Shown here: piece after piece, positions 1 to 38,921 of the stretch
How positions within the stretch are numbered: position 1 is the first letter of the stretch
Layout: each line of letters opens with the position of its first letter
Assembly (NCBI GenBank): GCA_020247085.1
Contig: JADCJJ010000570.1
Location: forward strand, 1 to 38,921
Length of the DNA: 38,921 nucleotides
Reading direction: 5' to 3'
Source of the DNA: Myxococcaceae bacterium
GTDB taxonomy: Bacteria; Myxococcota; Myxococcia; Myxococcales; Myxococcaceae
Program-made: the position numbers and the translations under genes
Notes under the pieces: model-generated
Told to the model about the DNA's origin: nothing
The model's database searches: none
Seen by the model: only the letters and a program-made list of their open reading frames with translations

Positions 1-197
1 CGCTGGCCGACGTGTTGAGCGCCGTGTCGGGCAAGAAGCTGCCGCTCAACCGCAAGCTGGCGCGTCAGCTGCTCGCCGCCGGGTGGACCTGCTCGACGGA
101 GAAGGCGGCGCGGGTGCTCGGGTTCACCGCGAAGCGCAGCGTGCGCGAGGCGATGCGGCGCTCGGGCGCGTGGTACCGGGCGCAGGGGTGGCTGTGA
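1..197 (+). CDS. C-terminal end of an SDR / NAD-dependent epimerase-like protein (5' end outside window)
   Basis: The reading frame is open from the window edge (first full codon at base 3) to a TGA ending at 197, so only the last 64 residues are visible. The tail has the pattern typical of extended SDR proteins (sugar epimerases, 3-beta-HSD-like): a W-x-C/F-S-x-E-K-A-x-x-x-L-G-F segment, then a short arm ending in W-Y-R-x-x-G-W-L at the extreme C-terminus. The Rossmann domain and the YxxxK catalytic motif lie outside the window, so substrate and cofactor cannot be inferred. A HAD phosphatase follows on the same strand after a 285-bp gap in which I see no gene. The family call is reasonable but rests only on the C-terminal signature. 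Confidence 0.6.
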   Translation, partial: LADVLSAVSGKKLPLNRKLARQLLAAGWTCSTEKAARVLGFTAKRSVREAMRRSGAWYRAQGWL

Positions 198-482
198 GGG
201 GGTACCGCGCGGGGCGCGCCCCAGCCACCGGCGTCGTGGCGTCAGCCCTCGAGGCCCCGCGGTCGCAGCGGACGCCTCGTGGGTGAGTCGCCGGATGCCG
301 CGTCGACGGCGGGGCACCGCCGGCGCTCGAGCCAGCGCGCGTCGAGGCGCTCGCGTCGCCACCTGCGTTCCTCGACGCCCACCGGAGCCCGGCGCGTTGC
401 CTCCTTCGCCTCCTCGACGAGGCCCGCGCGCCACGCTGCGCCCCCGTGGCCCACGCGCCGGGCTGTGCTACGCGGCCGCTGC

Positions 483-1193
483 ATGACGCACGAGCCGCGC
501 GCCGAGTCGCCGTCCACCACCGCGCCCCGCCTGGGCAAGGCCGCCTTCTTCGACGTCGACGGCACCCTCATCAGCACCAACGTCGTCCACGCCTACGGGT
601 ACTACGCCCTCAACGAGGGCAGCTACCTCGGCATCGCCCGCCGCGGCCTCACCACCCTCGCCAACCTGCCCCTCTTCGGCGTGCTCAACCTCGTCGACCG
701 GAAGATCTTCAACGAGTACTTCTACCGGCAGTACGAGGGCCTCACCGAAGACCGGCTCCTGACGCTCAACCAGGACCTCTTCGACGACGTCATCAAGCCC
801 GCCATCTTCCCCCGCGCCCAGGACCTCATCGACCAGGCCCGCCGCGCCGGCTGCCGCGTCGTCCTCGTCACCGGCGCCCTCGACTTCACCATGTCGCCGC
901 TCGCCCGCCACCTCGGCGCCGATGACCTCATCGCCAACCGCATGCAGTTCGTCGGCGGCCGCGCCACCGGCAAGGTGATTCCCCCCATCATCGAGGGCGC
1001 CAACAAGGCCGACGTCATCCGCGACTATTGCGAGAAGCACGGCATCTCGCTCGGCAAGTCCTTCGCCTACTCGGACTCTGCCTCGGACTACGCGATGCTC
1101 ACCGCCGTCGGCCGCCCAACCGCCGTCAACCCCGACCTGCGCCTGCGCGCGCTCGCCCGCAGCTACAACTGGCCGGTGCTCGACCTGCGGTGA
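483..1193 (+). CDS. HAD-IB family phosphatase (SerB/CicA-like)
   Basis: The 236-residue protein carries all HAD motifs. Motif I is D24-V-D26-G-T, with the nucleophile and acid/base aspartates. Motif II is T130 in LVTGA, motif III is K175, and motif IV is D198/D202 in YSDSASD. The cap between motifs I and II is helical and of HAD-IB (phosphoserine-phosphatase-like) size. It should hydrolyse a small phosphomonoester in the cytoplasm; the substrate is unknown. I chose the ATG at 483 because the frame upstream (open to about 279) is low-complexity Arg/Ser sequence and the domain starts about 18 residues after this ATG. No clear ribosome-binding site is visible. It lies 133 bp before the LarA-like gene on the same strand, so co-transcription is possible but unproven. 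Confidence 0.85.
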   Translation: MTHEPRAESPSTTAPRLGKAAFFDVDGTLISTNVVHAYGYYALNEGSYLGIARRGLTTLANLPLFGVLNLVDRKIFNEYFYRQYEGLTEDRLLTLNQDLFDDVIKPAIFPRAQDLIDQARRAGCRVVLVTGALDFTMSPLARHLGADDLIANRMQFVGGRATGKVIPPIIEGANKADVIRDYCEKHGISLGKSFAYSDSASDYAMLTAVGRPTAVNPDLRLRALARSYNWPVLDLR

Positions 1194-1326
1194 GCCGGCG
1201 CGCGGCTCCGGGTGACACCTTTGAGGCCAGGTGACGTGCCGCAAGCGCCCCCCCAAGCCCCACTGCAGCGCGCCGGACTGTCCGCTTGACCTGCCTTCCC
1301 CGCACGGTCAAAAGCCGACGCCAGCG

Positions 1327-2940
1327 ATGCGCCCCCTCAAGACCCTCAAGAAGCTCTACGACGACGAGAGCCACATCATCATCACCGAGAAGGGCAGCCC
1401 GCCCCGGGTGATGTTCTACGGCGAGGACTTCTGGGTCGAAGACCTGCCCGTCGGCACCCGCGTCATCTGCGCGCGCCCGCCGCTCGAGGGCGTGCCCAAC
1501 GTCAAGGCCGCCATCCGCTACGCCATCAACCACCCCGAGGGCATGGACCCGCTCCACGCCCTGCTCGAGCCCGGCATGAAGGTGACCGTCGCCCTCGACG
1601 ACATCTCGCTGCCGCTGCCGCCCATGAAGACGCCCGACGTGCGCCAGCAGGTGCTCGAGATCGTCCTCGAGCTGCTCGCCGACTCGGGCGTCGACGACGT
1701 GCACCTCGTCATCGCCAACGCGCTCCACCGGCGCATGACCGAGGCCGAGATGAAGCGCATGGTCGGCGAGACCATCTTCGACGCCTTCTACCCCGACCGG
1801 TATTACAACCACGACGCCGAGGACCCCGACGGCATCGTCGAGCTCGAGCGCACCAGCCACGACGAAGTCGTCGCCATCAACCGCCGCGCCGCCGAGTCCG
1901 ACCTCGTCATCTACGTCAACATCAACCTCGTCCCCATGGACGGCGGCCACAAGTCCGTCGGCACCGGTCTCACCAACTACGAGTCCCTGCGGGCCCACCA
2001 CAACGCCAAGACGATTCGCGACACCGAGTCGTACATGGAGCCGTCGAAGAGCCAGCTCCACCGCTCCACCGAGCGCATCGGGCGCGTCATCGACCAGAGC
2101 GTGAAGGTCTTCCACATCGAGACCACCATCAACAACCGCATGTTCGAGGAGCCGGTCGGCTTCCTCATGAAGAAGGAGGAGGACTTCACCGAGTTCGACC
2201 GCCTGAAGCTCCAGTCGTTCAAGTACGCGCTCTCGAAGCTGCCCCGGCCGCTCAAGCGGAAGATGTTCTTCAACATCTACGCGCCCTACGAGGTGACGGG
2301 CGTCTTCGCCGGCGCCACCGAGCCGACCCACCAGAAGACCCTCGAGCAGTCGTGGAAGCAGTACTCGGTGCCCGTGCAGGGCCAGAGCGACATCGTCATC
2401 TTCGGCATGCCGTACGTGTCGCCCTACAACGTCAACTCCATCTTGAACCCGCTGCTGGTGCAGGTGATGGCGCTCGGGTACCTCTACAACCTGAACCGCG
2501 GCGTCCCGCTCGTGAAGAAGGGCGGCGTCATCATCTTCACCCACCCCTGCTACGACGAGTTCGACCCGGAGCACCACGCGCCGTACATCGAGTTCTTCAA
2601 CCGGCTCCTGCCCGAGACGCGCGACGCCATGAAGCTCGAGCACAAGTACGAGCGCGAGTTCGCGAAGAACCCCTCGTACGTGCACCTGTACCGGAAGGGG
2701 CACGCCTACCATGGCGCCCACCCGTTCTACATGTGGTACTGGGGTGAGAACGGGCGCCAGCACGTCGGCAAGGTCATCGCCGCGGGCGCCGAGAACAACC
2801 ACGTGCCAGCCATCATGGGCTGGGACCGCACCGACACGCTCTCCGAGGCCATCGAAGAGGCCCGCGGCTTCATGGGCCGCGGCGCGTCCATCAGCTTCGT
2901 GAAGATTCCCCCCATCCTGCAGACCGACGTGCGCCTCTGA
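1327..2940 (+). CDS. LarA-like (DUF2088) nickel-pincer racemase-family protein
   Basis: The 537-residue protein resembles lactate racemase LarA but is about 100 residues longer. Visible LarA-type segments are A-L-D-D-I-S-x-P-x-P (about 89-98), N-A-L-H-R-R-M-T around H134, G-G-H-K around K209, and H224-H225. By spacing, K209 fits the lysine that carries the nickel-pincer nucleotide in L. plantarum LarA (K184), H134 fits H108 and H225 fits H200. The position matching catalytic H174, ten residues before the lysine, is Ile199 flanked by Asn, so a histidine appears to be missing. The reaction is therefore probably not plain lactate racemisation. No larB, larC or larE cofactor genes are in the window. 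The ATG at 1327 starts the conserved region. Family confidence is good; the substrate is unknown. Confidence 0.72.
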
Positions 2941-2961
2941 GGCGCGCGCCGTTCACCGCCC

Positions 2962-3270
2962 TCAGCGGCTGCGCGCCAGCAGCGGCAACGGGCTCGCCGC
3001 GGCCACCCTGCGCACCTTCGCGTACGGCGTCGGGAACGTCTCGTGGAGCGCCTCGACGCGCCGGTCTGGCAGCGGCAGCCACCGCAGCACCGACAGGTTC
3101 GGCGCCTCGTCCGGCAGCACCGGCTTGAGCACCAGCGGCCGCACCGGCTGCTTCGCCGCCACCGCCAGCCCGGCCGACAGCGCGAGCACCACCCCCGTCA
3201 CCAGCACCCCCACCACGCGCACCGCCTTCAGCTCCATCGTCGCTTCGAACTTCGCCGCCAGGTCGCTCAT
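2962..3270 (-). CDS. Small single-pass membrane-anchored protein, unknown function
   Basis: This is a 102-residue protein. A short N-terminal cytoplasmic stretch (MSDLAAKFEATMELKAVR) is followed by one hydrophobic helix at about residues 17-39, then a proline/arginine-rich tail of about 60 residues. That organisation suggests a type II anchored protein, or an uncleaved signal anchor with a periplasmic tail. It is convergent with the LarA-like gene, its stop lying 21 bp from that gene's stop. No family was recognised. Support comes from the clean membrane helix, the GC-rich third positions and the absence of a better frame. A longer upstream start at 3408 is possible, but that extension looks non-coding and would put the helix in the middle. 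Confidence 0.55.
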   Translation of the reverse strand: MSDLAAKFEATMELKAVRVVGVLVTGVVLALSAGLAVAAKQPVRPLVLKPVLPDEAPNLSVLRWLPLPDRRVEALHETFPTPYAKVRRVAAASPLPLLARSR

Positions 3271-3447
3271 GACCGGCGCCCGATGCGAAACTTCGGCCAG
3301 CGCCGAATCGCCCCTCGTTTCAGCCACCTTGCCCTTGGTGCAGTGGCTGGCGACACGACAGTGGACCATGGACGAGCCGCCGAAGTGGAGCCCCGGCGCA
3401 CCTGGCAAGCGCGCTGACAGTCTCCTCGCGGTGTAAGAGCCGCGCCG

Positions 3448-4875
3448 TCAGCGCCCGAGCCGGTCGAGCGCCGCCTGCGCCGCCCAGTAGCCGCACATGC
3501 CGTGAACGCCCGGGCCCGGAGGCGCCGACGCCGAGCACAGCAGCACGGTGGGGTTCGGCGTCACGTAGGGCAGGCCTACCGTCGGCCGGAAGAAGAGCTG
3601 CAGGCCCTCGACCGCGCCGGCCGAGATGTCACCGCCGAGGTAGCTGGCGTTGGTGGCCTCGAAGTCCTTCGGGGCCTTGACGTGCCGCGCCAGCACCCGC
3701 CGCGAGAACCCCGGCGCGAAGCGCTCGAGCTGCGCCTCGATGCGCGCCGTCATGTCCACCGTGGAGCCGTTGGGCACGTGGCAGTAGGCCCACAGCGTGT
3801 GGTGCCCGTCCGGCGCGCGCGTCGCGTCGAAGGGCGTGTGCTGGGCCACCAGCACGTACGGGCGCTCGGGCACCCGGCCGGCCGCCGGCGCCGCCTCGGA
3901 CTCCGTCACCGCCTCGGCGTCGCCACAGACGTGCAGGCACGAGGTGCGCGCAGCCACCGGCGCGGCCCAGGGCACCGGGCCGTTGAGCGCGTAGTCCACC
4001 TTGAAGACGCCGGGGCCCTTGCGAAAGCCCTGCTCCACCCGCCGCCGGTACCCCGCCGGCAGCGCCTCGCCGCACACTCGCGTCATCACGCGTGCGTGCG
4101 TGTCGAAGAGGACGAGCCGGTGCGGCGGCAGTGCCTCGAGGCGCTCCACCGGGCAACCCGCCTCGAGCTCGGCCCCGGCCTCGCGAAGCATCGCCACCAA
4201 CGCGTCCACCAGCCGCTGCGAGCCACCTTCGATGAAGGGCCAGCCCACCGCGTGCCCGGTGATGGCGAGGATGAGGCCGAAGGCGTTCGTGAGGGGCGCG
4301 GTGAGGGGCGAGAACGAGTGCGCCGCGCACCCGGCCAGCAGCGCCTTCGCCTTCGGCCCGGTGAAGGTGTCCTCGGCGAAGCCCACCGCGCTCTCCAGCG
4401 CCTTGAGGCCGAAGCGCGCGGCCAACAGCGGCGCCTTCAGCGGCGGCTTTGTCAGCGGGTTGTAGACGAGGCTCTTCCACTCGTCGAAGCCGTCCACCAG
4501 CGGCCTCATCAGACGACGCCACGCGCCCTCGTCGGGGCCCAGGCCCGCGGCCGTCTCGTCGACGCTCCGGTGCAGCACGGCGGCGTCTCCGCCTTCGAGC
4601 GGGTGCACCAGCGGCAGCTCGGCGTGGACGAAGCGCACCCCGTGGCGCGCCAGCGGCAGTGAAGCGAAGAAGGGGCTCGCCGCCGCCAGCGGGTGGATGG
4701 CCGAGCAGACGTCGTGCACGAAGCCCTCGCGGGTGAGCGCCATCGAGCGCGCGCCGCCTCCGAAGGTGGGCTGGCCCTCGAGCACCTTCACCGAGCGCCC
4801 TGCCCGCGCCAGCACCAGCGCCGCGGCCAGCCCGTTGGGGCCCGAGCCCACCACCACCGCGTCGTAGCGCTTCAT
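3448..4875 (-). CDS. FAD/NAD(P)-dependent oxidoreductase, phytoene-desaturase/PYROXD2-like
   Basis: The 475-residue protein starts with a Rossmann FAD-binding motif (VVVGSGPNGLAAAL, residues 7-20) and an acidic end to beta-2 (V-L-E). The FAD-closing region near the C-terminus includes P-G-x-G-V-H-G-M-C-G-Y-W-A-A. This is the amine-oxidase/CrtI superfamily, closest in style to the broad PYROXD2/carotene-isomerase-like group and not to the two desaturases in the crt operon at 24-30 kb. It is the last gene of the aromatic operon. Its ATG overlaps the aroA stop as ATGA (4875-4872), which implies coupled translation. Why a flavin desaturase is tied to chorismate synthesis is unclear; it could act on an isoprenoid or an aromatic product. 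The substrate is not predictable from sequence. Confidence 0.8.
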   Translation of the reverse strand: MKRYDAVVVGSGPNGLAAALVLARAGRSVKVLEGQPTFGGGARSMALTREGFVHDVCSAIHPLAAASPFFASLPLARHGVRFVHAELPLVHPLEGGDAAVLHRSVDETAAGLGPDEGAWRRLMRPLVDGFDEWKSLVYNPLTKPPLKAPLLAARFGLKALESAVGFAEDTFTGPKAKALLAGCAAHSFSPLTAPLTNAFGLILAITGHAVGWPFIEGGSQRLVDALVAMLREAGAELEAGCPVERLEALPPHRLVLFDTHARVMTRVCGEALPAGYRRRVEQGFRKGPGVFKVDYALNGPVPWAAPVAARTSCLHVCGDAEAVTESEAAPAAGRVPERPYVLVAQHTPFDATRAPDGHHTLWAYCHVPNGSTVDMTARIEAQLERFAPGFSRRVLARHVKAPKDFEATNASYLGGDISAGAVEGLQLFFRPTVGLPYVTPNPTVLLCSASAPPGPGVHGMCGYWAAQAALDRLGR

Positions 4876-6299
4876 GGGGCCTCCTGGCGCTCGACGCCGG
4901 CCTTCGCCGCCTCGTCCCAGAAGCCGGGGAAGCTCTTCTCGACGGCCGCCGTACCGCGCAGGCGCACCGGCACCCCCAGCAGCCGCGCCGCCGTCGCCGC
5001 CGCCATCACCAGCCGGTGGTCATCACGCCCGTCGTACGTCGCCCCGCGCGCCCGACCCGGAGGCTCGACGACGAGCTGGTCTCCCGTCACGGTCGCACGC
5101 CCGCCGAAGGCCTCGGCCAGCGCCGCCGTACCCTCGAGCCGGTCGCTCTCCTTGAGCCGCAGCACCGCGCAGTGGGTGAAGACGGACGGGGCCGGGCAGC
5201 GCAGCGCGAGCGCCACCAACGCCGGCACCGCGTCGGGGCACGCCGAGGCGTCGACGCTGAGGCCCCGCCGCGGCTCGCCGTGCACCGTCGCCACGCCGCC
5301 CGACACCGAGAGCGCCAGGCCCACGCTCGACAGGTGCGCCGCGAAGCGCGCGTCCGGGTGCGGCGAGGCGAGGTCGACCGAGGCCACTGGCACGCCGCTG
5401 CACCACGACAGCGGCAGGAGGTAGGTGAGCGACGACCAGTCTCCCGGGAGCCCCTCTGGCGGCGCGCCAGGCCCCGACGCCTGCACCGTGAAGCGCCCCT
5501 CGCCCTCGTGCACCGCGAACCCGAAGCGCCGCAACCAGCCCACCGTCAGCGCGAAATAGCCCGCGCTCGCCAGCGCTCCGTCGAGCGCCACCGTCACCGG
5601 CGCCGCACCAGCCCGCACCAGCGCCGCGGCGCCCAGCATCAGGCTGGACGCGAACTGGCTCGACGCGCCAGCCTCGACGGTGAACGACGTCGGCGCCCGG
5701 CCGCCGGGAGAGCGCACCGTCAGCGGCCACGGCGCCGCGCCGCGCTCGAAGGTGGTGCCCAGGGCCCGCGCGAGGGCGTCGAAGAGGGCGTGCTGCGGGC
5801 GCTCCGCGAGGCGCGGGGTCCCGAAGAAGCGCCAGGCGTGCGGGGCCCGCAGCGCGGCCTGCGTGACGAGGAAGCGGAACGGCGCGCCCGCGTCGAGGCA
5901 GTCGAGCGCCCCCCCCTCGGCCCGCAGCGCCACGAGCCCGCGTGACAGCACGCCGACGTCGCGCGCCCGCAGCGCCGGCGCCGGCAACAGCGCCTCGTGC
6001 CGGCCCCCGCACAACTCGGCCAGCACCAGCGCACGGTGCGCGTCAGACTTCGAGACCGGGGGCACCATCGGCGACGTCGAGGTGTCGCGCCCCGCGCCAC
6101 CCGCGCCCCCGGAGCGGTTCGACTGCACCGTCGACGCCGGCGAGAGGGAGGCGCCAGCCACGGCCCCGCGCGCGCTCCCGCCGAGGTGCGCGGCGGCCTT
6201 CGACGGCCGCGACACGAGCGCGGCGGCCCTCTCGCGACGCTCGCGCCCGCCGAACCGAGCGCCCCACGTCTCCTTGCGCGGCGCGGCCGCCTCAGTCAC
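4872..6299 (-). CDS. aroA: 3-phosphoshikimate 1-carboxyvinyltransferase (EPSP synthase)
   Basis: Sixth step of the shikimate pathway: shikimate-3-phosphate plus PEP gives EPSP. The sequence is divergent but keeps the active-site set. There is S-K-S-D-A-H-R for the PEP/S3P lysine, serine and arginine. There is also D-A-G-A-P-F-R-F-L (the G96-loop equivalent), S-S-Q-F, an aspartate in P-D-A-V-P-A-L, L-K-E-S-D-R-L, D-D-H-R and a final E-K-S-F-P-G-F lysine. The GTG at 6299 overlaps the end of aroB by 8 bp and gives 475 residues. That leaves about 75 low-complexity residues before the domain. Another GTG lies at 6311, and an ATG at 6068 would start only a few residues before the SKS motif and lose the first strand. 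The function is secure; the start is uncertain. Confidence 0.85.
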   Translation of the reverse strand: MTEAAAPRKETWGARFGGRERRERAAALVSRPSKAAAHLGGSARGAVAGASLSPASTVQSNRSGGAGGAGRDTSTSPMVPPVSKSDAHRALVLAELCGGRHEALLPAPALRARDVGVLSRGLVALRAEGGALDCLDAGAPFRFLVTQAALRAPHAWRFFGTPRLAERPQHALFDALARALGTTFERGAAPWPLTVRSPGGRAPTSFTVEAGASSQFASSLMLGAAALVRAGAAPVTVALDGALASAGYFALTVGWLRRFGFAVHEGEGRFTVQASGPGAPPEGLPGDWSSLTYLLPLSWCSGVPVASVDLASPHPDARFAAHLSSVGLALSVSGGVATVHGEPRRGLSVDASACPDAVPALVALALRCPAPSVFTHCAVLRLKESDRLEGTAALAEAFGGRATVTGDQLVVEPPGRARGATYDGRDDHRLVMAAATAARLLGVPVRLRGTAAVEKSFPGFWDEAAKAGVERQEAP

Positions 6300-7572
6300 G
6301 TCGCCACCCACGCGCCCAGCGCGGCGCCCACGTCGCCTCGGGCACGTCCATTACGCACCACCGGCCCGGCTGCTGCAGCAGCACCATCCGCAGGCCACCC
6401 TCGCCACCCTTCTTGTCTGCGCCCAGCAGCGCCCGCACCCTCGAGACCGACGCCCGCCGCGTCAGCGCCGCCAGCCGCCGCCGCGCCGTCGGCCCGTTCG
6501 GCAGCGCCGCCTCGACCTGCCGTGCCACCGCCGCCGGCGTCACCCCCAGCGCCACGCCCACGTCGAGCGCGCACAGCAGGCCCAGGCCGACGGCCTCGCC
6601 ATGCCGCACCCGGTAGCCGCTGACGGACTCGAGCACGTGCCCGAAGGTGTGTCCGAAGTTGAGCACCACGCGTACGCCCCGCGCCTCGTAGGGGTCCGCG
6701 TCGACGACGGCCGCCTTCAGCGCCCGCGCGGTCCGAAGCAGCACCGCGTCCGAGGGCGGCACGCGCACCCAGCGGCGGAAGGTGGGCTCGTCGAGCGTCA
6801 CCACCATCTTCCAGGCCTCGAGGCGGCCCTCGCGGCGCTGCGCCTCGCTCAGGGTGTCGAAGAAGGCCGGGCACAGCCACGTCTCGGCCGCGCCGTGGAA
6901 GACCCCCAGCGCGTTCTTCACCCCGCCGACGTTCACCGCGCCCTTCCCGCCGATGGAGCTGTCCACCGCCGCCAGCATCGTCGTCGGCACGTGCAGCAGG
7001 CGCACGCCGCGCTTGTGCAGGTGCGCCAGCACGGTGATGGCGTCTCCGACGGTGCCCCCCCCCAGCGCGACGAAGGTGGCCGAGCGCGGCACGCCGGCCA
7101 GCGACGCGGCCAGCGCCTCGAGCGCCCCCAGCGACTTCAGCGCTTCGCCAGCCCGCACCCGCAGCACCCGGTGGCCCACGAGCGCCGCCGCCACGCGCGG
7201 GTGGAGCCGCAACACCTTCGCGTCGGCGAACACCACCGCCCCCGGCGGGAGCGCTCGCGCGAGCGCCTCGAACGCCCCACCCCGCTCGAGCGCCGGCGAC
7301 AGCGCGCCCGGCGGACCGAGGGCCTCGGCCCCCGATGCCGCGCGCGCCGTCTGGTTCGACGTCAGCCCAGCCACGCCGCCGCCCGACGAGAGCGGCCTGT
7401 GCTCCACCGAAGTCGACCCACCCTTCACTTCGCTCACAGCGGCGGGTGAGCGCCCCTCTGGCGCCGGCCGTCCCGGCGCCCCCGTCCCGACCGCCGCCTT
7501 CGCACGTCGGCCGCCTCCGCCCGCCCCGCGTCGCGCGCCGCGCTCCGTCCCTGACGGCCTCGCGCGCGTCAT
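6292..7572 (-). CDS. aroB: 3-dehydroquinate synthase
   Basis: Second shikimate-pathway step: DAHP to 3-dehydroquinate, using NAD and a divalent metal. The family signatures are intact: G-G-G-T-V-G-D for NAD binding, V-P-T-T-M-L-A-A-V-D-S-S-I-G-G-K-G-A-V-N, N-F-G-H-T-F-G-H with metal-ligand histidines, and R-H-G-E-A-V-G. The ATG at 7572 overlaps the aroC stop as ATGA, giving 426 residues against about 360 for the family. The first 65 or so residues are Gly/Arg/Ala-rich and look like a tolerated extension. A GTG at 7437 would give 381 residues, closer to the normal length. It is the third gene of the aro operon and is translationally coupled on both sides. Confidence 0.9.
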   Translation of the reverse strand: MTRARPSGTERGARRGAGGGGRRAKAAVGTGAPGRPAPEGRSPAAVSEVKGGSTSVEHRPLSSGGGVAGLTSNQTARAASGAEALGPPGALSPALERGGAFEALARALPPGAVVFADAKVLRLHPRVAAALVGHRVLRVRAGEALKSLGALEALAASLAGVPRSATFVALGGGTVGDAITVLAHLHKRGVRLLHVPTTMLAAVDSSIGGKGAVNVGGVKNALGVFHGAAETWLCPAFFDTLSEAQRREGRLEAWKMVVTLDEPTFRRWVRVPPSDAVLLRTARALKAAVVDADPYEARGVRVVLNFGHTFGHVLESVSGYRVRHGEAVGLGLLCALDVGVALGVTPAAVARQVEAALPNGPTARRRLAALTRRASVSRVRALLGADKKGGEGGLRMVLLQQPGRWCVMDVPEATWAPRWARGWRRD

Positions 7573-8606
7573 GGCCGGTGCGGTCCCGCGAGGAAGGCCA
7601 GCCAGAGGTCGGCCAGCACCAGCGACGTCATCGCCTCGACGACCGGCACCGCCCTCGGAAGAATGCATGGATCGTGGCGCCCGGCCTTCGCCACCTCGGC
7701 CAGCGTCGACGTCGGCTTGAACAGCACTCGCGCCTCGAGGGGTTCCCCGTTGGACAGGCCTCCTTGAATGCCACCGTACACCTCGCTCACATGCCCGTCG
7801 GCGCGTGGGGCGTGAAACTGGCTGCCCGGCAGGCGCAGGCGCGCCTCGAGGTCCGCTGGCCCCCACACCACGCCCGTCACCGCGCCGATGCCGCTGAGCG
7901 CGTCGGCGAGCCGCGCCTTGAGCTTGCCGAAGACGGGCTCTCCGAGGCCCGACGGGAGCCCCTCGCAGCGCACCGTGATGGCGCCGCCCAGGCTGTCCCC
8001 GGCTGCCTTTGCCTCGAGGATGCGGGCCTCGACCTGCGCCGCCGTCGCCCCGTCGGGCACCCGGCTCGGCGTCGCGTCGACGCCCTGGCGGGTGAGACCC
8101 GCGGCGGGCGCCGGCGCCACGAAGCGCTCCACCTGCGAGACCCACGCGACGACGCGCAGCGCCGGCACCTCGCGGGCCAACAGGGCGTCGGCGACGGCGC
8201 CACCGATGACGCGGCAGAGCGTCTCGCGCCCGCTGGTGCGCCCGCCGCCCCGCGGGTCCCGGTGCTTGAAGCGCTCCCGCCAGACACGGTCGGCGTGCCC
8301 GGGGCGCTCGGCCTTCGCCACCGCCGCGTAGTCGCCGCTGCGCTGGTCCTGGTTGCGCACCACCGCCGCGATGGGCGTGCCGAGGGTCTTGCCCTCGTAC
8401 AGGCCCGACAGCAGCTCGACGCGGTCGGGCTCGTCGCGCGCGGTGGTGACGGCCGACTGGCCGGGGCGCCGACGGTCGAGCGCCTGCTGCACCCAGCCCT
8501 CGCTCAGCGGCACGCCGGCCGGACAGCCGTCGACGACGGCGCCCATCGCCGGGCCGTGGCTCTCACCGAAGGTGGTGACGCGAAAGAGGTGACCGAAGGT
8601 GTTCAC
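7569..8606 (-). CDS. aroC: Chorismate synthase
   Basis: Last step of the shikimate pathway: EPSP to chorismate with reduced FMN. The 345-residue protein begins at the classic N-terminus, F-G-x-x-F-x-x-x-T-F-G-E-S-H-G. It continues with R-R-R-P-G-Q-S, R-S-G-D-Y, R-P-G-H-A-D and the flavin/phosphate-binding D-P-R-G-G-G-R-T-S-G-R-E-T. The GTG start at 8606 overlaps the stop of the upstream fusion gene as GTGA and is preceded by a strong ribosome-binding site, GGGAGG, seven bases before it. It is slightly shorter than typical (about 360) but no motif is missing. It belongs to the same operon as aroKDE, aroB and aroA. Confidence 0.95.
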   Translation of the reverse strand: MNTFGHLFRVTTFGESHGPAMGAVVDGCPAGVPLSEGWVQQALDRRRPGQSAVTTARDEPDRVELLSGLYEGKTLGTPIAAVVRNQDQRSGDYAAVAKAERPGHADRVWRERFKHRDPRGGGRTSGRETLCRVIGGAVADALLAREVPALRVVAWVSQVERFVAPAPAAGLTRQGVDATPSRVPDGATAAQVEARILEAKAAGDSLGGAITVRCEGLPSGLGEPVFGKLKARLADALSGIGAVTGVVWGPADLEARLRLPGSQFHAPRADGHVSEVYGGIQGGLSNGEPLEARVLFKPTSTLAEVAKAGRHDPCILPRAVPVVEAMTSLVLADLWLAFLAGPHRP

Positions 8607-10372
8607 GTCGATGCCTCCCACAACGCCCGCTGCCGACGGGCCTGGGCGATGAACCAGCGCGGCCCCAGACGCAGCGGCGTACCGCCCAGCGCGCGCACCG
8701 TCGCAGCGATGGCGCGGGCCGGCGCGCCATAGGCGATGACCGCCACGATGACGCCGTCGAGGCGCAGCCCGGCCGGAGCGCCCAGCGGCGCCGGCCACGT
8801 CCACACCGCGCCACGCGTCGTCACGGGGCCGGCCGTCGCGCGCGTCATGACGGTGAGCCCGAGCCCCATCGGCGCGGCGGCCTCGGCGAGGGCGTGCGTG
8901 GCCCCGCCGTCGCCCAGGGCCGTCACCCGCCGCTCCAGGGTGCGCGCCGTCAGCGCCGACAGGGTGGCCACGGCGCCCTCGACGTCGGTGTTGAAGCCCT
9001 CGTAGCCCGCCTCGCCACGCACGAGCGTGTTCACCGCCGGCCGCCGGGCGCCCACCGCCGCGGCGACGGGTTGCTTGAAGGGCGCGGTGACGGCGAAGCC
9101 CCGGTAGTGCGGCCGCAGCACCTCGAGCAGCGCCGCGACATCGGCGTCGGGCGGCAGCTCGAGCCGGTCGAAGGGCTGCGCGTGCACGCGCGGGCTGCGG
9201 GAATGGGCGAGCGGCGCGCCGAGGATGCCCAGACGCCGCGCGCGGGGGTCGACCCGGGCCCCCCGGCTGGCCCGCACCGCGTCGGCGAGCAGGCGCTGCC
9301 CCGGCGCCGCGGCGAAGCCCCCGTCGAGGGCGAGGTAGTCGAGGGCGTTGTCGAGGGCCAGCAGCGCCCGGATGGGCCCCGCGCAGGGGCCGGTCGCCAG
9401 CACCGTCACGGCGTCGGCCCCGAAGCGCGCCCGCAGCCGCCGCTGCGTCTCGTAGAGGCGGCCCGCGTCTCGCACGTCTCCGAGCGGCTCGACGTGCTTC
9501 ACCTGCGCGCCCGGAGGCACGTCGCGCCAATGGGCGAGCGCCTCGTCGGGCGACACCGGCGCCTCGGCGTGCCACGAGTGCAGCGCGCCGCCGGCCCCGT
9601 CCAGCAGCGACGCCAGCGCGCGCCAGGCCGACGGCAAAGGCGCCCCCCGCTCGGCCACCAGGAGCGGCAGCACCGCCGCGGCGCCCGCCAGGTCGGCGTC
9701 GGGCGGCGTCAGGTCGGTGCGCACCTCGAGCAGCTCGGCGCCGGCAGCCGACGCCCGCCGGGCCCAGTCGAGCGGCGGCGCGCCGGGCGGCAGCGTCACC
9801 ACCCGCCGAGGCCGGGCCGGGCGGCTGGCCATGAGGCAGAGGTCGACGAGCGAGCAGGTGCGCGCGCGCCGGTGCAGCGCCTCGCGCTCGCGCCACACCT
9901 CGTCGAGCTCCCGGGCGAGTGGGAGCGCCGGCCGCAACCTCGGCCGGGCGTCGTTGGCCGACAGCCGCTCGACGTACGTCTCGAAGGTGACGGGCACCAG
10001 CGCCGTGACGCAGCCCAGGAGCGCGTCGGGGTGGTGTGCGAGGAAGCCACCCCCCACCGCGACGACGGCTCCGGCCGGGAGTGCGAGGAAGGCCGCCCGC
10101 TCGGCGGCGCGGAAGCCGGGCTCGTCGTCGCGTACCCAGACGCGCAGCGAGCGCCCGTGGAGCGCCTCGAGGTGCGCGTCGAGGTCGACGGCCGGCCGGC
10201 CCAGCAGCGCCGAGACGTGCGGCAGCAGCGTCGACTTCCCGGCGGCCCGGTGGCCCGCCAGCACCACCGTCGCGCCCCGGGGCAGCCCCTCGCCCGGCTC
10301 GCCCTGCCGGCGCAGCGCCTCGGCCTCGAGGGCCCCGCGCAGGCGCGGGTCGACGTGGGTGAAGAACGACAC
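8603..10372 (-). CDS. aroKDE: Trifunctional shikimate kinase / type I 3-dehydroquinate dehydratase / shikimate dehydrogenase fusion
   Basis: A single 589-residue protein contains three shikimate enzymes. Residues 1-185 are a shikimate kinase: P-loop G40-HRAAGK46-ST, V-D-L-D acidic motif, G107-G-G, and the R-P-x-L lid region. Residues 190-375 are a type I dehydroquinate dehydratase-like domain: E216-V-R218, H268 in the SWH segment, Schiff-base candidate K292 in Q-V-K, and A-P-G-Q at the end. Residues 380-589 are shikimate dehydrogenase: H390-SRSP, K433 in VTAPFK, V-N-T-L, G-F-N461-T-D463, and a glycine-rich NADP loop at 487-490. Each domain keeps its catalytic residues, so all three may be active (pathway steps 3, 4 and 5). 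The start is a GTG at 10372 with no clear ribosome-binding site. It is the first gene of the aro operon and diverges from the efflux operon 175 bp away. The symbol is descriptive. Confidence 0.88.
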   Translation of the reverse strand: MSFFTHVDPRLRGALEAEALRRQGEPGEGLPRGATVVLAGHRAAGKSTLLPHVSALLGRPAVDLDAHLEALHGRSLRVWVRDDEPGFRAAERAAFLALPAGAVVAVGGGFLAHHPDALLGCVTALVPVTFETYVERLSANDARPRLRPALPLARELDEVWREREALHRRARTCSLVDLCLMASRPARPRRVVTLPPGAPPLDWARRASAAGAELLEVRTDLTPPDADLAGAAAVLPLLVAERGAPLPSAWRALASLLDGAGGALHSWHAEAPVSPDEALAHWRDVPPGAQVKHVEPLGDVRDAGRLYETQRRLRARFGADAVTVLATGPCAGPIRALLALDNALDYLALDGGFAAAPGQRLLADAVRASRGARVDPRARRLGILGAPLAHSRSPRVHAQPFDRLELPPDADVAALLEVLRPHYRGFAVTAPFKQPVAAAVGARRPAVNTLVRGEAGYEGFNTDVEGAVATLSALTARTLERRVTALGDGGATHALAEAAAPMGLGLTVMTRATAGPVTTRGAVWTWPAPLGAPAGLRLDGVIVAVIAYGAPARAIAATVRALGGTPLRLGPRWFIAQARRQRALWEAST

Positions 10373-10547
10373 GACAGGGTTCTATGCGCCCCGCGAGCGT
10401 CCCGCACCGTGAAGCAGCGGCCCCCCCTCGAGGCCACCCGTTCGAAATGGAAACCGCGCCGCGGCGTTGGTGCGGCAACCACGCCGTTCGTCGGGGCCGA
10501 CATGGGCAACACTGTGAACGCTCGAGTGCTGGGCTAAGGCCGCCGTC

Positions 10548-11288
10548 ATGGGGACGCTGAAGACCCTCACGGCGCCGTTCGACCCGCTGCAGGCGCTGCC
10601 CGCGGCCGTCGCGGCGCGGGCGTGGGTCGCGCCCCTGCTCGTCACCATGGCGCTCACCGCCCTCGGGTCGGCGGCGCTCGAGAGCCGCGTCGACCCCTCC
10701 AGCGCCGTGTACGCGAAGCTCGAGGCGGCCGGGGAGCTCTCGAAGCTGACCGACCGGGAGCTCTCGGAGCAGCTCGACCTGGCGCGCCGCATCGGCATCG
10801 TGGGCGGCGTCGCGAAGGGCCTCTTCGGCGTGCCCCTCGTCGCGCTGCTGTCGGCCCTCGGCGCCTGGCTCTTCGGGCGCCTCGTCACGCTTCGCCTGCG
10901 CTTCGTCGAGGCGGTGACGGTGGTGTCGCTCGCGCTCCTGCCCACGGCGTACGGGAGCGGCGTCACCATCGCCGCGGCGCTCCGACAGACGACGCTGTCG
11001 CCGCGCTCGGCGAAGGCGCTGGTGCCGTCGGCGCTCACCGTCGCCCCGCCCGACGGCCCGCCGGCGCCCTCGCGCTGGAAGGCGAGCGCCCGGGCCCGGC
11101 TCGCCGGCCTGGTCGACTTCTTCCACCTGTGGAGCGCGCTGGTGTTCGGGTTCGGCCTCGCCAGCGCCACCGGCCGGTCGCGCTGGCTGCTCGTGCCGGC
11201 GGGCGCAGCGCTGTGCCTCGTCGTCCTCGGCGCGGCGCTCGTCGGGGTGCCGGGGCTCCTCGAGTCAGCAGGAGGCCCGCGGCGATGA
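10548..11288 (+). CDS. YIP1-family integral membrane protein
   Basis: This 246-residue protein has about five hydrophobic helices (around residues 23-43, 85-107, 115-145, 195-210 and 218-240) with a charged loop between the first two. The layout, starting with an amphipathic segment and a first helix that precedes a long extracytoplasmic loop, matches bacterial YIP1-domain proteins. Their role is poorly known. It is the first gene of a six-gene efflux operon and its stop overlaps the next start as ATGA (11285-11288), so it is probably made with the transporter. It could assist assembly or membrane adaptation, but that is inference. The start is the ATG at 10548, with an AGG about eight bases upstream. 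Confidence 0.65.
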   Translation: MGTLKTLTAPFDPLQALPAAVAARAWVAPLLVTMALTALGSAALESRVDPSSAVYAKLEAAGELSKLTDRELSEQLDLARRIGIVGGVAKGLFGVPLVALLSALGAWLFGRLVTLRLRFVEAVTVVSLALLPTAYGSGVTIAAALRQTTLSPRSAKALVPSALTVAPPDGPPAPSRWKASARARLAGLVDFFHLWSALVFGFGLASATGRSRWLLVPAGAALCLVVLGAALVGVPGLLESAGGPRR

Positions 11289-12619
11289 TGCTCCTGCCGC
11301 TGTTGCTCGCCGCTACGCCCCTCTCACTCGACGAGGTGAAGGCCGCGGCCCGCCAGAACCTCGACGCGCTTCGCGCCGAGCTGGCCCTCACGCGGGCGGG
11401 CCTCGACCGGAAGGACGCGCGCTCGGTCATCTTCCCCCAGGTGAACCTGTCGCTCGGCGCGTCGGAGCTCCTGGCCGGCCCCCAGCGAAGGTTCACCACC
11501 GCGCCGCAGCTCCAGCCCGACGGCTCGCTCACCTTCGTGCAGCGGCCCGTCGACCTGCCGGCGTTCGCGCAGGGCAACTTCCAGCTCGGCCTGACAGTGA
11601 ACCAGTTGCTGTACGACGGCGGGCGCTGGTGGAGTCAGCTCGCCCGCACCGGCGCACTGGAAGAGGCCGCGAAGGGACAGCTCGCCGAGCAGCAGGCCGC
11701 CAGCGAGCTCGAGGCCACGCGGCGCTTCTACGAGCTGCTCCGCGCGCAGCTCGTCTTCACGGCGCTCGAGCACCAGGTGACGCGCAGCGCCGAGCTGCTC
11801 GAGCGCGCGAGGGGCCTGTTCGAGGCGGGCCGGGCCCAGCGGCGTGACGCGCTCGACGCCGAGGTGAACCTCGGGAACGACCGCATCGCCGTGCTCCGGC
11901 AGCAGCAGCACGTCGAGGCGGCGCAGGCGTCACTCCTGCAGTGGCTGGCCCTGCCGCCAGCCGACGTCGAGGCGAGGGCGCCGGCGGCCTTCGCGGCCCC
12001 GGTGCGCGCGCCTTCGCTCACGCCCGCGCAGCTCCTCGTCGCCGCGCGGCAGCGCCGGCCCCTCTTCGCGGTGCTCGACGCGCAGGGCCGCGGCGGGCGC
12101 CTGGCCGTCGAGCTGGCGCGCGCCGACTACCTGCCCCGCGTCACGGCGAGCCTCGGCTATGGCCGCTCGGCGCCGTCGGGCGAGCTCTTCGTCGACCCGA
12201 CCCGGCAGCACTCGCTGACGCTCGGCGCCTCGCTCTCGTGGGACCTCTTCAACGGCCTGCAGACCGACGCGCTGGTCGAACGCGCGCGCACGCAGCTGGT
12301 CGAGCTCGAGCGGCAACAGCGGCAGACGCTCCTCGAGCTCGAGTCCGAGCTCGTTCGCGCCACGAAGGCGCTCGCCGCCCAGCACGCCATTCACCGCCTC
12401 GCCGAGCAGAACCGCGGCCTCGCCGAGACGAGCTTCTCGGCCGAGCAGCAACGCTTCGCCGCCGGCGCCAGCACCAGCCTCTCGGTGCGGGACGCCCAGC
12501 AGCGCGCCCTCGCCGCCGAGCTCACCGCCCTGCAGACGCGCGTCGACGTCGAGGTCGCCCGCGCCGCCCTCGAGCGCCTCGCCGGCGCCCCGCTCGCCGA
12601 ACTGGAGCAGACCCCATGA
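11285..12619 (+). CDS. TolC-like outer-membrane efflux protein
   Basis: The 444-residue protein has a short N-terminal signal (MMLLPLLLAATPLSLDE) and two homologous halves rich in long coiled coils (about 100-200 and 320-430), as in the outer membrane factor (OEP) family. Strands with alternating hydrophobic residues follow each helical hairpin start (V-N-L-S-L-G-A; L-T-L-G-A-S-L-S-W-D-L-F-N-G). The N-L-L-Y/W-D-L-F-N-G segments are typical of the strand that precedes the periplasmic alpha-barrel. The likely role is the outer-membrane exit duct for the pump encoded downstream. The start ATG (11285) overlaps the previous stop, and its stop overlaps the adaptor start (ATGA, 12616). The length agrees with the family (about 420-480). 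Confidence 0.88.
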   Translation: MMLLPLLLAATPLSLDEVKAAARQNLDALRAELALTRAGLDRKDARSVIFPQVNLSLGASELLAGPQRRFTTAPQLQPDGSLTFVQRPVDLPAFAQGNFQLGLTVNQLLYDGGRWWSQLARTGALEEAAKGQLAEQQAASELEATRRFYELLRAQLVFTALEHQVTRSAELLERARGLFEAGRAQRRDALDAEVNLGNDRIAVLRQQQHVEAAQASLLQWLALPPADVEARAPAAFAAPVRAPSLTPAQLLVAARQRRPLFAVLDAQGRGGRLAVELARADYLPRVTASLGYGRSAPSGELFVDPTRQHSLTLGASLSWDLFNGLQTDALVERARTQLVELERQQRQTLLELESELVRATKALAAQHAIHRLAEQNRGLAETSFSAEQQRFAAGASTSLSVRDAQQRALAAELTALQTRVDVEVARAALERLAGAPLAELEQTP

Positions 12620-13878
12620 CGTGGTGGAGAACCCTCATCGCCCTCGCACTCGTGGGCGGCCTGGTCGCCGTCACCGCCGCCGGGCTCCAGGAGCGCCCGC
12701 CCCCGCCTCTCGAGGTGCAGGTGGGCACCGCGACGCGCGGCCCCATCACCCGCACCGTGACGGGCGCCGGCAAGGTTCAGCCCGCGACGACGGTGAAGAT
12801 CAGCTCGAGCCTCTCGGGCGACCTCGTCGAGCGCACCGTGAACGACGGCGACCCGGTCTCGAGGGGCCAGCTCCTGGGGCGGCTCGACCGCCGCCGCTTC
12901 GAGGCGAACGTGCGCCAGGCGCAGGCGGCGCAGAACGCGGCGAAGTCCGACGTGGCCACGGCCATGGTCGAGGTCGAGCGCACGGCCCGCGAGCTGGCGC
13001 GCGTGCAGGGGCTGGCGGCCAAGGGCCTGTCATCGCAGGCCGAGGTCGAGGTCGCGCAGGCGGCGCTCGCTGGCGCCAACGCCCGGGTGACCGCGCTGAG
13101 GGACCGCGTCAGCCAGCAGCAGGCGGTGCTCGACGAGGCGCAGAACAACCTGCAGAAGACGGCGCTCGTCTCGCCCATCGACGGCACCGTCATCGAGTGC
13201 AACCGCGAGGTCGGCGAGCGGGTGCGGGGCAGCGACTTCAACGAAGACGTGGTGATGAGCCTGGCGGCGCTCACCTCGATGGAGGTGAAGTTCGAGGTCG
13301 GCGAGCACGAGGTGGTGCACCTGGCGGCGGGCCAGAAGGCCCAGGTGAAGATCGACGCGCTCGAGGGCCAGCGCTTCGACGGCACGGTGACTGAAATCGC
13401 CCAGAAGGCGCTCATCCGGGCGCAGGGCACCGAGCAGGAGACGACGAGCTTCCCCATCACCGTCGCGCTCACCAGCCGCCCGCCGGGCGTCATGCCGGGC
13501 ATGAGCGCCGAGGTGCGCATCACCGCCGAGCAGCGCGAGTCGGCCATCACCGTGCCGGTGCAGGCGGTCACCGTTCGCCCCGAGTCGAGCCTGGGCCCGC
13601 CGCTCGTCGAGGGCCGGCCGTCGCCGCCCAGGGGCCAGGGGGGCGAGAAGTTCGCCCGGGTCGTCTTCGTCGTCGGGGCCGACCAGAAGGTGTCACTGCG
13701 CCGCGTGCGCACCGGCATCGCGTCGGACACCGACCTCGAGGTCGTCGAGGGCCTCGCCGAGGGCGAGCGCGTCGTCGAAGGCCCGTACCGCACGCTCGCG
13801 AAGGACCTGAAGGACGGCGACGCGGTCGAAGAGAAGCGGCCGGGCCAGGGCGGGCGGCGCGGGCCGGGGCGCGACTGA
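12616..13878 (+). CDS. MacA/HlyD-type periplasmic membrane-fusion protein
   Basis: The 420-residue protein has an N-terminal membrane anchor (about residues 5-24) and then a lipoyl/barrel-sandwich half-motif ([14 protein letters not shown]). A long alpha-hairpin lies at about 90-180. The second lipoyl half ([10 protein letters not shown]) and beta-barrel and membrane-proximal domains follow. It is the adaptor linking the inner-membrane ABC permease to the TolC-like duct. It is coupled to tolC by ATGA and lies 7 bp before the ATPase gene. The C-terminus ends in a basic Gly/Arg-rich tail. The gene order adaptor, ATPase, permease supports a MacAB-TolC-type system. Confidence 0.88.
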
Positions 13879-13885
13879 GGGGCCG

Positions 13886-14593
13886 ATGCTCATCGAGCTC
13901 ACCGACATCGCGCGGGAGTACGTCGTGGGCGGCGAGACGGTGCGCGCGCTCGCCGGCGTGACGGTGCATGTCGGCAAGGGTGAGTGGGTCGCCATCGTCG
14001 GCCAGTCGGGCTCGGGCAAGTCGACGCTCATGAACGTCATCGGCTGCCTCGACACCCCGACGCGCGGCACCTACCGGCTCAACGGCCACGACGTGGCGCG
14101 CCTCTCGGACGACGAGCTCGCCGACATCCGCAACCGCGAGATCGGCTTCATCTTCCAGAACTTCCAGCTGCTGCCCCGCGAGACGGCGCTGGCGAACGTC
14201 GAGCTGCCGCTCGTCTACCGGGGCGTCCCCGCGCGGGAGCGCCGCGCCCGGGCCGTGGCGGCGCTCGAGCAGGTGAAGCTGGCCAACCGCATGACGCACA
14301 AGCCGACGGAGCTGTCCGGCGGGCAGCGGCAGCGCGTCGCCATCGCGCGGGCGCTGGCCGCCGAGCCGAGCCTGCTGCTGGCCGACGAGCCGACGGGCAA
14401 CCTCGACAGCGCGACGGGCGAAGACATCGTGAGGCTGTTCGAGCAGCTCCACGGGCAGGGGCACACCATCGTGCTGGTGACGCACGAGCCGAAGCTGGCG
14501 GCCCGCTGCCCGCGGGCGGTGCGGCTGTCCGACGGCAGGGTCGTCGGCGACGGGCCGGGCGCACAGGTGGCCTTCGGAGACCCGCGCCCGTGA
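13886..14593 (+). CDS. ABC transporter ATP-binding protein (MacB/LolD type)
   Basis: The 235-residue stand-alone nucleotide-binding domain has Walker A G39-QSGSGKS-T47, Q-loop Q91, signature L143-SGGQ, Walker B L-L-L-A-D-E (163-168) and the switch histidine H200 in T-H-E. The D-E-P-T-G-N-L-D-S segment is characteristic of the MacB/LolD/FtsE group. It should energise the two FtsX-like permeases encoded next; the first of these starts inside its stop codon (GTGA at 14590). In E. coli MacB this domain is fused to the permease, whereas here it is separate. Confidence 0.93.
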
Positions 14594-15816
14594 GCTTCTC
14601 GGTCGACGTGCTCGAGGGGGCGCGCATCGCGCTCGGCTCGCTCCTCGCGCACCGGCTGCGCACCGTGCTCACCACCGTGGGCATCGGCATCGGCGTGGCG
14701 ACGCTGCTCGCCATCGTCGGCATCACCCAGGGGCTCGACGCGTCGTTCGAGGCCCAGCTCGCGAGCCTGGGCTCGAGCACCCTGTACGTGGCGAAGCAGC
14801 CGTGGGTGCAGTTCGGCAACTGGTGGGAGTTTCGCAACCGCAAGCCCCTCACCCTCGCGCACGTCGAGGCGGTGCGCGCGCAGTGCGGGCCGTGCGAGAC
14901 GGTGGTGCCGCTCGTCGACGAGGACGAAGACCTCGCCTTCCAGGGCAACGAGCTGAGCGCGGTGAACGTCACCGGCACCACCGAGGACTGGCCGCGCGTG
15001 TCGGGCTTCGAGGTGACGCGGGGGCGGTTCCTGACGCAGACCGACGACGACAACCTCCGGCTGGTGGCCGTCGTCGGAGCCGACGTGGCCGACACGCTCT
15101 TCCCGGGCGTCAACCCGGTGGGGCAGACGCTGCGCGTCGGCAAGAAGCCCTTCACCGTCGTCGGCACGCTCGGCCGCAAGGGCAAGGTGCTCGACTCGTC
15201 GCAAGACCTGGTCGTCGTCATCCCCTTCCACACGTTCACCGGCTTCTTCGCGGGCCGGCGCTCGGTCACCATCGGCGTCTCGGTGCCGCGCCCCGAGCTG
15301 CTCGACGAGGCCGAGGACGCGCTGGTCGGCATCCTCCGGCGGGCGCGCCAGACACCGCCCGGCAAGTCCGACGACTTCGCCATCAATCGCCCGGAGCAGC
15401 TCGCCAGCACCTACCAGCAGCTCACCGGCGCGCTCTACGCCGTGGCCCTCGGCATCGGCTTCATCACCCTGCTCGTCGGCGGCATCGGCATCATGAACAT
15501 CATGCTCGTCTCGGTGCGCGAGCGGACGCGGGAGATCGGCATTCGGCGCGCGCTCGGGGCGCGGCGGCGCACCATCATCGTCCAGTTCATGCTCGAGGCG
15601 ATGCTGGTGTCGGCCGTCGGCGGCCTGCTGGGCACCGGGGTGGGGCTCGGCGGCGCCCGGCTCGTGAGCCTCGTCACGCCGCTGGCCGCGACGGTGAAGC
15701 CGCTCACCGTCCTCTTCGGCGTCGGCTTCGCGGCGCTCGTCGGGCTCGTCTTCGGCATCTGGCCGGCCGCGCGGGCGGCCTCGCTCGACCCCGTCGAAGC
15801 CCTGCGGCAGGAGTGA
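14590..15816 (+). CDS. MacB/FtsX-type ABC permease (first of two)
   Basis: The 408-residue protein has one N-terminal transmembrane helix (about residues 20-42), a large periplasmic MacB-type domain (about 45-275) and three C-terminal helices (about 283-310, 335-360 and 375-395). The [13 protein letters not shown][10 protein letters not shown] signature of FtsX/MacB permeases sits between the second helix and the coupling loop. The GTG start overlaps the ATPase stop. Together with the adaptor and TolC-like protein it should form a mechanotransmission-type efflux pump for a large or hydrophobic substrate, which the sequence does not identify. It differs from the second permease mainly in the periplasmic domain. 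Confidence 0.9.
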
Positions 15817-15819
15817 CCG

Positions 15820-17067
15820 ATGCTGCGCGCGCTCGGCGACAACCTGAGGCTCGCGACCGGCACCTTCGTCGCGCACCCGCTGCGCACCGCCCTCACGCTG
15901 CTGGGCATCGTCATCGGGGTGGCGACGGTGATGGCGATGATGGCGCTCCTCGAGGGGCTGCGCCTGAAGGTGACGAACGACCTCTCGCAGCTGGGCGCCA
16001 ACGTCTTTCGGGTCGACAAGTGGCCGCAGGGCATTCGCTTCGGTGGGGGCGACCGGCTCAACTGGAACAAGATCGCGGCACGCCCCGCCCTCACGCTCGG
16101 CGACAAGCGCGCCATCGCCGAGCAGTGCCCGTCGGTGAAGCGCACGAGCGCCTCGGCGTGGCAGCCGGGGCAGCGGGTGCGCACCGCCATGACCGAGACG
16201 CAGCCGAACGTCTTCGTGCTGGGCACCACCGTCGAGTACCCCGAGACGGCGGGCATCTCGCTGGCGCGCGGCCGCGCCTTCAACGACCAGGAGGACCTCG
16301 ACGGCCGGCAGGTGGTCGTCATCGGCCCCGACGTCGCCGACAAGCTCTTCCCCAGCCTCGACCCGCTCGGGCAGGAGCTGCGCCTGAAGGGGCGGCCCTT
16401 CACCGTGGTGGGCGTGCTGGCGCGCCGGGGCAAGGTGCTGGGCCTGTTCAACCTCGACAACATGGTGCTGGTGCCGATGACGACGTTCCTGGGGTTGTAC
16501 GGGAAGCGGCGCACCGTCTCCGTCAGCGTCGAGGCGAAGGACCAGGCGGTGTTCGACCGCGCAATGGACGAGGCGCGCCGGCTGATGCGGCAGCGACGCC
16601 GGCTGGGGCCCTCAGACGAGGACGACTTCGAGGTGTCGACGAACGAGTCGATGGCGAAGTCGCTGAACGACCTGTCGAAGGTCGTCACCGCGGCCACGTT
16701 CGGCGTGTGCCTCTTGTCGCTGCTGGTCGGCGGCATCGGCATTCTCAACATCATGCTGGTGTCGGTGTCGGAGCGGACGCGGGAGATCGGCGTGCGCAAG
16801 GCGCTGGGCGCGCGGCGCTCGAGAATCCTCGCGCAGTTCGCGACCGAGGCCGTGGTGCTCTCGCTGGTGGGCGGGCTCGTCGGCGTGCTCCTCGGCCTGG
16901 GGCTGGCCGGGCTGGCCCGGTGGACGCTGGGGTTGGCGACAGCGGTGCCGACGTGGGCCGTGGTGGTGTCGCTGCTGATGAGCTCGGGCGTGGGCCTGGT
17001 GTTCGGCATCTACCCGGCGGCGCGCGCGGCCCGGCTCGACCCCGTCGACGCGATGCGCGCCGAGTAG
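15820..17067 (+). CDS. MacB/FtsX-type ABC permease (second of two)
   Basis: The 415-residue protein has the same plan as its neighbour: an N-terminal helix (about 18-42), a periplasmic MacB_PCD-like domain and three C-terminal helices with G-G-I-G-I-L-N-I-M-L-V-S-V-S-E-R-T-R-E-I-G-V-R. It starts 3 bp after the first permease ends. The two share the motif framework (V-V-G-x-x-x-R-K/R-G-K-V-L; A-R-A-A-x-L-D-P-V) but diverge strongly in the periplasmic part. A heterodimeric permease is therefore more likely than redundancy. It is the last gene of the operon; a hairpin follows at once. Confidence 0.9.
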   Translation: MLRALGDNLRLATGTFVAHPLRTALTLLGIVIGVATVMAMMALLEGLRLKVTNDLSQLGANVFRVDKWPQGIRFGGGDRLNWNKIAARPALTLGDKRAIAEQCPSVKRTSASAWQPGQRVRTAMTETQPNVFVLGTTVEYPETAGISLARGRAFNDQEDLDGRQVVVIGPDVADKLFPSLDPLGQELRLKGRPFTVVGVLARRGKVLGLFNLDNMVLVPMTTFLGLYGKRRTVSVSVEAKDQAVFDRAMDEARRLMRQRRRLGPSDEDDFEVSTNESMAKSLNDLSKVVTAATFGVCLLSLLVGGIGILNIMLVSVSERTREIGVRKALGARRSRILAQFATEAVVLSLVGGLVGVLLGLGLAGLARWTLGLATAVPTWAVVVSLLMSSGVGLVFGIYPAARAARLDPVDAMRAE

Positions 17068-17086
17068 CCACCTCGCGCCCGTGGCT
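17066..17086 (+). terminator. Possible hairpin at the end of the efflux operon
   Basis: A perfect six-base inverted repeat (AGCCAC at 17066-17071, GTGGCT at 17081-17086) with a nine-base loop begins at the stop codon of the last permease gene. There is no T-run after it, so it is not a standard intrinsic terminator. It might slow polymerase or protect the 3' end. Confidence 0.28.
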
Positions 17087-18168
17087 CAACCCGGCGGACC
17101 CATCAACGCCTCGGGGCCACCTTCACGAGGCCGCTCGACCGTCAGGCCCGAACGGCCGGGCGGACGACCATCACGCTGCGCCGCGCCTCGGAGGACAGCC
17201 CGGCCTCGATGGCACCGAGGTTGACCCCGACTGCCTCGAGCGCCGGAGACACGCGCAGGGGGCCGGGAGGGTCTCGTCGAACGCCCCCCCTCGGCGGTGC
17301 CGCTCCGACAGCGCGCGATGGACTGCACCTGCGAGCGCGTCTCCTCGCAGAGGGCCTCGAGCGTGCGGAGCGGAATCAACGGCAGAGGGACGCGCGCTGG
17401 CGCCAGTCGGCGGTGGCGCTGAAGGAGCGCTGATGCGCTGCCCACGCGGGTCGTTTCGCGCCATCAGCGAGGCGATGAGAGAGACGCGGTGCTGCGCGTC
17501 GTCGAGGTGGTCGACCGCGTGCGCGAGCATCGCCTCGGTCTCATCGCGCGGCCTCGTCAGGGGTCGAGGCCATGGCCCGGCCTTCCCCGCCAGGAGGCCT
17601 CTGACGCCAGCGCCCACCGTCCCGTCTCCTCCTGCGCCCTGCCTGGGGGAGCGGGCGGCGCAGCCGGTGGGAACGAAGGGACGCTGCCGGAGACGAGGCA
17701 GCGGCTCGGCGGCCTGGGGGGGGGCCGTGGCGTCGCCGGTCGCGGGTCCACGAGCCCGAGTTTGAGCCGAACCACGAAGACGTGCTGCCACCGGGTGCGC
17801 TGCAACGCCATCCCCACGGGCGCCACCAGCCCGTGGTCGAGGACGAACGTCGGAGCGCACCGCGCACACCTCACGTTCACGGATCCGCGCCTGCCTGGAA
17901 GGATGGCGCCCGCCCGACGGAGCGCGAGTCGACGGCCGATGGAGCGTCGCCGCGCAGGCGCCGCGAGAGAAGCTGAGCGCCCTGGCGCGCCCACCCGGGG
18001 CGCGCTGCGCGAGCGGCTCCCGTCGGTCGGCTCGATGATCTCGACCACCACGGGCAGCGAGCCCGCCTGCAGCTCGGCCCGCGCGCCCGCGGAGATGAAG
18101 CGCGTCGCCCCGTCAGCCGGGAGGCGCGGTTGGTCAGGCTTCACAGACGCCGTGTTGGGGTGCGACCG
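17087..18168 (-). pseudogene. Region of about 1.1 kb without an intact gene; probable decayed coding remnants
   Basis: No frame here looks like a conserved full gene. On the minus strand, short stretches with protein-like composition lie in different frames. One from 18144 runs into proline/arginine-rich sequence after about 45 residues. A second at about 17560-17450 has an acidic helical segment (AMLAHAVDHLDDAQHRVSL). A third at about 17430-17290 has L-R-T-L-E-A-L-C-E-E-T-R-S-Q-V-Q-S. The frame changes suggest frameshifts in an old gene downstream of the kinase/TPR genes. Base composition stays GC-rich but codon bias is weak. I cannot name the ancestor and cannot exclude plain non-coding DNA. 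Confidence 0.3.
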
Positions 18169-18654
18169 TCAGAACGGGCCGCCGAGGGTGAAGCCACCGC
18201 CTCCCTGCGGGAGGGCGAAGAATGACACCCTGGGCTGCAGCGTGGCCCCTGCGATGGAACGGCCGATGAGCATGCCGCCGCCGACGCTCACGCACCCCAT
18301 CATGAGGATGCTCGCGCCCCACGAGACGAGGTTGTCTCCGCGCTGCGGCTCGAAGATGGTCACCAGCGTAACGGCGGTCACGACGAGACCGACACCCAGT
18401 GGAACGAGAGCCCACCAGCTCATCTTCGGCGCTTCACCCCTCGAGGCCTCGACCTCGACCGCTGAGCCTGCCAGCAGAGCGACACCGAGCCCCGTCACCA
18501 TCATGGACGCCGCGTTCAAGCCAAAACCAATCGCTCGCCCTGTGCCTCCGAGAGCCAGGAGCATGGTCGTAGGCCCGGGCCAGGCGGCTCCCAGGCCCGC
18601 CACCAACGGGCTGAGCCCCCAGAACCGCTGCTTCACCGGCGCCGGGTCCGACAT
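18169..18654 (-). CDS. Small multi-pass membrane protein, unknown function
   Basis: The 161-residue protein has about four hydrophobic helices (around residues 12-32, 42-66, 78-100 and 108-130) and a glycine-rich hydrophobic C-terminus ending in G-G-G-G-F-T-L-G-G-P-F. No family was recognised. The start ATG at 18654 shares a base with the stop codon of the TPR/PEGA gene (TGATG), a typical coupled junction; this makes a frameshift between the two frames unnecessary. It is probably the last surviving member of a small operon that began with the broken Ser/Thr kinase. Confidence 0.55.
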   Translation of the reverse strand: MSDPAPVKQRFWGLSPLVAGLGAAWPGPTTMLLALGGTGRAIGFGLNAASMMVTGLGVALLAGSAVEVEASRGEAPKMSWWALVPLGVGLVVTAVTLVTIFEPQRGDNLVSWGASILMMGCVSVGGGMLIGRSIAGATLQPRVSFFALPQGGGGFTLGGPF

Positions 18655-19274
18655 CAGCCTCGCGCTGCGGCCCGGCGCTGCGTCGTCCGCCGCGAGCGCT
18701 TGCGGCACACGCTGTGTCTCGAGGCGACCGCCGACGGGCGCTCCACTGGCGCCGCCAGCTCGACCGCCCGCGGCTCACCGATTCGAACCAGCACCTCGGC
18801 CCGCATCGCGGGCGTTCCGGGCGCTCCCGCCTCGAGCACGTTCCGGCCGATGGAGATGCGGGTGGTGAGCGGCAGCGGGCCGAAGTCGACGCCGCCGATG
18901 CGGAGCGTCACGCCAGAGCCCGTCGAGGACACCGCCAGCGAACCGGGCGGCAGCGCCTCGCGTGCCTGCTCGAGCAGCGCCAGCGCCGCGGGCGGCGTGC
19001 GTGACGTGTCGAGCTGCCGGGCGGCATCGGCCATCAGCGCCTGCGACAGGGCGGCGTGCGCCTCGTCCTTCTTCCCAACCGCGAGCAGCACCAGCCCCCG
19101 GAGCACCTGGAGCTTCGACACCTCGAGCGTGCCCTTCGCCGTGACGAGCGCGGCATCGGGCGCCTTCAACGCCGCGGCCAGCCCTCCATCGGCGTACAGC
19201 GCCTCGGCCTCGGCGAGCGACTGGGACAACGCCACCGCAGGGACCAGCGCGCCCTCGATGATGAGCGCTCTCAT
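18654..19274 (-). CDS. TPR-like protein with PEGA-like C-terminal domain
   Basis: This is a 206-residue protein. Residues 1-110 are helical and Ala/Leu-rich with TPR spacing (L-Y-A-D-G-G-L-A-A-A-L; L-R-G-L-V-L-L-A-V-G-K-K-D-E-A-H-A-A-L). Residues about 112-180 resemble a PEGA domain (G-S-L-A-V-S-S-T-G-S-G-V-T-L-R-I-G-G-V-D-F-G in short, then R-N-V-L-E-A-G-A-P-G). The last 20 or so residues are basic and may be frame-altered. The start overlaps the stop of the kinase/PEGA frame as ATGA, so the two genes were once one operon. A short hydrophobic N-terminus (A-L-I-I-E-G-A-L-V-P-A-V-A-L-S) could be a weak signal sequence. It is probably periplasmic or membrane-associated, partner of a kinase that is now broken. 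Confidence 0.5.
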   Translation of the reverse strand: MRALIIEGALVPAVALSQSLAEAEALYADGGLAAALKAPDAALVTAKGTLEVSKLQVLRGLVLLAVGKKDEAHAALSQALMADAARQLDTSRTPPAALALLEQAREALPPGSLAVSSTGSGVTLRIGGVDFGPLPLTTRISIGRNVLEAGAPGTPAMRAEVLVRIGEPRAVELAAPVERPSAVASRHSVCRKRSRRTTQRRAAARG

Positions 19275-20100
19275 CTCTTCAGCTCCGCGAGGACCTTCTG
19301 CGGTGTTCCCGCGACGACGACGATGTCGCGTGACACCCGGACACCGCCAGGGCCGTGGAACACGATGGTGTGACGCCCCGCGGGGAGCTTCACCTCGAAG
19401 GGCGTGGCCTGGTGGCGCAGCCCGTCGATGTCGACGAACGCCGGCACCAGCCCCCCATTGGCCTTCGCCGCGAACGTCACCTCCGCCGAGCGCGGTGCAT
19501 CATCGCCGGTCGCCGTCGGCTCCGCCGATGCCACTGCCCCGGGCGGCTTCGCCGGCTCCGTCGCCTTCACCGGGGCTTCCGGCGTCGCCACCGCGCTCGG
19601 CTTCCCGGGAGTTTCACCCTGCACCGGCTCCGTCGCCCTCACCGGCGCCTCCGGCGTCGCCGCCGCGACGGTCTTCACTGGAGCTCCATTCGGCGCCGGG
19701 GCTCCGGCCTGTACCGGCTCCACCGCCTTCGCTTGCGCACCCGCCTGCCGTTGAACGGCAGCCCGTCGTGACGGCATACCGCGTAGATGGGCACCAGGTT
19801 CAGGTGGTCGAGCCGCGCCATGATGCGCACCTCGGACTCGAAGCGCGCCACCAGCTCGGGCTCGCTCGTGAGGTGCTTCGACAACATCGTGATGGCGACG
19901 CGACGCCCGAGGTCCAGGTCGTAGCCGACGTGAACGGTGCCCATGCCGCCCCGCCCCAGCTCACGCTCGAGGCGCCCCTTGCCGTCGATGATCTCCACCG
20001 CGCCATGGCGCGCGCTGGCGGCCGTCCGCCCCTCCCAGCCGCAGGCCGGCCAGGAGACGGCGCCGCGCTCGAGCTTCGTCCGGCAAGCGGGGCAGCCCAT
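19271..20100 (-). pseudogene. Broken Ser/Thr protein kinase with PEGA C-terminus
   Basis: From the ATG at 20100 the frame encodes a degenerate zinc ribbon (C-P-A-C ... W-P-A-C-G-W), then a kinase N-lobe with glycine loop G-R-G-G-M-G-T-V and R-F-E-S-E-V-R-I-M-A-R-L-D-H. The VAIK lysine is replaced (V-A-I-T). The homology stops after L-V-P-I-Y-A-V-C-R-H-D-G-L-P-F, and that frame ends at 19675. The second frame (to 19271, different by one base) carries a Pro/Ala linker with two copies of an A-T-P-E-A-P-V-x-A-T-E-P repeat and a PEGA domain (F-V-D-I-D-G; L-P-A-G-R-H-T-I-V-F). The rest of the kinase domain, with HRD and DFG motifs, is absent. A deletion plus frameshift has fused the two ends, so it is non-functional as a kinase. 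The PEGA part could still be translated. Confidence 0.72.
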
Positions 20101-20198
20101 CGGCACGGACTCCACCAGCTGGAGGCCGCCGCTCCACGCGGCGGCACAGACCAGGGGCACGCTGTGGACCAGGAGGCGCCCCCCCGGCATACGGGCGT

Positions 20199-20211
20199 GT
20201 CAGCCCCTGAC
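20199..20211. promoter_or_regulatory. Short inverted repeat in the divergent kinase/lipoprotein intergenic region
   Basis: A perfect five-base inverted repeat (GTCAG-CCC-CTGAC) sits 27 bp before the lipoprotein ATG, just upstream of a weak minus-10-like CATAGG. It could be an operator or chance at this GC content. Confidence 0.22.
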
Positions 20212-20237
20212 GCTTGGGCATAGGCTCGAGCGCCGTC

Positions 20238-20645
20238 ATGTACCGGGCCCTGCACACCGTCCTCGTCACCGCGGCCCTCGGCTGCGGCATGCCGATGAGC
20301 GCACCGCCCCGGGCCAGCGCCCCGTGCTCCCAGGAGAACGTCGGCGAGTGCGAGTCGCAGACGCGCCTGCTGGTGTGCCGCGGTCGGGCCTGGCAGGTGT
20401 TGAGCGACTGCAAGGGGCCCCGGGGCTGTTCGAAGAGCGGTGACACCGTCGACTGCGACACGAGCCTCAACGGCCTCGGCGACCGCTGCGCCTCACCCGG
20501 GCGCGTCCGCTGCGACCCCGATGGCGGGCTCCAGATTCTCAGGTGCCTGAGCGACGGCCTGCTCGGCCTCGAGCTGAGTTGCCCGCGCATGAGCGGGGTG
20601 CAGACGGCCTGCGTCGCCTCGGACGCCGGCCTGACCTGCGAGTGA
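20238..20645 (+). CDS. Cysteine-rich putative lipoprotein
   Basis: The 135-residue protein has a short hydrophobic leader (MYRALHTVLVTAALGCG) ending at a cysteine at residue 16, compatible with an imperfect lipobox (A-L-G-C). Twelve further cysteines are spread over the mature part in regularly spaced C-x(n)-C units (for example E-N-V-G-E-C-E; L-V-C-R-G; S-D-C-K-G; R-C-D-P-D-G-G). This suggests a compact disulphide-bonded extracytoplasmic domain, a type common in myxobacterial surface proteins. No family was recognised. I chose the ATG at 20238 because it begins the signal sequence; an in-frame upstream start at 20214 adds eight non-signal residues. It diverges from the broken kinase gene. 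Confidence 0.62.
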   Translation: MYRALHTVLVTAALGCGMPMSAPPRASAPCSQENVGECESQTRLLVCRGRAWQVLSDCKGPRGCSKSGDTVDCDTSLNGLGDRCASPGRVRCDPDGGLQILRCLSDGLLGLELSCPRMSGVQTACVASDAGLTCE

Positions 20646-20959
20646 AGCCTCGCTCGTGCGAGACCGACGCCCTCGCCGTCGGGACCCGGCGCCCACCGGC
20701 CAGGAGGCCCCGACGACGGGCTACCGCGCGCGCGAACCGTGACGCCTCGGGTGGCGACCCCGGGCGTGCCAAGGCGCTGTGCGTCGACATGCCAGGGCAC
20801 GACGCCGTGCCAGGCGCCTTCGTCACGACCACGCGCTGAGCACCGCCAGGCCTGAGCGCGAGGCCTCGGGGAGGCCTCCGTCACAACCGCACTCCAGGCG
20901 TCCACACGTGCGAGGGCGACGCCCGGCGCCAGCACCTACGCGCTCTCACGGCCCGGGAC
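20646..20959. other. Intergenic stretch, no gene recognised
   Basis: This 314-bp gap separates the lipoprotein stop from the carH stop, so both flanking genes end here. I see no coding frame of convincing quality, no RNA gene and only a weak hairpin just after the lipoprotein gene (TCGC-TCGT-GCGA near 20653) without a T-run. It may hold terminators for both sides. Confidence 0.4.
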
Positions 20960-21862
20960 TCACCCCAGCAGCGCGTCCCACTCCTGCGCGCTCGCCACCA
21001 CCTTCGCCCCCAGGCCCTCGACGATGGCCCGGTGCGTCTCGGCCGCGCGGCCACCGATGATGAACCGCACGCCCTCGCCGCGCTCCTGCAGCAACTCCAC
21101 GAGCGTCTGGCGGAAGACGTCAGCCCCCTCGTCGTTGGCGACTGACAGTGCCACCAACTGCGGCTGCGTCACCCGCACCACCCGCGCGAGGTGCTCCGCC
21201 GGCGTGCGCGCGCCGAGGAAGGTGACGCGCCAGCCCGCGTGGCGGAAGCGCAGCGCGGCCCCCATCAGCCCCAGCTCGTGCTCGTCTCGCGGGAAGCACG
21301 CGCACACCACGTGCTGCTTCGTACGCCGCGGCGCCTGGTGCAGCAGCGCCACCACCCGCTGCCGCGCCGCCTGCGTGACGAGGTGCTCCTCGGCGATGGT
21401 GAGGTTGCCCGCGTGCCACCGCTCGCCGACCTCGCGCTGCAGCGGCGCCAGCACCTCTTCGAAGAACGCCACCGGCGGCATCGACGCCATCGCCTCGTCG
21501 AGCACCTGCTCGACCGACTGCTGGTCGAGCCGCTCGGCCGCCACCAGAATCTCCTGACGCCAGCGGTCCGTCTGGCCGGCCTTCGGGGCCCGCAGCGCGC
21601 CCCGCTCCGCCCGCTCCAGCGCCTCCTTCACGTCGCGCTTGATGCTCGGCAGCAGCTTCACCGCCTCTGCGATGGAGACCCCCTCTTCGGTGAGCTGCTT
21701 CAGCCGCTTCAGCACCGCGATGTCGCCCTCGGTGTAGGCGCGGTAACCCGACGGCGTGCGCCGGGGCTTGAGCACCCCGTAGCGGCGCTCCCAGGCCCGA
21801 ATGAGCCCCTCCGAGACGCCGCTCATCTCGGCGGCCACGTTGATGCGGTACGTGCGCTCCAT
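20960..21862 (-). CDS. carH: MerR-family B12-dependent photoreceptor/repressor, CarH type
   Basis: The 300-residue protein has a MerR winged-helix at 1-72 (Y-R-I-N-V-A-A-E-M-S-G-V, R-A-W-E-R-R-Y-G). It continues with a helical-bundle cobalamin cap at about 100-180 and a Rossmann-like B12 domain at about 183-300. Its light-sensing residues match Thermus CarH at a constant offset of 18. These are W149 (W131), H150 (H132, the ligand after photolysis), E159-H160 (E141-H142) and H195 (H177) inside D193-E-H195-E-L-G. In the dark, adenosylcobalamin should support a DNA-binding tetramer that represses the crt operon; light would release it. It is the last gene of the crt operon, coupled to the acyltransferase by TGATG. 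M. xanthus has two paralogues (carA and carH) at this place; only one is seen here, and residue conservation favours carH. Confidence 0.92.
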   Translation of the reverse strand: MERTYRINVAAEMSGVSEGLIRAWERRYGVLKPRRTPSGYRAYTEGDIAVLKRLKQLTEEGVSIAEAVKLLPSIKRDVKEALERAERGALRAPKAGQTDRWRQEILVAAERLDQQSVEQVLDEAMASMPPVAFFEEVLAPLQREVGERWHAGNLTIAEEHLVTQAARQRVVALLHQAPRRTKQHVVCACFPRDEHELGLMGAALRFRHAGWRVTFLGARTPAEHLARVVRVTQPQLVALSVANDEGADVFRQTLVELLQERGEGVRFIIGGRAAETHRAIVEGLGAKVVASAQEWDALLG

Positions 21863-22590
21863 CACGACTGCGCCGCGTGCGGCTGACGCGGGCCCTCCCC
21901 GGTGACGACCTTCGGCTCCTCGAGCCGGCGCACGGCGTCCCAGCGCTCCTGCACGCCGGTACGCCCCCGCACCACGCAGCGGAAGCCGTCGGTCGACCTC
22001 GCCGCCGACACCCGCTGGTACACCTCGTCGAGCGAGCGCTCGAAGCGCGCGAGGTCGCCGGGCTCGTGCGGCGCGCCCACCTCGACGAGCACGTCCGGGT
22101 GCTCGTGCTCGAGGAAGGCGTAGCGCACCGCGATGGGCACCGCCGGCTTCTTCGACGAGCGCGCGAGCACCTCGACGCCGCGCGAGAGCGGCCCGAGCGG
22201 CCCCTGCCCGGCGCGGATCTCTCCCTGAGGGAAGATGATGACGCACGCGCCGGGCCGCGACAGCACGGCCTTCGCGTACTTCAACGTCTCGACGGCGCTG
22301 CGCGGGTCGCCCCGCCTGATGCTGAAGGCGCCGATGCGCGTGTGGAACGGGTAACGCGCCAGGTTCTGCTCCTCCATCACCGCGTACGAGTCCCACCCGG
22401 CCACCTGCCCCAACTGGTGCGCGACGAAGCCGTCCCAGAAGCTCGAGTGGTTGAGGTACGCGACGAGGCCACCCTGCGACGACGGCAGCTCGCCCCGTAC
22501 CCACAGGCCGCGAAAGGCGCTGCGCACCTTGCGGCCGATGTACCAGTCGATGACGCGGGTGAAGAGCCCGCCCTTGGCGTCTTTGATCAC
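21862..22590 (-). CDS. PlsC-like acyltransferase of carotenoid operon
   Basis: The 242-residue protein has the acyltransferase motif N-H48-S-S-F-W-D53 (HX4D) and a glycerophosphate-type block I-I-F-P-Q-G-E-I-R. Basic and hydrophobic regions suggest peripheral membrane attachment. PlsC-fold enzymes acylate lysophospholipids, but related ones esterify carotenoid sugars. Next to a glycosyltransferase in a crt operon, the best role is adding a fatty acid to the carotenoid glucoside. The GTG start at 22590 overlaps the preceding stop as GTGA and has a good ribosome-binding site (GGGGGAGG). Its stop overlaps the carH start. The substrate is inferred from context only. Confidence 0.8.
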   Translation of the reverse strand: MIKDAKGGLFTRVIDWYIGRKVRSAFRGLWVRGELPSSQGGLVAYLNHSSFWDGFVAHQLGQVAGWDSYAVMEEQNLARYPFHTRIGAFSIRRGDPRSAVETLKYAKAVLSRPGACVIIFPQGEIRAGQGPLGPLSRGVEVLARSSKKPAVPIAVRYAFLEHEHPDVLVEVGAPHEPGDLARFERSLDEVYQRVSAARSTDGFRCVVRGRTGVQERWDAVRRLEEPKVVTGEGPRQPHAAQS

Positions 22591-23735
22591 GAAGCCTCCC
22601 CCGACGACGGCAGGGCCTCCATGCGCCCCCCGGCCTTGAGCGCGAAGCGGCGCCCACGCCACTGCACGGTGCTGCCCTGCCGCAGCGCATTCAGCCACGC
22701 CGCCCACAGCAGCACCTCGGCCATCAACCACTCGAAGCGCAGCCCGCCGCGGCCGTCCTGGGTGTTGGCGAGCGTGATGCGCGCTGCCACCAGGAAGCAC
22801 AGCGCGATCGCCACCCCGGGCGTCGCCACCACCGACGCCAGCACCATCAGCGCCGGCGTGGGCGCGAACAGCAGCGGAACCGACGGGAAGAGCGCGCCGC
22901 GGTGCGCCCGGAGCACCTGCATCCATCGGGTGAAGCGCTCGACGACGGCCGACACCGCCACCGCGTCGGCCTGGGGCACCCGCGCCACCGCCCTCGCCAA
23001 GGCCACCGGCTGCCCCTGCTCGTGCAGCACCGCCGCCAGCTCGAGGTCCTCGCCGATGCAGTCGCCCAGCTTCACCAGCTCGGCGGCCGCGCGGGGAGAC
23101 AGCGCCAGCGCCTTGCCGCAGATGGCCGGCGCCCCGGCGGACATGACGTCGAGCACCTCGAAGGCATGGTGCGACTGCACCAGCAGGCCGCGCACGCACC
23201 GGCCGCCGAACGACTCCGAGACGTCCGGCCGCGGCGCCGCCGAGGCCGCCGCCGCGCCGGCCGCCAGCTCGTCCACCAGCGCGGTGACGAGGGCCGCGTC
23301 GACCCGCACGTCGGCGTCGACGCACAGCACCACCTGGTCGAGCGTGCCGGTGAGCGCGTCGGGCCGCTCATCGGGCGTCTCTTCGCGGGGCCCCTGGGCC
23401 CCGGTGTCGAGCGAGGCCAGCGCATAGGCGATGTGCCCCACCTTGCGGTTGCGCGTCAGCGGATCCGAGGCGAGCCAGCGCACGTTGGCCGACGCGAGCC
23501 GCGGGCGGAAGGGCGACACCACCACGTGCGTCAGCTCGCCCGGGTAGTCGATGGGCGTCGCGAGGTTCTCGAGCTCGAGCGGCGTCGGCGCGTCGACGGG
23601 GCGAATGAGCAGCACCCGCGGGCGGCGCCGCACCCGCGCCGACGGGGCCGGCCGCCGCCAGACGCGCAGGCGGTAGACGGCCACCGCCGAGAAGAGGCCC
23701 GCGACGATGGCCCAGACTGCGACGAAGGTGCTCAT
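22587..23735 (-). CDS. Family 2 glycosyltransferase (ceramide-glucosyltransferase-like), carotenoid operon
   Basis: The 382-residue protein has an N-terminal membrane helix (about 3-22), a GT-A catalytic domain and two or three C-terminal helices (about 285-345). Motifs seen are L-I-R-P-V-D, a D-x-D in C-V-D-A-D-V-R, G-E-D-L-E-L-A (the catalytic-base region) and R-W-M-Q-V-L-R for the (Q/R)xxRW-like segment. This plan fits GT21/HpnI-type transferases that use UDP-glucose on lipid acceptors. In this operon it most likely glycosylates the hydroxyl made by CrtC. The ATG start at 23735 overlaps the crtC stop as ATGA. Confidence 0.82.
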   Translation of the reverse strand: MSTFVAVWAIVAGLFSAVAVYRLRVWRRPAPSARVRRRPRVLLIRPVDAPTPLELENLATPIDYPGELTHVVVSPFRPRLASANVRWLASDPLTRNRKVGHIAYALASLDTGAQGPREETPDERPDALTGTLDQVVLCVDADVRVDAALVTALVDELAAGAAAASAAPRPDVSESFGGRCVRGLLVQSHHAFEVLDVMSAGAPAICGKALALSPRAAAELVKLGDCIGEDLELAAVLHEQGQPVALARAVARVPQADAVAVSAVVERFTRWMQVLRAHRGALFPSVPLLFAPTPALMVLASVVATPGVAIALCFLVAARITLANTQDGRGGLRFEWLMAEVLLWAAWLNALRQGSTVQWRGRRFALKAGGRMEALPSSGEAS

Positions 23736-24613
23736 GACTCGGCCTTCCCCAAGGCGCCAGCGGCGCCAGACGTTCCGTGAAACCGCTCGAAGTCCGCCAC
23801 CTCGGCGAAGGCGTGCCCCCCGCCGTCGCTCGCCTCGAGGCGCGCGTAGAAGGGCGAGGACTCGAGGGCCGTCGGCGCCCCACCCAGCCCCAGCTCCCGC
23901 GGCACCGACAGCCCCCAGCTCGACCGCTGCCTCGGGGAGGCCTCGTCGCGGCGAGACACCGAGAGCCGCCCGTCGGAGAGCTCGGCCACGATGGCCGGCG
24001 CGCCCCAGGGCCGCAGCCGCACGTCGGTGCGCTCGCCCCGGTGGGTGCGCACCTGGTCCCAGCCGCCGACGCCACCGGTGCCCAGCGGCACGTCGCCCGC
24101 GTGGCGGTCGTGCGCGCACAGGCCCTCGCGCGAGAGCTCGAGCGACGGCACCGACAGCCGCGCGACGCCCCGCAGGCACAGGGGCTGCCAGCGGTGCCGC
24201 TGGCCGACCACCACCAGGGCCTCGTCACCCGGCGGCGCGGCGGCGGTGACGTCGAGCCGCGCCTCGAGCGCCTCACCCCAGGCCCCGTGGGCGCTGGTGA
24301 CGCTCATCGAGAAGCCGTCGTCGCGGTAGCGCAGCGCCGAGCGCCCCAGCCGAAGCGTGCGCCCGTCGTCCTCGACGGAGACGGGCTGGTACTCGCTGAC
24401 GAGCCAGGCCACGCGCACGCCCTGCTGGTAGAGCGCGAAGTGCACCGCCGCGTGCTCGCGGGGCGCGCCGCCCTTCATGTGCGAGCCCGCGTACCGGCCC
24501 GAGAAGACGCTCCCCAGCATGAAGGCGAACAACGCCGTCACGTCGCCGGCGACGACGTCAGCCGAGTACCAGCGATAGGCGCCGCCCGGCGCGGGCACGT
24601 CGACGCGCGTCAC
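23732..24613 (-). CDS. crtC: Carotenoid 1,2-hydratase
   Basis: The 293-residue protein resembles CrtC (acyclic carotenoid hydratase), which adds water across the 1,2 double bond of the psi end group. Visible features are the N-terminal Y-R-W-Y-S-A-D-V and F-M-L-G-S-V-F-S segments, H-x-A-V-H-F-A-L-Y, and a predominantly beta fold with many tryptophans. The GTG start at 24613 overlaps the upstream desaturase stop (GTGA), and the stop overlaps the glycosyltransferase start. It provides the tertiary hydroxyl needed for glycosylation by the next gene. The family identification rests on pattern and on operon position. Confidence 0.85.
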   Translation of the reverse strand: MTRVDVPAPGGAYRWYSADVVAGDVTALFAFMLGSVFSGRYAGSHMKGGAPREHAAVHFALYQQGVRVAWLVSEYQPVSVEDDGRTLRLGRSALRYRDDGFSMSVTSAHGAWGEALEARLDVTAAAPPGDEALVVVGQRHRWQPLCLRGVARLSVPSLELSREGLCAHDRHAGDVPLGTGGVGGWDQVRTHRGERTDVRLRPWGAPAIVAELSDGRLSVSRRDEASPRQRSSWGLSVPRELGLGGAPTALESSPFYARLEASDGGGHAFAEVADFERFHGTSGAAGALGKAES

Positions 24614-26034
24614 GAGCGGCCTCCCAGGTGCGCAGCGGCGAGGCCGGCGGCGAAACGCCCCGACAGCATCACCAGGGGTACGCCCCCACCGGGGTGGGTA
24701 CCGCCGCCGGCGAAGAAGAGGCCCGGCACCGCGCCGCGAATCGCCGGCCGGCGGAAAGGGCCGAACCGACCGTGCGGCAGATAGCCGTAGATGGAGCCCC
24801 GCGGCGCACCCTTCTGCTGCAGGTCGACCGGCGTGCGCTCGGCCACCGCCGTCAGCGTTACGCCCTCGAGCTCAGGCGCCATCTCGCCCGCGCGTTGGCG
24901 GATGAAGCCCTCGAGCCTGCGTGCGTGCTCTGGCCAGCGCGCCTCTTCCCCCTCGGGCATCGGCGGTACGTTCACCATCGCGTAGAGCCCGCTGCGACCG
25001 GCCGGCGCCATCGTCTCGTCGGTGGCCGCCGGGTGGCAGAGGTGCACCGTCAGCTCGTCGGCCACGCGGCCGCGCCCGAGCGCGTCGAACTCCCGCGCGT
25101 AGTCCGCGGTGAAGAGAATGGTGTGGTGCGGCAGCGCCAGGCGCGCCGGCGCCTCGAACATCGCCACGTAGCCCGACATGGTGAGCGGCTGGTCGGCGCG
25201 GCCCTCGTGCTGCAGTGGGTCGGCGTTGACGACGACGGCGTCGAAGGCCCGCTCGTCGACGATGAACTCGGCCCCGCGCATCGACTGGGTGGCCTTGCGG
25301 CCCAGCACCACCTCGACGCCGTTGCGCCGCGCCGCCTGCTCGAGGCCGCGCACGATGCCGCCGAGGCCACCCACCGCGTGGTGCACCCCGAAGGCGCGCT
25401 CGATGTGGGCGATCATCGCGAAGGCCGCGTTGGCCTCGTAGGGCGAGGCGCCCGCGTAGGTGGCGAAGCGGCCGACGAACTGCCGCAGGTGGGGCCCGCG
25501 AAAGTGCGCCCGCGCCAGCGCGTCGAGCGTCGACAGCTTGAGGCCGGTGACGAGCGTCGACAGCCCGTTGCGCGCGGCCCGCGCCATGAACCCCATCATC
25601 GTCTCGTACGGCGCCTCGAGGTACGGCTGCCCCGCGGCGCGGTAGACGACCTCGGCCTCGCGGAAGAAGGCGCGCAGGGCCCTGCCGCCGCCGGGCTCGA
25701 GCGCCTCGGCCCCCTCGGCGGCCTGCTCGAGCGACTCCCAGCAGTCGAAGACGCGCCCGTCGGGCCAGCGGTACCGCGTCTGCAAGGGCACCCGCAGCAG
25801 GCGCGGCATCAGGTCTTCGGCGCCCAGCTCGGCGAAGGTGGCGCGCACCGTGTCGGGCATCGTCATCACCGTCGGCCCGGTGTCGAAGGTGAGCCCGCCC
25901 ACGCGCACCGAGCCCGCCTTGCCGCCCAGCGCGTCGGTGGCCTCGAAGAGCGTGACCCGGTGGCCCTGCCGGGCGAGCACGCCCGCGGCCGTCAGGCCAC
26001 CGATGCCTCCGCCGATGACGGCCACGCGCTTCAT
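24610..26034 (-). CDS. CrtI/CrtD-type carotenoid desaturase
   Basis: The 474-residue flavoprotein starts with V-I-G-G-G-I-G-G-L-T-A-A (residues 5-16). It includes the family's F-E-A-x-x-x-L-G-G-K-A-G block, F-D-T-G-P-T-V near residue 50 and the C-terminal F-F-A-G-G-G-T-H-P-G-G-G-V-P flavin/substrate motif. It could be a second phytoene/carotene desaturase (CrtIa role) or a CrtD-like 3,4-desaturase of hydroxylated carotenes. Its place directly before crtC fits either. The THPGGGVP sequence is shared by both groups, so the exact step is not decided. The ATG at 26034 overlaps the HMG-CoA reductase stop. Confidence 0.85.
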   Translation of the reverse strand: MKRVAVIGGGIGGLTAAGVLARQGHRVTLFEATDALGGKAGSVRVGGLTFDTGPTVMTMPDTVRATFAELGAEDLMPRLLRVPLQTRYRWPDGRVFDCWESLEQAAEGAEALEPGGGRALRAFFREAEVVYRAAGQPYLEAPYETMMGFMARAARNGLSTLVTGLKLSTLDALARAHFRGPHLRQFVGRFATYAGASPYEANAAFAMIAHIERAFGVHHAVGGLGGIVRGLEQAARRNGVEVVLGRKATQSMRGAEFIVDERAFDAVVVNADPLQHEGRADQPLTMSGYVAMFEAPARLALPHHTILFTADYAREFDALGRGRVADELTVHLCHPAATDETMAPAGRSGLYAMVNVPPMPEGEEARWPEHARRLEGFIRQRAGEMAPELEGVTLTAVAERTPVDLQQKGAPRGSIYGYLPHGRFGPFRRPAIRGAVPGLFFAGGGTHPGGGVPLVMLSGRFAAGLAAAHLGGRS

Positions 26035-27314
26035 GGGGCTGGCGCGCCTCCGCGCAGCTCGGCCAGCACCTGCGCCGCGCGCTCTGGCCGGTAGCACCGC
26101 TCGGTCGAGAGGCGCGCGGCGACGGCCGGTCCCTCGGCGGCGACGCGCCGCGCGTACAGCGCCATGTGGCCGCGGTTGATGCCCTCGGTCGACCGCGCCC
26201 GCAGCGCCGCGAGGTTCGAGGCCAGCCCCGCGGCCGCCGCCAGCACGCCCAGGTCCGTCGCCGACGAGACGCGCGCCAGCTCGAGCGCCAACCGCACGCC
26301 CGCGTGGTTGCGCGCCGCCCCGCCCACCATCGAGGTGGCGAGCGGCAGCGTCAGCTCGCCCGAGAGGGCCTCGCCGTCGCAGCGCCAGCGGGTGAGCGGC
26401 GCGGAGGCACCGCCCCGGCAGGCGTAGGCGTGCGCCCCGGCCTCGACGGCGCGCCAGTCGTTTCCGAAGGCGAGCAGCACCGCGTCGACGCCGTTCATCA
26501 CGCCCTTGTTGTGGGTGACGGCCCGGTACACGTCGGACTCGGCGAAGCGCTGCGCCTCGACGACGCGGCGCGCCACCAGCCCGCCGTCGGGGAAGTCGGC
26601 CGTCGCGAGGGCCGCCACCGGCACGCGGCAGCGCACCGTCACCTTCAGGCGGTCGGCGAGGTTGGTGAGAAGGCGCAGGCCCGCACGCCCGCCCGTCAGC
26701 GCCTCGAGCGACGGCGCCAGGCCCTCGGCCACCGTGTTGACGGTGTTGGCACCCATGGCGTCACGCACGTCGACGTGCACGTGCACCACCAGGCCGTCGC
26801 CGACGAGCCGCACCTCGAGCTCGCGGGCGCCGCCGCCCCGCGCCACCATCGAAGGAATGAGGGCGTCGGCCTCGGCCAGCAGCGCCGGGGCCGCGGCGAG
26901 GAGCCGAGCGCGCGCGCTGGCGACGTCGGCCACCTCGAGCAGCTGCACCCGGCACGTCAGCACCGGCGCGGCGGCCTCGCTGGCGAAGCCGCCGCCTTCG
27001 CGCACCAGCCGCGCTGCTCCGCTCGCCGCGGCCACGATGCCCGGCTCCTCGACGCTCATCGGCACCACGCGGTCGACGCCATCGACCCGGAAGTTGAGCG
27101 CCACGGTGAGCGGGAGCGCGTGCAGGCCGATGACGTTCTCGCTCATCGCGTCGGCGTCGGCCTCATTGAGCCCCCCGCCCGCCTGCTCCAGCGCCCGCGC
27201 GCGCTCGCTCGACAGCCACGTCGAGTCCACCAGGCGCTGCCGGCGCGCCCGCCCGTCGAGCCGAAGGAAACCCGGGAGCCTCGCGCTCTTCGGGACCCGC
27301 TCGAGCACGCTCAC
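26031..27314 (-). CDS. mvaA: Hydroxymethylglutaryl-CoA reductase, class II (Pseudomonas mevalonii type)
   Basis: The 427-residue protein is the length of the P. mevalonii enzyme and keeps its catalytic set at matching spacing: E90 (E83), K270 (K267), D286 (D283) and H383 (H381). Motifs seen are S-E-N-V-I-G, D-A-M-G-A-N-T-V-N-T, T-H-N-K-G-V-M-N-G and R-G-H-M-A-L. It interconverts HMG-CoA and mevalonate; in the synthetic direction it feeds isoprenoid supply. The GTG start at 27314 overlaps the crtB stop as GTGA and is preceded by GGGAGG. Sitting inside the carotenoid operon, it would raise mevalonate flux when the operon is induced. Class II enzymes can also work catabolically, but the context argues for synthesis. 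Confidence 0.9.
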   Translation of the reverse strand: MSVLERVPKSARLPGFLRLDGRARRQRLVDSTWLSSERARALEQAGGGLNEADADAMSENVIGLHALPLTVALNFRVDGVDRVVPMSVEEPGIVAAASGAARLVREGGGFASEAAAPVLTCRVQLLEVADVASARARLLAAAPALLAEADALIPSMVARGGGARELEVRLVGDGLVVHVHVDVRDAMGANTVNTVAEGLAPSLEALTGGRAGLRLLTNLADRLKVTVRCRVPVAALATADFPDGGLVARRVVEAQRFAESDVYRAVTHNKGVMNGVDAVLLAFGNDWRAVEAGAHAYACRGGASAPLTRWRCDGEALSGELTLPLATSMVGGAARNHAGVRLALELARVSSATDLGVLAAAAGLASNLAALRARSTEGINRGHMALYARRVAAEGPAVAARLSTERCYRPERAAQVLAELRGGAPAP

Positions 27315-28369
27315 GAGGCCTCCCGCCGGGGCAGGAACGCCTCGAGGCGCGGGAGCGGCACGTCGTCGCGCGCGCCCCGGGCGCCCGGGTTCGGGGTGAG
27401 CAGCACGCCGGCAGCCCGCAGCAGCTTGCCGCCCAGCGGAAGGTGGGCGCGCGCCCGGAAGACGTCGAAGCCACGGCGCTCGATGTCCGAGAGGATGGCG
27501 CCGTACACCGCCGCCATGAGGCGCACCACCCGCTGGCTGCCGAAGCCGCGCAGGTCGGGCACGCCAAAGAGCGCGCGCCGGTAGAAGGCCCGGGCCCGGG
27601 CCACCTGGAACTGCATGAACGCCGTCCATTCGCGCCAGCGGCCGGCGGGCACCGGCGCGCCGTGGCGCCAGGCCTCAAGCTCGGCGTGCCCGAGACCGAA
27701 CGCGGCCAGCTCGTCCGCCGGCAGGTAGACCCGGCCGCGCGCCAGGTCCTCCTTCACGTCGCGCAAGATGTTGGTGAGCTGCATCGCCACGCCGAGGTCG
27801 GCGGCGAAAGGCAGGCAGCGGTCGTCGGCGTGGCCCAGCACCGGCGTCATCATCTCGCCGACGACGCCCGCCACCCGGTAGCAGTACTGGTGCAGCTCGC
27901 CGAACGTCGCGTAACGCACCTTCGACAGGTCCATCTCCATGCCCGAGATGAGCTCCTGGAAGGGCCGCTCGGGGATGCCATAGCGCGCCACCGTGTCGCG
28001 GAAGGCGGCGGCCTCGGACTCGTGCCAGGGCAGCTCTCTCCACGAGGCAGCCGGCGTGCCGCCGTAGAGCGACGACACCGCGGCCCGGGCGAGCGACAGC
28101 CGCTGCGCCAGGGTGGCCGGCGCGCCGGCAGGAGCCGACACCGTGCCGTCGCCCCGGTTGTCTCCGTCGACCAGGTCGTCGAGGCGCCGGCAGAAGGCGT
28201 AGAGCGCGAACGCGCCCCGGCGCCGCGCGCCGAACAGCACCACGCTCGAGAAGAAGAACGAGCGCGCGTGCTGCCGCGTCAGGGCCTTCGCCCGCGCGTA
28301 CCCCTCGGACAGCATCGCCGACGGTGCCGCCTCCGGTCCCACGGCCAGCGCGGTAGCCGAGCCCATCAT
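27311..28369 (-). CDS. crtB: Phytoene synthase
   Basis: The 352-residue squalene/phytoene synthase family enzyme condenses two GGPP to phytoene. Both aspartate-rich motifs are present: R-R-L-D-D-L-V-D near residue 70 and N-I-L-R-D-V-K-E-D near residue 210. The R-x-H-A-R-S-F-F start of the domain and Y-C-Y-R-V-A-G-V-V-G are also clear. The start is the first ATG of ATGATG at 28369, with GGAGG seven bases upstream; that ATG overlaps the stop of a 58-residue ORF (ATGA). The stop overlaps the HMG-CoA reductase start. Confidence 0.95.
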   Translation of the reverse strand: MMGSATALAVGPEAAPSAMLSEGYARAKALTRQHARSFFFSSVVLFGARRRGAFALYAFCRRLDDLVDGDNRGDGTVSAPAGAPATLAQRLSLARAAVSSLYGGTPAASWRELPWHESEAAAFRDTVARYGIPERPFQELISGMEMDLSKVRYATFGELHQYCYRVAGVVGEMMTPVLGHADDRCLPFAADLGVAMQLTNILRDVKEDLARGRVYLPADELAAFGLGHAELEAWRHGAPVPAGRWREWTAFMQFQVARARAFYRRALFGVPDLRGFGSQRVVRLMAAVYGAILSDIERRGFDVFRARAHLPLGGKLLRAAGVLLTPNPGARGARDDVPLPRLEAFLPRREAS

Positions 28370-28542
28370 CGTCCGCCCTCCGCCGCGCCAGAGGAGCTGC
28401 GCCCGAACTCCTCGGCCCCCGCGGGGCGGGCCCACGCCTCGACTGGCCCCGAGCCCACCACCACCTTTGCGAGCGCCGCGCGCGCACGCACCCGGGGCCC
28501 GAGCGCCTCGACGGGCGGCGCGCTGGCGGAGGGCGCGCGCAT
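28366..28542 (-). CDS. Candidate small protein between crtIb and crtB (58 residues)
   Basis: The gap between crtIb and crtB holds a 58-codon frame whose ATG (28542-28540) shares a base with the crtIb stop (TGATG). Its TGA (28368-28366) overlaps the first ATG of crtB (ATGA). Both junctions are the kind used at every other boundary of this operon, so ribosomes would pass from crtIb through it to crtB. The product is Ala/Pro/Gly-rich with a basic centre (G-P-R-V-R-A-R-A-A-L-A-K-V-V-V-G) and no membrane helix; I recognise no family. It may be a real small protein, or a translated spacer whose role is only coupling. Comparison with relatives would separate these. Confidence 0.5.
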   Translation of the reverse strand: MRAPSASAPPVEALGPRVRARAALAKVVVGSGPVEAWARPAGAEEFGRSSSGAAEGGR

Positions 28543-30098
28543 CAGGCCTGCGCCTCCAGCCGCGCCGCCGCGGGCAACGACACCTCGGCCGACGGCGCAC
28601 CGCCGCCGACGCGCCCGGCCGGCTTCACCGACGCGCGCTGCGCGATGGCGCTCACGCAGAGGTCGGCCGAGATCATCACGGTCGGCACGCCGGTGCCCGG
28701 CTGCACCGAGGCGCCGCAGTAGAAGAGGTCGCCGATGCGGTCGTCCCACACCTTCGGGCGGAACGGCCCGATCTGGAACATGTTCTGTGCCAGCCCGAAG
28801 TTCGAGCCGCGCTCGAGGTTGAGCTGCGCCTCCCAGTCGTCGGGGGTGATGACGCGCTCGACCTCGACGTCCCGCTCGAGCGAGCCGAGGCCGAGCTCGG
28901 CGAGGCGGGCGAAGACCTTCGCGCGCACCTTCGGCCCCTCGACCTTCCAGTCGAGGTGCGGCGCGCGGTGCGGCACCGGCACCAGCACGTAGAGCGCGTC
29001 CTTGCCCGGCGGCGCCATCGACGGGTCCGTGTGCGCAGGCGCGTTGACGTAGAAGCTCGGGTCGTCGGGCACCTTCAGGTCTTCGAAGATGTCGCGGAAG
29101 CTGCCCTCAAAGTCGCGCCCGAAGTACACGTTGTGATGGAGCAGCTCGTCGTAGCGGCGCTTGACGCCGAGGTAGAGCATGTAGCCCGACGACGTGTACC
29201 GCTTCTTCTCGAGTTCTGGCCGGCTCGACACGGCCTGGTCGATGAGGTGCTTGGCCGCCCACGGGTAGTCGGCGTTGCACACCACGACATCGGCCCGCTC
29301 CCGGGTGCCGTCGGCGAGCGTCACCCCGGCGGCGCGGCCCTGCTCGACGTCGACGCGGCGCACCTCGCGGCGGTAGTGCAGCTTCACGCCGAGTTCGAGA
29401 CACACCTTCTCAAGCGCCCGAGGGATGGCGCCCATGCCGCCCTTCGGGTACCAGATGCCGACGGCGAGCTCGGTGTAGGGCAGCAGCGAGAAGACCGCCG
29501 GCGCCTCGAAGGGCGACACGCCCAGGTACATCGTCTGGAAGGACATCGTCTGGCGCAGCCGCTCGTCGCGGAACGACTTCGACACCTGGCTGAAGAGCCG
29601 CTGGTGCGCCCCGATGCGGAAGATGTGCGGCAGGTTCGCCGGCGTGAGGAACTGCGGCAGCGAGTCGAAGTGTCTGGTGACGAAGCGCTCGAGCGAGGTG
29701 TCGTGGCGGTCGCGGCCCTTCGCGAGGAAGCGCAGGTAGCGCTCGAAGCTGCCCGGCTCGAGGCGCTCGAGCTCGTCGCGCATGCGCGTCAGCTCGCTGG
29801 TGAGCGTGATGGTCGAGTCGTCACGGAAGGTGACGCGGTAGTTGGGGTCGCAGCGCGTGAGCGTGAGGTAGTCGGCCAGCTTCCGCCCCACCGAGGCGAA
29901 GGCCTGCTCGAAGACGAACGGCATCAGCATGATGGTGGGCCCGAGGTCCCACGTGAAGCCGCCGGCCTCGACGCGCCCGCACCTGCCGCCGGGCACGTCG
30001 AGCTTCTCGTAGAGATCCACCTGCCAGCCCTGGTGGGCGAGCTTCATCGCGGCGGTGAGCCCGCCGACGCCGGCGCCGATGACGAGGGCGCGGCTCAC
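28542..30098 (-). CDS. crtIb: Phytoene desaturase (CrtI family)
   Basis: The 518-residue flavoprotein begins with V-I-G-A-G-V-G-G-L-T-A-A (residues 6-17), then Y-E-K-L-D-V-P-G-G-R-C-G and W-D-L-G-P-T-I-M. It ends with Y-C-G-A-S-V-Q-P-G-T-G-V-P-T-V-M, the FAD-binding CrtI signature, and a C-terminal membrane-binding tail. It introduces double bonds into phytoene. As second gene after crtE it matches the position of crtIb in the M. xanthus carB operon, which is why I use that symbol. The GTG start at 30098 overlaps the crtE stop as GTGA. Confidence 0.9.
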   Translation of the reverse strand: MSRALVIGAGVGGLTAAMKLAHQGWQVDLYEKLDVPGGRCGRVEAGGFTWDLGPTIMLMPFVFEQAFASVGRKLADYLTLTRCDPNYRVTFRDDSTITLTSELTRMRDELERLEPGSFERYLRFLAKGRDRHDTSLERFVTRHFDSLPQFLTPANLPHIFRIGAHQRLFSQVSKSFRDERLRQTMSFQTMYLGVSPFEAPAVFSLLPYTELAVGIWYPKGGMGAIPRALEKVCLELGVKLHYRREVRRVDVEQGRAAGVTLADGTRERADVVVCNADYPWAAKHLIDQAVSSRPELEKKRYTSSGYMLYLGVKRRYDELLHHNVYFGRDFEGSFRDIFEDLKVPDDPSFYVNAPAHTDPSMAPPGKDALYVLVPVPHRAPHLDWKVEGPKVRAKVFARLAELGLGSLERDVEVERVITPDDWEAQLNLERGSNFGLAQNMFQIGPFRPKVWDDRIGDLFYCGASVQPGTGVPTVMISADLCVSAIAQRASVKPAGRVGGGAPSAEVSLPAAARLEAQA

Positions 30099-31165
30099 CG
30101 GGCCCTCCGCACCATGCGGGCGATGAGGCCGTCGAGCACCACCCGGGCGCCAGAGGCCGCGGGCAGGGCCTGGAGCGTGCGCCGGGCCGAGCGCGTCATG
30201 CGCTCGATGACGCGCTGGGTGGCCTCGCGCCCGCCCCAGTGGTCGACCTCGCGCCGGGCCGCCGCGAGCGCCCTCGCGTCACGCAGGTCGCCGTCCCACA
30301 ACTGCTCGAGCCGGGCGCGGCCGGCGGCGTCGGCCCGCGTCCACGCCGCCACCACGGGGAACGTGCGCTTGCCCTCGACGAAGTCACCGCCGCCATCCTT
30401 CCCCGCGACGGCGTCGTCGCCGAAGAGGCCGATGACGTCGTCGCGCAGCTGAAAGGCGAGGCCCACCTGCCGCCCGACGCGCTCGAGCTGCTCGAGCAGG
30501 CCCTTGTCGGCGCCGCCCAGCATCGCGCCGGCGATGAGCGGCGCCACGAACCCGTAGCGGGCCGTCTTCAAGTTCGCGACCTTCAGCGTCTGGAACAGGT
30601 TCACCTCGGCCAGCGGCGTGCGCGCCAGGTCGATGTCGAGGTACTGACCGACCGCCGTGTGTCGGCAGATGCTCATCATGTACCGCGTCGCCTCGGGGGC
30701 GCGCGGCAGCCCGGAGCCGAGCATCACCTCGACGGCCCGCGAGTAGACGTGGTCGCCCACGACGACGGCCAGGTCCTCGCCCGACTTCCCCGCCGACAGC
30801 ACGCGGTGCAGCGCCGGGCCACCCCGCCGCACCGCCGCCCGGTCGGCCACGTCGTCGTGGATCAACATGAAGGTGTGCAGCAGCTCGAGCCCGGCCGAAA
30901 ACGCCTGCACCCCCGCCGGAACCCCCGAGCCCAGGCCACCGGCCGCGAACGCCCATCCCGACACCAGCAGCGTCGGCCGCACCCGCTTCGCCGGCCGCAG
31001 CGTGTAGGCCCGCAGCTCGACCATCGCGCGCGACCAGCGCGGGTCCATGGCCGCCTCGTCGGGCAGCACCAGGGCCTCGGCGAGCGCGCGCTCGAGCTCG
31101 CCCTGAAACGCCGCCAGCGCGGCCTCGGCACCCATTGGAATCGTCGATGTGGCGATGCTCGTCAT
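30095..31165 (-). CDS. crtE: Geranylgeranyl diphosphate synthase
   Basis: This 356-residue polyprenyl synthase has K60-R-V-R-P, the first aspartate motif H-D104-D-V-A-D108, and F-Q-L-R-D242-D-V-I-G as the second; the latter ends in Gly, as in some GGPP synthases. Other conserved pieces are G-D-H and K-T-A-type L-K-T-A near residue 200. It makes GGPP for phytoene synthase. I chose the ATG at 31165, which is preceded by AAAGGA about nine bases upstream; longer frames upstream run through the divergent gene. It is the first gene of the light-type operon, with a leader of about 50 bp after the operator region. Confidence 0.93.
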   Translation of the reverse strand: MTSIATSTIPMGAEAALAAFQGELERALAEALVLPDEAAMDPRWSRAMVELRAYTLRPAKRVRPTLLVSGWAFAAGGLGSGVPAGVQAFSAGLELLHTFMLIHDDVADRAAVRRGGPALHRVLSAGKSGEDLAVVVGDHVYSRAVEVMLGSGLPRAPEATRYMMSICRHTAVGQYLDIDLARTPLAEVNLFQTLKVANLKTARYGFVAPLIAGAMLGGADKGLLEQLERVGRQVGLAFQLRDDVIGLFGDDAVAGKDGGGDFVEGKRTFPVVAAWTRADAAGRARLEQLWDGDLRDARALAAARREVDHWGGREATQRVIERMTRSARRTLQALPAASGARVVLDGLIARMVRRAR

Positions 31166-31211
31166 TTCGAGAATCCTTTCGCGGCGCTTGGATGCCGGGG
31201 AGGGCGACGCG

Positions 31212-31250
31212 TTGCAGGGTTCGTACAACCTTTGTATAGCTGTCGTCCAA
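31212..31250. promoter_or_regulatory. Divergent promoter region with putative CarH operator
   Basis: A perfect inverted repeat TACAA-CCT-TTGTA lies at 31224-31236. On the crtE strand the same bases read TATACA then TGTACG, exactly 11 bp apart, with weaker matches (TGGACG, TGCAAC) one further step on each side. The CarH operator is described as 11-bp-spaced repeats of a TnTACA-like half-site. For the plus-strand gene, TTGCAG (31212) and TATAGC (31235) are spaced 17 bp, and the start ATG lies only 10 bp after, so the message would be nearly leaderless. For crtE, TTGGAC (31250-31245) with TGTACG (31227-31222) is a weaker candidate. A repressor here would block both directions. Confidence 0.55.
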
Positions 31251-31792
31251 TGCGGCGCGCAGCAATCAGATCCACGGCGCTGGTGGTGGCGCTGGTGGTG
31301 GCGCCGCTGGCGCTGGCGAACGGAGGCCCTGTCTTGGACGCAACCGTCGAGAATTCGAGTGGTTCTCACACCCGGCTGAGCACGCTGTGGCAGCGCCCGA
31401 CGGTGCTCTTCTACGAAGACCGGGACTCGACAGCGCTCAACCAGCACGTGAAGGACGCGCTGACGGAGCGGGCCCGGCAGCCGGGGTTGGCTCAGCAGGT
31501 GTCGGTGGTGGCGGTGGCGAACGTCGCCGCGTGGGACTGGTTCCCAGCGCGGAATTTCGTGCTCGCCGCGGTGAAGGACATCGAGAAGAAGTTCAACCTG
31601 CCCGTCTTCCTCGACTTCAAGGGGTCGCTGTCGAGCGCCCCGTGGAACCTGCCGTCGAACTCGTCGACGGTGCTGGTGCTCGACCCCAGCGGCCGCGCGG
31701 TGTGGCGCGCCCAGGGCCGGCTGAGCCTGGCGAAGGTCGACGAGCTCTTCGCCGAGCTCGAGCGGCTGGTGTTCGGGCACGCCACGCACTGA
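31250..31792 (+). CDS. Secreted thioredoxin-fold protein without redox cysteines
   Basis: The 180-residue protein begins with a signal peptide (positive start M-R-R-A-A-I-R, hydrophobic core to about residue 23, A-L-A-N cleavage region). The mature part has the thioredoxin-like order: R-P-T-V-L-F-Y-E-D strand, helix, V-S-V-V-A-V-A-N-V strand, S-T-V-L-V-L-D-P-S-G-R-A-V-W strand pair and final helix, similar to YtfJ-like proteins. It contains no cysteine, so it cannot be a classical redox thioredoxin. It diverges from the carotenoid operon with only 84 bp between start codons and shares the likely operator. Its role is unknown; oxidative or light-stress protection is a contextual guess. Confidence 0.68.
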   Translation: MRRAAIRSTALVVALVVAPLALANGGPVLDATVENSSGSHTRLSTLWQRPTVLFYEDRDSTALNQHVKDALTERARQPGLAQQVSVVAVANVAAWDWFPARNFVLAAVKDIEKKFNLPVFLDFKGSLSSAPWNLPSNSSTVLVLDPSGRAVWRAQGRLSLAKVDELFAELERLVFGHATH

Positions 31793-31823
31793 GCGGCGCC
31801 GCGCCGGGGGGCGCGCGCCGCAA

Positions 31824-31858
31824 TTGTCCACTGACAAGAGAACCGGAAGGTCTATCCT
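31824..31858 (+). promoter_or_regulatory. tetR promoter with palindromic operator candidate
   Basis: CTGACA (31831) and TATCCT (31853) are spaced 16 bp, a good sigma-70-type pair. The ATG follows 9 bp later, so the message would be close to leaderless; no ribosome-binding site is seen. An inverted repeat TTGTC-CACT-GACAA (31824-31837) overlaps the minus-35 box and is a natural site for autorepression by the TetR protein encoded downstream. Confidence 0.45.
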
Positions 31859-31867
31859 CTCCGCGTC

Positions 31868-32503
31868 ATGAAACGCGCCCCGACGAAGCGAGCCATCAAG
31901 CAGGACCGCGCCGTGAAGACTCGGCACGAGATCCTCAACTCGGCCATCACGCTCTTCGCGCGCCGCGGCATCCTGGCGACGACGATGGCCGAGCTGGCGC
32001 GGGCGATCCACATGACGCCGGGGGCGCTCTACTGGCACTTCCCGACGAAGGAGGACCTGCTGCTAGCGGCCATCGAGGAGCTACACCAGCGCTTCGTCGC
32101 CAGCTTCGAGCCGATGCTGGCCCAGGCGTCGAAGATGACGGCGTTTCAGCAGCTGCAGTCGTTCGTCGAGCACACCGGCCGCTTCCTGCAGGACAACCGC
32201 GAGCACGGCATCTTCTACGGCATGGTGGGCGCCGAGGCGGCCGAGAACTCGGAGGACGTCGCCCAGGCGCTGCGCGACGCGCTGCAGGTGTACGTGCAGG
32301 CGGTGGCGAACATCATTCGCTACGGCCAGACGAAGACGAAGGAGTTCCGGGAAGACGTCGACGCCGCGACGCTGGCCAACGCCATCATCTTCGGGAACAT
32401 CGGCCTGGTGGTGCAGCACAACCTGTTCCGCGAGTCGCTGTCATACCAGCCGATGGTGCAGACGCTGTCGACGATGGTGCTCGACGGCGTGCGGCGAAGG
32501 TAG
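31868..32503 (+). CDS. TetR-family transcriptional regulator
   Basis: The 211-residue protein has the TetR N-terminal domain: R-H-E-I-L-N-S-A-I-T-L-F-A-R-R-G at 19-34, and a helix-turn-helix at about 36-60 with M-A-E-L-A-R-A-I-H-M-T-P-G-A-L-Y-W-H-F and K-E-D-L-L. The rest is an all-helical ligand domain of the AcrR/FadR type. It has a basic N-terminal arm (M-K-R-A-P-T-K-R). It is convergent with the beta-helix gene, with one base between the stops. The ligand and targets are unknown; the palindrome in its promoter suggests autoregulation, and the upstream thioredoxin-fold gene is also a possible target. Confidence 0.92.
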   Translation: MKRAPTKRAIKQDRAVKTRHEILNSAITLFARRGILATTMAELARAIHMTPGALYWHFPTKEDLLLAAIEELHQRFVASFEPMLAQASKMTAFQQLQSFVEHTGRFLQDNREHGIFYGMVGAEAAENSEDVAQALRDALQVYVQAVANIIRYGQTKTKEFREDVDAATLANAIIFGNIGLVVQHNLFRESLSYQPMVQTLSTMVLDGVRRR

Positions 32504-32504
32504 C

Positions 32505-34823
32505 TCACCGCCGCAGTGGCAGCGGAGGCTCGGGCAGCGGCACCGTGGCGCTGTCCAGCTTCCGCGTGTTGTCGCGAAAGACGACGCCCTGGTCGAGGCG
32601 CCGCACGTCGAAGTCGGCCTGCTGCACGCCAGCCCCGACGAGGTGGTGCGACACCTCGCCGTCGACGAGGTCGATGGCCGCCCCGTCGCCCACCAGCACG
32701 CCGTAGCCGGGGCTCCACGACACCCGAAAGCGGCGGGCAGCCACGCGGGCCCCGGTGGTGGCGAGCACGCCGACGGTGGCGGCGCAGGCGCCGCTGCACG
32801 CCGGCGCGTCGACCTGCACCACCGCGAGCTCGGTCAGCGCCACGCTCGTCCCCTCCTCGAGCGCGTACACTCCGGCCCTGGTGGTCGCGCGCACCGACAC
32901 CCGCTCCCCCGACAGCGTGGCGCCGCTCCGGGCGACGAGGCCGTAGCCGGAGCGAGCGCCGGGCTCGAGCCGCCCCACGTCGTCGATGGCGACGTCGGCC
33001 AGGGTGACCCGCGTGCCCGGGTCGGTGACGACGAGCGCCAGCGAGCCGGTGCTCGAGACGCGCACCCGCTCGAGGCTCGCCTCGACGCCCTCACCCAGCG
33101 CGAGGGCCACGCTCTGCCCCGACACGTCGGCGCGGGTGTTCGACACGGACACGTCGACGAGGCGCGCCCGCTGCCCCGGAGCGCCCACCACCACCAGGCC
33201 CAAGCCCCGCGAGCCGTCGACGAGCACCCGCTGCGCCGTGACGCGGGCGCCGCTGGAGACGACGGCGCCGGCGCCGAACCCGCGGTCGTCTGCGCCAGTC
33301 TCGAGCACCGTGACGTCCGTCAGCGCGAGGGTGGCACGCGCCGAGGCCAAGACCCCCGTCGGCCGGCACCCGCGCACCAGCACGCGCTCCAGCGCGAGGC
33401 TCGCCCCGCGGTCCGCGAAGAGGCCGTTCGCAGCGCCGTCGCTCCACGCCGTGTCCCGCACCAGCGCGTCCGTCAGCGACACCGCCGCGGGGTCGTCGCC
33501 ATACGTCAGGACGCCGGCGTGGGCGTTTCGCTCGACGCGAACGCGCGTGCCCGTCAGGCGCCCGTTCTGCAGCCACACGCCGTAGCCGGTGCGCTCCCCG
33601 CTGGGGAGCGGGCGCGCGAGCGGCTGGGTGTCACGCACCAGCACGTCCGTCAGGGTGGCGCTGGCGCCCGACAACAGCCGCAGCCCGTACGACACGCTCT
33701 GCTCGACGACCGACGAGGCGAGCTCGAGCCGGGCGCCCGACACGACGTTGACGCCGACGCCGTTCTGCTCTGCGAGCGGCCGCGTATCGCGCACCACCGC
33801 GGCTTCGAGCTCGACGCGCGCCGAGGCGCCGCTGATGACGAGCGCGAAGTCGAGGTTGCGCTCGAGCACCACCTGCCGCCCAGTCACGCTCGCCTGGCTC
33901 ACCTGCAGCCCGCGTCCGCCGGTGGCGTTCGGGAAGGGGCGCGTGTCGCGAATGACGACGCGCTCCAGGGTGACGTCGGCGCCGCCGGCGACAGAGAGCC
34001 CCACGCCGACCGTCGAGTCGAAGACGACGTCTCTCAGCGTCAACTGCCCCCCCTGCACCAGCGCGCCGACGAAGTCGCCCCGCACGGTGACGTTCTGCAC
34101 CACCACCCCCTCGGCGCGCGTCTGCAGCAAGGGGGTGTCGGGGCGCGCTGGGCCGATGACGGTGTCGCTCGCGCAGACCCCCTCGACGGTGATGCCCGCG
34201 GGCAGCGACCCGGCGGCAGCGTAACGCCCCCGCGCGACGACGACGGTGGTGCCGGGCGCGCTCCTGGCGAGGGCATCGTCGAGCGCGCCGAAAGGCGAGG
34301 CTGGGGTGCCGTTGCCCCCCACCGCGCCCGCCTTCACGAAGAGCGCCGGGCCCGACGGCGACGAGGCCGGGAAGTCACCCGGTGGGCAGGCCGAGCCAAC
34401 CGGCTCGCAGCCGGGCCGCCCGGGCAGGTGCGCCGACGCGCCGGCGCAGCGCTCGACGCCGGCCGCGGGCCACGGCTCACACACCGTCACCGCGCCGAGC
34501 AGCGCCTCGCGCCAGCCCGGCGGGCACGGCGTGAAGCGGGGCAAGGCGGACTCGATGACCGGCGCGGGTGCGACGACCGCGAAGGACCGCTCGGGCGTGG
34601 CGAGCGATGCGCTGTCGAAGCGCGCGGCGCCTCCGCACGAGACCGAGGCCAGGACGGCGGCGACGAGCCAGCCTGAGCCCACGCCGCGCCCGCGCGCCCG
34701 CCCGGTGACGCCATCACCCAGCCTCGACGTCGCGGCGCGGCCACCTCTCGCCGCGCGGCGGAAGCGGTGACGCGCAGCGCCCGCAGCCACGGCGTGACGG
34801 GAAGGAGCGGCCGGGTGCGTCAC
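32505..34823 (-). CDS. Secreted right-handed parallel beta-helix repeat protein
   Basis: The sequence is a long array of about 22-25-residue beta-helix coils from about 34270 to 32560. Larger repeats of about 65-70 residues recur, carrying V-V/L-V-R-D-T-x-P-L, then G-x-G-V/L-x-V-x-x-G-A, then L-T-x-x-x-V-x-V-E-R-N. An export signal lies inside the open frame: G-W-L-V-A-A-V-L-A-S-V-S-C-G-G resembles a lipoprotein leader, so the true start may be the GTG at 34682 (725 residues). The GTG at 34823 (772 residues) overlaps the previous stop as GTGA but puts 50 Arg-rich residues before the leader. A cysteine-containing segment precedes the helix. Such proteins often bind or cleave polysaccharide; no catalytic motif was recognised. 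Confidence 0.72.
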   Translation of the reverse strand: MTHPAAPSRHAVAAGAARHRFRRAARGGRAATSRLGDGVTGRARGRGVGSGWLVAAVLASVSCGGAARFDSASLATPERSFAVVAPAPVIESALPRFTPCPPGWREALLGAVTVCEPWPAAGVERCAGASAHLPGRPGCEPVGSACPPGDFPASSPSGPALFVKAGAVGGNGTPASPFGALDDALARSAPGTTVVVARGRYAAAGSLPAGITVEGVCASDTVIGPARPDTPLLQTRAEGVVVQNVTVRGDFVGALVQGGQLTLRDVVFDSTVGVGLSVAGGADVTLERVVIRDTRPFPNATGGRGLQVSQASVTGRQVVLERNLDFALVISGASARVELEAAVVRDTRPLAEQNGVGVNVVSGARLELASSVVEQSVSYGLRLLSGASATLTDVLVRDTQPLARPLPSGERTGYGVWLQNGRLTGTRVRVERNAHAGVLTYGDDPAAVSLTDALVRDTAWSDGAANGLFADRGASLALERVLVRGCRPTGVLASARATLALTDVTVLETGADDRGFGAGAVVSSGARVTAQRVLVDGSRGLGLVVVGAPGQRARLVDVSVSNTRADVSGQSVALALGEGVEASLERVRVSSTGSLALVVTDPGTRVTLADVAIDDVGRLEPGARSGYGLVARSGATLSGERVSVRATTRAGVYALEEGTSVALTELAVVQVDAPACSGACAATVGVLATTGARVAARRFRVSWSPGYGVLVGDGAAIDLVDGEVSHHLVGAGVQQADFDVRRLDQGVVFRDNTRKLDSATVPLPEPPLPLRR

Positions 34824-37800
34824 GGCTCCGGCGCGCTCGTCGAGTTCTGCGGGTCCCTCGCCGGGCGCAGCACGAAGTCGGCCTGGTTGTTGCCGGTGTC
34901 CTGGCCGTTGCCGAGGAACTCGTCGGCGCCGCCGGGGCCCATCGACGCGGCGGTCGACGTGACGCTCGCCTTGCGCTCGATGGAGGCGAGCGGACCCGAA
35001 CTGGGAACCGGGGCGGGCGTGCCCTCGGCGCCGGCGGCGGTGGAGCCCCATCCAACCAGGTCGATGACGCCCGGCGCCGTCAGCGCGGTGGTCAGCGCGG
35101 GCCCGATGCGTACGTGGCCGGCCGTGCCCGACAGGCCAAGGGCCCCGGTGTGCGCGAGGTCGGACGCCAGCGAGCCGGTGAAGCCCGACGCCGCGCTCGC
35201 GTTGCGCACCGAGGTGATGAGGAAGTAGCGCCGCGGGGGCAGCATCGTGCCCATGGGGACGGTGGTGATGGTCGAGTACGCGGTGCCGACGGCCGAGCGG
35301 TACTGGAGCGTCCACCCGCCGATGTTCACCGCCGCCGCCGTCGGGTTGTAGAGCTCGACGAACTCGTCGGCGGCGCTCCCGGTGACGCCGACCTGCACCT
35401 CGCTGATGACGACGTTGTTCGCGCCGGCGGTGGCGACGACGTTCACCGTCGAGGTCGCCATCGAAACCCCCAACGAGGCGGTCACCGTCGCGCTGCCCAT
35501 CGACATCGCCATCGACGCGAACGTCACGGTCGCGGTGAGCTGGTTCTCTGGCACCACGAGCGACATCGGCACCGTCCCCAGCGAGCCCGTCGCCCCGAGC
35601 ATGACCGCCGTTCCGCCCGGCGGCGCGGGAACGTCGAGCTCGACGGTGAGGGTCGCCGACGAACCAGCCACCACCGTGACCATCGCCGGCGCCAGTGTCA
35701 CCCGCGTCGGGAGGTCCATGGGCCCCAACAGCCGCACGCCCGCGTCGAGGGAGACCGAGCCGAGCGTCACCACCAGGCCGACGCGCGACGGCGGCAGCGC
35801 CGGGCCGCCCGCGTCGGGCACCCCCGCGTCGGGGTCGACGCCGCCGTCCGGGAGGACGCCCGCGTCCGTGGCGACGCCGCCGTCTACCATCGGCGTCACC
35901 ACGGTGAAGCGCACCGGCAGCTCGAACTGGCCCGTCGCGAAGAGCAGCCCGCCGCCATCGGCCACCGTCACGAAGGACGGCTCGAGCGAGGTGACGCTCA
36001 CCAGCATGTCCATCAGCGCCGGCGACGACAGCCGGACGCGGAACGGTGTCGGGAACGTGGTGGCGTCGGTCGCGCCGAGGCGCAGGAACTGCTCCGACGG
36101 GCCGGCCGACGAGACCGTCACCGGCCGCACCGTGTCGAAGGCATCGCGCGGCTCGACCTTGTAGTTGTCGTTGCGGAACTGGAGGATGCCGCGCACCTGC
36201 ACGAAGGTGTCGTTCACCATCGGGAACGGAGTGACGGCGTAGAGGGAGTCGTTCACGCGCAGCTGCGGCCCTCCCATCATCTCGGACACGGTGAACTCGT
36301 TCGTCGGCGCGACGTCGCCGGCGCCCACCGGGGGCGCGACGTCGACGACGACGGCCGCTCCTGCCAGCGCGACGAGCACGCCCTCGAGCGCGCGGGCCCG
36401 CGAAGCCGACGACGCGTTCACCTCGCCCGCCATCACCACCGTGGCCGCCGGCGCCGCGTTGTTGCGTGACGTCACCAGCACGCTGCCACCCTGCACGCCG
36501 TTGAGCTGAACCTGGCCGCGGAACTCGGACACGAGGGCCGAGGGAATCGTCACGCGGTCGCCGGCGACGACGTCGGTGCGGCCCTGCGCGCCCGGGTAGA
36601 AGACGAAGACGCCCGAGTAGTCGCGCCCCGTGTAGCCGGGCTCGCTCTCGTGCACCTGCGCGAAGAAGCCCAGGCTGTTGCTCGCCGTCACCAGCACGTT
36701 GGTGAGCTGCACCCGGCTGCCCATCAGCGGCGAGGCCAGCGCCTTCACCTGGTAGATGGTGGCGGGCGTTCCGGTCGGCGGCGGGCAGGCCTGGGCCCCG
36801 GGGTTGGCCTGCGTCGGGCACGGGTCGCAGGCGTCGCCTTTGCCGTCACTGTCGGTGTCGAGCTGCATCGCATCAGGGTCGGCCGGGCACTTGTCGGCGC
36901 CGTTCGCGACGCCGTCTCCATCGACGTCGGTGAGCGAGGGCACGCTGCAGGTGGTGGCGTTGGCGTCGAGCGGGCACACGTCGCAGAGGTCACCCACGCC
37001 GTCGCCGTCGGTGTCGGCCTGGGTGGCGCCGTCCATCGGGCGCCGCGGGTTGAAGAGCGCCGGGCAGTTGTCGGTCACGTTGGGCAGCCCGTCGCCGTCG
37101 GAGTCCGTCATCGTGCTGACGCCCGTGTAGGGGTTGCCCGAGAAGAGCCACGGCGCCCCGCGCATGGGCGTGCACGTCGGCTCGTTCCGCGGCGCGGCGT
37201 TGCAGAAGAAGAGCGGGTAGGTGGTGGTGTTCGCGCCCTGGAGCGCGGCCAGCGTCGTCCCCTCGCCGTCGAGGCAGAGCGACTTCATCGAGCCGCACAC
37301 GTCGAGGGCCTCACACGCCGACGGCGACAGGGCGCTGGCGACGGCCTGGTCGCCCACGAGCACCTTGCCCCCGCGCATCGTCAGCACCAGATCCTCGGGG
37401 TTCGAGGTGACGACCGAGCGGTACGGGTCGGGGTTCTTGCGACGGTAGACGGCGACGTCGGCGACGCGCCCGGCGGTCAGCACGCCGATGCGCGAGCTCA
37501 CCTGCTGGGCGGCGGCGGCGTTGACCGTCACCATGCGCCACAGGGACTGCGCGCTGAAGTACCGCGCGTAGAAGCTCTGGCTCAGGTAGTCCGCGCACGC
37601 GAGCTCTCGCATCAGGTTCATCGACCCCGAGCGCACCCAGTCGGTGCCGAGCGTCACGTTGACGCCCATGCGGTGGTACGTCGGCGCCTGCGCCGTCTCG
37701 CCGTAGAGCACCACGTTGCTGCGGGGCGACCAGACGAGGTGCGACTCGCGCAGCTTCGTCAGGCGGATCTCGGCGGGGCGCACGCCAAGGCCGTGGATGA

Positions 37801-38921
37801 TGGCGGTGCGCGGGCCCAGCACGTTGACGCCGCCATCGACGAGGCCGGACAGGCAGAGGAACTCGTTGCGCGCCGAAAGCTCGACGCCCTCGGCGATGTG
37901 CGGCAGGTACGCGGCGTTCGCCGGGATGTCGACCGCGGGGTTCGGTGGGCTCGGGTACCCGCAGCTCCCGACGAGCTCCGCGCCGTTCGAGTCTCCCAGC
38001 GGAAAGGTGTCGTAGTTGGCACCACCCGTGTTGGCGCCCAGGCCCTGCTGGCTGTCTCCCGTGGCCGAGGTGTCGGGCGCGTCGAGGTTCCTCAACAGGC
38101 CGGGCGCGCCGCCCGAGCCCGAGATGGACGTGGTGCCGACCAGCAGCTGACGCAGCTCGTTCCAGCGGTACTGGTTCGTCCCCGAGGTGCCGCCCACCGT
38201 GCTCGCGATGCTCGTGTGGCCGTCATTGCCGCGACGCCAATCGTGCCGGTGCTCGTACCGCTCGGGCACGCCGCCGTCTGGGAGGAGCCCATTCGAACCC
38301 ACGCCCTGCGCGACGTACGGCGGGGCCGGGAACGTCAGGTGGTCATGCCCGTTGATGAGCCCCGGCGAGATGACGTTCTGACCGCACAGCAACACCGTCG
38401 GCTGGGCCATGCCGGCAGGCGGCAGGCAGTCGCAGCCGACGCAGGTGATGGTGCCCATGGCGTCGATGGCCACCTGCCCGCCGGCGAGCACGCGCCCGGG
38501 CTGAAGCACCGTGCCGACGAGCACGCGCCCCGCCCCGCTGCCGGGCACCACGTCGCACGACATCGACGTCGGGGCCGGCAGCGACGCCGCCGGGCACGAG
38601 ACGGTGAGGAGCTGCGTCGGGGTACAGTCAGGCTCGCACCCATCGGCCGGAGCCGCGTTGCCGTCATCGCAGAGCTCGGCCCCGCGCCGCACGCCATCAC
38701 CGCACACGTTCGCCGGCAGGTTGGCCACCGTGGTCGTGCAATCGACCTCGCACCCGTCACCAGACGCGAGGTTGCCGTCGTCACACGCCTCGGCGCCGGC
38801 GCGCATGCCGTCGCCACAGACGGGGCCGGGCGCCGAGAAGCGACAGGCCGAGGTGCACCCATCGACCTCGTTCATGTTCCCGTCGTCACACAGCTCGGTG
38901 CCGCCGCGCTGGCCGTCTCCG
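34820..38921 (-). CDS. Giant surface protein: DUF4215 repeats, amidohydrolase, TSP3 repeats, lamin-tail domain (5' end outside window)
   Basis: At least 1,366 residues, open at the window edge. In order, the visible parts are as follows. Three myxobacterial cysteine-rich (DUF4215) repeats, C-G-D-G-x-R/M-x-G-A-E-x-C-D-D-G-N, lie at 38921-38620. A metal-dependent amidohydrolase lies at about 38550-37330. It has P-G-L-I-N-G-H-D-H near 38350, I-I-H-G-L, S-P-R-S-N, L-G-T-D-W and a C-terminal G-R-V-A-D-V-A-V-Y. Thrombospondin type 3 calcium repeats (D-x-D-G-D-G-x-x-N/G-x-x-D-N/K-C-P) lie at 37120-36790. An OB/Ig-like region lies at 36770-35420, and a lamin-tail domain (V-I-S-E-V-Q-V; E-F-V-E-L-Y-N-P-T) runs from about 35410 to the end. 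The amidohydrolase retains its main metal ligands. The protein is probably exported; its stop overlaps the start of the beta-helix gene. Confidence 0.8.
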   Translation of the reverse strand, partial: GDGQRGGTELCDDGNMNEVDGCTSACRFSAPGPVCGDGMRAGAEACDDGNLASGDGCEVDCTTTVANLPANVCGDGVRRGAELCDDGNAAPADGCEPDCTPTQLLTVSCPAASLPAPTSMSCDVVPGSGAGRVLVGTVLQPGRVLAGGQVAIDAMGTITCVGCDCLPPAGMAQPTVLLCGQNVISPGLINGHDHLTFPAPPYVAQGVGSNGLLPDGGVPERYEHRHDWRRGNDGHTSIASTVGGTSGTNQYRWNELRQLLVGTTSISGSGGAPGLLRNLDAPDTSATGDSQQGLGANTGGANYDTFPLGDSNGAELVGSCGYPSPPNPAVDIPANAAYLPHIAEGVELSARNEFLCLSGLVDGGVNVLGPRTAIIHGLGVRPAEIRLTKLRESHLVWSPRSNVVLYGETAQAPTYHRMGVNVTLGTDWVRSGSMNLMRELACADYLSQSFYARYFSAQSLWRMVTVNAAAAQQVSSRIGVLTAGRVADVAVYRRKNPDPYRSVVTSNPEDLVLTMRGGKVLVGDQAVASALSPSACEALDVCGSMKSLCLDGEGTTLAALQGANTTTYPLFFCNAAPRNEPTCTPMRGAPWLFSGNPYTGVSTMTDSDGDGLPNVTDNCPALFNPRRPMDGATQADTDGDGVGDLCDVCPLDANATTCSVPSLTDVDGDGVANGADKCPADPDAMQLDTDSDGKGDACDPCPTQANPGAQACPPPTGTPATIYQVKALASPLMGSRVQLTNVLVTASNSLGFFAQVHESEPGYTGRDYSGVFVFYPGAQGRTDVVAGDRVTIPSALVSEFRGQVQLNGVQGGSVLVTSRNNAAPAATVVMAGEVNASSASRARALEGVLVALAGAAVVVDVAPPVGAGDVAPTNEFTVSEMMGGPQLRVNDSLYAVTPFPMVNDTFVQVRGILQFRNDNYKVEPRDAFDTVRPVTVSSAGPSEQFLRLGATDATTFPTPFRVRLSSPALMDMLVSVTSLEPSFVTVADGGGLLFATGQFELPVRFTVVTPMVDGGVATDAGVLPDGGVDPDAGVPDAGGPALPPSRVGLVVTLGSVSLDAGVRLLGPMDLPTRVTLAPAMVTVVAGSSATLTVELDVPAPPGGTAVMLGATGSLGTVPMSLVVPENQLTATVTFASMAMSMGSATVTASLGVSMATSTVNVVATAGANNVVISEVQVGVTGSAADEFVELYNPTAAAVNIGGWTLQYRSAVGTAYSTITTVPMGTMLPPRRYFLITSVRNASAASGFTGSLASDLAHTGALGLSGTAGHVRIGPALTTALTAPGVIDLVGWGSTAAGAEGTPAPVPSSGPLASIERKASVTSTAASMGPGGADEFLGNGQDTGNNQADFVLRPARDPQNSTSAPEP

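Follow-up and report, generated by a model that had tools for sequence, protein, structure and literature searches.

The window analysed here, a stretch of 38,921 nucleotides, derives from a 7.36-Mb draft myxobacterial genome, which we compared with assemblies of Myxococcaceae and Archangiaceae, using about 80 genomes for the operator comparison. Pfam and profile matches place in the window a carotenoid operon that reads leftwards from crtE, the ATG of which is preceded by the Shine–Dalgarno sequence AAAGGA, and ends with carH (Table 1). An HMG-CoA reductase gene lies within the operon, as reported for some Cystobacterineae. The carH product combines a MerR domain with the B12-binding motifs used to recognize CarH, and the NCBIfam CarH model matches it with a score below the equivalog cut-off. 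No second full-length CarH/CarA homologue was found in the window genome. Contig C469 of the same genome nevertheless holds a carQRS operon (L147:875-2387), identified by an ECF sigma factor, an NrsF-type CarR and a CarS antirepressor with its SH3 domain, a combination also seen in Cystobacter.

Table 1 Features of the carotenoid operon and of the region between crtE and the divergent gene (window coordinates)
Feature	Position	Strand	Basis
crtE, geranylgeranyl diphosphate synthase, first gene of the operon	30095..31165	-	PF00348, 3.7e-47
crtI-type desaturase	28542-30098	-	carotenoid operon
HMG-CoA reductase	26031-27629	-	carotenoid operon
crtD-type desaturase	24610-26097	-	carotenoid operon
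carH, last gene of the operon	20960..21862	-	Pfam MerR_1 and B12-binding; Wx9EH, DxHxxG
Divergent gene, secreted YtfJ-like thioredoxin-fold protein with signal peptide, no cysteine	31250..31792	+	Pfam, alignment, AlphaFold, Foldseek
Predicted CarH operator, three tandem 11-bp repeats	31221..31253	-	matrix score, triple pattern, genus conservation
Repeat 1, core TGGACG	31249-31244	-	TnnAC core
Repeat 2, core TATACA	31238-31233	-	TnnAC core
Repeat 3, core TGTACG	31227-31222	-	TnnAC core
TGCAAC, weak fourth repeat; complements the divergent -35 box; possible ECF-type crtE -35	31211..31216	-	relatives
TACAACCTTTGTA, inverted repeat with non-conserved arms, by-product of two adjacent repeats	31224..31236	.	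sequence, relatives
TTGCAG, putative -35 box of the divergent gene	31212..31217	+	sequence, conservation
TATAGC, putative -10 box of the divergent gene, within the operator	31235..31240	+	sequence, conservation
CATC, possible ECF-type crtE -10, 16 nt past TGCAAC	31191..31194	-	spacing kept in 8/8 genomes; inferred

Divergent from crtE, on the opposite strand, lies a gene for a protein of 180 residues that matches PF09695 (YtfJ_HI0045; E 1.9e-6). Its AlphaFold model (pLDDT 83) retrieves ResA in Foldseek (E 6e-9), with further thioredoxin-fold matches to the predicted model. The initial annotation had likewise named the product a secreted thioredoxin-fold protein. A catalytic thioredoxin is excluded, as the protein has no cysteine: in alignment, the place of the active-site CxxC reads FYEDRDS. 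The gene adjoins crtE in nearly all loci examined first and was detected in 79 of the 96 genomes of the family. Across 36 genomes its occurrence is associated with that of crtE (23 with both, 7 with neither, 6 discordant; p = 6e-4). One discordant case (G031) is only apparent, the start of crtE being visible at a contig end, and another (G030) shows a weak match to the divergent gene; the 100% complete genome G090 has lost both. No mention of the gene was found in the Myxococcus literature that was searched. A TetR-type regulator gene (31868-32503) follows 75 nt downstream on the same strand, and the two may be co-transcribed. In another family of the order (L026, genome G036), the crtE/divergent-gene pair is accompanied by neither a CarH operator nor a full-length CarH.

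CarH binds direct repeats of the form nnnnTnnACAn (PMC9304148), and published functional CarH operators have between one and four full repeats and, in addition, pseudo-repeats. On the crtE strand, the region upstream of crtE reads TGGACG, TATACA, TGTACG and TGCAAC at an exact 11-bp pitch, which gives three repeats in register, one with a full TnnACA core and two with TnnACG. The initial annotation had correctly placed the half-sites TATAC (31238-31234) and TGTAC (31227-31223) exactly 11 bp apart on this strand; it had overlooked the third repeat, TGGACG, and the weak fourth, TGCAAC. With a matrix built from 52 TTGACA-type operators of other genera, the window genus being excluded, the three repeats form the top three-unit site of the window at 28.8 bits, compared with 3.8 bits for the next unrelated site and a maximum of 16.0 bits in 20 shuffles of the window. 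Three TnnACR cores at 11-bp pitch occur at two places in the 7.36-Mb genome, here and at one GC-rich place.

The initial annotation had also suggested looking for the 11-bp arrangement upstream of crtE in relatives, where the direct repeats indeed persist: each TnnACA core of repeats 1–3 retains three or four of its four positions, both in the window genome and in all seven near relatives compared with it. Full-length CarH is present in most family genomes that have crtE, and in genomes with CarH the operator mostly scores 19–37 bits, provided that all three repeats fall within the stretch scanned; in the window this stretch cuts repeat 1, so that 28.8 bits is the score to use there. Operators are weaker in G024 and G008 (L135). 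In G010 and G023, crtE and the divergent gene are present, CarH is absent and the operator is gone (about -10 bits). G018 keeps the repeats with CarH undetected, on a crtE contig that stops about 5 kb downstream, short of the expected carH. These comparisons strongly support the prediction that the site between crtE and the divergent gene is a CarH operator of direct repeats.

The initial annotation had further proposed that the promoter of the divergent gene overlaps this site. Its two boxes, TTGCAG and TATAGC, are 17 nt apart, and the ATG at 31250 follows 9 nt past the -10 box. Both hexamers are weak against consensus (3/6 and 4/6 positions), and a strict sigma-70 scan found nothing for the pair; what supports them as a putative promoter is comparative. 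The pattern TTGnnn-17-TATnnn occurs on the divergent strand in 65 of the 77 gene-bearing loci and in 0 of 6 gene-less ones (Fisher p = 5e-5, uncorrected for phylogeny and with six loci on the gene-less side), whereas control patterns were found in 2/77 loci when reversed and in 5/77 on the opposite strand. The gene-less loci with crtE belong to five genera (G002, G008, G009, G027, G065 and G066); the G027 contig begins about 270 nt upstream of crtE, and absence of the gene there comes from a genome-wide search. Strong CarH repeats are kept in five of the six. The boxes take the form TTGCGT-17-TATGTC/T in Myxococcus-type genomes and TTGCAG-17-TATAGC/A in the window genus, two members of which have TAGAGA or TACGAA as the -10 box.

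Within Myxococcus-type operators, of which 61 are distinct, the boxes can be followed repeat by repeat. ACATA, the complement of the -10 box, stands in DR3 in 59 of them and in other units in 0–2, and an ACGCAA-type sequence, the complement of the -35 box, occupies dr5 in 58 and no other unit; only 3 of the 61 retain TnnACA, the CarH core, at dr5. The divergent-gene boxes thus coincide exactly with the positions at which the repeats depart from the CarH consensus. In the gene-less G009, a perfect TGTACA stands at dr5, and the crtE boxes TTGACA and TACCTG are kept. Because the boxes replace the CarH consensus and vanish with the gene, the dr5 pseudo-repeat of published operators is most readily understood as a concession to the divergent promoter. 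Together with the contrast between gene-bearing and gene-less loci, this control inside the operator supports the proposed overlapping divergent promoter. In M. xanthus, the published footprint extends from -70 to -19 (PMC8156234) and would cover most of the divergent-gene boxes.

No mapped start site of the divergent gene was found in the literature. In the window, the leader of its mRNA would be about 0–4 nt long and would lack a Shine–Dalgarno sequence, and other members of the window genus have CCAATG or GCAATG at the same position. The nearly leaderless mRNA envisaged in the initial annotation is plausible for the window genus and does not extend to Myxococcus-type relatives; since these have a leader of about 30–37 nt with GAGG, counting about 37 nt past the -10 box, the near-leaderless form is a window-genus trait.

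Comparison across genomes provides good support for dual control by one CarH operator, and we consider it likely that a single operator of three repeats controls crtE and the divergent gene, with light derepressing both. In the dark, AdoCbl-bound CarH on this operator would cover three elements of the divergent gene, its -10 box, its start site and its start codon, together with the crtE promoter region. Light would break AdoCbl, and because CarH would then leave the shared operator, both transcription units would be derepressed together. The comparison shows the repeats, how they are conserved and go with CarH, and divergent promoter boxes that are conserved and depend on the gene being present; from it we infer CarH occupancy at this site, repression of both genes and their induction by light, and light regulation of the divergent gene probably follows from the promoter overlap. 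In published light/dark RNA-seq of M. xanthus and M. macrosporus (PMC11832031), the crt genes responded little.

Several other readings of the region were weighed against dual control by direct repeats. That TACAACCTTTGTA itself serves as operator for a conventional MerR-type dimer, in line with the inverted repeats that have been suggested for M. xanthus CarA (PMC9304148), seems to us very improbable. The element, which occurs once in the 7.36-Mb genome, had been described as a perfect inverted repeat; its 5-bp arms, TACAA and TTGTA, are perfectly complementary in the window genome, as they are in G003, but the 3-nt centre, CCT, is asymmetric. Among eight near genomes, that of the window included, the arms pair at 5, 5, 4, 2, 3, 4, 3 and 3 of 5 positions; they are thus down to 2–4 in six of the eight while the direct-repeat cores persist, and direct repeats are also the published CarH binding mode. 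We accordingly reject the palindrome as the functional unit and retain the site as a predicted CarH operator on the strength of its repeats. The boxes assigned to the divergent gene could likewise belong to the CarH site or to the crtE promoter and to nothing else, given that they overlap repeats 2 and 4 and that Myxococcus-type operators are invariant over much of their length. We regard this as improbable: gene-less genomes keep the CarH repeats and lose the boxes, and in G009 TGTACA replaces ACGCAA while TTGACA and TACCTG stay.

A less remote, though still unlikely, alternative is that CarH controls crtE alone, the divergent gene being constitutive or served by another promoter and the overlap arising from the short intergenic space. 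The weak hexamers of the divergent gene would suit such an arrangement, as would the co-regulated partners in S. cellulosum, which are carotenoid or regulator genes (PMC9304148). Yet the boxes fall inside the operator in 65 of 77 genomes and disappear where the gene is missing; the overlap is kept in Myxococcus-type genomes even though their intergenic space exceeds that of the window genus; and crtE is lost jointly with the divergent gene, as in G090. Dual control of crtE and the divergent gene remains our preferred reading.

The arrangement has known counterparts. It resembles the Pcrt (PB) operator of M. xanthus and Cystobacter fuscus (PMC9304148, PMC8156234) in having carH as the final gene of the crtE operon and tandem 11-bp TnnACA repeats upstream of crtE that overlap with promoter elements, putative ones in the window. 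The window differs in having three repeats, two of them with cores that end in G, in lacking both a TTGACA within a repeat and the crtE -10 box TACCTC, and in an operator that takes in the start codon of the divergent gene. The CarH operators of S. cellulosum, at crtI-carH and at crtE-crtD, each span two overlapping divergent promoters that are regulated by light and B12 (PMC9304148). One CarH operator over two divergent promoters is therefore already known, and what would be new here is the partner: a secreted thioredoxin-fold protein outside the carotenoid pathway instead of a carotenoid or regulator gene. We found no report in the literature of a conserved divergent partner in Myxococcaceae or of a double role for dr5. 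If dual control holds, the predicted CarH regulon of Myxococcaceae gains a widely conserved non-carotenoid gene, probably including the M. xanthus group, and the odd pseudo-repeat dr5 of published operators gains a reason, since it would at the same time act as the divergent gene's -35 box. The product of that gene, a periplasmic protein with a thioredoxin fold and no cysteine that is tied to carotenoid clusters, would also be a candidate for a role in photoprotection.

The M. xanthus crtE promoter reads TTGACA-18-TACCTC (PMC8156234), and these sigma-A boxes are absent in the window genus, which confirms the earlier remark that the crtE boxes of the window are weak. In neighbouring genera (G021, G018 and G066), crtE has TTGACC, TTGCAC or TTGACT followed, after 17 nt, by TATACA. 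In G021 and G018, the TATA of this promoter, read on the opposite strand, also gives the divergent gene its -10 box, much as bidirectional promoters of E. coli share a -10 element (PMC12825309). The window genus differs from these in lacking the crtE-side -35 box: the -35 of the TATACA-type promoter is gone, and the ATG of the divergent gene stands in its place. The candidate crtE promoter TTGGAC-17-TGTACG is unlikely, as it has no A at position 2 of the -10 box.

As a speculative alternative, TGCAAC-N16-CATC may act as a CarQ-type promoter of crtE. Over eight near genomes, identity is 0.375 in the inner spacer compared with 0.96–1.0 in the boxes. TGCAAC is present in seven of the eight; G002, which lost the divergent gene, has TGAAAC, with a 1-nt deletion between repeat 3 and TGAAAC and none between TGAAAC and CATC. 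The carQRS promoter reads [TG]GAAAC-N16/17-CGT[AC] across the family, and its form TGAAAC-N16-CGTA resembles the sequence before crtE, from which it differs in the -10 box, CATC here instead of CGT. Set against the ECF pattern GAAAC-N16-CGT, the crtE sequence has matching spacing, a near -35 (TGCAAC) and a deviating -10. It is an unlikely but noteworthy idea that crtE in the window genus is transcribed from an ECF promoter whose -35 complements that of the divergent gene and adjoins the CarH repeats, expression then needing both release of CarH and CarQ; both light pathways would in that case meet on one short stretch. A genome-wide scan for TGMAAC-N16-CATC gave a single other match and hence no regulon support, and a genome-wide promoter set of this form was rejected. 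This other match (L143:1500, TGMAACG-N14-GCATC) is on the contig that carries carQRS, some 1.5 kb downstream from carS, where it overlaps the start of a 132-aa ORF that stands just upstream of a gene for a metallo-beta-lactamase-fold protein.
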